DNA of 64,000 bases from Echinarachnius parma. Taxonomy: Eukaryota > Echinodermata > Echinoidea > Clypeasteroida > Echinarachniidae. Positions 1-64,000 of this stretch are shown here, in pieces (the stretch's first letter is position 1; each line of letters starts with the position of its first letter). The translations under genes were made by a program, and so were the position numbers. The notes below the pieces were generated by a model. The model saw only the letters and a list, made by a program, of their open reading frames with translations. It ran no database searches and was not told where the DNA came from. The stretch is from positions 1-64,000 of the forward strand of contig JBAMJV010007218.1 in assembly GCA_037951105.1 (NCBI GenBank), written 5' to 3'.

Positions 1-1909
1 GGTGTGTGAAACTACGATTTTATTGAGAAAATGGCTAGGATTTTGATGCATAAATGGTATTGCATACGGGAGGCGCTAGTCGCATGTATACAGCAGGCGC
101 TAGTCTTGGCTTACCAGCGCGCTATTCGGGACTTTCGGCTAAAATTGATGAAGTACAGTGTAAAAACATTATGCGAGGCCGGCGGGAGGGTGGGGGGGGG
201 GGGGGGGGGGCGCGCTGGGCTGAGGATCTCGGCCGCGGAGCTGACGATTGCCGTGAAAATGTGCATGCATGTTAAGTGCGGTGTATAGAATACTACGGTA
301 ATTTTTGTTTTCATTAATTTGCATATGTATGGTAATTTATGCAAATAAGGTCATAAAATTCATAATTTGAACCATAATTCATATATTCTTTATACTTAAA
401 CATTAGTGTTGACTACGTATACTCCTTAGACCAGTTGGAATAATAATTCAACCAACACAATTTGGAAGAGCCAGGTTCTTCCTTATGTTTTCTATTGTTT
501 TCATAATTTCATATGTATTTCTTTGTTTTTTTATCAATGTATTTTATTGCTTCTATTGTTTATTTTGTTTCTAACTATAATTCAATTATTTTGACCCCCA
601 AAACAAACACCTAAACTGTAGGCTAAACAAGACACCAAATAACCATTGATATATCTCTTTAAACGAAACCTGATATTTCCATATGTTAGGTACAAACCTC
701 GAAATTAAGAGATTTTCGGGCTGACTTGCAGAGACAAAAAGTTCCGATTTTCGAAAATGTTGTTTTAAAAGATGCGCAAAAGAAAACAAGTCAGCTGGGC
801 GTCACCTGTTGGAGTTCCAGAGCAATCTGAAAAATCACAGAGGGGGGGGGGGGGGGGGGGGGGGCTGGAGGGGTTGATGCCCCCGGCTGTATTAGGGTTA
901 AAGGGGACCACCAGGCAACAAACAACCCATAAGTATATATGTTTTGATACACTTGTGTGATATCAAACAGATACCCATATAGATAGATGGAAATTAGTTA
1001 TAGTTAAATAGATCATCAGTGTTACCATAGCGACATGATTTTGGATGAGGAATAGCAGATTTCTATTTCATGCATAGACAGTGATAGCTGCAAGCTTAAC
1101 ATTCAGAATAATACTCGCTGTAATTAATAGCCATTTTATCCTCAAATACAAGTAATTACTATTATAAGAGTAGGTATTTCTATTACCTTGCAATTTTAAT
1201 ATTTTCTCCAAAAGAAGCTCATGCACACTTCTTTGCCCATTTGCCCATCATCATATTCAAATAAGGGTATTCAACATGATGCTATTAAAAGTTGTGGAGC
1301 AAGCTGGTATTGCATTGGTGTACCAGATAAATTATCTGATTTAAACATTGTTATGGAAGAAAACAAAATCACAATTCATGAGTTTAAAACAAAGTGACTG
1401 TAAAGACTGAGGGCTAATGCTTGTCCCCTGTGAGAACTCATGGACTAAGTCGAATATCACCCATGTGATTATTTCCCTATTGTCCTTAACCCTAATAAGG
1501 CCGGGGGGCATAATGGCCCCCCCCCCCCCCTCCGCAATTTTTTTTATTGCTCCAAAACGCGGAGAGATGACGCGCCGCTGCTTGGTGACTTTTTTCTTTT
1601 GGGTCTTGCGCATATTTGAAAACAAAAAATTTGAAAATCGGACCTACCGTTACGAAGTCACGTGACCTTTTGTCTATGCATGTCAGCCCGAAAATCGCTC
1701 AATTTCGTGATTTGTGTACAAAACATATGGAAATATCAGCGGCCGAGATCTTAGTGTGGGGAGGTGGGGGGCATAATGCCCCCCCCCCCCCGGCCTGCTG
1801 AAGACCTCAAATAGCCCGGCCTTTTTAGGGTTAAGGGGTTAACTGGTTCTTTTTGGGGAGGTTGCCAAAGAAACAGGCCAGGTCTACTATTCATGATATA
1901 TCGGTCTCT
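1..1909. repeat. Patchwork of repeat fragments with G/C runs
   Basis: No gene is supported here. Fragments of small transposon ends occur at 230-260, 870-905 and 1488-1835. The last carries inverted ends (TTAACCCTAATAAGGCCGG and CCCGGCC...TTTTTAGGGTTAA) around GGGGGGCATAATGCCCC-type blocks. The piece starting TTAAAGGGGACCACCAGGCA at 898 is one end of the element family also seen at 14350-14586, 27975-28411 and 35648. G or C runs of about 11-24 bases lie at 190-210, 842-864, 1519-1530 and 1780-1790. Confidence 0.6.
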
Positions 1910-1910
1910 G

Positions 1911-2187
1911 ACCCCGTTTACAGTGCAGGGCCGGGCCGAGCCCGGGCCGAGGCCGGCCTAAATTGCGGTACTCGGCCCCCCAATTTTGTGCGTTTACAGT
2001 GGCGGGCTCGGCCCGGCCGCCCTTTCAGTAGTTTGTCGTAGTGGCGCTCTGCATGTAAACAAACGATTATGTTGGTGGCTCGCCGGGGTCACAGTGCAGA
2101 GGCGCTGGCGCGCGCGCGCGGGTTATTTGCAATGACGTAATTATCCTTTCACTTCCGGGGTCACATTTGGTACCGCATTTGGCCCTA

Positions 2188-2219
<32 letters not shown>

Positions 2220-2317
2220 TAATAATAAACTGTAAACGCACAAAATTGGGGGCCGAGTACCGCAATTTAGGCCGGCCTCGGCCCGGGCTCGGCCCGGCCC
2301 TGCACTGTAAACGGGGT
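1911..2317. mobile_element. GC-rich palindromic small DNA transposon with TAA repeat inside
   Basis: The left end ACCCCGTTTACAGTGCAGGG and its reverse complement at the right end form inverted repeats that continue for roughly 100 bases through the GGCCGGGCC-rich block. The flanks show CTG on both sides, a possible 3-bp target duplication. A (TAA)n tract lies at 2189-2228. There is no transposase, so it is non-autonomous. It is unusually GC-rich for this AT-rich window. Confidence 0.75.
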
Positions 2318-3133
2318 CTGAGGTTCAGGACAGGTAACATCCTGACAGGCTGGCCTTTCAAATGGCCGAATTTGTTTAAACAAGTAGTTTTTGCTGTCGA
2401 GGGTCAATCCAGCAGGCTTCAGCTGCATGGCCGGGCACATGCAGCATTTGGTGGCTCCACACATCTCTTCATCAATCATCTGGCCGTTTCCACATCTCTG
2501 ATTCTCTGGCGAACATAGCCGACACTAGGCTTGTCTCGGTGGACTATGAAGTACGCATACTTCCTGATGCCAGTTAGTTTCCGGAACTACTTGCCCACCA
2601 CTGCTGCACACCTCCCTAGGCTGTCAAAGTCAGATCTAAAACGCATTAATAAATCGAAAATTAAAAATACTTGTAGTTTTTTAATTTATATATCGCATGT
2701 ATGTTTAGCATTATTCTTTATTTTACTTTTTTTATTTTGGAATTAGTTAGTCTTAAAAACATGTTTCTATTTTACAATTTGAACGTGCAAGTGATAGATA
2801 CTGTTGTAGGCATTATTATATTTATTAATTTGTAGAATTTTTATTTTGTTTTGTTATGACATTTTTCATAATGTTTGGCATATTCCGTTGTCTTTGTCTT
2901 TTGTTGTGATTTGAACAGCCATGATGTAGTCCAACACCATGGTCGAACTATTGCCTCAATATATTGAAATATAAACCCTTACTACGCCTCGTCATTAGTC
3001 TTCTTTTCTGCTACGCTTCTCCTTTTCAATAATAAAATTTGTGTTTTTGCAATTATGTATGTATAATCATAAATGACTGAAAAGGAAGAAACCAAAGATG
3101 TATGTATTTAGTTAAATGTTCGCTTGTATATAC
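2318..3133. other. AT-rich stretch, possible cysteine-rich minus-strand exon remnant
   Basis: On the minus strand 2330-2520 reads CRLCSPENQRCGNGQMIDEE, then MCGATKCCMCPAMQLKPAGL and so on to CQDVTCPEP. The regular cysteines suggest a fragment of a secreted or receptor ectodomain, but I do not recognise the family. An AG precedes it (CCTAG) and the palindromic element truncates its 3' side. The rest to 3133 is AT-rich and shows nothing I can support. Confidence 0.25.
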
Positions 3134-5273
3134 AGGGTGTCTCAAAAAGAATGGTACAGTCAGGAATAAAATTATTAAAATATGATGATATAATAATATT
3201 TGAAATAATTTGGTACAATATTACAGAGGAAGAGTTGTACTTTTAGATGCTCTTTGAATGACATATCTAATATCTGATTGTATACACAAATACAAAACCC
3301 CAATTGTGCCGATTTGCATATTTGGACTGAAAATGGCGTTGGACATGCGTTGCACACATTTGGACTTCTCATCAAAACTTATGATATTATAACGATGTAA
3401 TTATGGCTAGAGTATAATTATATTTGTCACTGCTGACGCTGAAAGGGTTAACAGTGGTTAAAATGGTACAATCTCCCTAAAAATCAGGTTTTCTGTAAAG
3501 AGTTCTTCCAAATTTACCTTGCTTCAAGATTATGATCGCCTCATATTACTATCACTTTTGCCAGTTCCGAATGGTATCGTACAGCTGAAGGCGTTTGCCT
3601 TGTTACTGTTGTCCATCATTGATTGTATACATTTGCACGTGCACAATATTTCATTTAAAATGATTGAATAAAAAAAATGAATATAAAATGATTGTTTTGA
3701 TATGGAGCGCCCTTTTGAGTGTTAACAGCTCTTTTTGCATGAAAAAGGGCTTTTTACTTTAAGTCATTTGTAATGACGATATGATGATATAATAATATTT
3801 GAAATAATTTGGTACCATATTACAGAGGAAGAGTTGTATTTTTAGATGCTCTTTGAATGACATATTTACATTCAGTGGATCTCAAATTATATCTGATTGT
3901 ATACACAAATACAAAACCCCAATTGTGCCGATTTGCATATTTGGACTGAAAATGGCGTTGGACATGCGTTGCACACATTTGGACTTCTCATCAAAACTTA
4001 TGATATTATAACGATGTAATTATGGCTAGAGTATAATTATATTTGTCACTGCTGACGCTGAAAGGGTTAACAGTGGTTAAAATGGTACAATCTCCCTAAA
4101 AATCAAGTTTTCTGTAAAGAGTTCTTCCAAATTTACCTTGCTTCAAGATTATGATCGCCTCATATTACTATCACTTTTGCCAGTTCCGAATGGTATCGTA
4201 CAGCTGAAGGCGGGCGTTTGCCTGTTACTGTTGTCCATCATTGATTGTATACATTTGCACATGCACAATATTTCATTTAAAATGATTGAATAAAAAAAAA
4301 TGAATATAAAATGATTGTTTTGATATGGAGCGCCCTTTTGAGTTTTAACAGCTCTTTTTGCATGAAAAAGGGCTTTTTACTTTAAGTCATTTGTAATGAC
4401 GATATGATGATATAATAATATTTGAAATAATTGGTACCATAATACAGAGGAAGAGTTGTATTTTTAGATGCTCTTTGAATGACATATTTACATTCAGTGG
4501 ATCTCAAATTATATCTGATTGTATACACAAATACAAAACCCCAATTGTGCCGATTTGCATATTTGGACTGAAATGGCGTTGGACATGCGTTGCACACATT
4601 TGGACTTCTCATCAAAACTTATGATATTATAACGATGTAATTATGGCTAGAGTATAATTATATTTGTCACTGCTGACGCTGAAAGGGTTAACAGTGGTTA
4701 AAATGGTACAATCTCCCTAAAAATCAAGTTTTCTGTAAAGAGTTCTTCCAATTTACCTTGCTTCAAGATTATGATCGCCTCATATTACTATCACTTTTGC
4801 CAGTTCCGAATGGTATCGTACAGCTGAAGGCGTTTGCCTTGTTACTGTTGTCCATCATTGATTGTATACATTTGCACATGCACAATATTTCATTAAAATG
4901 ATTGAATAAAAAAAATGAATATAAATGATTGTTTTGATATGGAGCGCCCTTTTGAGTTTTTAACAGCTCTTTTTGCATGAAAAAGGGCTTTTTACTTTAA
5001 GTCATTTGTAATGACGATATGATGATATAATAATATTTGAAATAATTTGGTACCATATTACAGAGAAAGAGTTGTATTTTTAGATGCTCTTTGAATGACA
5101 TATTTACATTCAGTGGATCTCAAATTATATCTGATTGTATACACAAATACAAAACCCAATTGTGCCGATTTGCATATTTGGACTGAAAATGGCGTTGGAC
5201 ATGCGTTGCACACATTTGGACTTCTCATCAAAACTTATGATATTATAACGATGTAATTATGGCTAGAGTATAA

Positions 5274-8200
5274 TTAGGTTATACATATATATATGTATAA
5301 CCTTATTGATTTCGTCAAGATTTTTATTTATTCTTCTCCTTCTTCTTCCTAATATTGTGCGTCGCATATCTCAAGATCACATAAATCAATTGTCATGAAT
5401 CTTCACATGATGATAGATCATGATCTAACTTAGAACTGGTAACCTTTTCAGTGACGTCACATGACTGTGACGTCATCAGGACGCCATTTTGTCAAATTTA
5501 ATAATCATTTTATCTCAGTTATGAAATATCAATTTCAATTCAAATTTCGTATCAATATTAATCAGGTCAATAGTCCATCTTTTAAGCTCATGCGCGTGCA
5601 ATTACACTCGGAGACGCACGCGTACGCGTCCGTCAATTAATTTTTTTTTTTTTAAATGCTCAAAACCCCAACCCGAGTAATTTACTATATGTTTCAGACA
5701 ATTTTAAGCGTTTCAAAAAATTCCGCGCGTGCGCGTCGGCGCGCGCGTATTTGCGCGCGTAACGCGAATGAATAGGAAAATTGTCGTTTTTTCACATGTT
5801 TTGGATTCCTTATGGATCCCTCAACACACCCTATCAATTTGAGTCATTGTTGACTCATAATAACGGAGTACGCGCGCGTCAAAGTCAAAATTACGCGCGC
5901 ACGCAAAATGCCAAAACATGGTAAAAACATCCTTTTTTTATTCGGCCATAACTTTTTAAAAAGTCCACAAACATCCAATTTTCTTTATATTCGGATAGAT
6001 TATGAGTTGTAGATACGAATTCATACCTCATCTATGCCGAGTAAATGTTATAAAGTCATCGAATTGACGGTTAAAGTTGAAATCGCGCACGAGTGTGAAC
6101 ATTGGCTAAAATCTGGTCAAACATGCCCTTCTCTTAACGGTCACAACTTCTTTGATACATGGATATATCCAAATATTTTTACATATTCTAAAAGAGTATG
6201 AGTTGCACATATTTTTACATATCTAACAATGGCCAATCCGATTTGTAAAGTCTCCATAGTGCACGATAAAGTAAAAGAAAAGTTCAACCTTCAATTACGA
6301 CCATGATTTGGAGTGGAGAATAGCGCCATCTATCGGCGGATAATTAAAAAATCTGTCCGCGCGCACGCAAATTGGCAAATATGGTAAAAACATCCTTTTT
6401 GTATCGGCCATAACTTTTTAAAAGTCCACAAACACCCAGTTTTATTTGATATTCGGATAGATTATGAGTTGTAGATACGAATTCATACCTCATTTATGCC
6501 GAGTAATGTTATAAAGTCATCGAATTGACGGTTAAAGTTGAAATCGCGCACGAGTGTGAAAATTGGCTAAATCTGGTCAAACATGCCCTTCTCTTATCGG
6601 TCATAACTTCTTTGATACATGGATATATCCAAATACTTTTTCATATTCTGAAAGAGTATGAGTTGCACATATTTATACATACCTAACAATGGACAATAAG
6701 ATTTTGTAAAGTCTCCATAGTGCACGATAAAGTAAAACAAAAGTTCAACCTTCAATTACGACCTGTTCCCGTGCTCTAATCGTGAAATAAACTCGAAAAT
6801 CGCGATGGTGTAGCGGAAACTCAGCTTCAACATACTGAAAACCGGTAAAAATCGACCAAAGGAAAGGTGTGATATGTTGAAATAAGACGTCAAGTACAGA
6901 GCCATTTACAGTCATTTTGGTCAATTACAGAGCTGCCCCCTCCCTTTTGTTATGAATTAATATTGTTACCCTATTTTGTGTCATTCATTTATGCCAAGTA
7001 AATGTTATGACATTATCATATTACGCGTTGAAAAGTCAATATCATCATATCGAAATTTCAATATGTATAACCTTAATTCGTCTAAAGTGACGAATTCAAC
7101 ATCTAGTATTGTTTTTGTGTCTGTATGCCAAAGCATAGAGACACGAAAACAAGGATTTTGTTCGTCGGATACCTCAATAACGGGGGCAGCTATTGTCCTG
7201 AAACTTTGCCAGATGATAGATCTTGGTCTAACTTAGAACTGCCAAACTTTTGAGTGCCGCCGACTATTCGTGACGTCATCAGGACGCCATTTTGTGAAAT
7301 TTCATTCATGGATGTATCTCAGTCATGCATCTTCTATTTCCCTTTAAATTTGGCACCAACAATTATCACGCCGAGTGGCAACTTTTCCGAGTATGCGCAT
7401 GCGCATGCGCCACGTAACAAGCGCGTACGCGCCCGTCTAAGGATCTTCCAATCTGAAAATGCTCAAAAACAACCATTTTTTTATTCGGGCATAACTTTTT
7501 AAAAAGTCCACAAAAACCCAACTTTCTCTTAATATTCGGATAGATTATGAGTTGTAGATACGAATTCATACCTCATTTATGCCGAGTAAATGTTATAAAG
7601 TCATCATATTGACGGTTAAAAATTAAATGGCGCACGAGCGTGAACATTTCCCAAGTCTGGTCTCTTATCGGCCATAACTTTTTAAAAAGTCCACAAACTC
7701 CCAAATTTCTTTGAATATCCGGAAAGATTATGAGTTGTAGATGCGAATTCATACCTCATTTATGCCGAGTAAATGTTACAAAGTCATCATATTGACCGTT
7801 GAAATTTAAATGGCGCACGAGTGTGAAAATTGGCTAAGTCTGTATAGCGCCATCTAACATCTAAGGGCGAACACTTCAAAACAAATAATTGGCAAAATAT
7901 GGTAAAAACATCCTTTTTTAATTCGGCCATAACTTTTTCAAAAGTCGAGAAAAACCCAATTTTATTTGAATATTTGGATAGATTATGAGTTGTAGATACG
8001 AATTCATACTTGCTTTATGCCGAGTAAATGTTCTAAAGTCATCGAATTGACCGGTTAAAGTTGAAATCGCGCAAAGAGTGTGAAAATTGGCTAAATCTGG
8101 TCAAACATGCACTTCTCTTATCGGTCACAACTTCTTTGATACATGGATATATCCAAATATTTTTTTCATATTCTGAAAGAGTATGAGTTGCACATATTTT

Positions 8201-10165
8201 TACAATTTTAACATTGGCCAATCAGACTTTGTAAAGTCATCATAGTGCACGATAAAGAAAAAAAAAGTTCAACCTTCAATTACGACCTGTTCCCGTGCTC
8301 AAATCGTAAAATAAAATCGGAAAAATGATTGTGTAGAGGAAACTCAGCTTTAGCATACTGAAAACCGGGTCAAAATCGGCCAAAGGAAAGGTGTGATATG
8401 GTTGAAATAAGACGTCAGGTACAGAGCCATTTTACAGTCATTTTGGTCAATTTAAGAGCTCCCCCCTCCCCTTTTGATATGAATTAATATTGTTAGCCCA
8501 TTTGGTGTCATTCATTCATGTCAAGTAAATGTGATGACATCATCATATATTAGGCGTTGAAAAGTCAATATCATCATATCGAAATTTCAATATGTATAAC
8601 CTTAATTCGTCAAACGTGACGAATTCAACATCTAGTATTGTTTTTGTGTCTGTATGCCAAAGCATAGAGACACGAAAACAAGGATTTTGTTCGTCGGATA
8701 CCTCAATAACGGGTGCAGCTATTGTCCTGAAACTTTGCCAGATGATAGATCTTGGTCTAACTTAGAACTGCCAAACTTTTGAGTGCCGCCGACTATTCGT
8801 GACGTCATCAGGACGCCATTTTGTGAAATTTCATTCATGGATGTATCTCAGTCATGCATCTTCTATTTCCCTTTAAATTTGGCACCAACAATTATCACGC
8901 CGAGTGGCAACTTTTCCGAGTATGCGCATGCGCATGCGCCACGTAACAAGCGCGTACGCGCCCGTCTAAGGATCTTCCAATCTGAAAATGCTCAAAAACA
9001 ACCATTTTTTTATTCGGGCATAACTTTTTAAAAAGTCCACAAAAACCCAACTTTCTCTTAATATTCGGATAGATTATGAGTTGTAGATACGAATTCATAC
9101 CTCATTTATGCCGAGTAAATGTTATAAAGTCATCATATTGACGGTTAAAAATTAAATGGCGCACGAGCGTGAACATTTCCCAAGTCTGGTCTCTTATCGG
9201 CCATAACTTTTTAAAAAGTCCACAAACTCCCAAATTTCTTTGAATATCCGGAAAGATTATGAGTTGTAGATGCGAATTCATACCTCATTTATGCCGAGTA
9301 AATGTTACAAAGTCATCATATTGACCGTTGAAATTTAAATGGCGCACGAGTGTGAAAATTGGCTAAGTCTGTATAGCGCCATCTAACATCTAAGGGCGAA
9401 CACTTCAAAACAAATAATTGGCAAAATATGGTAAAAACATCCTTTTTTAATTCGGCCATAACTTTTTCAAAAGTCGAGAAAAACCCAATTTTATTTAAAT
9501 ATTTGGATAGATTATGAGTTGTAGATACGAATTCATACTTGCTTTATGCCGAGTAAATGTTCTAAAGTCATCGAATTGACCGGTTAAAGTTGAAATCGCG
9601 CAAAGAGTGTGAAAATTGGCTAAATCTGGTCAAACATGCACTTCTCTTATCGGTCACAACTTCTTTGATACATGGATATATCCAAATATTTTTTTCATAT
9701 TCTGAAAGAGTATGAGTTGCACATATTTTTACAATTTTAACATTGGCCAATCAGACTTTGTAAAGTCATCATAGTGCACGATAAAGAAAAAAAAAGTTCA
9801 ACCTTCAATTACGACCTGTTCCCGTGCTCAAATCGTAAAATAAAATCGGAAAAATGATTGTGTAGAGGAAACTCAGCTTTAGCATACTGAAAACCGGGTC
9901 AAAATCGGCCAAAGGAAAGGTGTGATATGGTTGAAATAAGACGTCAGGTACAGAGCCATTTTACAGTCATTTTGGTCAATTTAAGAGCTCCCCCCTCCCC
10001 TTTTGATATGAATTAATATTGTTAGCCCATTTGGTGTCATTCATTCATGTCAAGTAAATGTGATGACATCATCATATATTAGGCGTTGAAAAGTCAATAT
10101 CATCATATCGAAATTTCAATATGTATAACCTTTAATTCGTCAAATGTGACGAATTCAACATCTAG
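5274..10165 (+). mobile_element. Helitron-like (rolling-circle) non-autonomous elements in head-to-tail tandem
   Basis: Three units end with the same 3' structure: a 9-bp stem AATTCGTCA/TGACGAATT (imperfect in the first unit), then CAACATCTAG, at 7103-7106, 8632-8635 and 10162-10165. A hairpin about 10 bases before a CTRR end is the Helitron 3' hallmark. Units two and three (7107-8635 and 8636-10165) are about 1,530 bases and nearly identical; their 5' ends fold as GTTTTTGTGTCTGTATGC with GCATAGAGACACGAAAAC. Unit one (about 1.83 kb) has a different 5' end, a 26-bp palindrome around GGTTATACATATATATATG. The host site reads AA|TTATATTTG, consistent with insertion between A and T without duplication; a 3-bp TTA duplication is the alternative. 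No Rep/helicase gene is present and the 5' TC is missing, so the class is inferred. Confidence 0.5.
5940..10000 (+). repeat. Internal roughly 180-460 bp subrepeats with a conserved core
   Basis: Within the Helitron-like array a block recurs: CGGCCATAACTTTTTAAAAA, then GATTATGAGTTGTAGATACG, TATGCCGAGTAAATGTTATA, and a cgcgcACGAGTGTGAA segment. Copies start near 5943, 6403, 7485, 7669 and 7925 and repeat at +1,529. Spacing varies from 180 to 460 bases. Confidence 0.75.
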
Positions 10166-11760
10166 TTATATTTGTCACTGCTGACGCTGAAAGGGTTAAC
10201 AGTGGTTAAAATGGTACAATCTCCCTAAAAATCAAGTTTTCTGTAAAGAGTTCTTCCAAATTTACCTTGCTTCAAGATTATGATCGCCTCATATTACTAT
10301 CACTTTTGCCAGTTCCGAATGGTATCGTACAGCTGAAGGCGTTTGCCTTGTTACTGTTGTCCATCATTGATTGTATACATTTGCACATACACAATATTTC
10401 ATTTAAAATGTTGAATAAAAAAAATTAATATAAAATGATTGTTTTGATATGGAGCGCCCTTTTGAGTGTTAACAGCTCTTTTTGCATGAAAAAGGGCTTT
10501 TTACTTTAAGTCATTTGTAATGACGATATGATGATATAATAATATTTGAAATAATTTGGTACCATATTACAGAGGAAGAGTTGTATTTTTAGATGCTCTT
10601 TGAATGACATATTTACATTCAGTGGATCTCAAATTATATCTGATTGTATACACAAATACAAAACCCCAATTGTGCCGATTTGCATATTTGGACTGAAAAT
10701 GGCGTTGGACATGCGTTGCACACATTTGGACTTCTCATCAAAACTTATGATATTATAACGATGTAATTATGGCTAGAGTATAATTATATTTGTCACTGCT
10801 GACGCTGAAAGGGTTAACAGTGGTTAAAATGGTACAATCTCCCTAAAAATCAAGTTTTCTGTAAAGAGTTCTTCCAAATTTACCTTGCTTCAAGATTATG
10901 ATCGCCTCATATTACTATCACTTTTGCCAGTTCCGAATGGTATCGTACAGCTGAAGGCGTTTGCCTTGTTACTGTTGTCCATCATTGATTGTATACATTT
11001 GCACATGCACAATATTTCATTTAAAATGATTGAATAAAAAAAATGAATATAAAATGATTGTTTTGATATGGAGCGCCCTTTTGAGTGTTAACAGCTCTTT
11101 TTGCATGAAAAAGGGCTTTTTACTTTAAGTCATTTGTAATGACGATATGATGATATAATAATATTTGAAATAATTTGGTACCATATTACAGAGGAAGAGT
11201 TGTATTTTTAGATGCTCTTTGAATGACATATTTACATTCAGTGGATCTCAAATTATATCTGATTGTATACACAAATACAAAACCCCAATTGTGCCGATTT
11301 GCATATTTGGACTGAAAATGGCGTTGGACATGCGTTGCACACATTTGGACTTCTCATCAAAACTTATGATATTATAACGATGTAATTATGGCTAGAGTAT
11401 AATTATATTTGTCACTGCTGACGCTGAAAGGGTTAACAAGTGGTTAAAATGGTACAATCTCCCTAAAAATCAAGTTTTCTGTAAAGAGTTCTTCCAAATT
11501 TACCTTGCTTCAAGATTATGATCGCCTCATATTACTATCACTTTTGCCAGTTCCGAATGGTATCGTACAGCTGAAGGCGTTTGCCTTGTTACTGTTGTCC
11601 ATCATTGATTGTATACATTTGCACATGCACAATATTTAATTTAAAATGATTGAATAAAAAAAAATGAATATAAAATGATTGTTTTGATATGGAGCGCCCT
11701 TTTGAGTGTTAACAGCTCTTTTTGCATGAAAAAGGGCTTTTTACTTTAAGTCATTTGTAA

Positions 11761-12607
11761 TGCGGTTTGTATTCCTTTTGAGCATGGTGGAGTTATTACT
11801 ATTAGGTTGTAATGTAATTGTGCAGGTTTTGGTTACTAAAGTTCACTTTGACGAAAACTGTACTCTCTTTACCAGAACTCAACTATCCCTATCTTGCGTC
11901 AGTGTAAATGCAAAACTCGGTTTATTCAGATGGTGCGCATGCGTACTCGGCTTACTGCTCATGCGTCGTGTACATCTGACAAAACCTTGAGTGCATTGAA
12001 ATTTACAAAACGCACTCTAGAATGTGTATTGTCTGTATAATAAAACGGTATCTAAGAGACAGAGGACTATTTTCATCCCTGGTCAGTGGGTTACATTCAA
12101 ACCAATAAGTGCCAATTTAGCACACAGCCAACAAGGAACAACAAAGGTGCATTGAGTTAGTTAGGCCTGATGCTTCATCCTACCTGGAAACCAGTGGCCG
12201 AGAGCACGATCATGACCCAGGACCAGCCTAGTTCCACTGATCTCTAGATACTGTATATGCTTGTGCAATCCTTTACGGTTCAATGAGTTGGGGCAGATGT
12301 GTGCTCTGCTACGTTCTGTTGATTTGTATATGCAATTCTAGCATATTGACATCGATGAGTTAGGGCCAATGCTGCTAATTACATGTGGTAAATGTCGCTG
12401 GTCCGTAATCGGGCCCCTGCCCCCAGTACTTCTGGTCTCCTGGGTTTCAAGAAGGCTAGCCTCCATACTAACTGTTTTCTTCACTTGCGCTTTGAAAGGT
12501 TGAAATATCATATGTTCCAAATATTAGCAAGATTGAAGGGGGTGCGATGAAAATTTTCACTTTTTTTGGGTGATTTGAGATGGAATGACCCCTGTCTAAA
12601 AACGTTT

Positions 12608-12656
<49 letters not shown>

Positions 12657-12981
12657 GAGACATTTTTTGCAATTGAAGGTTATTGCAATTTAACCTGCCG
12701 AAAAATAGTGAAAATCAATAGTTTTTATCATATCCTCAAAACTTAGTTTGGATACAAAATCAGTGCAGTATCATTTTGAATATATGATATTTTTGGTTAT
12801 AATGATGGAAGCCTTTGCCTTTATCTAAAAGTTTAACATGTTTTTATTGTTTTTGGCAGAATTCTGTAATGCCTTGCAGAAGGACATGCAGCTGGGAACA
12901 AACTCATGTTCCTTGCATTCATGTGCAAAAGTTACAAAAAACATAAATATACATTTCAATCAAACGCTTGTTCCTTCATAG
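11761..12981. other. Region upstream of the 2A exon; no first exon identified
   Basis: 11761-11910 is the right end of a TTAA-type small transposon. 12487-12592 is a solo end of the fold-back family at 31405-33748 (GTGCGATGAAAATTTTCAC, TGGAATGACCCC). 12612-12655 is a (CAA)n microsatellite. The NLR promoter and first exon may lie here or further upstream, but no TATA box, exon or start codon could be supported. Confidence 0.5.
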
Positions 12982-13137
12982 ATGGCTGCTGCAGCCTGCA
13001 AGGTCACCCTGTCCATCCCATGTGGACCATCAGAGTGAACATCTGTGGAAGCTCTACCTGTCCGCAATCAACCTCATGAGGGCGGGAGACGTTGAGACCA
13101 ACCCTGGCCCTGGCCCAAGAACAGAGCCTCAAAAAAG
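12982..13137 (+). CDS. NLR 5' exon encoding a 2A-like ribosome-skipping peptide
   Basis: The acceptor is TTCCTTCATAG (AG at 12980-12981) and the donor is AAG|GTAAAA at 13138. In the open frame, whose codons start at 12983, the exon encodes LWKLYLSAINLM followed by RAGDVETNPGP, with the core at 13085-13111. This matches the 2A consensus D-V/I-E-x-N-P-G-P exactly; skipping would fall between Gly (13106-13108) and Pro (13109-13111). The exon ends with two bases, AG, which join the T opening the DEATH exon to make Ser, so the frame runs through. 2A sequences at the N-terminus of purple sea urchin NLRs are reported to drive ribosome skipping and to act as signal sequences. The open frame reaches back to a TAA at 12944 with no ATG before 13076, so the start must come from an unseen exon, or from the ATG at 12982, which is one base out of frame. 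A second acceptor at 12993-12994 is possible. Confidence 0.78.
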
Positions 13138-16100
13138 GTAAAAACAGTTTGTGTTTGAACTGGCAGGGTATCTTAGGGGTGAGGGACTTTTTTTTTGTAC
13201 GGAAGGGGCACAAGGATCAAACATGAGAGTGAGCTCAAATATGGTGTGCCGGGCCATTCTCCTTTAAAGGGCAATGCAACTCAAGAAAAGAGTTTATACT
13301 ACTTTATACATTGTAATATTCCTGTTTATTATATATAACATTACTCCGACTCAGATTTCTGCTTTGGAAGAAAAATTTGAAAACGCTATGGCTTTACCAC
13401 TATTTACGCGAACACTGGAGGCCGCTATTATTAGGTATGTACGGACTTCGGTCAATGATATGCATTAATGCACTTCAATAGCACCTATTCAATCCATTGT
13501 CTGAATACTTGTAGTAGATGCGCATCTACAAGTATTCAGACAATGGTTTCAATAGGAGCTATTGAAGTGCATTAATGCATGAGGTCCGTACAAACCTAAT
13601 AATGGCGGCCTCCAGTGCTCGCGTAAATAGTGGTAAAGCCGATAGAGTTTTCACATTTTCTTCCAAAGCAGAAAACTGAGGCGGAATAATGTTACATATA
13701 ATAAACAGGAATATTACGATGTATAAAGTAGTATAAACTCTTTTCTTGTGTTGCATTGCCCTTTAATACATGTAAATATGCTGGGCTACTGACAGATGTT
13801 GCCTGTCGTCATAACATTGAAGTACATCGCGCAGCCCAGTGATGGAAATCTTGGTGTGCTACTCGATTCTTAAAGGAACTAAAGAATACAACGTACTTTG
13901 GCACTTATTCCATAATTGATGACTTGTAAAATAGGTCTGCCGAAAAAAACTCAGTAGTGATTTTATACTAATTTTCGGATGCCAAATCTCACTTAGCAGC
14001 CAGTTTACGCCCCGCCCACATTTAGGGTCCAGAATCGGCAGCGTGATTGACATGTGATTGACAATTCATTGGCTTGCGTCATCTACAGAATTTAGTTCAT
14101 TAGTCCGTTCTTTAGATGACGTCACATTTTGACGATTTAAAAGGGGCGTTCCCAGGACAATGAGATATTTACTAATTACCCCAAAATGTATTGATTTCAT
14201 GGGAAATGACTGCCAAATTCTTTTTCTTGAGGAAAAATTACGTATAGAGAGCCTAATTGTGAAAATTAGGCCATCTAGACGCTGTAGTTCCTTTAAATAA
14301 CATTGTCTTTGCATGTAAATGCATCTTGCAGAGCTGCATATTTTCATATTCTAAGGTCTATGATTCTATTGTATATAACAATACTTGAGAATAGAATTGA
14401 TGCACTCGCTGACGTTTGGCGCATACGGAACCATGACGCCATACTTGTTCCGTAAGTGGTGGTAATTAATTGCATTGTTTATGAACTACAAAAGAATTTG
14501 CAAAGTGTCAGGCATCTATTCAATATCACACAAAGTTACCAAAACATATAATTATGTGTTGTTCTTTGTCTGGTGGTCCCCTTTAACCCTAGATATAGCC
14601 TGGGCTATATGAAAATACACATTTTTTCAAGGAATTCTCATTTTGTCTAGTTTCCCCCCATTTATGGAGAAAATGCAATAACATTGGAATGTTTGAAGCT
14701 TGTAGCCAACCCCCCCCCCCCCCCCCCCCTCCCCCGGGCTATTGAGGCTTAATGTCATACTTGGAAATGTGTTTCACAATTGAAGAGCTTTCTCCCAAAA
14801 GGCGCTTTATCCACTTTTTCAACTTTCGAGGAAAACAGGGTTCTTTGCCCAACTTTTACACGTGCCTATGGGAATATGAAAATTGAACTTTCTATATTTT
14901 GATTTTGAGTGAGTAATTTGTCGTAAAATGTGGATTCCTAGATAGCTACGTAGCTTATAAATCTAGATAATCGTTAACTCAATTTGCATGGAAAGTGGAT
15001 TTAGCGCCTTTTGGCACTGAACTCTTCAATTGTTCACCTGTGTCTATCTGCCAGAAGTAAACCTCAAAGTCTGCATGATGGAATGTAAGCATCTAATCTC
15101 ACTATAGGAGGGTCCACAGTGCAATGTAGTCAAGATACAGGGAAAGAGGCAGTGAGAACTGACAAATTTATCAAGTGTATGCATGTAAGCTCATCCTAGG
15201 AGGACCAACAGTGTATGCAATCCACTTCTAGGCCTTGGTAAAGAGGCCACACGAAGTGACATATTTATGGAGCACCTTAGTAATATTATGTCAACCTGGT
15301 AATGATATGGAGAAGGATAAGACCCTCTTTTTTGAGCTTGTGATATAAAATTGTCTTTTGACCCTTTCCAATTGTAAATGGGTTACAACACCTGGCATTT
15401 TGATTTTTTACACACAGGCTTGACTGCAAATACTAGATTGTTTCTTTGATGTCCATTTTGTTCAAAGTCTTTTTTTTCCTCTTGTTTGTTTCACTATTTC
15501 ATATCCCCCAGTTTTGATGATACCCTACGTGGTATAGCTAAGGATGTCACTGACAATGACAAGATTGAAGCCTTTGGGAAAGCACTTGGATTCTGCCAGG
15601 GAGAGATTGATAACTACCTCGACACCAATATGCGGTTCCATCAAGTGACTAGTAGAGGAACACTGCAGATGCTGCGAGACTGGCATGACACTGTGGGAGA
15701 GGCTGAGGGGAGGTCTGTCATCAGGGAAGCTTTGGTGAATGCAAAGCTGAGCAGGATTGCAGATAAGCACTTTCCAATAGGTATGCAATGTAGCTCTCTC
15801 TAATTCATCTTTAACACTTATAGAATAATTTATCGTCATTGTTCAGCTGCCCAATTTGAAATGCAAATTATTATTTATTGTCAGGCCTTGTTATGAAAAT
15901 AATTGTTACACATTACTTCTGTATAATCAGAATATCACTTTCTACATTAATCCCTCCCCCACGAGAACCTGGTGGGCTATGTACAACGTCTATTTGGGTT
16001 TCAGAACCTTGAAGGGAATGGGTTAAAAGTGTTTATTCACTTCTCAGTTGTACAACAAACTGTACACATCTATCCAGTTATGTTCTGTTTTCTGCATTTT

Positions 16101-19100
16101 ATTTTGTGCAAATACACGGCCTGGTTGTGTCAGTATAAAATGTTTTCCCCTCAACTTTTGGTGGCATTAAACTAACATTTGTTGCCCTCTAAATTGAATT
16201 TCATTTGTAAAATGTGTACCATTCGAAAAAATATCACACTCGTAATTAATCAAAACATTGAATATAAATAAGGCAAGCTTGAGATTGAAGATTTCATGAC
16301 TTGTTCTGTCACTGTCAGTTTGAACATCCATTTGCCCAATTAACCTACCAAAAAATGACTCTCCTAGGTTTTTTGCTGGCTAAAAAATCATATATACTGA
16401 CCCCAGGCTTTTAAACTATATTTTAAACTATAGGAATAATGAAAATTCATGCTCATGTAGTGTATTATCTTAATATCTGGTATTTACAGATTCACCATCA
16501 GCATCTTCAATGGAAAGCACTGCTTCAGAGAGGAAGGATGTAAGAGGAGGTAAGTGATGGAAACCCATGATATGATTTTTGCTTAGTGCAGTTCTATCTA
16601 TTTGTTACATTTTGTGAAAGTTTGTTTATAATTATCTAGGTTAAAAAGAATGAGACAAAGAAATTAAGGAGTTTTAAAAAAATGATTTGAAAATTGAAAC
16701 CAAAGAGTTGATTTTCTAACATAAATTAATTAATTTATCTAGAACCTTAGTCTGAATCGACCAAACGCACTCCCATCTCGAGTGGTTCTTTCACGCTGCT
16801 TTCCTCTTTCTAATCGAAATATAAAACCAGTTTGTATTTGGCTGATTTCCTCAGTTGTGATACCAATAAAGATGTGTATGATGTAATTGGAAACAAAATT
16901 AATGAGATGATTAAATACAAACCTATGGCAATTAATGCATCAGCAAATATCACTTTGCATTTCTGTTCATTACTTGGCCATATGACAGCTGCCATTTACC
17001 ATTGTATCAATTCTTTCAGTTTTTGTATACATGTGTCAACATACACAGTCAGGAAAAAGAATCTAATTCATGTAATATTCAATCAAATTAATTATCCCAT
17101 TCAGGACTGGTATTGAAAATACCTGGGCTTGGGTCTGTGGAGAAAACATGTTATACCAAAATAAATCGGTCCTGAATGAGTTAATATATATACACAACTT
17201 TAGAGTGATACTCACAGAAATAATCATATCTTAAATCAACTTAGCAAAGGTAAACTTCAGTAATCTTTGTTAACTCACTGTTTAAAGGGAACCTTGTTGG
17301 TCCTGTATTAACTCTATGGGAATTTCCAAATCTTGCATAGTACTACAGGTTGTAGTAAGGAAAGACAAAGCAATACAGTGGCATTGTGATGATGTGGAGT
17401 TCAGTGAGTGAATGAGTGTCACCCGAAAGTTATGGATTTACTAGATCCATTTAAAATATTTAACACATTAAATCAGTATACCTTTGCCCCAATATATGCA
17501 AAGGAAAAAAAACACTTTCCCACTAGGTGTGGTACTACAGACTGAGAGAGCTTCAGTTACTAAAATATTTTACCAGCAATACTTTTCTTTTTTCTTTGTA
17601 GGTCAGACATCATCTTCTGGATCAGCATCACCCCTCTCAGAGGAGGAGTTACGAAGGTGCTGTGATGATCTGAAATGCTTCTATCGAACACAGTTGTGTA
17701 AGATAAGAGAAGACCCTCTAGATCCTGACTCCCTTCGTCAATTTGAAGACATGTACACAAACCTTAAGATGCTCAGGAAAGATGGCAAATCATGGGACAA
17801 ACTGGATTACGAGGACCTCCTCAACATCAAAGTTAATGAGGAACTACCTAAACGACTGATGGTGCTGGGAGAAGCTGGAGTTGGCAAGTCCACTCTCTGT
17901 GCTAAGATTGCATGGGACTGGGTCAAAGGAACACATCCGTTCCAGCAATTTGACATGGTCATTGTTGTTCCATTGCGAGAATCAGGGGATAGTACAGTTG
18001 GAGAAGTAGTCAAAAGATACCTTTCGAGAGGCAATCCAGTTCCTACTTCATCCAGAAAAGGTCTTCATCATCTATGATGGGCTAGATGAGTTCAAGAATA
18101 ACATCAAACAAGAAAGCACCCAGGCAGAAAGAGACATCCAACATTCACGAAGCAACACAAACACAACAGAGGCTTCTTTAGCTAGCCACACTGCTACTCC
18201 TGAGACAAATATTGTAGAGACTCTCTCTTCAGACCAACTGGAAACATGTCTTATCCTGGTGACATCCCGTCCCTGGAAGGCAATTCAGATCAGATGGGAT
18301 GCAAAGCTGAAAAGGCTGTATACCTTCATCCGTGTAGAGGGATTCACCAAAGAAAACATCTCGGTGTACATTCAGAAGTACTTCAAAAATGACGAGGTGA
18401 AAGCGAATAATCTGATCCAGTTTATGCAGGACAATGACATCATAGCAGAGAACTTGGCCCCTTTCCCTATCTACATGTCCATGCTGTGCTTGATGTGGAG
18501 TGAACTGGGGGAAGAAAAAAGCAGACAAATCCAAAAGATGCAGACGTTTTCACAACTGTTCAAGCAGATTTTTCTTTTTCTCAAGGAGCACTCAGTCCAG
18601 AAGTCCATGGATCTAGATGATCCAAATTATGAGAGATCTATTGAGAACATTGATGAGCTGTTGAAGCCAGTTGCTAAGATTGCCTTTGATGGTCTCCTAG
18701 ATAGGAACATGGTCTTCAATGATGAGGACTTTGAAGACTGTGAGGAGGCAATGATGACCGCCTGCAAGATAGGAGTCCTGACAAAAGAAAAGAAGCTCAT
18801 CCCGAATGTACAATGGCATGATACGACCCAGTCTCGTGTGCAGGCTAAGGTGTACTTCCCCCATAAACTCTTCCAAGAGTATATGGCGGGAATGCACCTT
18901 GCATCACTCTACTATTCCAACCGCAAAGAGTATTTGCGGCTGATGGAAGAGGTGGTGCTGGAAAAGAAGGAGGAGTTCAGATACCTGCTATACTTCTGCA
19001 CGGCACAGGGCAAGGAAGTTGGGATTGATATTCTGACCAGATTGAGCATGTCTTGTAAATTGGCAGACCAAGGCATCTCTGCAGAGGGGCAGCGGGTAGA

Positions 19101-22100
19101 CGAAGACTTCTTCTCACTCATAAGTGTACTCGATCCACAGAAGCAAAAAGAAAGGCAAAGGGATTTCGTGATGGATGTCGCATTTGAATGCCAGGACAGA
19201 TATGCAGCTGAAGTGGTGAAGATGAATGCATTGTCTGAAATGAAGTCATTGATAATAAATAGAGAGATGACTGCACACACAGTCGCAGGCTACTTGTTTG
19301 TGGAACCAGACTTTGTAAGTAGACTGCTTTTTTGCCTGCATGTATCCAATATCCATTTTCATAATAGTCCAGTCCAGCAAGTAAAATCACGATTTCTCAA
19401 ATTTTAGTGGCCCTAGGCCAGAGGGCCAGATGACCCAAGGATAAGGACTGTTAAATGACATTCTGTCTACAACACATTATATTTCACATGACACAAAATC
19501 ATTGGAAGAAAATTTGTAGGCTTTGAATTTTATTTGCATATCACTTAAATTAAATGTAATATTCATAAGTCTTACACATTGAAGTTTAAGTTGATAACCA
19601 ATGGAATGTTAATATTTAGAATAAAACAGTTTTTGAAGGAAAAGGGTTGAAAGATACAGTTGTCAGAATAGCACTCTTGCGTTAAAGAGATAGTTGAGTT
19701 ATGGTATAGAGGGCGCTACACAAAATAATTTGTTGTGACATAATGAAATACTGAGTGTCAAATTTGAAAGAGCATACCATTTTAATGACAGATTAAACTT
19801 TATTTGATCAAAATCGGTTCAGAAATGGCTGAAATATCCATAAACATATATACCAATTAGGCCCCACAATTGTTAGATAATTTTGAACCAGTCATTAAAT
19901 TTTGTTTTTAAATGCTTCTTCTTTTCAAATTTAAAAAAGATTATTTTTTTAAAAGTTGTTGATTATCTCTGTATCTAATCACTATTTCAACACTATTCAA
20001 CACTGTTTTATTTTAAATGGTTGAAACCATTGAGGTTTTAGAGAGCACCCTCTTGAGTTTTAACGGCTCTTTTTTTTTAATGATAACAGGCTTTTTACTT
20101 AGTAGTTTGTAATTTTGCATTCCTTTCGAGCAAGGTGGAGTTAGTTTGTAATGTATTGTGCAGGTTATGGTTACTAAGATTCAGATTGACCAAAACTGTA
20201 CTCTCTTTACCAAAACTCAACTATCCCTTTAATTGCTGAGTATACATATTGCTCATTGTGAGTAATTGATTTATTCACAGTAGAATGATAACCATATATT
20301 CTAACACATGGTTATTATTATCCGCCAAATGTTCTTATGTAATTCTTGCACTGTACTTTTATACTTGTTAATATCTTAACAACATCATTCAACCAATATA
20401 CAGGGCGTATCAAAAAAAGCTTTACACTTTTGAAAAATCTGTCAAAATTACATTTCAAAATATTTTGAAGATTTTTTCATGTTGATAGATGCCCAATGGT
20501 CTCATCTATCAAGTGCCACTAACAAAGCAAATTTTCATTCACGCTTGGGCGAACACTGACTGTTTTTGTCCAGAGTGTGAAAAATGGCTTGCGCCAAATT
20601 GAAAGAAGAGGGAAAATTAAACCAGCAGTCCGAATAAGTACTCCCATTCATATAAATTGCTCATTGCCAGATAATTCCTAGACTAGCATAACCAGTGGGT
20701 ACCAGTGGCGTACCCAGGATTTTTCAAGGGCAGGGGGGGGGGGTTCAGAACAAAATTCTGTCAGCGGGAGAGGGGGGGGGGGGGGAGTCGTAGAAAATTG
20801 TCAAAGCCGAGACGAAGTACCTGCACAATTTTCAAGACCAAGACCAGGTCCGGTTCACAATTTTCAAGGCCGATACCAAGACCCAGTGGTTAAGAATCCG
20901 GTAAGCGGGAGAGGGGGGTTGGGGGAGGGGGGTGGGGGAGGGGGTGGGGTAGTCGTAGACAATTTTCGCAGCCGAGACTGCGAATTTTCGAAATTTTCAA
21001 GACCGTGGACAGGTCCGGTCCACAATTTTCGAGACCAAGACCAAGACCCAGTGGTTGAGAATCCGGTAAGCAGGGGTGGGGGATGGGGGATGGGGAAATC
21101 CCCCATTTCCCCCATTTCACACTCTGGACAAAAACAGTCAGTGTTCGCCCAAGCGTGAACGAAAATTTGTTTTGTTAGTGGCACTTGATAGATGAGAGGA
21201 TTGGGCATCTATCGACATGAAAACATCTTCAAAATATTTTTTAATGTAATTTTGACAGATTTTTCAAAAGTGTAACGCTTTTTTTGATACGCCCTGTATT
21301 TGTAAAGTTATACAGACCTAGTCATGGACTGCACTACATGTATGTATACTTCTGTATCAAGTTTTAACACTGAAATGTATTTGTATTCATGATAAACTGC
21401 ATTTGCTTGCTTGTGAGTTTCTTTCAATATATTCCAAGCCTAGTGAAGACTTGGAATAAAGGCAGGAGACCTTTTGAGGCTTGTTTATTAAATGTATTTT
21501 ATTTCTGTGTCTTTTACCCTACAATACAGGCTCATTTGATGGTGAACGATAGAGACTGTAAATTGATGCTCTCTACTGGGTTAGCAGAAGTTATCTGCAC
21601 ATCAACCTCTCTCAAGACTGTTTTCTTGTGTAGCTGTAATATGCATGACAACTTCTACAGCATCCTTGCTAAAGAGGGACAAGGCACTATGGTATTTAGA
21701 TTTTTGTTAATTTCTTTATTTATTTTTTAAATGTATAATATTTATTTCCACAAATGGGTGGGATGGCCCTTACAGCATAAACTGATTTTCAAAGGGGTCC
21801 CGTACAATATATACAAATACAGAGATATTACAAGCATTAAAATATAAACAATACAAATAAGTTAAATATAAAAAAAACATATATATATATACATACAAAC
21901 AGATATTCATTACATAGAAACACACTAAAAAACAAGCTTTACAAATAGGTTTATTCAGATTTTTTTAAATGCTAAAAACATATAAAATATCTTTGTGAGA
22001 AAAGAAAAAAATTACATTATCAATTCATGCCTTAATTTTAATGAGAATGTTTTAATGTTATCTAATTGCCTAATTTCTAATCGTAATGCATTAAAAGCCT

Positions 22101-25100
22101 TATAACTTGAATGAATAAAACTCTGTTTAAGTAAGTCAGTTTTTGGTTTTGATAAGAATAATTGACATTGAGAATTACGTAAGCTATATGAATGATGCTT
22201 CATTTGAATCCAAGAGAATAAATATTGTGGTATACCGTAAATCACTGTGTATAAGACGCACTCGTGTATAAAACGCACTCGTGTATAAAACGCACCCCCA
22301 ACTTTCACAGCAAAAAAACAGAACAAAAAACACTTTTTTTTTGTTTTAGACACCCTGTAGTGCTATTGGAATGCTTATACCACTGCTCTAAGTCAGGACA
22401 AGGGCTTAATGTTGCATGTAGCATTCATCAATGTCATTTTCTCACATAAAAATAGCGGTTAGTACACAAATTGCACATTTATTGAGCAGTAACACTGGTG
22501 CTCATAAATATTCATATGAATATTCATGAGCACCAATACTCACTAAATATAATGCAATTTTCTAAATTTACTAACAACTATTTTTAATTATCAGCAAAAT
22601 TTATAACCTATGGTTAGAAAATTTCATATTTAATTAGTACTGCTCATGAATGTATGAATATTCATTAGCAGCAGTATTACTGCTCAATAAACTTGCAATT
22701 TTTACATCTGTAACCAATATATGTGTGAGAAAAAGGTATATCTTGCTGAATGCTACAACTGACAGTAAGCTCTTGTCATGCTCTAAACCATGTGTTATAC
22801 ACATTCAACATGACTACAGGGTGTCCTATACCTGTGTATAAGACGCACCCCCAACTTTGAAATTTTTCCGACGGAAAAATAGTGCGTCTTATACACAGAG
22901 ATTTACGGTAATGAATATGTAACTTCCATGTAAGATTTTGATCAATTATCACCCCCAAATATTTACACCGATTTACTTCATTAAGATTGCATCCGTTTAA
23001 CTTCAATATTATTCCAGTATCATAAAAAGTCCTAATTATTTTCTGAGAACCAATTACCAGTAAGAAATTCAACTCTGGCAGGAGTAAACATGGGTATATA
23101 CTAGCTGTGTCATGTGTAAATTGGTCTGAGCCTTACTTTAATTCATGCTATTGTTGAGAAAGTTCATAGACATGTAGTATGCAAGATCATTGTGTGGAGT
23201 TTACCAATGATGACCATTTACAGATATCCCATGGAAACATGATATTTGATATATAACATCCATGTATTTTCCTTCTTATCTTAGGTTGAACATCTGGAAC
23301 TGACGAAGGTGACTCTGAGCCAATCAGCTTCCAGAGATGTAGCAACATGGCTGTCCTTGTTAAACTTGACGTACCTTAAGCTTGACGAGGTACATCTAGG
23401 TGATGACTTCTTTGCCATGGTATCTGGTCGGCATGCATCAGCTGCTGCAATCAAGGTAACTTTGTGTTAGCCCATCAATGTATAGTTATAGGGAGCTTGT
23501 TTCTATTGTATGCCTATTAGGCACAACCTAAATTCTTACTGTGGCCCGTTTGCATAAAAGCATTAAAGTGGTATAATATTTTGTTAAGGCAGATTTATTT
23601 CTGCATTTATTAACAAAATCAAAATGAAATATACAAATAACATTTTCCATACATAAAAATTAGAAAACAATGAATTTGAATACTTATACAATCATGATAT
23701 AAATGAATATGACAATAATTTATGTACTAGCTGTACCCGTGGAAATCCACGGGTTTGTGTGAGAGAAAGGCGATGACGACATAACGGCACTTTAAAACTA
23801 TACTATTCCCATAGCCATCATTTAAATAGTAAGACAAAATAGACTCGGGCGACTTAATCCCGCCCCACAACCCGTCAGGGCCCTGGTCAACGATACATCC
23901 GGCCAATGTATAACAAAATCATGATGGTTTCAGTACCCATGCAAAGTTATTCAGTTATCCCTTCATATGGTCCATAATTTGTTCCACTTGTATTAAATTA
24001 GATACAGTACACTATGTTCGTGTTCTTGATAATAAGTAGCTTCGCCGCTGCCCCCCCCCCCCCCCCCCGCGACCCCAATTGCCTGCATGACGTATAACCT
24101 CGTGTCTGCTAAACGTTTCATATCCAAATGAAGTTTTCCCGCGTATACCTTTTTTCATATTCTTGTGAAACCTGATGATATATTCCCTTGAAGGGAATAA
24201 TAGCCGTCTTTACATCCATGCATACTAAATGAGCAGATACCTCCCGATCCATTCTGCACCCCCCCCCCCCCCCCATAATTTGTATTAAATTAGATACAAT
24301 ACACTATGTTCGTGCTCTTGCTAATATACTATAGTAGCTTCGACGCTGCCCCTCACCACCCCCCTCCCCGCGACTCCAATTGCCTGCATGACACATAACC
24401 TTGTGTCAGCGTATACATTTTTACATATTCTTGTGAAACCCGATGATATATATTTTATTCCTTTGATAAGGGAATAGTAGCCGTATACATGCATTGCATG
24501 ATAAATGAGCAGATACTCCCCCATCCATTCTACCACCCAAAAATAATTAAAAGCGGGTTGAGTGGGTCAATCAGTGCAAGTGCAAACCTTTGTGTGTTAC
24601 ATATTGTATAAAATAAAGGGGTTCATGTGTACTGTACGTGCTGGTGCAGAACACACAGTTTTTACTTCTGTATAATTTCACGCCATGGAAATCTCAATGG
24701 GCCGTATGCATAAAAACAAGCAATTGCTTGTGCTAGCCTTTTGCTTGAATCGGTATGCACACAAACAAGCAATTGCAAACACGCTATAAACCAAACACGC
24801 AATTGCTTAAAACCGTATGCATAAAACAAACCTTTTACTTGTCTTGATAAGCAATTTCTTGCGTTTGTTCAAGCACCTCCAGACCAGCTTGAGCTCTTGC
24901 TTACTAAGGACATTCGCGATTTAGAATCAAGTTTTCATACCGTTTCAGGATGATTTTAATAGAACTCCTGGTTCCAGAGGTTATGTTGTGATTACATATT
25001 TAATCAAATGGCTGTTATTTTAGACATTAATATACATGTAGGCAATTTTGTTCATGATTTGAAAATATTTCCGTAAGAAAAATGTTGCCAGGTCGAGCAC

Positions 25101-28100
25101 GACCAGGGAAAGCTGCTATGCAAGGGACTACACGACGTTTGCATACACTACGAATCCCCTTTGTTGTCATGCAGTGCGATGTTCGCACAACCGTTACGAT
25201 GCTTTGTTCAACACGTAAGCAATTGCTTAGGCAGTGTAAGCAAAAGGTTTCAGCACAAGCAAAAGCTTATGCATACGAAATTAAGCAATTGCTTGAACTT
25301 GATCTTTTGCTTGACAAGCTCTTGCTTGTGCTTGAAGCAATTGCTTATAAGCAATTGCTACGTTTTATGCATATGGCCCATTGTGTAGGATACAGCCATT
25401 TTATTATTATAGTTAACCTGTACTACAGGTTATGCAGAGGAGTAAGTACTACAGTTCTTTTATTATGATGGGATTGCACAAAAGCCTTTTCATGGTATTA
25501 AACCTTGATTAACAATAGCCTGGTCACATCAGCCTCTTCAGCTATTGATCACTATGAATGATCACTTTGTGGCCTTTGTATTACTGACTGTGATTCAATC
25601 AATTGTGACATACACATGTTCTGGAAAAGTAATGTGTATCATAAAAGGCAGTTCCAAAGCCCTACAAAATATTTTGGATCACGCATTTCTTACTATTAAA
25701 CTCATCAGCCACTTTCCAACTCCGCCTTATTTTGGCTGGTGATATTAACCCTAATCCAGGGCCAAACACGGATACTCACATAAAACCACTCCAAAGTAAT
25801 AAAAGATATGTGTCCGATCTTCTTGCCCTTAGTGAGTGATTCTTGTTCGAAGTGTCCGATTCCCCTACAAGCATGGAGAACCATCAATGATCTACAAATT
25901 AATTCAAAACTACCAACACGCCGAGGACGTACCTCACGTGACTATACGCAACGCTTCTTTCTACAATATTCAAATTATGCAAACTTTCGTAAAGTTGCTC
26001 GAGCTACACCATTAATCACCCCGCATTCTACACATAGACAAGCTCTAAGTGTTCAATCTGTTAATAATGCATCAAGTAAGTTGTCTTTTGAAAAAGCAAG
26101 GTTCGCATTTTGGAATGCTCGTTCTATAAAGAATTAAACCGCATCAGTAATTGATCTATTACTTGGAAATAATCTGGATATCTTGGCAATCTGTGAATCA
26201 TGGCTTCACGGTGATGAACGTGATAATCACACCATTGCTGACCTGAAACAGGCTCTCCCAGATCAGGTATCCAGACAAACCAAGGGAGGGGGAGGCTGCA
26301 TCGTGCTCCGTAAGTCATTTGTTGTTCGTTATTACTTTGCAACACTTAAATATTTTATGCTGCCACTTCATGACTTTTTTTCTTGTCTTGCGCATCTTTT
26401 GATACCAAATTTGCGCACACCGGGTCAACGATCCATGTGTTATGTAACATTTTGGGATTGCGTGTCACTGAAAATTCAAATTGTAAAAAATTCTTTCATA
26501 TATAACATTTGTTAACGTTTATACATGCACCTTTTATGTTGCAGTTTTACACCCATCTTTTCACATGTAATGTTAGTATTCCAATTTGGCATGGTGAAAA
26601 AAACTTACTGCATTCTCATTTGCATAAAAACATATAAAACGGTAAAACTAAATAAATTTTCAGGATTATCCTAATGTTTTATCAGAGATTGGGTAAGTTT
26701 ATATAATCTTAGCATGTACATATGCATATAGTACCAGGAACACATTTTTGTTTCATAAGAATCACCATATATTTAAAAAAATACAAACAAAAATACAATG
26801 TTTGCATAATTAATTAGCTTTCGTTAGCATATTCTAATTAAAAACAAAAACTATGCAATATTGTAGAGCTCATGGACATCTATCGCCATGCCAAATTTGG
26901 AGTTGATCAGAGTTTTGATTGCCGAGAAAAATGCAAATAAAATTTTTTTTTAAATACAATTTTTGCATAATTAATTAGCTCTAATTAGCATGTTCTTATT
27001 TGTAAAAAATTTTAAAGGGAAATTCCAGTAGTGGAAAATAACTTTATTGGCCAAACTAATTGATTAGTTTTGTTGAAATAGCATAAAAAGGGTCGTGTGT
27101 GGAAAAATCAGAACCTTAGTATCGTTAAGTGCAGAAATATCAGTTAAAACGTTTATGAAAGCCGCTGACATTGAGCCTAAATTCACCGTCCGTTTGGCCC
27201 GTCTGCGCTGGCCACATAGATACGCTCGTTCGAGCAATTCGCTCGTGGGAATTACCATGTGCGCATTTGCCATAGGATTAACACGCATCGCACGCAACAT
27301 ACAACCATCGGCGAGATATCATTCCGCAGCGGATAGCTTTGTAATTTACCAAATATATTAACTAGTAGGCGGTTTCTATGCCGTATTAGTAAAAACATAT
27401 TCTTTCACATGATTGGTAATAAGAACGTACATTTAATTTTTTGTGTGTGGGGCGTTTCCCACTACTGGTATTTCCCTTTAACTACGTAATATTGTAGAAC
27501 TTATGGACATCTATCAGCATGCAAAATTTGGAGTCGATCGGAGTTTCGGTTGCCGATATCTTAGGAGGGGGACCCTTTTAGCCCCCCTTTTTAGGGTTAA
27601 GATGATTGCATTAGATAAATATTTATCTTTTGAATATATTGATTTATCCCTCCAGTTTAAGTCATGAAATCTGACCTTACAATCGATAAACATAATGGAT
27701 TATTGTGAAGTATACAAAGATAAGCTAGAAATAGCTAAAAGTCAATATTTCACTTACAAGCTCCAGAATAGTGATGCAAAGACCCTCTTTAGCATTGTTA
27801 AATCATTGAGTACCCCCAACACCAATAAAGTATTGCCTCCATTTGATTGACCTAAAACTCTTGCTGGAGAATTCGCAGAATTGTTTAAGGCTACAAATCA
27901 TTGGAATCCGTGCTGATCTGGATGCTACTGATCCTCTACCTTTGTCAGTTGATCCCCCTAGAAGAGAGCCGGAATTAAAGGGTACCACCACCCAAAAATA
28001 ATATTCTTATTATAGAAAGGTACCATCTTTAGTATTCCATTCCTTCAACATTTCACAAAAATATGTTTTCAGAAAAAAATATATAATTCGAAAACGCATC

Positions 28101-31100
28101 ACCATTCTCAACCATGCGTTCATGCGGTCTGAATTGCGTAGACTATATGCGTGCAGAGCCAGAGCGCACTGTGCAGAGCGAATGAATCATCCGGGAATCT
28201 ATTGACGTACGCATGAAAGCATTGGCGCACTCGCAAATGCTTGGCCCGTATGGAACCAGGAAATAGCAGTGGTTCCGTAAGTGGTGGAAATTAATTGCTT
28301 TGTTTATGAATTACACAACCCTTTGCAAAATGTTGGGTATCTATTTGATATCACAAAACGGTACCAAAACATATACAAATGTGTTGTCCTTTGCCTGGTG
28401 GTCCCCTTTAACTTTTGAATTTTAGTATGGATACTTAAAATGTAAGAAAATTTATAATGTAATCTCCATCAAAAACTTGTTTGCTCGACCCAATCCCCAC
28501 CCAACTCCTAAAGAGAAGTGCATTGATTCACTCATCCCAGTGATAACAGAAATTGTAAATAGTTCATTGTCTTCTGGGATAATTTGCCTGAAGTCTTGAA
28601 GATGTCACATGTATTGTTGATTCTTTAAAAATATAATCTCGATAGAGATGTTCTACAGAATTAACGGCCAGTGTCACTATTACCTTTCCTTGCCAAGGTT
28701 ATTGAAAGGTGTGCCTGTAAACAGCTTCAAAATTACTTTGAAGCTAACGATTTCTACGCAGAAACACAATCAGCATACAGGCTTAATTATAGTACTGAAA
28801 CAGCACTTCTCAGGGTCCAGAATGACCTCCTTACAGTCACAGAGCGGTACATGTTTTAATGAGGCTAAAACGCTTTTCTCTTTCAGATTCCGCCGATCGT
28901 ACTTTCTCTCCCTAGTATTACGCGGCTGGAGACACATCATTTTTAAAATGCGATAACTTCAGTTTGCAATAACTTATTTTACAATGTAATATATGACATT
29001 GTAGAAAATATTTCACTCTTTGCTTCCATATAATTATATTTTTAATTTGACAAAGACAAAAAGATGAAAATCAAGTGTAATAACCTGACAAAATTCACTT
29101 TTTAAAGTTTTTTTTTCATTCTGCTTGAAAACTTACAAAACGTAGTTGCGTCTCCTTCATATTTATACCATATGAAAGGCAATTTAATACACTTTATAAA
29201 TATGTCAATTTCGTAGCTGTTTATTTCGTAATCGGGTCAGGAGCCAACAAAGACCAGCAAAGGACAGAATCAAATATCAAATTGTTGGCATTCAGCCGCA
29301 ACCCAGCCCGTTGATTGGTTGAATCAGCATCATGCAGATTCTCCACGTCCCGCGATGAAGAGAGATGGGGAGAGAGATTTTCTCTTTCCCACACAGCGCG
29401 ATGTTCCGAGGGGGAGTCTGGTATTGCGTTATTTGATTTAGGCCAATCACTGTCCCGCTTCAAACACACCCCTTCGTACCATCCAATGGGAATGCTCGTT
29501 CGCATTTTGTTCTTAATTTGTACTTGAGTGGTATTTTCTTGGCTCCTGACCCGATTATCCAACGTAGCAAAATAAAACCTACATATCCTGAAAGAGTATG
29601 AAACATGCTTTACAGTGATTATAAAATCAATGAGACGCAAGAAGTATAAACTGTTATTTTTAACCTCTGAACTTGTGCAAAATTGGTGATATTTGACAAC
29701 AAATTTTACTGGTTAAATTCGGTTTAATACTTGATTTGATATTATAGACATAAACTATGATTCTTCCTCTAAAATTTGATACCACATTCATTCATTAAAG
29801 ACTATGTTAAGGTTCCATAAAGCTCAAAATAATACCCCTCTGCATTGCTCATTAGCGTCTTTTCGCTCTGCGACGGGAGTGCGGCTACGGGGGATTTAAA
29901 TTAGCTTTGATCGTCCCCGTACTCTGGCTACCGTCGCGATCTAATTGCAGTTTCGCAATTCTGAATACGCGGGAGTTTCACTCGTTCCATTTATCATGCA
30001 TGTTGTAAGCATACGGTATAGGCAGTACAAATCACAACATACTGTAATGTGCATGCAGCGCGTGTGTACGAATCAGTGCATGAAACACGTGAGGCAGCGA
30101 GCCTCGCCGTCCAAGCGCCCTGATTGGCTGATCACGTACCCGCGTAGCGGCTCTACGCACGACGTTAATTCGGCGAACTACCGTCCTAGGTTTGGCCGCT
30201 ACGGGGAAATTTTCGCTCTGAGTGCGACCCCCCGCTAAGATTAGCGTTGTAGCCATAGTCCCGTCGCCGAGCGAAAAGACGCTATTGGTGCGTGCGCCCC
30301 GCAAATCTATGAATACGAGTTGAATGATTAGAGCGGAATCTGGCTGAGTAGCATTCTGACTGCTTAGTGCTACTGACAAACATCGTGAAGCAATCTTGGT
30401 GCTTCTCGATCTCAGCGCAGCCTTTGACACAATTGACCACACAATGTTATTAGAGATACTTCAGTCACGCTATGGCTTAGGTGATGCAGCCCTTACTTGG
30501 TTCTCATCATATCTCAAGGACCGTAAGCAGACAGTTGTCATTAATGGCTGTATAAGTCTCAACCTCACTTCTTTAATTGTGGTGTTCCACAGGGGTCTGT
30601 CATCGGCGCGTCTGCCTTTTCATTTTATGCTACCCCACTAAGCGACATAATTTCTGAACACCAAATTAATCATATATGCAGATGATGTACATTGATTTTG
30701 ACCCCTTAGAAAAGCTTAGTGCTATTAAACGCTTGGAATCTTGTGTCGCAGACATCAAAGTCCTGGACCACCCAAAATAAACTTAAATTTAATGACACAA
30801 AAACAGAAATTATTCATGTAGGCTCACGCTTTCGTCCTTGTTCGATCCCATTAATTAAAATTGGAGATACTTTTGTGAAGCCTGTTTTAAAGACTAGGAA
30901 TCTGGGCATTATATTCCATGAACATCTCCAATTAAAAGATCAAGTTAGTAAAACTTGCTGGATGGTCTGGCATCTAAACAAATTGGTAAATTGAATTGGT
31001 ATGAATGAATATCAGTATTATATGAATAAAGTATGGAATGGTTTTGGAAGTATATTGAGTGAAAATTTATACTATAAATATTGCCGATTGGAAGGTGTCA

Positions 31101-34100
31101 AAACATAAAGAATCTGTGTTTGCAAAAAAAAATGCGCATGAGCGCATATACGTAATACTTTCTTTTGAATAAGAAATATTGCGTTAATTTTCGTCACACT
31201 GCTACTTCCCCATGGTATGTTACAATATAATATAAATATAAGGGAGTATAAATTAATTATATATCGTAATTAGTATCAATTCAATTCAATTTCAATTTAT
31301 ACAACCAAATCATTAAAAATCAAATACAATGTTTATACATGAATGCTGTTGTACAATGTAAAATACAATGAATGGAAGGACACCTAGGAAGCATAGCTTG
31401 TTTAGGGTCATTCCATGTCAAATCATCCCCAAAAAGTGAAAATTTTCATCGTACCCCCTTCAAATTTGCTAATATTTGGTATGTATGATATTTCAACCTT
31501 TCAAAGCGCAAATATTTAAGTTTTAGCCCAATCCGCCCAACGGTTTTGGTGCTTCTGGGGTAGTTTTGTCAAAAATGGGCGTGGGCACCGTTTTTCAAAT
31601 CGCCATTGTCCGTTAACCGTTGGGTCAATTTATTTTGTAATGGAGTCATTGGACTGGGGATGTTATATGCAATCCATTTATGCCATTTGTTTTCATGCAT
31701 GAGTGAGTTTGGATATGATAACCTTTGACCTTAGGCTTCGACCTTCCGTTTTACCTCGTGGATCAAATAATTTTGAGAATTTTTTTGGCCTAAATCTTGG
31801 CTTGATATAATATCTACAACATATGAAAGAATTGGAGATGTATTATTTCTTGTTTTTTCTACAGCCTTGTTTTAAGTTTGCAAATTTCATGTAAAATTGA
31901 ATTATTTTAGACCTACACTCATGTCCAAGAATTCTATAGGGGTCTATTGTATGAAAAAGACCTTTTCAAAGTCAGGATTAGAGCCTATTCACACTCGGCT
32001 CACCACTGTTAAATAGACCTGCTAATCCCCATACAATAGCAATACAGACAAATGACATTCTAATGATACCACATGTTTCCAACCTGACAATGGCCCTGTT
32101 GCTGAAAGAGATAAATCAATTGTGAGTCAGATCAAATGTTCTAAATGCACAGATCTGATTGGTTGAATACACAGAAAATGTCTCTCTCTGCAACAGGGCC
32201 TAGGTGGAGATCTTTTCTTGAATAAAATATTTCAAGTTCAAGTTCAAATTGCAAACTTACATCAATTATGAGAGCAAATATCTACAGGTATCCCTTTTCA
32301 ATTAATTTAATGTTTCTATGCATCAGAAATTCATGCAATATTAACATGATTTGCAATCTGTACAAATTCAAACCTGATTCTTTCCAACTATACCAAACAC
32401 AAACAGTAACTACCCTCTAGACAACTGCTCATAATTTTATGAGTGTTATGAGTGCTTAAGATGTGATCTTACCACAATATTTCTACAGTTGTTTTGTACA
32501 CTATGTATGAAAATCAGAGATACTTCTTCATGCCTGAAAGAGCTTAGATTAAAGACAAAATGACCTAATTTCAAAAGTCACAAGAACTTGCGCATGCCTG
32601 TCCATTTCTGTGAAACATCACATTTGCTTAATGCATTTTTATGGTTTGTGAAATTTCAAATTGCACTGTTATTTAGTTGCAATTAATGCATTTAAAAACA
32701 AGTGCCATTAAAATCAAAATGAGTGGAATATCAAACAGCATTGTTTTTGTGTTTGGTTTAGTTGGAAATAATCAGGGTTGAATTTGTACAATTGCAAATC
32801 ATGTTACTATTGCTTGAATTTCTGTTGCATAGAAACATTAAATTCATTGAAAAGGGATACCTGTAGATATTTGCTTTCATAATTGATGTACAAGTTTGCA
32901 AATTGAACTTGAACTTGAAAGATTTTATTCAAGAAAAGATCTCCACCTAGGCCCTGATGCAGAGAGAGACTTTTTCTGCGTTTCAACCAATCAGATTTGT
33001 GCATTTAGAACATTTGATCTGACTCACAATTGATTTATCTCTTTATGCAACAGGGCCATTGTCAGGTTGGAAACATGTGGTATCATTAGAATGTCATTTG
33101 TCTGTATTGCTATTGTATGAGGATTAGCAGGTCTATTTAACAGTGGTGAGCCAGAGTGTGAATAGGCTCTAATCCTGACTTTGAAAAGGTATTTTTCATA
33201 CAATACACCCCTATAGAATTCTTGGACATGGGTGTAGGTCTAAAATAATTCAATTTTGCATGAAATTTGCAAACTTAAAACAAGGCTGTAGAAAAAACAA
33301 GAAATAATACATCTCCAATTCTTTCATATGTTGTAGATATTATATTGAGCCAAGATTTAAGCCAAACAAATTCTCAAAATTATTTGATCCACGAGGTAAA
33401 ACGGAAGGTCGAAGCCTAAGGTCAAAGGTTATCGTATCCACTCTCGCTCATGCATGAAAACAAATGGCATAAATGGATTGCATATAACATCCCCAGTCCA
33501 ATGACACCATTACAAAATAAATTGACCCAACGGTTAACGGACCATGGCGATATGAAAAACGGTGCCCACGCCCATTTTTGACAAAACTACCCCAGAAGAA
33601 TCAACCATAGCGCCAAAACCGTTGGGCGGATTGGGCTAAAACTTAAATATTTGCACTTTGAAAGGTTGAAATATCATACATACCAAATATGAACAAATTT
33701 GAAGGGGGTGCGATGAAATCCATTGGGTGATTTGACATGGAATGACCCATTAGGGCCCTTTTACATATCAATACATAACAAAATATTACATACATGTAGA
33801 CATTGATGGAAATATATATTCATACATACAAACTACATTTGTGAGCCCACACTTCCTGCCCCCAACTCGTATGCATATACACTCATTCCATGTAGCAGCA
33901 GATTTTGAAGAGAAAAGAAAGAAAGTTAAAAAAGAGGAGAAAATACAGAAGAACATGTATATAGAAATTCAGTTCATTATAGAATGGAGAAGGGGACTAA
34001 TAATGAAGAGGACTGGCCCCCTTCTGTAGCTTTCGCTACATTTAGTAGACGTGTGGCCTAGGGCTAATGAATCGGAGATAGGCGCCGCTTTATGTGCCAG

Positions 34101-37100
34101 AATTTTCACGGGAAGGACTAACTAAGTAAAGGTAACATTCAAATAATATAATGCACATGTAGATAGAATGGTTTACGGTGTACCGTGTCCCATCTATTGG
34201 GTGTGAACTTAGGATAGAAGCTTTTTCTCCAACATTTATATGTTGAATAGAAGTGGCTATACTCATATTTAATAGAGCTCAATTATTTGAAGGAAAAAAT
34301 GGGTCTGTGCATTTTTATTTTGTTCACATACTAACATGTGATGTGGACCTGACTTCCAATCATTGGATCCTTGGTTAGAAACTATCTGAGCCCAAGCACA
34401 TCTGTCCTACAACATGTCATTCACTCCATACTGCTGCTCTTTGCCAGGAGTATCAATGGGTACTAGCTTGGTCGTGTGTAACATCCCATTCATACTTATG
34501 TCTAGCACTGGCTCGGCTACGAAAAAGCCGGCCATTCATACTTGGCATGATCAACAGTGGATATTTGACGCGCAAGTATGAATACAAACAGTGGCTTGGA
34601 AATGTCTAAGACATGTCTGGGCATGCGCACTGTGTTCATATGACGTAACGATGACTAAGCAAATCTGAACGTGCGATACCGTAATGCGCATGCGCAACGT
34701 TGTGCTAGACGAGTGTCTAGCATCACAATTATGCCAGGCTGAGCCCAGACTGATGCTAGACATTTCCATTCATATTTGCGTCTAGCACTGGATTTATCCA
34801 GTGCCGAGCCAGTGCTAGACGTAAGTATGAATGGGATGTGTGTTAGCCTGAGCATTTCTTACTGTATTGCTTCATGCTCTTCATAAGTTCATAAACATGT
34901 AGTATGCACGATCATTTTATGCATTTGACCAATGATGACCATGCTTTCTTTATAATACATAATTATATTAATACAGACATCCTATGAAAATGTGATATTT
35001 GATATAACAACCATGTATTGTCATTCTTATCTTAGGTTAAACATCTGGAACTGAGTGCGTTGACTCTGAGCCAATCAGCTTCCAGAGATGTAGCCACATG
35101 GCTGTCCTTGTCCAACTTAACATACCTTATGCTGTTTGATGTACAACATCTAAGTGATGACTTCTTTGCCATGGTATCTGCTCATGCATCAGCAATCAAG
35201 GTAACTTTGTATTTGCCCATCAGTGCATACATGTAGTTATGAAGCTTGTTTGTATTGTAGGCACATTATACATTCTTCCAGATATGTAGCAACATGGCTG
35301 TCCTTGTCAAACTTGACACACCTTACCCTGGTCAGTGTACATCTAGATGATGACTTCTTTGCAATGGTATACGCCATTGCATCCGCTGCTGCAATCAAGG
35401 TAACTTTGAGTTAGCCCATCAATGTATAGTTATAGGGACTCAGGGAGCCAGTTTCTATTGTATGCCTATTAGCCACAACCTACATTCTTACTGTGGCCGG
35501 TTTTCATAAAAGCATTCTAATGTGTAATTAACTAATATCAACGGATCAAACATGCATCATTTTCTATCAGAGTTCCATATGCTATTGCATAATTGTAAAA
35601 TAAATTATATTGTTCTTCTCAATACAAGTGAGGAAGAGAACATTTTATTAAAGGGTACCACCACCCAAAAATAGTATCCTTATAAATGAAAGGTATCGTC
35701 TTTAGTATTCCATTCCATCAACAAGTTCACAAAAATATGTGTCCAGGAAAAAAAATGTAATTGGAAAACGCATCACCATTCTAAAGCATGCATTAAGGGG
35801 TCTGTATGTACGAGAATAAGTGTGTGTAGAGCGAACGAATCGCCTGGGATTCTATTCAATCCAAACGTACGCGTGAATAGCATTGGCGCTCTCGCAAATG
35901 TTTGGCCCGTATAGAACAAGGAAATGGTATTGGTTCCGTAAGTGGGGGAAATTAATTGCTTTGTTTATGAATTACACAACCCTTTGCAAAATGTTGGGTA
36001 TCTATTTAATATTACAAAAATTGTGTTTTACTGTATCTAAGGTAGATTTTCATGAAGATTACTAATACAAACACATTTTCCTCGTGGGAAAACCCGGTAA
36101 AATAAACAATCAACTTGTAAATTCGCTTTAGGAACCCCCGTAAAAAAATTGAGTCCGGGCGAAGAAAAATGACGTCATCTTTGTGACGTCACATAGGATA
36201 ATCGCAGTAGACGTACACGCTGAGTGCATCTACTCACGTTGATCGAATATTATTTCGATTTTTTTTTCAATATTTGCAAACATTTGTTTAAGTTTATATC
36301 ATGGAGGATCCACACACAGATGTGTTGCTGCATCCTGCTACAATGCATTTCTTAGGCATTTCGGATCGGTTAAAGTGATCAGTGTAAAGTGTCAGATATT
36401 GCACAAACTGACATTTGAGACTTCAATCCTATATCAATATCATTGTAAAATAGAATTGAAAGATTTGTGAAAGTTTGAAAGAAAACGAACACTGTTTACC
36501 TAGTGAAAAAACGAATATTGAGTTCATATTTTATCACCGAATACTGATGGTCTGTTGTAGATTTGTTGCAGTAATAATCATCCGTTTGATCTTGACGATA
36601 TCCACACCCGTGTATACAGCTACAGACGGTACGGAATTCATGGAATTTGCGCACGCTAGGCTCAAAGTTCAGTGGGTCGGGAAAATTTCCATGTGTTCAG
36701 CGACGACAATTGTACTTTTTATCAAAACCGTTAGCTAACGCTTTTGAAATAATGATTTTCAATGATAATTATCTTCATACTAAAGGGACATTTGAAAAAA
36801 CCGAACCCTATTTTATTCTTCTCTTACCATAAGCTAAACAACACGGCAGAAGAGAAACGAGGAAGCTAGACACAAGTTAGACACCCTACCTGTGTCACTT
36901 TAAGACTCAATTTCCAAGTAAATACGAGTTTGTTTTACTAGCAAGTCAAAGACTCTGCATGTAAACCATGCACATTCGAACTTTGAACTCCGTGTTGTGG
37001 TCCTCATGTGACATCATGACCCGATGGGCACGTACTACACGTGCGCGCTCCGCTATAAATAACTGAATACTTGTAGATGCGCATCTACTACAAGTATTCA

Positions 37101-40100
37101 GACAATGGTTTGAATAGGTGCTATTGAAGTGCATTAATGCATATCATTGACCGAGGTCCGTACAAACGTAATAATGGCGGCCTCCAGTGTTTGCGTAAAT
37201 AGTGGTAAAGGGCAATTCCACGATAACACCGGGACACTTTCAGAACACATTTTCGCTTTCCAAATGTAAATAACAAACTAAGTGTAAAGAATGAGAACAA
37301 TCTTTTATTGTATATCTTTGACTGTTATCACAAGCAACTTTGAAAAAAAAAATTTAATACAAAATGTTCATTTATTAATGAGTTACGCATCATTAATTAC
37401 TACTGTAACACCGGGACGGGAAAAGGACATGCTTTTTTAAACACTTTACATACTGGCAAAACTCTGTGAAGTTAGTGAACATTTTGAAACTTGGCTATAT
37501 GGATTTGGTTTAGTAGAGACTCAATAATAATAAGTAGGTGTTATTTGGAAAAAAAAATCTATCATGAAGATAATTATGAACTAGCATATAAAAAATTGTA
37601 CCGTAACACCGTGACCGTAACACCGGGACCTCTGAAAGGGCATGTACAAAGTCTATGGAAAATCAGGTTGCCTTACTATACTGGCAAAACTCTGTGAAGT
37701 TAGTGAATATTCTGGAAAGTGGCTATATTGGTTTGGTTTAGTAGAGACTCAATAATAATAATTGGGTGTTATTTGTAAAAAAAATCTATTAATATCAAGA
37801 TAATTATGAACTAGAGTATACAAAATTGTACCGTAACACCGCGACTGTAATGTACAAAGTCTATGGAAAATCGGGTTGTCTTTACTAAAAACTAAAAACA
37901 TTTTAAATTTTACTTCAGGTAGTAGATCATGCAAAAATTTAGTATATGTATGCATCAAGCTACCACCCCAACATGACAGAAACTAGCTGGTCACTTTAGT
38001 ATGCAGTGATTCTTTATGCTCCCTGCACTATTGCAATGTAAGTCCCGGTGTTACAGTCCCGGTGTTACAGTGACTGTAACACCGGGACCAATATTCAACA
38101 ATTTTTAATTAATTTATTAAATGTCCAATTATCAATTGAATACTTGTTTATGGTAGATATGTGTGGTCATGATTTGGGCAATTTAACTTTTTTTTTTTGT
38201 GTTTGTAATTTTCGCACAATGCAAAAAATATCCGTTTTTACCGTAACACTGGGACAATTTTCTTTATCATAAATGAATTGTTCATTGGAGCGCATCACAA
38301 TGAAAAAATTAATTTCAATGATTTTTTTTATTACATTCAACCTTAAACCTCTGAGAAAATATTATAAGTTTTTACCTCCTGTCTTACTTGCTCTTGCTAC
38401 ATTGATTTATTTTCAACACGTTTTCCAGACATTTGGGTGAAAATTAATTATTCATATTTTATGCGCATATTTTAATATGTTCCTGATGTATATTTCTATT
38501 TTAAAGGTCAGACTTTAAAAATTCAGTTCTTTAGCTTTATTTGATACCAAAATTGATACTATCTGACCATTTTGAAAATTTGGAGGTCATGTCCACTTGA
38601 TCGTGGAATTGCCCTAAAGCCGATAGTTTTCACATTTTTCTTCCAAAGCAGAAATCTGAGTCGGAGTAATGTTACATATAATTACGATGTATAAAGTAGT
38701 ATTAACTCTTTTCTTGAGTTGCATTGCCCTTTAATGTACGTGGAAGGAATGGACAAAATCCATACAATTTGTCTAAAATTCATGTTTTTTATCAAATTGA
38801 AGGGAGAAAATATGTGTTACATGTAGGTATCACTAACACCATTGACTATACCCCTTTTGATATGTCATCAAGTAATTTGTCTTTAAAATGGTATAAAATG
38901 GACAAAATAGCGTAAAACTTTGAACAAATTGATCAAAAAGTGCTTGGTCTAATAATTGTTTCCAAGGCTGTAGGTCCGCAGCCCTATTCCTTATATTGTG
39001 AGATGCCTGAATGAGAATACCAATTAGATACCTTAAAATCCCCATGTACATATATATTGATGCATGTAATACACTAGACACACGTATGTACCATTATAAT
39101 ATACTGGTTTGATTGTTATATCTGTTCACGCACATACATGTAATTCTGATCTTTATTATGATGCTTCCTTTGTGTGAGGCAATTGTGTCAACCCAAAAAA
39201 TACACGGGGGCAAAGAGCGATTCGCCCCCGATACCTTTAAAATCGCCCCCGTGAGCCACGGCATGGGGGCGAAAAAAAAAAGAAAAAGAAAAAGAAAAAA
39301 AAGCGCCAGAAACGTACCAAACATGGCATAATCAGATAGATCACATCATGATAATCATTTATTAGACCCTTGAGCAGTGAAAACGATGTAAAAAAAAAAA
39401 GAGCCCCCGTGAGCCCCAAAATAGCCCTCGTGAATAATTTCACGAGGGTGTTTTTTTTCCCTCCAAATTTTCAAAATCGCCCTCGTGAAAAAAAAAGTAT
39501 TTTTTTGTTGAATTGTGTATAATACTGTTTTGTATGAAGTACATAACGGGCAATTATACTTTGATGGTAATAATGCATTCATTCACCCCTACGAATTGTA
39601 TTGGATAATTGATTTGGACAATCATAAGTAATTGGTTACTAGTACAGCGAGATACAGTGATATGTAATTGTACATTTAGTACTTTTGACATTTAGTAAGT
39701 GTTGATTAGTATAAGCTATAATTGCAATTTACACTCCAATTTTATATTGTTCATAGAACTGAGACACTTTTTTTTTAATTCATTTGAATTCGCATTTGTG
39801 TGTACAAGTTTCAATTTATGGGTAACATCATTATATCCATAATCCATGTAATTGAAAAAAGTTAGTTAAGCCATTGAATGCAATAAATTATGAGTCATAC
39901 ATATACAATTTGTATTTGTATAACTCTTTAGCTTGCTTAGTAAGTGTTATATTAGTTATAATGATTTTAAATTTTACCTGGAAATATTAAATTTGCATAT
40001 GAATCGAGTTAATACACGATGCCTTAATATTATATTATTAGCTTTTGTTATTACTCATTTTATGTATCCATATATAAAACAACAATATTACTTACCGTCG

Positions 40101-40973
40101 TTGGTTAGTATAATTTGTCATTACGTTTCACTAAGTTAGCCGTGATCTCCACCACGGTGGAAATCAACTCAACCATTTTAATAGCTTTCGTCAACATTCC
40201 ATGCCCTGTTAACTGCCCCCCCCCCCCCCCCCCGTGACCTAGTGGTATTATAGAGATAATCTCCTCCGGTTACACGCAGTAAACCGATAAGAACGGTGTA
40301 ATCGGTGATAAAATTCTACTAGAGACACGAATCTCTCAACCTCTCCTCAGGCCTGAGAAGCGGATATTTTCTAACTTGGGTGAAACGTAATAATGGCTAA
40401 TTCATTATGCTATTCATTTGTGATTATTATGTCTTTCTCTAATTATTAATATTCAGATCTCCTTTATACCTTGTGAGTCGTTCAAGTTATTTGATTTGTA
40501 AATATCGCTGCACATGACACTGTAATGATTCATATTTTATGTAGTATACAACCTTGAAAATTAATTTTTACTTCCATGCATTGCAGCTGGTTTATGTAAT
40601 GTTCGTAAATCTTTAACTAGCCCAGTAAATGTTATAGCAATCATAATGATTTAAATGTTATCTTAAAATATAAAACTTTCATTAGGAAATATAAATTGAT
40701 ATATGATCCCTATTGACTTTTGTAATCACTTAATTGATTAATCGATATATAAAACAACCATTTTATTTACTGTCTTTCGTTAGTATTCATGCCTAATTCG
40801 TGATACTATTTGGGTATATTATGATTTATTTCTCTAATTATTGTATAACATATTAACGTTTCTTTATACCTCGTGAGTTCATTAATGTTATTTTCATGTT
40901 TTGTAAATATAGTTGCAAATGACACTGCAATTCAGCTTGTAGCTGTGAATGTGACATTTTGTTGAATAAATAC

Positions 40974-41007
<34 letters not shown>

Positions 41008-44000
41008 ACCAATGATGACCATGCATATAACACATAAAGTTACGGACATGTTTAGTATGGAAATGTGATATTTGTTATTTAACAACCTTGTATTGTCATT
41101 ATTTATCATAGGTTGAACATCTGGAACTGCGGGGCTTGACTCTTAGCCAATCAGCAAGCAGGGATGTAGCAACATGGCTGTACTTGTCCAACTTGACACA
41201 CCTCTGGCTGGACGAGGTACATCTAGCTGATGAGTTCTTTGCCACGGTATCTGCTCATGCTTCAGCAATCAAGGTAACTTTGTGATTAAGGCATTATCTG
41301 CTCGAACATGTTGTGTCTATATATTAATTCAGCATAATTGTTAATGAATCTGCACATTGACAGCAGATTCAACAAATTTAACTCTGCCGGGAATAAACAT
41401 GGGTATATACTAGCTGTACCATGTCTAAATTAGCCTGAGCCTTACCTATTGTATTTTTTTCATTTATTAAGATTTCCACAAATTATATTCGTAACGTACA
41501 AATCAATTAACATTGTAATATGAACATCTAATGTATACAAAATGAAATTTACCTAATAATTGAACATAGTAATTGAAGTTATAGAATTCAGAGTATACAG
41601 AAAGTATTTATAAATCAATTTAGAGTATGTCTTGTTTATATTTGAAATTTGTAAAAAAAATCTTATGTGGGGGAACCTACATAAAAGCAGATGCTTGTGG
41701 GGGTAGGTCCCCAGAAAATAAATCAGCACACATACACACAAACACATGTGTACTCATTTACTCCACGCACGCAAGTACACCTGGACAAGCGTGCGTGCAC
41801 ACACCAACACACAACAGAAGGAAAAGAAAAGAGAAGAACACCGACAAGACCGTCATAAAGACAGTATTATACATGAATTATGGGGATACCAGCAGCTGCG
41901 AGAGAAAACATAACAAAAGTGGAAGTAAAGACGAGACAGAGACAAAAAAAAATGTACCTGTTCATCAACCATGCCAAGCAGTATAAATCAATGTTACTAT
42001 TATTAATTTGTGCTGTCACCAGAGTACTGTGAAAATAATTTGTATTTCAACTAACGTTTAAATGTATGAAATCCAAGAGTTTGTTGTAATTCAATATTTA
42101 AAGAATTCCAAAGTTTGGGGCCATTATAAATGAAAGTATTTTGCAATATTCGTAGTCTAGTTTTTGGTATATGATACATGTCACTTTGTCTAGTTGAGTA
42201 TTGTATTTCTTTATTTTTCTTAAATAAAGACTCTAAAACGTCAGGCAAATCACAATTATATTTATTTAATGCATCAAAGATCCTAAATTCATTAAATATA
42301 AGTCATCAATTTTAAGAATATTACTTTTTTTTTAAAAGGATCGGCGTGGGTACGTAAATTACAACCATAAATGCTTCTTAAAATTCTCTTCTGAGTTCTT
42401 AATATTTTATCAATATTTATCCTATTTGAGCTTCCCCATGCAAGTATTCCATAGCTTAAGGGGCCCAGTGGGATATTATTTGCCATTTTCGCGCACTTTC
42501 ACGGAATCATGAATATCTTTCAAACTATTGAAGCTACCCCCTACAAACCATATACTGCTGGAAAGCTGAGAATGTGAGGAATCCAACAAAGTAAACGGTT
42601 AGACAATAGCCTAATAGGACTTAAAATAAGAGCTCAAAAGGCAAATATATTGAAAAAATAAAAAATAAAAAATAATTGACATGCCATCATTCAAATCGCA
42701 TCTTCTAAAAATTGTAGGGGTATACATCTTTGTTAATGTAAACATAGAAACTACAGTGATAGACGAACAAACTAATGGTGGCTTTTTCTAATATTCATCC
42801 ATCTTCCTAGTGAAATCAAAATTTCAAAAAAAATCAGAAATGGGACACATAACATAACATATTTTTTTTTTCATATCATAGGTATCATAGGTATCATATC
42901 ATAGGTAGAACATATGGAACCATAGGCGCCGGAAGTGGGGGGGGGGGGGGCAGGGGGGCGGCCGCCCCCCCCCCCCCTCCCCCCAATCCAAAAAGTGGGG
43001 GGGCAAAACGCAATTTTGCCCCCCAAAAAGCCCCCCCCCCCCCCGTCCAAAAAAAAAAAAGAGTGGGAAAGACACAATCAAATGTATGAGCTTACGTTTA
43101 AAAACTGTTTATATTTCCATTTTCAATTTTCGCTGCGCGCTTCGCGCGCGAACAGATTATCTCAGTTTGTTGTAAACATCTGATGAGAGCATAGACATTT
43201 TATTATTTTTTTGTTTAACTCGGATTCTAAATTTCCTTCACAGGTATGGCATGCAGTGCACCAAATTGCACCATTTCAAGTATATAAATGCAAACCCTCC
43301 CCCTCTGGATCTGCCCAAGACCTCGGTCGCTTCGCTCCCTCGGGATTCATTATTGGCTCATATTGGCTCATTATTGGATCATACATGTGCCATATGGTGT
43401 ATGTTGGAACTGTGTATGACACTAAATACAATATTTATGTGTGAGTTTGGGTGCATATTTATTGGTGCGTCAATTATTTGTTTACTTCGTGAAAAATATA
43501 TCAAATCATAACACGCTTTCCCAGATACAGTTAATCTTAAGCCCGAATTTCCTATCTATAGATATGCACCAGATTGCACAATTTCAAGTCCATAAATGAT
43601 AAATCTTTCTTAACGTGGGAGGGGGATACCCCCTCCCAAACCCTTCCCCTCCCTCCCTGCCCCAGCCCTCAGGCGCTTCGCTCCCTCGGGACTCATTATT
43701 GGCTGTGTGTTGTTAGATCATACATAATGTTGCATAATTATGGCTTATGAGTTGTTGTGTGTGTGTTTTGGGGTACATATTTATTAGTGTGTCAATTTTT
43801 TTTGTCTACGTGAAAAATATATTAAAACTTCCTGGTCGATCAAATCATATCACGCTTTCCCAAATAAAATCCGAATTTCCTATCTAGGTATGCACCAGAT
43901 TGAACAATTTCAAGTTCAAAAATGCAAAAGCTCCCTACCGTGGGGGGGGGGGGGGGAAACCCCTCTCCCACACCCTCCCCCCGCTCAGTCGCTTCGCTCC

Positions 44001-47000
44001 CTCGCAATGTCTCACTCTCACATCTGGCTCAAAGTTGGCAATCCAGAGTGTGGTTGGGCATGAGCCCTTACACACACACAAATTGTGAGCCCCCTTGGGG
44101 TTTTGCCCTCCCCCCCCCCCCCCCAATCCAAAACTGCTTCCGGCGCGCCTTTCTGGAACTGTGGGGCTTGACTCTTAGCCAATCAGCAAGCAGGGATGTA
44201 GCAACATGGCTGTCATTTTCAAACTTGACACACCTTAAGCTGGATGATGATGCTGATGATGATGATGATGATGATGATCATCATCATCATCATTATCATC
44301 CTTTTCATCAGCATCAACATCATCATAACCATTATCATTCTCATCGACGTCATCATCCTCATCATCAAGAACATCATTTTCATCACCGTTGTTGTGTTGC
44401 TCAGTATACAGTTACTCATCTGCTCGGATGACGTGACGTCATTGAAGCATAACTATGAGTGTGTGCTATCTTTAACTCTGTTGTTCACGCAAGTTAGCAA
44501 TTTTGTCGTAATTTGCTAAAGATTGTATCAAAGTATACCACCACATTTCAGGTAATTTTATTGTTTAAATAGTGGATATTATTGGTCATGTTCTTATCTA
44601 TTTTTGTAGAGAGCAAATATGTAGAAAATAATGAATTAATATCATATAGTATAGTTTTACTAGATTGGCCTATGGTGCTTTTCACGATAAACGTATATTA
44701 TATATTGCATACGTCGTGACGTAATGGATTTTGAGGATTGTTCCATTACTCTTTGATGAGTCATGTTTTAAATAATTCAAATATGGGACAAGTTAAAGGT
44801 TTAAAATGTTGTATTAGTATGGTTATCTAAAATCATGATTTGAATTATCAAAGTAGTGCATTTTGTCAGTAAAGCTTTCTTTTAAGGCCTCATAGACAAT
44901 ATTCAAATCATATAATCCGCATGTAAATGACAGAATGGTGTACCGTGTCTTAACTATTGGGTGTGAAGTTAGGATAGAAGCATTTTCTCCAATATTTATA
45001 TGTTGACTAGAAGGGTCTATACTCGTAATTAATAGAGCTCAATTATTTGAAGAGAAAAGAGGGTCTGTGCGTTTTTATTTGTTCACATACTAAAATATGA
45101 TGTGGCATTATCTAATGTGCACCTGACTTCCAATCATTGGATCCCTGGTTAGAAACCACTTCTGTCCTACAAGTCATTCATCTGTACTGCTCTTTGCCAG
45201 GAGTATGCATGGGTACTAACTTCCATACATCCTATGGAAATGTGATATTGGATATAACAACCGTGTGTTGTCATTCTTATCATAGATTGAACATCTGGAC
45301 CTGAGGTCCTTGACTCTGAGCAAATCAGCATCCAGAGATGTAGCAACATGGCTGTCATTGTCCAACTTGACATACCTTGAGCTGGCCGGTGTACATCTAG
45401 ATGATGACTTCTTTGCATTGGTATCTGCTCATGCAGCGGAAATCAAGGTAACTTTGTGTTAGCCCATCAATGTATAAGTTATAGGTAGCATGTTACTAAA
45501 TCAATTAGGCACAATCTACATTCTCCCTATGGCCTGTTGGCATAAATGCATCAAAGTGGTATAATATTGCCCAGGGGCGTAGACAACGGGGGGGGGGGGG
45601 GGGGGGGTGAGGGGGATGCATCCCCCCTCCCATCAAGGTAGTGCATTTTGCCAGTAAAGCTTTCTTTTAAGGCCTCATAGACAATATTCAAATCATATAA
45701 TCCGCATGTAAATGACAGAATGGTGTACCGTGTCTTAACTATTGGGTGTGAAGTTAGGATAGAAGCATTTTCTCCAATATTTGTATGTTGACTAGAAGGG
45801 TCTATACTCGTAATAAGGGAGTTCGTAGTTAGCCCATGGAGCGACGGACGTAATCGGGTTTTCGGAAGATTGTACCAAATTTGAGGCTTTACGCGTACGT
45901 TTACGGCACAGCCTGTGACGCACGCATTAAAGTACAGGAGCTCTATGCAGAATTTCCGCGTGCGTGCGTGAATTCTCCTTGTGTTTCGTTACGTTTGAAA
46001 GACCTGACAAAAAAAGACTCGCCTTAATCCTAAAATATTTCAAATTGAATGAATATAACCATTCATTTAAATTTTTAAACTTGAAGCAGGCTAAATAAAA
46101 AAAATTTACATCCACGTTTTCGCTGCGCGCTTTTCGCGCGAACAGATTATCTCAGTTTGTTATGTAACTTGTGTATGATCTGGGGTGAGTACTTTTTCTC
46201 TACCGGGCATGTAGTTCCCGTGTGCCTACATCGGCATTGCCCTGGCTTGTTGTGTGACGTGCACCAAATTGCACCATTTCAGGTATATAAATGCAACATA
46301 TTAACCGTTATCCCCCTCCCACCCCCCCTCCCCCATATGGCTCTGCCCCTCAGTCATGGCTATATGCTATGTTGTTGGATAATAGGTAATGTGGCATATG
46401 GTTTATGTTGGACCTGTGTATGAAAAAAAAAATTGGAGTACATATTCAGTGTGTCAATTATTTGTTTTCTTCGTGAAAAATATATTGAAAAATTCTGGTT
46501 GATCAAGTCATATCATGCTTACACAAATGCAGTCAATCTTACTCCCGAATTTCCTATCTAGGTATGCACCAGATTGCTCAATTTCAAGTCCAAAAATGCA
46601 AAAGCTCCGTACCACACCCTCCCCCCAAATCATAACACCCTCTCCTAGGTACAGTCAATCTTACTCCCGAATTTCCTATCTAGGTTTGCACCAGATTGCA
46701 CAGTTTCAAGTCCAAGTGCGGTTGGGTCCAAGTGCAGAGCCCCTGCACAAACAAATCGTGAGCCCCCTTAGGTCTTTGCCCAATTTTGCCCCAATTCCCT
46801 CGGTCTCGAAACATTTTTCATGTTTTTCATGTCACTACTACTCCATATACATTTATAATGTTTAATTAACAAATATGGGTAATATCAACAAATTACAGTG
46901 CTGTTCGATCTGATTTTTGTGTGTGTGTTACATTCATCCCCATCCGTCAACTGGAAACTGTTCAGACGTTTTGTAAAAGAGGGACAGTACCTTTAATGCA

Positions 47001-50000
47001 GTTTTATTTGATTTTTTTTTTTTAGCTACCATTGAGAATTTGGACCTTACTGTTTACACAAACCTTTGTTATTGAACCTTTTTTTAACCCACAGATCCAG
47101 TCATTGAAATTGAATAACATGTTTCTGAGCTACCAATCATCAAGAGACTTTGCTACAGCTATCTGTCTGATGTCTGACCTCATTAAGCTGGACATGATAT
47201 GTGATGGTCTCACTGTCCGCATCCACAGAGTCTTCATTAAGACATTAAAACAGAAAGCAGACTCTATGGTACATGTATGGCAGTCATTTTTTGTCAAAAA
47301 TGTATTTCTTCTTTGTTTTGGTGATCTCATAATCGAATGCTTGTCATTAAAGTAAAATTTACCTGAAGCTAATGTGGAATACACATGTAATTATATATAC
47401 AGTACTTTTTTAATTGGTTAAACATTAATGTAAATCATACAATGTACATAAACGGAAATCTGGGACATTGTTAAATTGTTGGATGTACGCCTGATTGATA
47501 TTTGAAACTACCTAATATGTCATGAATGACAACATATCTTGTATATGTGTGCATGGATACGTATGGCATGTTGCTATGAATTCATGTTGTAAGTTCGGTA
47601 CACACTAAAAGAGACAACCTAGAGTCGGGGCATTTGAGCAAAACAGTACCACAAATTGCCTTTGACAACCTACATTTATGAGTAGTGCACAGTTGGAGCA
47701 ATGGAATAGGGACTCAATGACATATAAGCATTATATAATGCCAAAATTATGAAGAGGAATATGAAGATCATTCTTTTACAGATTATTGAAAAAAATCATC
47801 CTGACCGAGCTGTTTGCCTCTTTCAAAAAAGTTTGCTTCATTGTTGCATTGTGTTCATAATGTAGGACAGCATAATCTTAAATAGTTTTGATATTCCCAT
47901 TTCACTGCTAGCATAGAAATTAGCAGGGGTGTCTGATTTGAAGCAAATCTGAATTCAGGATCAATCTTATGGCAGGGCGTTGATTTCTTCTCGCCATTGG
48001 GGGATGATACGTCATTTTGACCATCTCTGTCATGTCTGCCGAGGGAGCGAAGCGACAACCCAATGCAGCAGCCTGCCCGGGTTTTATAACTGATGGGGGG
48101 GGGGGGGGGGGGGGGGGGGTAGGGGGCCAAAAAGCTTTTAATGTAGCTGTTTAGAAATTGAAAGATTATTAAAGGTAACGTTGAGTATTGGTCAAACTTA
48201 ACTTTAGTAACCAAAACCTGCACGATTACGGTACAAACTAATAGTTATAACTTCACCATGCTCGAAAAGTATATACAATTACAAACGACAAAGTAAAACC
48301 CCTGTTATCATTAAAAAAGAGCCGTTACAACTCAAGTGTCAAATTAACTTTAGAGAGAAGCGCTAGCGTTCTAGGTCCTCCTGATACGAGACTGTAATGC
48401 GCGGTAATAGTTACCACGCATATTCATGTGTATCGCAAGCGCCGTTCGCCTTTCGCATCGGAGGACCTAGAACGCTTGCGCCTCGCGCTAGCGTTCTCTA
48501 AAAAGTGATGGCCGGACGTCAATCACTTTTATAAATATTTTGAAAGCAAATTTCACAACAATTAGAGCATTTGAATGGGAATTATTATTATTTCCCATGT
48601 TTTTTTCGATAATCTTTCATATGGCATTGAAATCAACCAAATCCGTTACAATTAATTTTGGGGGGCACTTTGGAAATTACCAATACTCAACGTTACCTTT
48701 AAGTGCACGTTGCAAGAATCATGTTATGAGGTGGGCTTTGTCCAAGATGAACTTTAACCTGATAGATACATAGATTGCAAGCATTCTGATGGAACCCTGA
48801 ATAGCATCAGTCAAGGGATACCCACATTGGGAAGCTAATTGAGGGTCCGGGGGGCGGAGCCCCCGGAAGCATTGGGATTTGTAATATCCAGATATAAAGA
48901 TGTTGTCTATATGTAAATATACAGTTAACTATTCTGATATTTAGTTTGCTTTTTAGTTAGTTCTTTTGAAATTGGAAGATTATTAAAGGTATAGTGAAAT
49001 CCCGGCTTTGATTCAGGTTCATAGCTTTGATGTGCCTATTTTTGATATACCACACTCTATTTTCAAAGAAACCCTAAGTTGGGCAATAAAAGGTAAATTT
49101 CATGCAACTTTTTCGCATCGGCGTTCGATACTCTTAACAAAGTGATGTATAGAGTGGTAGAGTGTGACGTCATCTATGATGTCATAACCATTTTTTTTTT
49201 TTTGTTTAAAGTCTGAACTTCATTTTCCGAAAGAGCGTCAAAAATAATGTCCAAATACCCAAAATCAATTGAATATGTTAAAGTGGACTTCCATACGATG
49301 TCAAGCTTCTAATGATTGAAAGACAGATATTCTAGGTCAATAAACACAATTTTGTATGAAATAAGTATGATTGTGGGTTCTTATAATTGGTTTAAAAATT
49401 CTAATGACACAAATTCGCGAGCGAGCTTGTCCTATCCCACAATGCACCAGTTTGTGACGTGCGACCCTCACTATGCGCCTATCTATGTTTTTACACTGCA
49501 ACGAATGTGTTCTTTTGATCGGACCAATACAATGCTCGATCATGAATAGTTTAGTGCACGCTGCGCCACTGACCGTGCCTTTGAGCATTACTGTATTGTT
49601 GAACCGTTTGGAAATACTTGCCTGCCCGATATTGTAACACGTTTGGCTTTCATTGGAATTTGAATAGTCACAAAGTTCTGTAAACGTGGTTATTGAATTT
49701 GCTGGCTCTGCATGACCGGCTACTATGAATGACACATGCAGTGATCACAATGCAGTGGCACTGGATTTAAGCCTACTCAAGAAATTGAGCAAAGTGACGG
49801 TGCTACGTAAGGGTGTCATGATTGTGTGCGGTAAATTTAATTATTTCCTCAGAGTTAATGACATTAGAAAAATCTCTTAGAAATCAACCAGAGTGAGTAA
49901 AATCCTGAAAATATTCAAGCACATCCCTAGATTTATTTCAAATATACTTTTTTTTTTTTAATCGTCCGGAATTCTCCTTAAAGGAGAAATTCAAAGGGAA

Positions 50001-50878
50001 TAAAATCAAGTTAATACAGTTTATTTTTTATAATTGAATGAGTATTGGCTGTGATATGCCCATCCAAATGAACGTTTTGTCAATAGGCAATCAGTGTTAT
50101 AGTGCTCAGGTTCATAACTTTATGAACCAGAGCTCACAAGAAAAGTGACTACTGTATAGGCCTACAGGTAACCTTTATAGACAGGTTCTATAAAGGTGTT
50201 ACTACTTTTAGCTGCAAGGGATAACCTTTGGTGGTCAATATAGGCAGGTTGGCTTAGCTGCTAAAATGCATAAACTTGTGTATAGTGACCACCTAAAAGA
50301 AACAAGAAAAGTGACCGCTGTATACAGGTGACTTTTATTGACAGGTTCTGTAACGTTGTTTTTAGCTGCAGGGGATCACTTTAGGTGGTCATTATAGGCA
50401 GGTTGACTGATGTAGACAGGTGGTAAACCTGTGTACATGTATTATAAATGGGGGCCACTGTAGACAGTGTCTCATCATTTGGACCTGCTATGTGTTGAAG
50501 CTGAACAGCTCACAACTCCTCAGATTTGTGTCTTCTTTTAAACGGAACACTGCAGCTCAGACATAGATACACTGAATAACAATACAGTACCCACAACCAC
50601 TGGTCAGCAGAGTTTTCCACCAAGCGTCAATTGAGCTAAAGATGTGACTCGGATTAGTTGTGAAATGCTCCGATGACTAATATATAGGCTACACTTATTT
50701 CTTAATTATTTATTTCTTCTACCAGGATGTATTAAAATTCATTGTCATATTTCATGTTTTGTTATGACAGGAATGCCTGCCACACATCTCTAAGGGGGAT
50801 TTCACGTTCAATGGAAAGACCTACTCAAATCTACACTCATTCCTGGAGGCTCTTCAGCGGGACCCCAATAATGTCTAG
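12982..50878 (+). CDS. Multi-exon NOD-like receptor gene (2A-like leader, DEATH, NACHT, LRR), possibly broken
   Basis: I infer one gene from eleven exons at 12982-13137, 15512-15780, 16490-16549, 17602-19314, 21530-21691, 23285-23455, 35036-35200, 41112-41273, 45286-45447, 47095-47268 and 50771-50878. All have AG/GT borders and matching phases (2, 1, 1, then 0 throughout), giving about 1,100 residues. The domain order DEATH, NACHT, LRR is that of cytosolic innate immune receptors of the NLR family, which is greatly expanded in sea urchins. In this family the NACHT ATPase is thought to drive oligomerisation, the LRRs to sense ligand and the DEATH domain to recruit adaptors. Odd points are a one-base frame change inside the NACHT exon, no in-frame ATG upstream of the 2A motif, and two wrecked LRR exons in introns. 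It may be a functional gene with sequence errors, a polymorphic null, or a young pseudogene. No first exon or promoter was found, and the LRR exon choice is inferred without transcripts. Confidence 0.8.
13264..13766. mobile_element. 503-bp near-perfect palindromic element with TTAA ends
   Basis: The left end TTAAAGGGCAATGCAACTC is repeated inverted at the right end (GTTGCATTGCCCTTTAA). The arms are nearly complementary to the centre at about 13515, where AATACTTGTAGTAGATGCGC turns into its complement. Both arms read as similar short open frames on opposite strands only because they are inverted copies. A half copy lies at 37062-38734. Confidence 0.85.
13870..14296. mobile_element. Small transposon with TTAAAGGAACTA inverted ends
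   Basis: TTAAAGGAACTA opens it and TAGTTCCTTTAA closes it. About 427 bases, no transposase, in the intron between the 2A and DEATH exons. Confidence 0.7.
14297..15511. other. Intron: half of a small transposon, poly-C run, unassigned remainder
   Basis: 14350-14586 matches the right half of the element at 27975-28411 and ends GGTGGTCCCCTTTAA. A C run of about 20 bases is at 14709-14728. The rest, to the DEATH acceptor, shows no structure I can support. Confidence 0.5.
15512..15780 (+). CDS. NLR exon: DEATH-fold domain
   Basis: This exon encodes about 89 residues starting FDDTLRGIAKDVTDNDKIEA and ending LSRIADKHFPI. It reads as a death-fold six-helix domain: FGKALGFCQGEIDNYL is a typical helix 2-3 segment with the conserved hydrophobic spacing, and the Trp of LRDWHD is the conserved helix 5 Trp. 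Death domains in NLRs bind adaptor death domains by homotypic contact in the cytosol. The acceptor is TATCCCCCAG (AG at 15510-15511) and the donor is ATAG|GTATGC at 15781. It enters in phase 2 and leaves in phase 1, matching the 2A exon before it and the linker exon after it. The frame is intact. DEATH is preferred over DED or CARD because of the Trp and the helix pattern; a profile search would settle this. Confidence 0.85.
15781..17601. other. Introns around the linker exon, with a 93-bp small element
   Basis: 17092-17184 has ends TTATCCCATTCAGGACTGG and GGTCCTGAATGAGTTAA, a tiny inverted-repeat element also found at 53239-53332. The rest is AT-rich intron with no other recognised feature. 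Confidence 0.55.
16490..16549 (+). CDS. NLR linker exon (Ser-rich, 20 codons)
   Basis: This short exon has acceptor ATTTACAG (AG at 16488-16489) and donor GGAG|GTAAGT at 16550. It is phase 1 on both sides, so it can be skipped or included without changing frame. It encodes SPSASSMESTASERKDVRG, a polar Ser-rich spacer of the kind that links the DEATH domain to the NACHT region. The next exon also opens with a Ser-rich stretch (QTSSSGSASPLS), which fits a flexible hinge. It could be an alternatively spliced cassette. Confidence 0.7.
17602..19314 (+). CDS. NLR exon: NACHT NTPase and winged-helix region, one-base frame change inside
   Basis: A 1,713-nt exon (acceptor TTTCTTTGTAG, donor ACTTT|GTAAGT). 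The first part, to about 18010, reads in one frame and holds the Walker A loop GEAGVGKST at 17868-17894, then FDMVIVVPLRES. From about 18008 onward the next frame carries Walker B, VFIIYDGLDEF (18061-18093), the sensor-like ILVTSRPW near 18260, the winged-helix segment with FPHKLFQEYMAGMHLA near 18861-18908, and the start of the LRR domain (HTVAGYLF). The first frame stops at TGA 18075 and the second has a TAG at 18007, so the change lies between them: one base too many or two too few. No GT-AG intron fits. NACHT domains bind ATP and drive NLR oligomerisation. All key NACHT residues are present on either side of the break, so this is either a recent inactivating indel or a sequence error. Confidence 0.9.
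19682..20232. mobile_element. 551-bp small transposon, TTAAAGAGATAGTTGAGTT ends
   Basis: The inverted ends AGAGATAGTTGAGTT and AACTCAACTATCCCT are flanked by TTAA on both sides. The interior has GAGGGCGCTACACAAAATAA and GAGCAAGGTGGAGTTAG. The same family lies at 48169-48702 and 61758-62323 and supplies the unit of the tandem array at 3.2-11.9 kb. TTAA duplication is typical of piggyBac elements, but no transposase is present to confirm this. Confidence 0.8.
20401..21296. mobile_element. 896-bp fold-back element with about 185-bp arms, TA-flanked
   Basis: The left arm starts CAGGGCGTATCAAAAAAAGC and the right arm ends GCTTTTTTTGATACGCCCTG; both are flanked by TA, as in Tc1/mariner-type elements. 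A second repeat is nested in the middle (20699-21075). It begins CAGTGGCGTACCCAGGATTT and has G-rich blocks alternating with AAATTTTCAAGACC-type units. A reverse-oriented relative of the nested repeat is at about 61080-61375. Confidence 0.75.
21530..21691 (+). CDS. NLR post-NACHT LRR-type exon
   Basis: 162 nt with acceptor ACAATACAG and donor ACTATG|GTATTT. It is phase 0 on both sides and follows the phase 0 end of the NACHT exon. It encodes AHLMVNDRDCKLMLSTGLAE, then TSLKTVFLCSCNMHDNFYSI and LAKEGQGTM. The SLKTVFLCSCNMHDNF segment has LRR spacing (LxxLxLxxCxxxDxxF), so this is a divergent LRR unit joining the NACHT block to the LRR cassettes. It resembles the last LRR-type exon at 47095-47268 in having a Met-ending donor. 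Confidence 0.75.
21740..23080 (-). mobile_element. Antisense non-LTR retrotransposon 3' fragment, split by nested transposons
   Basis: On the minus strand 22910-23072 encodes LKLNGCNLNEVNRCKYLGVI then IDQNLTWKLHI, the end of a reverse transcriptase domain. 22012-22230 encodes the C-terminal tail LLKQSFIHSSYKAFNALRLE. The two are now separated by the element at 22235-22908 and probably by an older internal deletion as well. It lies in the intron after the post-NACHT exon. Confidence 0.7.
22235..22908. mobile_element. 674-bp TA-flanked small transposon with a nested second element
   Basis: The ends CCGTAAATCACTGTGTATAA and TTATACACAGAGATTTACGG are inverted, with TA on both sides. Inside, 22349-22823 has its own ends ACACCCTGTAG/CTACAGGGTGT plus a palindrome around GCTCATAAATATTCATATGA. 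The order of insertion is therefore retrotransposon, then this element, then the inner one. Confidence 0.75.
23285..23455 (+). CDS. NLR LRR cassette exon 1 (57 codons)
   Basis: 171 nt with acceptor TCTTATCTTAG and donor ATCAAG|GTAACTTTG, phase 0 on both sides. It encodes VEHLELTKVTLSQSASRDVA, then TWLSLLNLTYLKLDEVHLGD and DFFAMVSGRHASAAAIK, which is two LRR units. It differs from its sister exons mainly at the residues beside the conserved leucines (LELTKVTL, LKLDEVHL). The preceding 130 bases of intron are also shared with the cassettes at 35036 and 41112, so the duplicated unit included intron. Confidence 0.9.
23456..24694. repeat. Intron with a 292-bp tandem duplication and poly-C runs
   Basis: Sequence from about 23970 (TATTAAATTAGATACAGTAC) to 24263 is repeated from about 24272 to 24540, offset 292. 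Each copy contains TAGCTTCGMCGCTGCCCC, CCCAATTGCCTGCATGAC-type text and GAGCAGATAC. C runs occur at 24051-24068 and 24258-24274. A short palindrome, CCCGTGGAAATCCACGGG, is at 23734-23751. Confidence 0.7.
24695..25383. mobile_element. Inverted-repeat element with repeated AAGCAATTGCTT palindromes
   Basis: Ends CAATGGGCCGTATGCATAAA and TTTATGCATATGGCCCATTG. The interior carries at least seven copies or near-copies of the palindrome AAGCAATTGCTT (near 24718, 24770, 24797, 24853, 25217, 25282, 25335 and 25348). There is no transposase. Confidence 0.75.
25738..25764 (+). other. 2A-like motif in the retrotransposon leader
   Basis: The frame reads LRLILAGDINPNPGPNTD. It keeps GD-I and NPGP of the 2A consensus but has Asn in place of the usual Glu. 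2A-like sequences near the start of non-LTR retrotransposon proteins are known in sea urchins and amphioxus. A stop follows about 24 codons on, so this copy is inactive. Confidence 0.65.
27012..27481. mobile_element. 470-bp small transposon in the retrotransposon
   Basis: Inverted ends TTAAAGGGAAATTCCAGTAG and CTACTGGTATTTCCCTTTAA (one change), again with TTAA at both outer edges. The sequence before it, 26340-27011, is AT-rich filler of unknown origin. 27535-27600 is the end of a TTAACCCTAA-type element. Confidence 0.75.
27975..28411. mobile_element. 437-bp small transposon, TTAAAGGGTACCACCA ends
   Basis: Ends TTAAAGGGTACCACCA and TGGTGGTCCCCTTTAA. It sits inside the retrotransposon between the linker and the reverse transcriptase core. 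Partial copies are at 898, 14350-14586 and 35648-36015. Confidence 0.8.
28846..30370. mobile_element. Insertion block splitting the reverse transcriptase, with two inverted-repeat elements
   Basis: The reverse transcriptase frame breaks after LLRVQNDLLTV and resumes at AILVLLDLSAAF. Inside lie 29227-29559 with ends AATCGGGTCAGGAGCC/GGCTCCTGACCCGATT, and 29849-30285 with ends AGCGTCTTTTCGCTCTGCGA and its near complement (ATT on both flanks). No transposase is seen. Confidence 0.7.
31405..33748. mobile_element. 2.34-kb fold-back element with about 1-kb inverted arms
   Basis: The left end GGGTCATTCCATGTCAAATC is complementary to the right end GATTTGACATGGAATGACCC. The arms stay complementary inward to about 32410 and 32735, e.g. 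TCCAAGAATTCTATAGGGG near 31924 against its complement near 33210, leaving a loop of about 320 bases. No coding region is present. A solo end of the family is at 12487-12592. Transcribed, it would form a very long double-stranded RNA within the NLR intron. Confidence 0.85.
33749..34481. other. Intron segment sharing a 300-bp block with 44.9 kb
   Basis: 34153-34470 (GGTGTACCGTGTCCCATCTA, AGGATAGAAGCTTTTTCTCC and on) matches 44930-45220 and 45700-45816. It belongs to the intron carried along when LRR cassettes were duplicated. Confidence 0.65.
34482..34838. mobile_element. 357-bp small transposon, CATCCCATTCATACTTA ends
   Basis: Ends CATCCCATTCATACTTATGT and ACGTAAGTATGAATGGGATG. It is flanked by TGTGTAA and TGTGTTA, a likely 7- to 8-bp duplication as in hAT elements. 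Comparison with the intact intron at 23090-23135 and 41400-41445 shows the empty site. Confidence 0.75.
35036..35200 (+). CDS. NLR LRR cassette exon 2 (55 codons)
   Basis: 165 nt with acceptor TCTTATCTTAG and donor ATCAAG|GTAACTTTG, phase 0 on both sides. It encodes VKHLELSALTLSQSASRDVA, then TWLSLSNLTYLMLFDVQHLS and DDFFAMVSAHASAIK. It carries one extra residue in the second LRR (FDVQHL against DEVHL in sister exons). It is 11.6 kb from cassette 1 because a retrotransposon and a large fold-back element occupy the intron. Confidence 0.9.
35282..35399 (+). pseudogene. 5'-truncated LRR cassette copy
   Basis: From ATGTAGCAACATGGCTG to the donor ATCAAG|GTAACTTTG this is the last two thirds of an LRR cassette, reading VATWLSLSNLTHLTLVSVHL then DDDFFAMVYAIASAAAIK. 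The first 50 or so bases (VEHLELxxLTLSQSAS) are missing. The sequence before it is the intron that follows cassette 2, up to ATTCTTCCAGA, which matches the exon text CTTCCAGA at the breakpoint. A cryptic AG at 35280-35281 exists, but an exon starting there would not be phase 0, so it would break the reading frame. Confidence 0.8.
35648..36030. mobile_element. Partial copy of the TTAAAGGGTACCACCA element
   Basis: It follows the 27975-28411 element from its left end through GTGGGGGAAATTAATTGCTT and stops short of the right inverted end near 36015-36030. Confidence 0.7.
36370..36903. mobile_element. 534-bp small transposon, TTAAAGTGA ends
   Basis: Ends TTAAAGTGATCAGTGTAAAG and ACCTGTGTCACTTTAA, with interior text shared in reverse with 55137-55683 (GAATATTGAGTTCATATTTT and ACCATAAGCTAAACAACACG). 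Confidence 0.75.
37062..38734. mobile_element. Half of the 503-bp palindromic family, interrupted by a 1.4-kb insert
   Basis: 37062-37209 and 38615-38734 together match the right half of the element at 13264-13766, down to the closing TTGCCCTTTAA. The break falls in AGTGGTAAA|GCCGATAG. Confidence 0.8.
37210..38614. mobile_element. 1.4-kb inverted-repeat element with TAAA duplication and a repeated GTAACACCGGGAC motif
   Basis: The ends GGGCAATTCCACGAT and ATCGTGGAATTGCCC are inverted, with TAAA on both sides; the empty site is known from the copy at 13630. Inside, the motif GTAACACCGGGAC or its complement occurs near 37235, 37405, 37602, 37616, 37830, 38042, 38057, 38078 and 38240. No transposase is seen. 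Confidence 0.8.
38735..41005. other. Intron: AT-rich, with a repeated CGCCCCCGTGAG segment, an internal duplication and an ATT tail
   Basis: 39200-39490 has repeats of ATCGCCCCCGTGAGCC and GCCCTCGTGAA around A and T runs. 39930-40130 and 40620-40790 are diverged copies (TATATAAAACAACAATATTA and TATATAAAACAACCATTTTA). A C run is at 40216-40233. (ATT)n ends the stretch at 40974-41005 after GTTGAATAAATACC, which looks like a retrotransposon 3' tail. No gene is seen. Confidence 0.5.
41112..41273 (+). CDS. NLR LRR cassette exon 3 (54 codons)
   Basis: 162 nt with acceptor TTTATCATAG and donor ATCAAG|GTAACTTTG, phase 0 on both sides. It encodes VEHLELRGLTLSQSASRDVA, then TWLYLSNLTHLWLDEVHLAD and EFFATVSAHASAIK. 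Its silent changes (GGGGCTTGACTCTTAGCC, CAGCAAGCAGGGATG) are shared with the broken cassette at 42905/44152 but not with the others, so those two are the most recent duplicates. An ATT microsatellite ends just upstream, at 41005. Confidence 0.9.
41455..42486 (-). mobile_element. Antisense non-LTR retrotransposon 3' fragment
   Basis: On the minus strand 42292-42486 encodes LSYGILAWGSSNRINIDKIL then RTQKRILRSIYG, and 42051-42248 encodes TRLRILQNTFIYNGPKLWNS. Both are typical of the region after the reverse transcriptase in non-LTR elements. A one-base frame break lies between them. It sits in the intron after LRR cassette 3. Confidence 0.75.
42905..44250 (+). pseudogene. LRR cassette split by a transposon and overrun by a microsatellite
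   Basis: The 5' end of a cassette remains at 42905-42920 (acceptor TATCATAG, then GTAGAACATATGGAAC). The rest resumes at 44152 with TCTGGAACTGTGGGGCTTG and reads ELWGLTLSQSASRDVATWLS then FSNLTHLKLDDDADD. Between them lies a 1.23-kb element with the same eight bases on each side apart from one change (TATGGAAC and TCTGGAAC), so the element inserted into the exon. The 3' part of the exon and its donor are gone, replaced by a GAT/ATC repeat that begins where other copies have CTAGATGATGAC. It cannot be a working exon. Confidence 0.85.
42921..44151. mobile_element. 1.23-kb hAT-like element inserted in an LRR exon
   Basis: The left end CATAGGCGCCGGAAG and the right end CTTCCGGCGCGCCTT are imperfectly inverted. 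It carries G/C blocks with AATCCAAAAAGTGGGGGG-type text, CGCTGCGCGCTTCGCGCGCG, and two to three copies of ATGCACCAGATTGCACAATT followed by CGCTTCGCTCCCTCG. The 8-bp duplication fits hAT elements. A second copy of its inside is at 46110-46800. Confidence 0.75.
44244..44380. repeat. GAT/ATC microsatellite grown from an LRR exon
   Basis: (GAT)n switches to (ATC)n near 44280. It starts right at LKLDD of the broken LRR exon and encodes runs of Asp and His if read on. Confidence 0.8.
44851..45032. repeat. Intron block repeated at 45635-45816
   Basis: About 180 bases (GTAGTGCATTTTGTCAGTAA to CTATACTCGTAAT) occur twice, offset 785, on either side of LRR cassette 4, with very few differences. The second copy follows a poly-G element end at 45588-45634. 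Confidence 0.8.
45286..45447 (+). CDS. NLR LRR cassette exon 4 (54 codons)
   Basis: 162 nt with acceptor TCTTATCATAG and donor ATCAAG|GTAACTTTG, phase 0 on both sides. It encodes IEHLDLRSLTLSKSASRDVA, then TWLSLSNLTYLELAGVHLDD and DFFALVSAHAAEIK. The intron just before it (CCTATGGAAATGTGATATTG to CATAG) matches that before cassettes 2 and 3. It is flanked by two near-identical 180-bp intron blocks, at about 44851-45032 and 45635-45816. Confidence 0.9.
45817..47094. other. Intron with a second copy of the CGCTGCGCGC repeat
   Basis: 46110-46800 repeats the interior of the element at 42921-44151: CGCTGCGCGCTTTTCGCGCG, then several copies of GGTATGCACCAGATTGC. No gene is seen up to the acceptor at 47094. 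Confidence 0.6.
47095..47268 (+). CDS. NLR divergent C-terminal LRR exon
   Basis: 174 nt with acceptor TTTTTAACCCACAG and donor TCTATG|GTACAT, phase 0 on both sides. It encodes IQSLKLNNMFLSYQSSRDFA, then TAICLMSDLIKLDMICDGLT and VRIHRVFIKTLKQKADSM. It keeps the cassette frame (xxSLKLxxxxLSxQSSRDxA) but is much diverged, as expected of the fixed last LRR before the C-terminus. The acceptor has a strong pyrimidine tract. Confidence 0.8.
47269..50770. other. Last intron, repeat-bearing
   Basis: Besides the element at 48169-48702 it holds a G run at 48097-48118, a fragment GTCCGGGGGGCGGAGCCCCC at 48845, and a diverged tandem repeat of about 175 bases at 50131-50470 (AAGAAAAGTGACYRCTGTAT, GCAGGTTG, GGTGGTCAWTATAGGCAGGT). 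48985-49985 may be a further element with TTAAAGG ends, not proven. Confidence 0.5.
48169..48702. mobile_element. 534-bp small transposon, TTAAAGGTAACGTTGAGTAT ends, with inner inverted repeat
   Basis: The ends are exact inverted copies with TTAA outside. Its left part is the reverse complement of the 19682 family's right part. An inner hairpin has arms GCGCTAGCGTTCTAGGTCCT and AGGACCTAGAACGCTTGCGC. Confidence 0.8.
50771..50878 (+). CDS. NLR terminal coding exon
   Basis: The acceptor is TTTTGTTATGACAG (AG at 50769-50770). In phase 0 it encodes ECLPHISKGDFTFNGKTYSN, then LHSFLEALQRDPNNV, and ends at TAG 50876-50878. Its phase matches the exon at 47095-47268, 3.5 kb upstream. I have no family motif for this tail; the exon is supported by splice site, open frame and phase only. 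A possible poly(A) signal ATTAAA lies at 51343-51348. Confidence 0.65.
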   Translation, partial: ECLPHISKGDFTFNGKTYSNLHSFLEALQRDPNNV

Positions 50879-51805
50879 TACGTAAGATGGGAAACATGGA
50901 ATCTACCAATAGATGTTAAATGATAATGAATTCACACTTTTATTGTGTAGTCGTGATTATGAAAATGTACATGTATTCTTAAACTCAGACAAACAATGTT
51001 CTTGAATCAACATTTACAAAATATCACATAGAGCCGTTTGTTTACTAAAGAAGAAATGTATTCCATTGGCCTCCCAAGTATGAAAAATTAATGATTCATA
51101 AAAAGATGGATTTGTGTTCATCTCTTCATTTCAACCATCACAGATCAACCAAAATCCACCAAGTCTACTACCTCTGAGTGGGCATAATTTCAGATGCCAG
51201 TTTATCAAGCTATCACTGGCTTTGCAGCCTGTATCAAGTATAATTTTAATATTATGAAAACGGGCTGTATTATCAACAAGTCTATAATGGGACATGGACA
51301 CTTTCAGTTTAAACCCTATATTTATGTATGACTGATAGGCAAATTAAATTTTGTGATGACTTGGCAATAGATTTGGGTATTGAAAGCTGTATCCATTTTG
51401 TAGACTGAATGCAAATGCTAAGATGCCATATATCATAGTTGTCCGTACATTACAATACAAAAACAAATCTGCTGAGTCAATGTTAAAAGGAGATAATAGC
51501 TCACCAAAGTAGATGATATTTTGCTTGATTATAACCTTCTACATCCAGATTGCCAGACTGGTGTATTGCATCAGCTCATCATTTCCTAAATCTGTGTTTC
51601 TCCCTTCTTATGATTCAATGTTTTGACATTTCTTCATCAGTATCTACCATAAAAATGCTGATGCTGCTGCTGACGATGATGAGTCTAGTAATGCTGCTGC
51701 TGCTGCTTCTGCTGCTGCTGCTGCTGCTGACGATGATGAGTCTAGTAATGCTGCTGCTGATGCTTCTGCTGCTGCTGCTGCTGCTGACGATGATGAGTCT
51801 AGTAA

Positions 51806-51858
<53 letters not shown>

Positions 51859-52145
51859 GACAGCATCATACACCAAGAGGACGTTCTAGGCAACCTCGGT
51901 TCAGATGCGGGACTTGTGTTTGTCTGTGAAACGGTAAGTCACGGAAAACGGAAACCCTCAAAAAGGGTCAAATGGTGGTCCAAGGAACTGACGAGAAGAA
52001 TAATGGACTTGGCACTACTGAACTACCTAGCCAAGTCATTCCGGGTCTATGGAGCGGCAATTTTTGAAAATCGGGTATCTTTAGAGCGGCAATTGGGTGT
52101 GAAAATGGGGGTCTTTTAAGCGGCACATACCCGTCTTACATTATA
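50879..52145. other. NLR 3' flank and CTG/GAT minisatellite
   Basis: 50879 to about 51350 is the likely 3' untranslated region, with ATTAAA at 51343-51348. 51655-51860 has three units of about 60 bases with GACGATGATGAGTCTAGTAA followed by CTG runs. One frame reads DDDESSNAAAAAS repeats, Asp8, then GGQHHTPRGRSRQPRFRCGT CVCL and a stop, which could be a decayed exon of a low-complexity protein. Confidence 0.45.
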
Positions 52146-53123
52146 TACTCCGCACAAAAAGAAACAGGACACTTATTTAAGACAACATATCTCATATTAT
52201 ATTATGATAAAATATATGTTATTTTATATCAAATTAAAGATAAAATTACCCTTTTCGATATTAGCATAGAATCCAGGAGAAATCATTCATGCATGACTTG
52301 TCACGGTCAATTAACCACCGCAAGGTCTGTTTAAAAAAAAAAGCAAAAATGGAACATGCATTCAACCATTTAAATGTTCACAAGTATGATATAAACGCTA
52401 TATTCATGACATGGCATAATTATTTCATTACAAATGTGATTTTTTTTAGTTTCATCTCATTAGAAAAAGTGTAAATGAAGACAAATTGTGAACGTTGTAG
52501 GTTTTATTTTCATCCAAATGTAACAAAATGGGGAATTCCATGGCTGAGGTTTATTTATCGAAACTACAGTTTGTGCCCTTATTTCAACATGAAACTTGGA
52601 ATAAATTCTTCTCAAGAATTCTACCGTTGTCTAAAGATCTTTAAAATCTGATGTCACCCTTGGTCAACCATTTGGGCAGTCTCTAACATGTCACTTCTCT
52701 AGGTAACTATGGTTGAAATTGCAAGGGACATATGAAACAGACAAGCTTTTTGCCTCAAAACAGACCAATATGTTGATGTTCTCATAACCTGGCCCTGTTT
52801 TATTGGAAAATGTGTATTATTGGAGTTTGTTCATGACAATAAGGTTGAATGGTGTCATTAAAGACTTGCCCCGCACATCTTGTTTCATGCAAGACGCTTA
52901 CTCATTGCAGTCGTCCATTGTTTTTGCTATTTTTGAAAACAGACCTTGCTATTGTTAATTGATCATGGCAGTTCATGCATGAACGATTACACCTTTAATT
53001 TATATTCTGCCTGTAGAGGACTAAATTTCCTTTAATTTGATATATGATAATGTACACTCTGTCGTACATAATTATTAAATATTTCAACTTAAACAAGTGT
53101 CCTGTTTCTTTTTGTGCGGAGTA
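52146..53123. mobile_element. 978-bp mariner-like non-autonomous element, TA-flanked
   Basis: Ends TACTCCGCACAAAAAGAAAC and GTTTCTTTTTGTGCGGAGTA; the inverted repeats extend to about 36 bases (GGACACTTRTTTAAG). TA lies on both sides. No transposase frame is present. Confidence 0.8.
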
Positions 53124-53418
53124 TACATGGGTGTGCCCCCCCCCCCCCCCCCGGAATTTACTCTTCTTCAAGTAAGGAGGATGTTTTCATCATTATTGGT
53201 CTAGGTGTGGGACTTGTGTTTGCCTGCGAGACGCTGCCTTAACCCATTCAGGATTGGTCCTGGGAATACTCGAGGAAGGAGTCTATGGATAATGCATGTT
53301 ATACCAACATCAGTCAGTTCTGAATGGGGTAATAGTGAAATTTAAAATGCATTTATCCAGAAACATTTGTTGCTATTGAATGTTGAACAACCATGGTATA
53401 GCCACACACACCCGAAAC
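53124..53418. repeat. Poly-C run and 94-bp small element
   Basis: A C run is at 53138-53152. 53239-53332 has ends TTAACCCATTCAGGATTGG and TCTGAATGGGGTAA, the same family as 17092-17184. Confidence 0.6.
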
Positions 53419-54745
53419 TTAAAGCGAACCAAAACGCATAACACAAAGCAAACTATGTAGTAAGACCTATTTTCACACATCCCAAATGTTCCTGAATCAC
53501 CCCTTCCATTATTTCTTTTAAAAAGTGGGCACAGTTTATGTTTTGCTATCGCAGGCTCTTTATGGATGCTCTGAGTGGCGCCATGATTTTTGTTTGCCGC
53601 CGAAACGTGACGTTTTTTCTGGACTGACGTGTATTGGTCTAGCCAAATGCCATTTTAACTATAAGTTTAATAACGTATTTTTATTTTAAAAATTGGAGCG
53701 AACAAAAATACATTGCATTGCTTATAGTTGAGCATTTAGAATCCAATTATTTAGTATGTGTTTTATTTGTTTCTACCTTGAAAATATGTTAAACATGATA
53801 GTACTTATTTTTTAGTATGAACGAGGGTGTTCATACGCAATTTGACTTGAATGATATTAACGAGCGCGTACACGTTCGCAATCCTTCACAATTGTAATTT
53901 TTGGCTACTTGTAATTCAATGAATATACTAGAACACGAGCATTTATTATTCTGATATGAATCACTGCAAAAGCAACTAAATGGGCTTCAGACAGAAAACA
54001 ATGCCATCTCAATATACAGCTCAATTGTATAGTAGGATAAATGAAAAACTAGCATTTCTTAAAACCATAACTATAGAAATATGTGTAGGCAGTTCATCCA
54101 GTATGTAAGCCTTTGAGTTGTACGACAAAGTGGAATGACACCCATTTCCAAATCAAAGAAAGGGAATGTTTGGTACGTAGTTTGGTATCATCGCAGCTGT
54201 TTGGGGGCATGCTAGAGAAAATCGTACATGCTCGGCATGAATCATGTACAGTTGTGTGCACGTTCATGCTTCCTTAAAAACAATTGTTACCATGGCACCT
54301 CTGACAATTATGTCAAAAAGCTATGGTATATTTGCTAAATAACCACATTTAGTCACATTTCCACGTCTTCCCCGTCTCGAATGGTCGTTGGTTAATATCT
54401 TCTCTTTATATATACATGTATATATATATACTTTTTGTTGTGGCCTGTGTTTCAACAAAGACAAAATCGTCTATTCTTTCAACATGATCATGAATGGAAT
54501 TTTAGCTCTGAAGTCCACACAAAATTGGCATCTTTGCTGGCCCAGGGGTCTACACAAAAATGTAAACATGGCAGTCTCCATGTTAGCACGGGACGCCGTA
54601 AAAAAAGTAATTTGTGTCGTCTCTTTGCAAGATTGTTGTGGCCTCATCAGTGAGCCATTTGTTGTGATTCATATATCAAATTAAAGCTCTCGGTGTCGCA
54701 AACGAAGTAGCATAGATGAAATGCTGTCATTTTGGTTCGCTTTAA
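53419..54745. mobile_element. 1.33-kb element with TTAAAGCGAACCAAAA ends
   Basis: TTAAAGCGAACCAAAA opens it and TTTTGGTTCGCTTTAA closes it, with TTAA at both edges. About 1.3 kb of AT-rich interior has no transposase domain I can see. Confidence 0.75.
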
Positions 54746-55136
54746 ATCTGGTGGCGAAAGCGTACGGAGAGCGTGGTAAGATCGTAGTACGAGCGCGAAC
54801 GAGCTACCATTGTGTCATTAATCGCTCGATTTGTCGGCGCTTCCCCTGCGCTTTGATCAAAATGTTTTGTTTTTTCTAAGTACGAGAACGCAGGAGAAGC
54901 GTGGTTCAGGTGTGACGGCACCATTATTGGGGTAACATGAAAGGGCTACTACTCCTGTTAAAGGGGAAAGATTTGATCAAACATCTCTGTTTCTGAAGGA
55001 ATGTTCTCCACTTGATGGGATATACCTGTTAAACCCTTGACTACAGGGACTGGGCAGGTTGTGTTCTATAACTGTATTGTATTGGTTGATGACTTACAAT
55101 TGCACTGTTGTTATTGAGTAGCCTGTGCCTAATGGG

Positions 55137-55683
55137 TTAAAGTGATACAGGTAAAGTGTCTAACTCCACGAAAAGTACTTGGAGCTTCCTCGTTTCTCCT
55201 CTACCGTGTTGTTTAGCTTATGGTAAAAGAAGAATAAAATAGGGTTTGATTTTTACAAATGTCCCTTTAGTATGAAGATAATTATCATTGAAATCTTTTA
55301 TTTGAAAAACGTTGATCAACGCTTTTGATAAAAAGTACAATTGTCCTAGCTTAACACGTCCGGATGCAGCACGCGTGGGAAACATTCCGGAGATTGAACT
55401 TTGAGCCGAGCGAGCACAAATTCCATGAATTCTGTACTACGTCTGTAAACATACACGGGTGCGAATATCTCAAACGGATCTCAAACTGCGACAAATGTAT
55501 GGCAGACCATCAGTATTCGGTGATAAAATATGAACTCAATATTCGTTTTTTTTCACTAGGTAAACAGCTCTTCTTTCAATCTTTCACAAATCTTTCAATT
55601 GTATTTTACGATGATATTGATATAGGATTGAAGTCTTAAATGTCATTTTGTGCAATATCTGACACTTTACCTGTATCACTTAA
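55137..55683. mobile_element. 547-bp small transposon, TTAAAGTGATACAGGTAAAG ends
   Basis: Exact inverted ends with TTAA outside. The flanks 54950-55060 and 55685-55800 are diverged direct repeats (TTTGATCAAACMTCT, TCTCCACTTGATGGG). Confidence 0.8.
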
Positions 55684-57060
55684 AGATTGAAAGGGCTAAT
55701 TATACTCGTGTTAAAGGGGTAGGATTTGATCAAACCTCTATGTTTTGTAGGTAATTTTTCTCCACTTGATGGGGTAAAGCTGTTAAAGGGGTAGAATACT
55801 GTGCAAATGCCTACTTGATTGTGGAGACTACTGTACCATTTGAATGAAGATGTTTATACCATTGCATTATAGATATGTATATGCCATAGGAATGTAGTTG
55901 TACATGCGATACCTTTGTAATGGTACGTAAGTACATTGTACAGTTGAACCTCTTTATAATGAGCTCTTGTTGTTATTACAAGGTACATAAAATAGTGAGG
56001 CTTTTTTACAGGTCCGGGTTCTATGTATCTTGTCTTGTTTATACCCTGATACAACGATAAATCTGATATACTGTACAAGGTAAATTCAATGAGCCCGAGG
56101 TGCTCGTTAGTATGAGGTTTCACTGTAATAATGGGATATTGTAATGTGATATCATGAGATGTAACGTCATTGGCTGTTGGTTCCATGTAGGCTATCAATG
56201 TATGTAGGTGTATGTGTTTGTATTGTATGACATGTTTGCAATCAAGTCAAAGCTAATCAGCCAGACCCGCAGGACACCATTAATAAAACCTAGCATTGGG
56301 CTGGGTGGTATTCTAGAAGTTGATCTTCAGAGTTGGTCTGAAGATCAGCTTTAAGATCTTCCTAGCACTTACAGATTACCAGGCTTCATCTTAGGATTTC
56401 CTTCAATTTTAGGATTCTTTTTACATAGGTTTCAATAAATGTTAAGATTCTTAAAGAATACCACCCCAGAACAATAGCCATCAGATCTGCCTGGGCCCAA
56501 AGCAGGCCTAGCCAAAGGGGTCCTTGTAAGTCCTTAGGGGAAGCTTGACATGATTATTCAAAGAATTAATTCCTCAAATGAAGCTTCAAATGAGTCATTC
56601 ATGTTTATGTACATACGAAATAGTGAAATTGATAGTATATGAAGTACATGTTAGTACGTATTTCATTGTATTATTTTGACCACAAAGGAATTTTTTTAAA
56701 ACTCTGTACTGTTGATTGGATTGTGCAAAGATAGTTGTCACTTTGTCTCATAACTATATGAAGTACATGTACATGTACATTCATTGTCTTTCATTGTGTT
56801 ATATCTGGACCACACAGGAAATGTCTATGATTGAATTGTTAAAAGATTTTCCTTTTTCACATAGCTGTAGGATCGATATGGTTGCCAATGATGTATTAAA
56901 AGTGCCATGTACATTTTAATTATATACATTCCAAGCCAAAATTGTTACTGACTGTACATTTTATGAAAGGTCTTCCAAAATGTTTTTAAAATGTAAATAT
57001 ATAATATTCTATTAATGATTCAAAATAATGTGTTGTACAAGTGTAGTGTAACCAGATGAA
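55684..57060. other. No gene seen
   Basis: AT-rich sequence with only short, unremarkable open frames. 55935-55970 (GTTGAACCTCTTTATAATGA) is a diverged relative of the repeat at 57650-57945. Confidence 0.4.
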
Positions 57061-57385
57061 CTATGTCCAATTGAATTGCAACTGAATAAGGAGAGATCAA
57101 GATTGGACATTAGAAGTAAATCTTTTAGTCAGAGGGTGGTATCAGACTGGAATAGCTTGCCAGAGAAAGTCGTTGAAGCAAAAACTGTCGATAATTTAAA
57201 GACTCTTTTGGATAAAAATTGGTGGTATAAAAGATTCAAAACAGCCGATCCTCAATGCATACGCAACTGAAGTTTATAATAGACGTACAGTAGCAACAAT
57301 CAACGTAGAGAAGACCGGAAAGTGTACAGGAGTCATCCTTCTTTTCCATATCCTGATGTGATGTGATGTGATGTGATGAATAAAG
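57061..57385 (+). mobile_element. Non-LTR retrotransposon 3' end with short tandem tail
   Basis: 57076-57270 encodes KERSRLDIRSKSFSQRVVSD then WNSLPEKVVEAKTVDNLKTL and LDKNWW, the conserved C-terminus of CR1/Rex-like reverse transcriptase proteins. The tail GATGTGATGTGATGTGATG followed by AATAAAG at 57356-57385 is the usual short-repeat 3' end of such elements. The 5' part is missing, as is common. Confidence 0.85.
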
Positions 57386-57632
57386 CAGCACAGTACTATT
57401 ATAGTATTCATACATGTACATTATACGCTATACTGCTCAGTGCTATTTGGCCAATATATATTCTCTCCAAGCGAAGTGTATGGAATATGTGTATATAATT
57501 GATTCATTTATTACTCACTGTCAATGTGGATTGCATAATCATGTATAAAAAGGTTTTTGTCTACTTTTTATATTTGTCATTATGCCTGTGATGAAGATGC
57601 TACCCTTATTGCCTACACAGGCTTTTGCAGAG

Positions 57633-57945
57633 TGGATTAGCAGTTTCATTATACAGTGGAACCTTGTTATAATGAGCTCTGATATGACAGAACCCTCTAC
57701 TAAACAAAGTAATTGTACATGTACTTGTATAAGAGTGCTTTATATCTATTTCCCCCTCCCCCTGATAGCAAGGTAATGTTCATTGCATCATAGTGGATTA
57801 GCAGTTTCATGATACAGTGGAACCGTGTTATAATGAGCTCTGATATAACAAAACCCTCTACAAAGCAAAGTAACCATAGTGCGTGGTTAGAGTGCATTAT
57901 TCCCCCTCTCCCTGAAATAACGAGGTAATGTTCATGGTCCCAATA
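57633..57945. repeat. About 155-bp tandem duplication (GTGGAACC...GTTATAATGAGCTC)
   Basis: Two copies, at 57633-57790 and 57791-57945, share GTGGATTAGCAGTTTCAT, ATACAGTGGAACCKTGTTAT and GGTAATGTTCAT. No coding function. Confidence 0.75.
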
Positions 57946-58395
57946 CCCTCGTTATGACAAGGTTCCACTGGACTAAAGTCAAAAGGAATGTCATGAATTG
58001 TAAATTTATACATGTACATGCATTTTTTGCTCAGTACTGTAATGCAGTAGTCTAGAATTGTTCTTGGAAAGAGTATGTAATAATTATGTTTAAAAAAAAA
58101 GATTTATTCCTATCTCGCTGGGAATATGATCATGAGGTGCATAACTTGTAAATGTTTAACAGCGCAATTGTCTACGAATGTCATTCTGCCTATGATTATT
58201 ATTCTACTCGGATCAAAAGTATAGTTGTTACCCTGACTGACTCCCAATTATGTCACAGGTGTTTTATAAGCAGTCTTGGAATATTTCTTTCTTCATATAA
58301 ACCGTCACAGAAAGAAACTAATCACATCTTTCAGGTGATCGACATTCACTGAAATATTCATTATAATTAGAGATTTGCTGTTGAGCCCTGTGTTA

Positions 58396-58446
58396 GTATT
58401 ATTATTATTATTGTAATATTTAAACAAATTATTATTATTGTTATCA

Positions 58447-58508
<62 letters not shown>

Positions 58509-58555
58509 GTTATTGTTATTATTGTTTTTATTTTAAATATATTTATTATTATTCC
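58396..58555. repeat. ATT microsatellite, about 160 bp
   Basis: Imperfect (ATT)n with GTT interruptions. Confidence 0.9.
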
Positions 58556-58990
58556 TATTATTGTTGGTGATTCTGTTAGGGTGAGATATATTTTGTTGGT
58601 TTATGGAACATTAATAGTGGAACAATTGTAGCCATATCAAATGTCATGGAAGCACATTGCATGTGAACACAAGTCATAGGAGAAGTGCTCTGTCATGTGA
58701 ACTGAAATATGTAACTGAATGAAATATAATAATTATTGAAATACATGTACAAAATAATGCATATAAAAACCTTTTACATTTCTCGCTATTTTATTAGATA
58801 TTATTCTGTACTACATCAAATTTGTACCGATGTCTTGTTTTGTACACAATACAAGTCAACATGGGAAATGTTCCTTCCTACAAACTGAAATACCAAATAA
58901 TGCAACTGAAATCAAACTGAACGTTTAAAGAAGTTTATTATTTACGTATGTAACCAGTTATTCAAGTGCAGTCAAATTGATACTAATGTA

Positions 58991-59525
58991 AACTGGGCTC
59001 CAAAAGAAACTTATCACTTCTTCAGAGCGACACACATTAAAATCCAAAGCATAAACAGTAATCATAATTGGGCATAGAATAGATATAATACTCCTTAGCA
59101 AGCTCATCTAAAAAAATATGTTTGCTTTAGTCAACAAAGAATAAAATAAGGAGAAATCGCAAGAGGTCATTTTTCTTAAATCACAGAAACTGCTCGCTTT
59201 CCGGGCACAGAGCCCGGTACGGACAATAGCCAGTCTAGTGGTTACATAACCCGCTTTGAAGTTGAATGAATAGCTATTGAAAGTTCTGAATAGACCGCCT
59301 TTCGTGGAGGTTCGCAGCGAGCAGTTTCTGTGATTTTTGAAAAGTGTCCTGTAGTGATTCCATGGCATTTTTCTCTTTTTTGGCAAAAGCAAACTTGTAA
59401 TTTTTGAGATATGCTTCATAATGAGAATAATAGCTTATCTGTGTCTAAATATGAATCAATTTGGTGCTATGGATTTTAGTGAGCGTCGGTCTGAAAAAGT
59501 GATAAGTTTCTTTTGGAACCCAGTT
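58991..59525. mobile_element. 535-bp TA-flanked small transposon with inner hairpin
   Basis: Ends AACTGGGCTCCAAAAGAAAC and GTTTCTTTTGGAACCCAGTT, TA on both sides. An inner inverted repeat, CAGAAACTGCTCGC/GCGAGCAGTTTCTG, lies at 59184-59333. The CAAAAAGAAAC-type end resembles 52146-53123, so the two may share a transposase source. Confidence 0.8.
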
Positions 59526-60682
59526 TACTATGAGATTATTATTTTATTATCAAGATATCATGTACTATAGCAACATTTGTGCCAATTTCTTGATATGTAC
59601 AAATGAATTAATCACCGGTATGTTTCTGGCAAACTACCAGTGGTTAATTTTAGCACTTGTACAAACTTATAATTTGAATAAAAGATGAATCAAATATCTA
59701 TCGTTTGTAAGGAAATGGTCCATAATTGTGTACTTGGTTGCTATTGTTTATAATACATAATTTTGTATGTATATTATCCAAACCTTCTGTATCAAGCACA
59801 TTCTCCAAAGTAAGTTCAGTTTGTTGTTATTGTGTATATTATCCAAGCCTTGTGACCATAACACACTTGTGCCAAGTTCTTTTGTATACAATTTAATGAA
59901 ATATATATTTGCGTGAACAAATCTGTATTGCAACACTTGTGCCAAGACCTTTTTTTATACAATTAAATGAAATATATGTTTGCAAATATGTATATTGCAA
60001 CAACCAATTGTTTATTGTATCATTATGTATTATGTGTCGTGTACCAGTGTTATGATAATTCATAAAAGTTCATCATTAGCCTTAATTATTCCAATAATTT
60101 GGCGGATATTTCCATCAGTAAAGTTACAAAATAAATATTAATTTGGCTCATGAATCATAAAAATATCTAACCGTGTATAATAAGTTGATTCATGCAATCC
60201 CCATATTTGGTACAGGGACTGACAGCTTCTGTAGGCAATGGGTTAAATCATCAAAGCACTGCTAACCAAAGGTATTATATTAGTAAATTGATATTTGAAC
60301 TATTATCTATATGTCTACTGCTATAAGTCTACACACAATCACGATCTAGTGTAATTGAACAATCTAGTAATTGAACCATATAAAGACAGACTTGTAATCT
60401 TATTTCTACATCACATGAATGACTACAGTACCAGCAGGGATCTACTGTCTACATACTGTGAAATCCTGAGTCTTGAAAACACAGAATGTCATCTCAGACG
60501 GGGGCGGGGGGCAGGCTTTTAGAGCAAAATTATATTTTGGAGCAATTAAAACATGTGCAAGTTGTTTTATATGGGCAACATCAGGTAATTTTGGGGACAT
60601 TTTCAGGCAAAAACATTCCAGACGGCTGTTTTGCTTGTCGGATGACATACATGCACAGATATCTCCCCCCCCCCCCCCCCTT

Positions 60683-60716
<34 letters not shown>

Positions 60717-61757
60717 GCACACATACTTTACTCTATAGCTAGTTGATGCACACACGAAAACCAACCGAAACAGGTACACACTCCATATAACTGGGCGGAA
60801 GATGGCGCTATTGTACATCGATGAGGATGGTGGTAATGATGATGATCTTGATGATGACGGTGTTGAAAATTTTGACGGTGTTGAAGATCGATGATGACGG
60901 TGAATTTATTTCAGCAACAATCCGTCGGGAAGAAACTTGATCTTTTTAAAAATGAAAACATTGCTCTTTATAAAAGATTCCGTATTGCCATTCTAATCAA
61001 ACCCCCGCCGCCCCGAAAAAGAACAGAATAAGAAAGTAAAATTATTGACAGGTGTTGTTTTGGGGTTTTGACCCCGCCCCCCTCTTTTCAAATTTTAGCC
61101 GGTCTTGACCATCATTAACCTGGTCTCGGCCGCGAAAATTTGCGAAGAATCCCGGTATTGGGCTCGAAAATGTTTACATTTCTTGGTCTTGGCTTCGAAC
61201 ATTTTCCACAAACACCCCCCCCCCCCCCCCCCCCCTCCCCCCTGAGAGGGTTCTCAACCAATGATCTTGGTCTCGGCATCGAACATTTTGAAGGTACCTG
61301 GTCTCGGCTTCGAAAATGTTACAACAAAAAAACCTCCCCCCCCCCCCTTGAAAAAATTCTGGGTACGCCACTGCTTCTAGAGCATAACCTCCATGTATTG
61401 CTTGAGGTTATTAAACCCTCTATACCCACTTGTCCAGAGTGCACCACCGTGCTCTGTATCGATGTCAATGCACTTGATTCTTTACACGATTGAGGTATAA
61501 GTAATTGTTACTATGTTTAAAATGTTACAATTATGGTTTCATATCAATTTCCGAGACTAAAATGTATTTGACCCCTTTTGACACCCAGGGATCAAGTGTC
61601 AATATCACACAAGGGAGCTAGTGGCTAAGCTGGTTATATCAAGGAGATCTATATACTGCCCCTACTACCCCTAACCACCCCCAGCCTACATACGGCCCCT
61701 TACACCGCCCCCTATACCGCCGGCCATGCATCCATTCTGCTTCTTCGATGATCTGCG
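59526..61757. other. Repeat fragments and microsatellites, no gene seen
   Basis: 59858-59999 is a diverged tandem repeat of about 70 bases (CACTTGTGCCAAG). A C run is at 60663-60680 and (CA)n at 60687-60716. 60820-60905 is GATGAT/GACGGTGTTGA low complexity. 61080-61375 is the reverse-oriented relative of the repeat nested at 20699-21075, ending TCTGGGTACGCCACTG. Confidence 0.5.
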
Positions 61758-62323
61758 TTAAAGGGGTAGTTTAGTTTTGGTAGAGAGGGCGCTGCACATC
61801 ACAATTTTTGTTGTGACGGTAATGAAAACACTGAGTGTCGAAGTCTGAGAGAACATGCAATTTTAATGGCAGAATGAAACTTCTATTTGGTCAAAATCGA
61901 CCCAGAAACGGCTGAAATATCAATAAATATATCTTATCTTATAATTATTTGGGGCCCCAATATAATTAGGTGATTTTTAGAAAAAATAAAAAAATGCTTG
62001 CACTTTTTCAAAAAATTTCAAAAGCGTTTTTTAAATAGTTTGTTGATGATCTCGCTATTTAATCATTATATCAATAAAACATCACAATGCATAATTTTTG
62101 TAAATGAAAAATGGTTGAAACCAATGCCTGTTTAAAAAGCGCCCTTTGTGTGTTTAATGGCTTTTTTTTTTTAATGATAACAGGGCATTTTTACTTAGTC
62201 CGTTTGTACATTTTGATATACAGTTCGAGCATGGTGAAGTTATAACTATTAGTTTATAATGTTACTGTGCAGGTTTTGGCTACTAAAGTTCAGCCTTACC
62301 CAAAACTAAACCTACCCCTTTAA
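61758..62323. mobile_element. 566-bp small transposon, TTAAAGGGGTAGTTTAGTTT ends
   Basis: Right end CTAAACCTACCCCTTTAA. The interior (GAGAGGGCGCTGCACATCAC, CGAGCATGGTGAAGTTATAA) aligns along the whole 19682-20232 element. Confidence 0.8.
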
Positions 62324-63717
62324 CCTTTCCCGAAATGAAGATTAAATGTAGCCTATCTTGGATGTAATTGTAATCTCTCTTGATTCTCTTCTCCTTTATT
62401 TATTATTCAATTTTTGTTTGGGGGGGGGGGGGGGGGGGGGGGTGCATGGGACAGGGATTGAGTAAACATACAGCGCTGTTATTGGTGTACACCATAGGCC
62501 TAGAGTTATATAGTTTGTCTTTAGTATGTATAACTCTATCATGGTGTACACCCATTTGTCTCGGGCTAGCAACATCAGCATTCAAAGACCAAGGGTTAGG
62601 ATTAGGGAATTATATAACGGGTTGGTGGGGGGGGGGGGGGGGGGGGGCGGGGGGTGGATTAGGAATGTAGGTAAGACTGTGAGGGGGATTGGATTATGAT
62701 TTTAGTTCAGATGGCATGGGGTCAAGCTTGATGGTGATCTAGAAATGAAATATTCAAGTATCATGTGACATACTCAAACCACATAGGAGCCACATAGGAG
62801 TAGATCAACATCACTTCATGGCCATAAACCGACAGAAGGGTCAGGGTTGTGCTAGGGGCCCAGAGCAATATATTGCCCCCTGCCCCTTCCTGAAGACGAT
62901 TTCGGCCCGATTTCGGCTGGGCCGTTCGTATTACGAAGGCAAGGGGATTTCCCCGCTCTCCGAGATGACGTCATTTCCAATCAGTGCTTGCCACACTCTC
63001 GACAATGCCCGGTTGCACACATGGGTGCACATGACCTACAGGTCGCTGTTTGGGCGTGTTTATGCACCCCACAGGCTGCTGGTACGGTTCACCGCTGGTA
63101 CTGGTAGTGGTACAAAACGAACAACAAGCTCCCGTTAATATTATACAGTACACAACGCAAAGATATGGCAGCACTGCACTGGTTTCCCGATTTCAAGTTT
63201 GTCTACCATGACATGGAACTGAATTAAAATTGGAATGGAGTCGCAAAACTAAAGTCAAGCCCAAGGTTAGTGTTTGTTTAAATAGTGGATTCTCAGTTTG
63301 GGACGTGGGATAACATCTGCATATCAGTTTGTGTTCCTCAATTCAAATCGGTGCACCATAAATAAGTTATGCCAAACGATATTGATTGTATGCAATATAT
63401 CCATACACAATTTTTTTTTAGTAAATGTGTGTGGGTCGCATAATGACATGTCAATAGCATTTTACAATCAATGACTACAATTCGCACAATGCTAATTAAG
63501 GAGGTAAAGTTGTATTATGTCTACTGAAGCCTCCATACTAATTTGTTTTTCTACTTAATTGCTCATTTGTCAAATAAAATCGTGAATTTTAAAATTGTGC
63601 TTTCCCGATCAAAAGAAAACAAAATGCAATCTCTCATGTAGTTAAACATAATTTTTAGTTGCCTGATTGGGCAACCAAACTAGACAATTATTTAAAATGT
63701 TATATTTTTAAAGTATG
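62324..63717. other. G runs and small hairpin, no gene supported
   Basis: G runs are at 62420-62442 and 62626-62647. 62486-62552 is a hairpin, GTGTACACCATAGGCCTAGA...CTATCATGGTGTACAC. A 106-codon open frame at 62818-63138 is GC-richer than its surroundings, but I see no motif or splice support. Confidence 0.45.
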
Positions 63718-63866
63718 CCCCTGGCTAGATCGACAAATCTATCGCTTTCATGGCCTTTTTGACATTATTATTGTTATTTTCACTGTCGGCAAGCTAGAAT
63801 GCCGACAGTTAAAATAACAATAATAATGTCAAAAAGGCCATGAGAGCGATAGATTTGTCAATCTAG
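63718..63866. repeat. 149-bp near-perfect hairpin
   Basis: Arms of about 68 bases (TAGATCGACAAATCTATCGC..., CACTGTCGGCA and their complements) with a 9-base loop, AAGCTAGAA. A second perfect palindrome, GGGGACCGAGATTTCTCGGTCCCC, follows at about 63891-63914. Confidence 0.8.
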
Positions 63867-64000
63867 CCCCTGGCAAGCTAGTTCACTACGGGGACCGAGA
63901 TTTCTCGGTCCCCGATGCGCCATACCTATAGTATTAGTATGTGTGAAATACATTGTATGCGATGCGCCTACTAGGGCTGAGTCCAAACGGATGGATATCC

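Follow-up and report, generated by a model that had tools for sequence, protein, structure and literature searches.

Introduction

Cells are described as using 2A sequences very rarely (PMC12846837). In Strongylocentrotus purpuratus, about 35% of NLR proteins (85/241) carry a 2A sequence at or near the N-terminus (PMC4981915). One of these receptors, SpNLR2A6, recodes at ~80% by a qualitative estimate from cell-free translation, and the substitutions L14G and L14D reduced recoding in an S. purpuratus 2A (PMC4981915).

Here, we analyzed 64,000 nucleotides of contig JBAMJV010007218.1 (positions 1 to 64,000, forward strand) from the Echinarachnius parma assembly GCA_037951105.1, hereafter the window. 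An earlier note on this DNA had proposed that a 2A-like ribosome-skipping peptide is spliced in frame to a DEATH-NACHT-LRR receptor. A bindin gene on contig C3451 of the assembly (126.2 bits, above the cut-off; 0/14 control genomes) agrees with an echinoderm origin, bindin being an echinoderm protein. In exon phase and position, the link between 2A and receptor held for the gene family, with at least 53 exons of what we call class I and a strongly conserved core, and was weak or failed for the window gene itself, in which both the start and the NACHT exon are frameshifted.

Results

The window 2A exon is followed by Death and NACHT exons of compatible phase

The 2A exon of the window occupies 12982..13137 on the + strand, as delimited by its AG/GT flanks and by alignment with 20 paralogs, and is the first coding exon in its kin. 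Between 12947 and the donor site (13137/13138) the 2A frame has no stop; it encodes ...HLWKLYLSAINLMRAGDVETNPGPGPRTEPQK. The core GDVETNPGP, at 13085..13111 (+), matched the consensus D(V/I)ExNPGP exactly, as had been claimed. When up to two mismatches were allowed to the degenerate pattern DVExNPGP, a mean of 0.02 matches was expected in the 64-kb window, compared to the one exact match seen. Across the genome (an assembly of 1.2 Gb in 14,790 contigs), the scan returned 94 exact DVETNPGP matches and none with the reversed control pattern. These numbers rule out a chance origin of the window 2A. A retroelement as its carrier was also ruled out, since Death and NACHT exons come next; no PHD finger, endonuclease or reverse transcriptase was found after the window 2A exon.

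Intron 1 (13138..15511, +) was predicted from its GT...AG ends. The donor of the 2A exon leaves the bases AG, and the first base of the Death exon (15512..15780, +), T, completes the codon, so the earlier statement that the frame is kept between the two exons was borne out. The 2A, Death, linker and NACHT exons of the window are all flanked by AG and GT, and their phases, read by eye, chain from the 2A frame on. The linker exon measures 60 nt (16490..16549, +), and L027 and L017 contain a similar exon. In the Death exon, the Pfam Death match reached 14.2 bits, below the cut-off of 22.6. A profile built from 13 kin of this exon matched the Fas death domain (E 1.9e-4), and an AlphaFold2 model of the window exon had six helices (pLDDT 90.2). 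Foldseek searches with the model returned Fas-FADD death domains as top matches; the query TM was 0.66–0.78 for the first eight, and E values went down to 5.3e-3 without reaching 0.001. All three approaches thus assign a predicted death fold to this exon. The NACHT exon (17602..19314, +) gave Pfam NACHT matches of 37.8 and 34.3 bits in two frames (cut-off 26.7), and its PDB relatives include NLRP6 (E 2.4e-4) and 5irm-type chains (NOD2; E 0.0033).

Further downstream, tblastn detected a family of repeated LRR-like exons on the + strand. One with the match range 23285..23467, a probable C-terminal exon, and one at 41112..41282 had no Pfam match, whereas those at 35036..35209 (LRR_Zer-1, 14.2 bits) and 45286..45459 (LRR_R13L1, 12.3 bits) had matches below the cut-off of 27; partial copies lie at 35274-35408, following the exon at 35036..35209, and at 44153..44242. 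These repeated exons suggest that the window gene extends to ~45 kb. A search for LRRs by regular expression gave mostly noise. The Death and NACHT parts of the proposed receptor were therefore confirmed, with a broken frame in NACHT, while its LRR part is represented only by LRR-like exons with sub-threshold or no Pfam matches.

Two other features were seen near the 2A exon. Intron 1 contains a foldback element at 13264-13766 of the window, in which three inverted repeats, 111, 60 and 55 nt long and 93–95% complementary, are nested. A block at ~12104-12193 of the window, near AGCCAACAAGGAACAACAAAG, recurs upstream of seven further class I loci, at distances that differ between them, and is a candidate promoter or 5'UTR exon; the 5'UTR exon is unproven, as the GT is absent from L012 and L023.

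The window copy carries two frameshifting indels

The ATG at 12982-12984 (+) of the 2A exon opens a frame of 18 codons that runs to a stop ending at 13038. Alignment with 20 paralogs placed seven additional bases in the window just after ATGGCTG (12989..12995, +), without counterpart in 20/20 of them, although the exact placement is ambiguous owing to CTGC repeats. As a result of this insertion, the ATG is out of the 2A frame. Past its upstream stop, the 2A frame has just one ATG, at 13076..13078 (+), the M of MRAGDVETNPG, from which only 11 residues, M included, lead up to the Gly-Pro bond. Some 20–30 residues ahead of the 2A core are reported to be necessary (PMC11512398). The window copy, with 11, falls short of a same-frame tract of this length, which was found in 52/52 class I kin. 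The out-of-frame ATGs at 12982 and 13020 both lie upstream of 13076 in the exon. The observation that the earlier note had named as speaking against its reading, a 2A frame never preceded by a start codon, thus applies within the exon to the window gene and does not apply to the family.

In the NACHT exon, 26 nt that are present in 7/7 paralogs are missing at 18040/18041. This deletion disrupts the receptor frame, which ends in a stop at 18077. We compared NACHT frame lengths over 129 retyped rows of the 150 listed; the frame was at least 400 aa in 121/129, one of which crosses a long N-like stretch, and the window frame, with 201 aa, is one of the 8/129 that are shorter. L027 is an intact-looking relative with a NACHT frame of 645 aa, and the phases of those exons that were read there form a continuous chain. 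Owing to the 7-nt insertion and the 26-nt deletion together, no 2A-processed receptor and no receptor of full length would be expected from the window copy, which is most likely a pseudogene, that is, a decayed paralog.

Class I relatives keep the start codon and the 2A core

A search of the genome with a class I exon peptide, in which the best 150 of 292 candidates were scored, yielded 53 matches with E ≤2.2e-12, none of them with an internal stop. The 53 exons read comprise the window, 20 in L009-L028, 20 in L029-L048, which the exact-pattern scan had overlooked, and 12 in L049-L060. An ATG in frame with the 2A was present in 52/53, all but the window, as called by alignment for 20 loci and by eye for 32. 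D(V/I)ETNPGP was kept in 52/53, all but L046, so the comparison with other NLR genes that the earlier note had suggested did reveal conserved 2A exons. Among the 52 exons other than the window, the core varied only between V (33) and I (19) and between D (51) and Y (1, L046), and the remainder was invariant. L046 (G000:C4251:21470-21720) reads GYVETNPGP and has a Death exon ~3.8 kb downstream; it is a natural candidate for a copy with a dead 2A.

When the leader was used as the query without the core, and 56/56 candidates were scored, 51 matches were obtained, of which 50 had an intact core. All 50 belong to the class I exons counted above, the window included, and the remaining one, C10639 (L063), is degenerate with an internal stop. 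The core is therefore kept even where it was not used to find the exon.

The exon boundaries of these relatives were uniform. In the 20 long loci, AG directly precedes the ATG after a pyrimidine-rich stretch (20/20), the 2A exon is 134, 140, 143, 149 or 155 nt long and it ends in phase 2 (20/20). In L055, two bases separate AG from ATG and the frame from the ATG is still kept, a spacing that would fit a non-coding upstream exon.

The class I leader has ~40 residues, MAAA...HHSEHL.KLYL.TINLMRAGD(V/I)ETNPG^P, and LWKLYLSAINLM is only the terminal part of this MAAA-starting leader of the kin. LMR.GDVETNPGP is common to class I and to the S. purpuratus leader, and the numbering fits that of PMC4981915. 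In the S. purpuratus numbering, R11, M12 and L13 are kept in 50, 51 and 52 of 52 class I kin, respectively, and position 14, L in that numbering, is N in 50 and S in 2. Because L14 is replaced by N or S, the skipping efficiency of the class I 2A may differ from that of SpNLR2A6.

Over the first 20 loci, pS was 0.060 and pN 0.074 overall (19 sequences used, 17 distinct; L011 was excluded for a 9-nt deletion). The pN of 0 in the core is biased, as those loci were chosen by motif. Most paralogs are close relatives and hence no independent witnesses.

2A exons lie upstream of an apparent clade of Death exons

For linkage, we used 198 2A places, 150 from the class I peptide search and 48 more from the pattern scan, and 150 scored Death candidates out of 521 found. 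A 2A place was located upstream on the same strand within 10 kb for 67/97 Death exons with at least 55% identity to that of the window, and downstream or on the opposite strand for 0/97; within 10 kb, none was found for 30/97. For the more distant Death exons the result was 0/53 in all counts. Since 67/97 of the closer exons were linked compared to 0/53 of the more distant ones, the 2A looks clade-specific within the Death-exon family. In the other direction, a NACHT or window-type Death exon followed within 10 kb on the same strand for 48/53 class I exons, and a NACHT exon lay on the opposite strand within that distance for 0/53.

Among the 20 long loci, the Death exon was of the window type in 10 and of a second type in 8, and neither type was found within ~6.5 kb in L024 and L026; L024 has a Death exon ~8 kb downstream. 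A typed composite of the second type scored 30.4 bits, over the Pfam cut-off, and in L022 this type is split over two frames. The window-type Death exon begins with one completing base in 10/10 loci, and the second type, by eye, also begins with one codon-completing base. One 2A exon thus fits either Death type.

On the window contig, a further class I 2A exon was seen at 77085, with window-type Death exons at 79117, 83633, 90811 and 95857. All of these lie on the same strand at 77085-96120 (L028 in part), so the contig holds an NLR cluster.

Other 2A-bearing exons in the genome

Among 97 further rows of the class I peptide search, we read 28 weaker matches (L061-L088). D(V/I)ExNPGP was kept in 27/28, with x being T, A, I or V; L063 reads SVETNPGQ. 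L061 and L062 were class I-like, and most others read KLFIS..(H/N)L upstream of the core. No start codon was seen at the exon start in most of L063-L088, and exons of the KLFIS..(H/N)L type are probably internal coding exons. The class II loci L001 and L003-L005 belong to this kind, and L006 is similar but out of frame at the core. Death-domain ORFs start 443–1,170 nt downstream in L001, L004, L005 and L006; in L003, none was seen within 1.5 kb downstream. A basic ORF with DWRxRIGRF, similar in L001 and L005, lies ~1.3 kb upstream of the 2A and is possibly a first coding exon or a repeat. It was seen upstream of these two loci only, and L003, L004 and L006, with flanks of just 1.5 kb, count neither for nor against it; we did not adopt it as a general upstream coding exon.

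Two loci were of a different nature. In L008 (G000:C572), DVETNPGP is followed by a PHD finger (26.5 bits), an arrangement of the 2A-bearing non-LTR retroelement type. Retrotransposons of this kind were reportedly described by Odon et al. in 2013. At 25738-26515 (+), the window itself contains a second 2A-like motif, GDINPNPGP, with the core E changed to N, and downstream of it, in another frame, an ORF with an endonuclease-like match (PF03372, 15.5 bits, below the cut-off of 24.5). This segment is the remnant of a non-LTR retroelement and probably lies in an intron of the window gene.

Discussion

We consider it quite probable that the 2A exon belongs to a large Death-NACHT NLR family, in the intact members of which StopGo would act in part, and that the window copy has decayed. 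In class I genes, an intron in the 5'UTR would precede the ATG, the phase-2 donor of the 2A exon would be spliced to either type of Death exon, and LRR-like exons would probably encode the C-terminal part of the receptors. As in S. purpuratus, the G^P bond would be skipped in part of the rounds. By this analogy, the intact kin probably release a free leader of ~40 residues and make a receptor starting with Pro, along with some fused product. In the window copy, the start would have been lost by the 7-nt insertion and NACHT truncated by the 26-nt deletion. Points against this explanation are the N or S at position 14, the D to Y change in L046, the degenerate L063, the out-of-frame class II L006, the 30/97 closer and 53/53 more distant Death exons for which no 2A place was found within 10 kb, and the close kinship of most paralogs.

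The two indels could be assembly errors, and the window gene, with frameshifts that are such errors or belong to one bad allele, might then be intact and work like its kin. The 121/129 NACHT frames of at least 400 aa favor this reading, but a gain of 7 nt in one exon and a loss of 26 nt in another are unlike single-base homopolymer slips, and we regard it as improbable. The window gene might instead make a short protein of Death and Walker-A from the ATG at 13076, ending at 18077, with a 2A too short to skip. That ATG is in frame, and the phases lead from it through Death into NACHT up to the stop; however, the out-of-frame ATGs at 12982 and 13020 come before it in the exon, and we assign this product only a slim chance. 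Decay of the window copy is the reading we keep for the locus.

What the 2A would do in the intact kin is a separate matter. The earlier note had suggested that the leader, being partly hydrophobic, may act as a signal sequence. Across five class I leaders, the best 8-residue Kyte-Doolittle mean ranged over 1.20–1.54; the window frame gave 1.51 and the S. purpuratus leader 3.25, and this suggestion is accordingly weak for class I. Two internal-exon classes gave 2.0 and 2.27. Dual targeting, in which the skipped product is cytoplasmic and the unskipped one enters the secretory pathway, was seen for SpNLR2A6 in reporter assays (PMC4981915). Given their greater length and lower hydrophobicity compared to the S. 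purpuratus leader, the class I leaders offer it little support, and for the window gene, where the ATG is also out of the 2A frame, we judge a dual-targeting leader to be very improbable. Stress gating, an idea put forward in the Discussion of PMC4981915, appears to fit the data at least as well as dual targeting. The leaders differ from one another and are hydrophilic, whereas D(V/I)ExNPGP hardly changes; scores of NLR exons may therefore retain the 2A because it skips, with no part in protein targeting, a proposal that we offer tentatively and hold to be rather unlikely. The core could also be inert and kept by recent duplication rather than by selection for skipping. The class I copies are indeed closely related, by the pS and pN given above for 17 distinct sequences, but leaders and tails vary while the core is constant, and changes across classes fall at V/I and x of D(V/I)ExNPGP, positions that are free in the consensus (PMC4981915); an inert core is in our view unlikely.

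If the 2A is kept for skipping, StopGo would give immune receptors an intrinsic gate for dose or stress, acting through ribosome drop-off and the Pro-starting receptor, and this gate would travel on a phase-2 exon that pairs with different Death domains. The genome has many 2A-tagged NLRs with leaders that do not resemble the purple-urchin signal peptide, which makes the role of a 2A in an immune receptor testable; ready comparators are the class I exons, the classes of internal exons and naturally occurring core mutants such as L046. The interest lies in the family, rather than in the window gene, which is apparently an ordinary decayed paralog.

As in viral 2A/StopGo sequences (PMC12846837), the core here fits (D/G/C/N)(V/I)ExNPGP and is preceded by (A/S)G and a segment containing L, but this putative skipping element is cellular and N-terminal in an immune receptor. 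With the 2A-bearing non-LTR retrotransposons, the window gene shares a 2A core near the start of an ORF, and in L008 a PHD finger comes after the core; the window 2A is followed by Death and NACHT and not by PHD, endonuclease or reverse transcriptase. In the open-licence PMC literature, no title or abstract opening among the matches listed was on 2A-NLRs outside S. purpuratus. The likeness to SpNLR2A is that a 2A fronts Death-NACHT receptors in both (Roulston et al. 2016, PMC4981915). The differences are that the leader here has ~40 residues compared to 26 and is far less hydrophobic, one S. purpuratus leader having been compared, that position 14 is N or S, and that some classes here are without a start codon in the exon. 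2A-fronted NLRs are a kind already described in S. purpuratus, and the window holds a real 2A exon from a large family of this kind.
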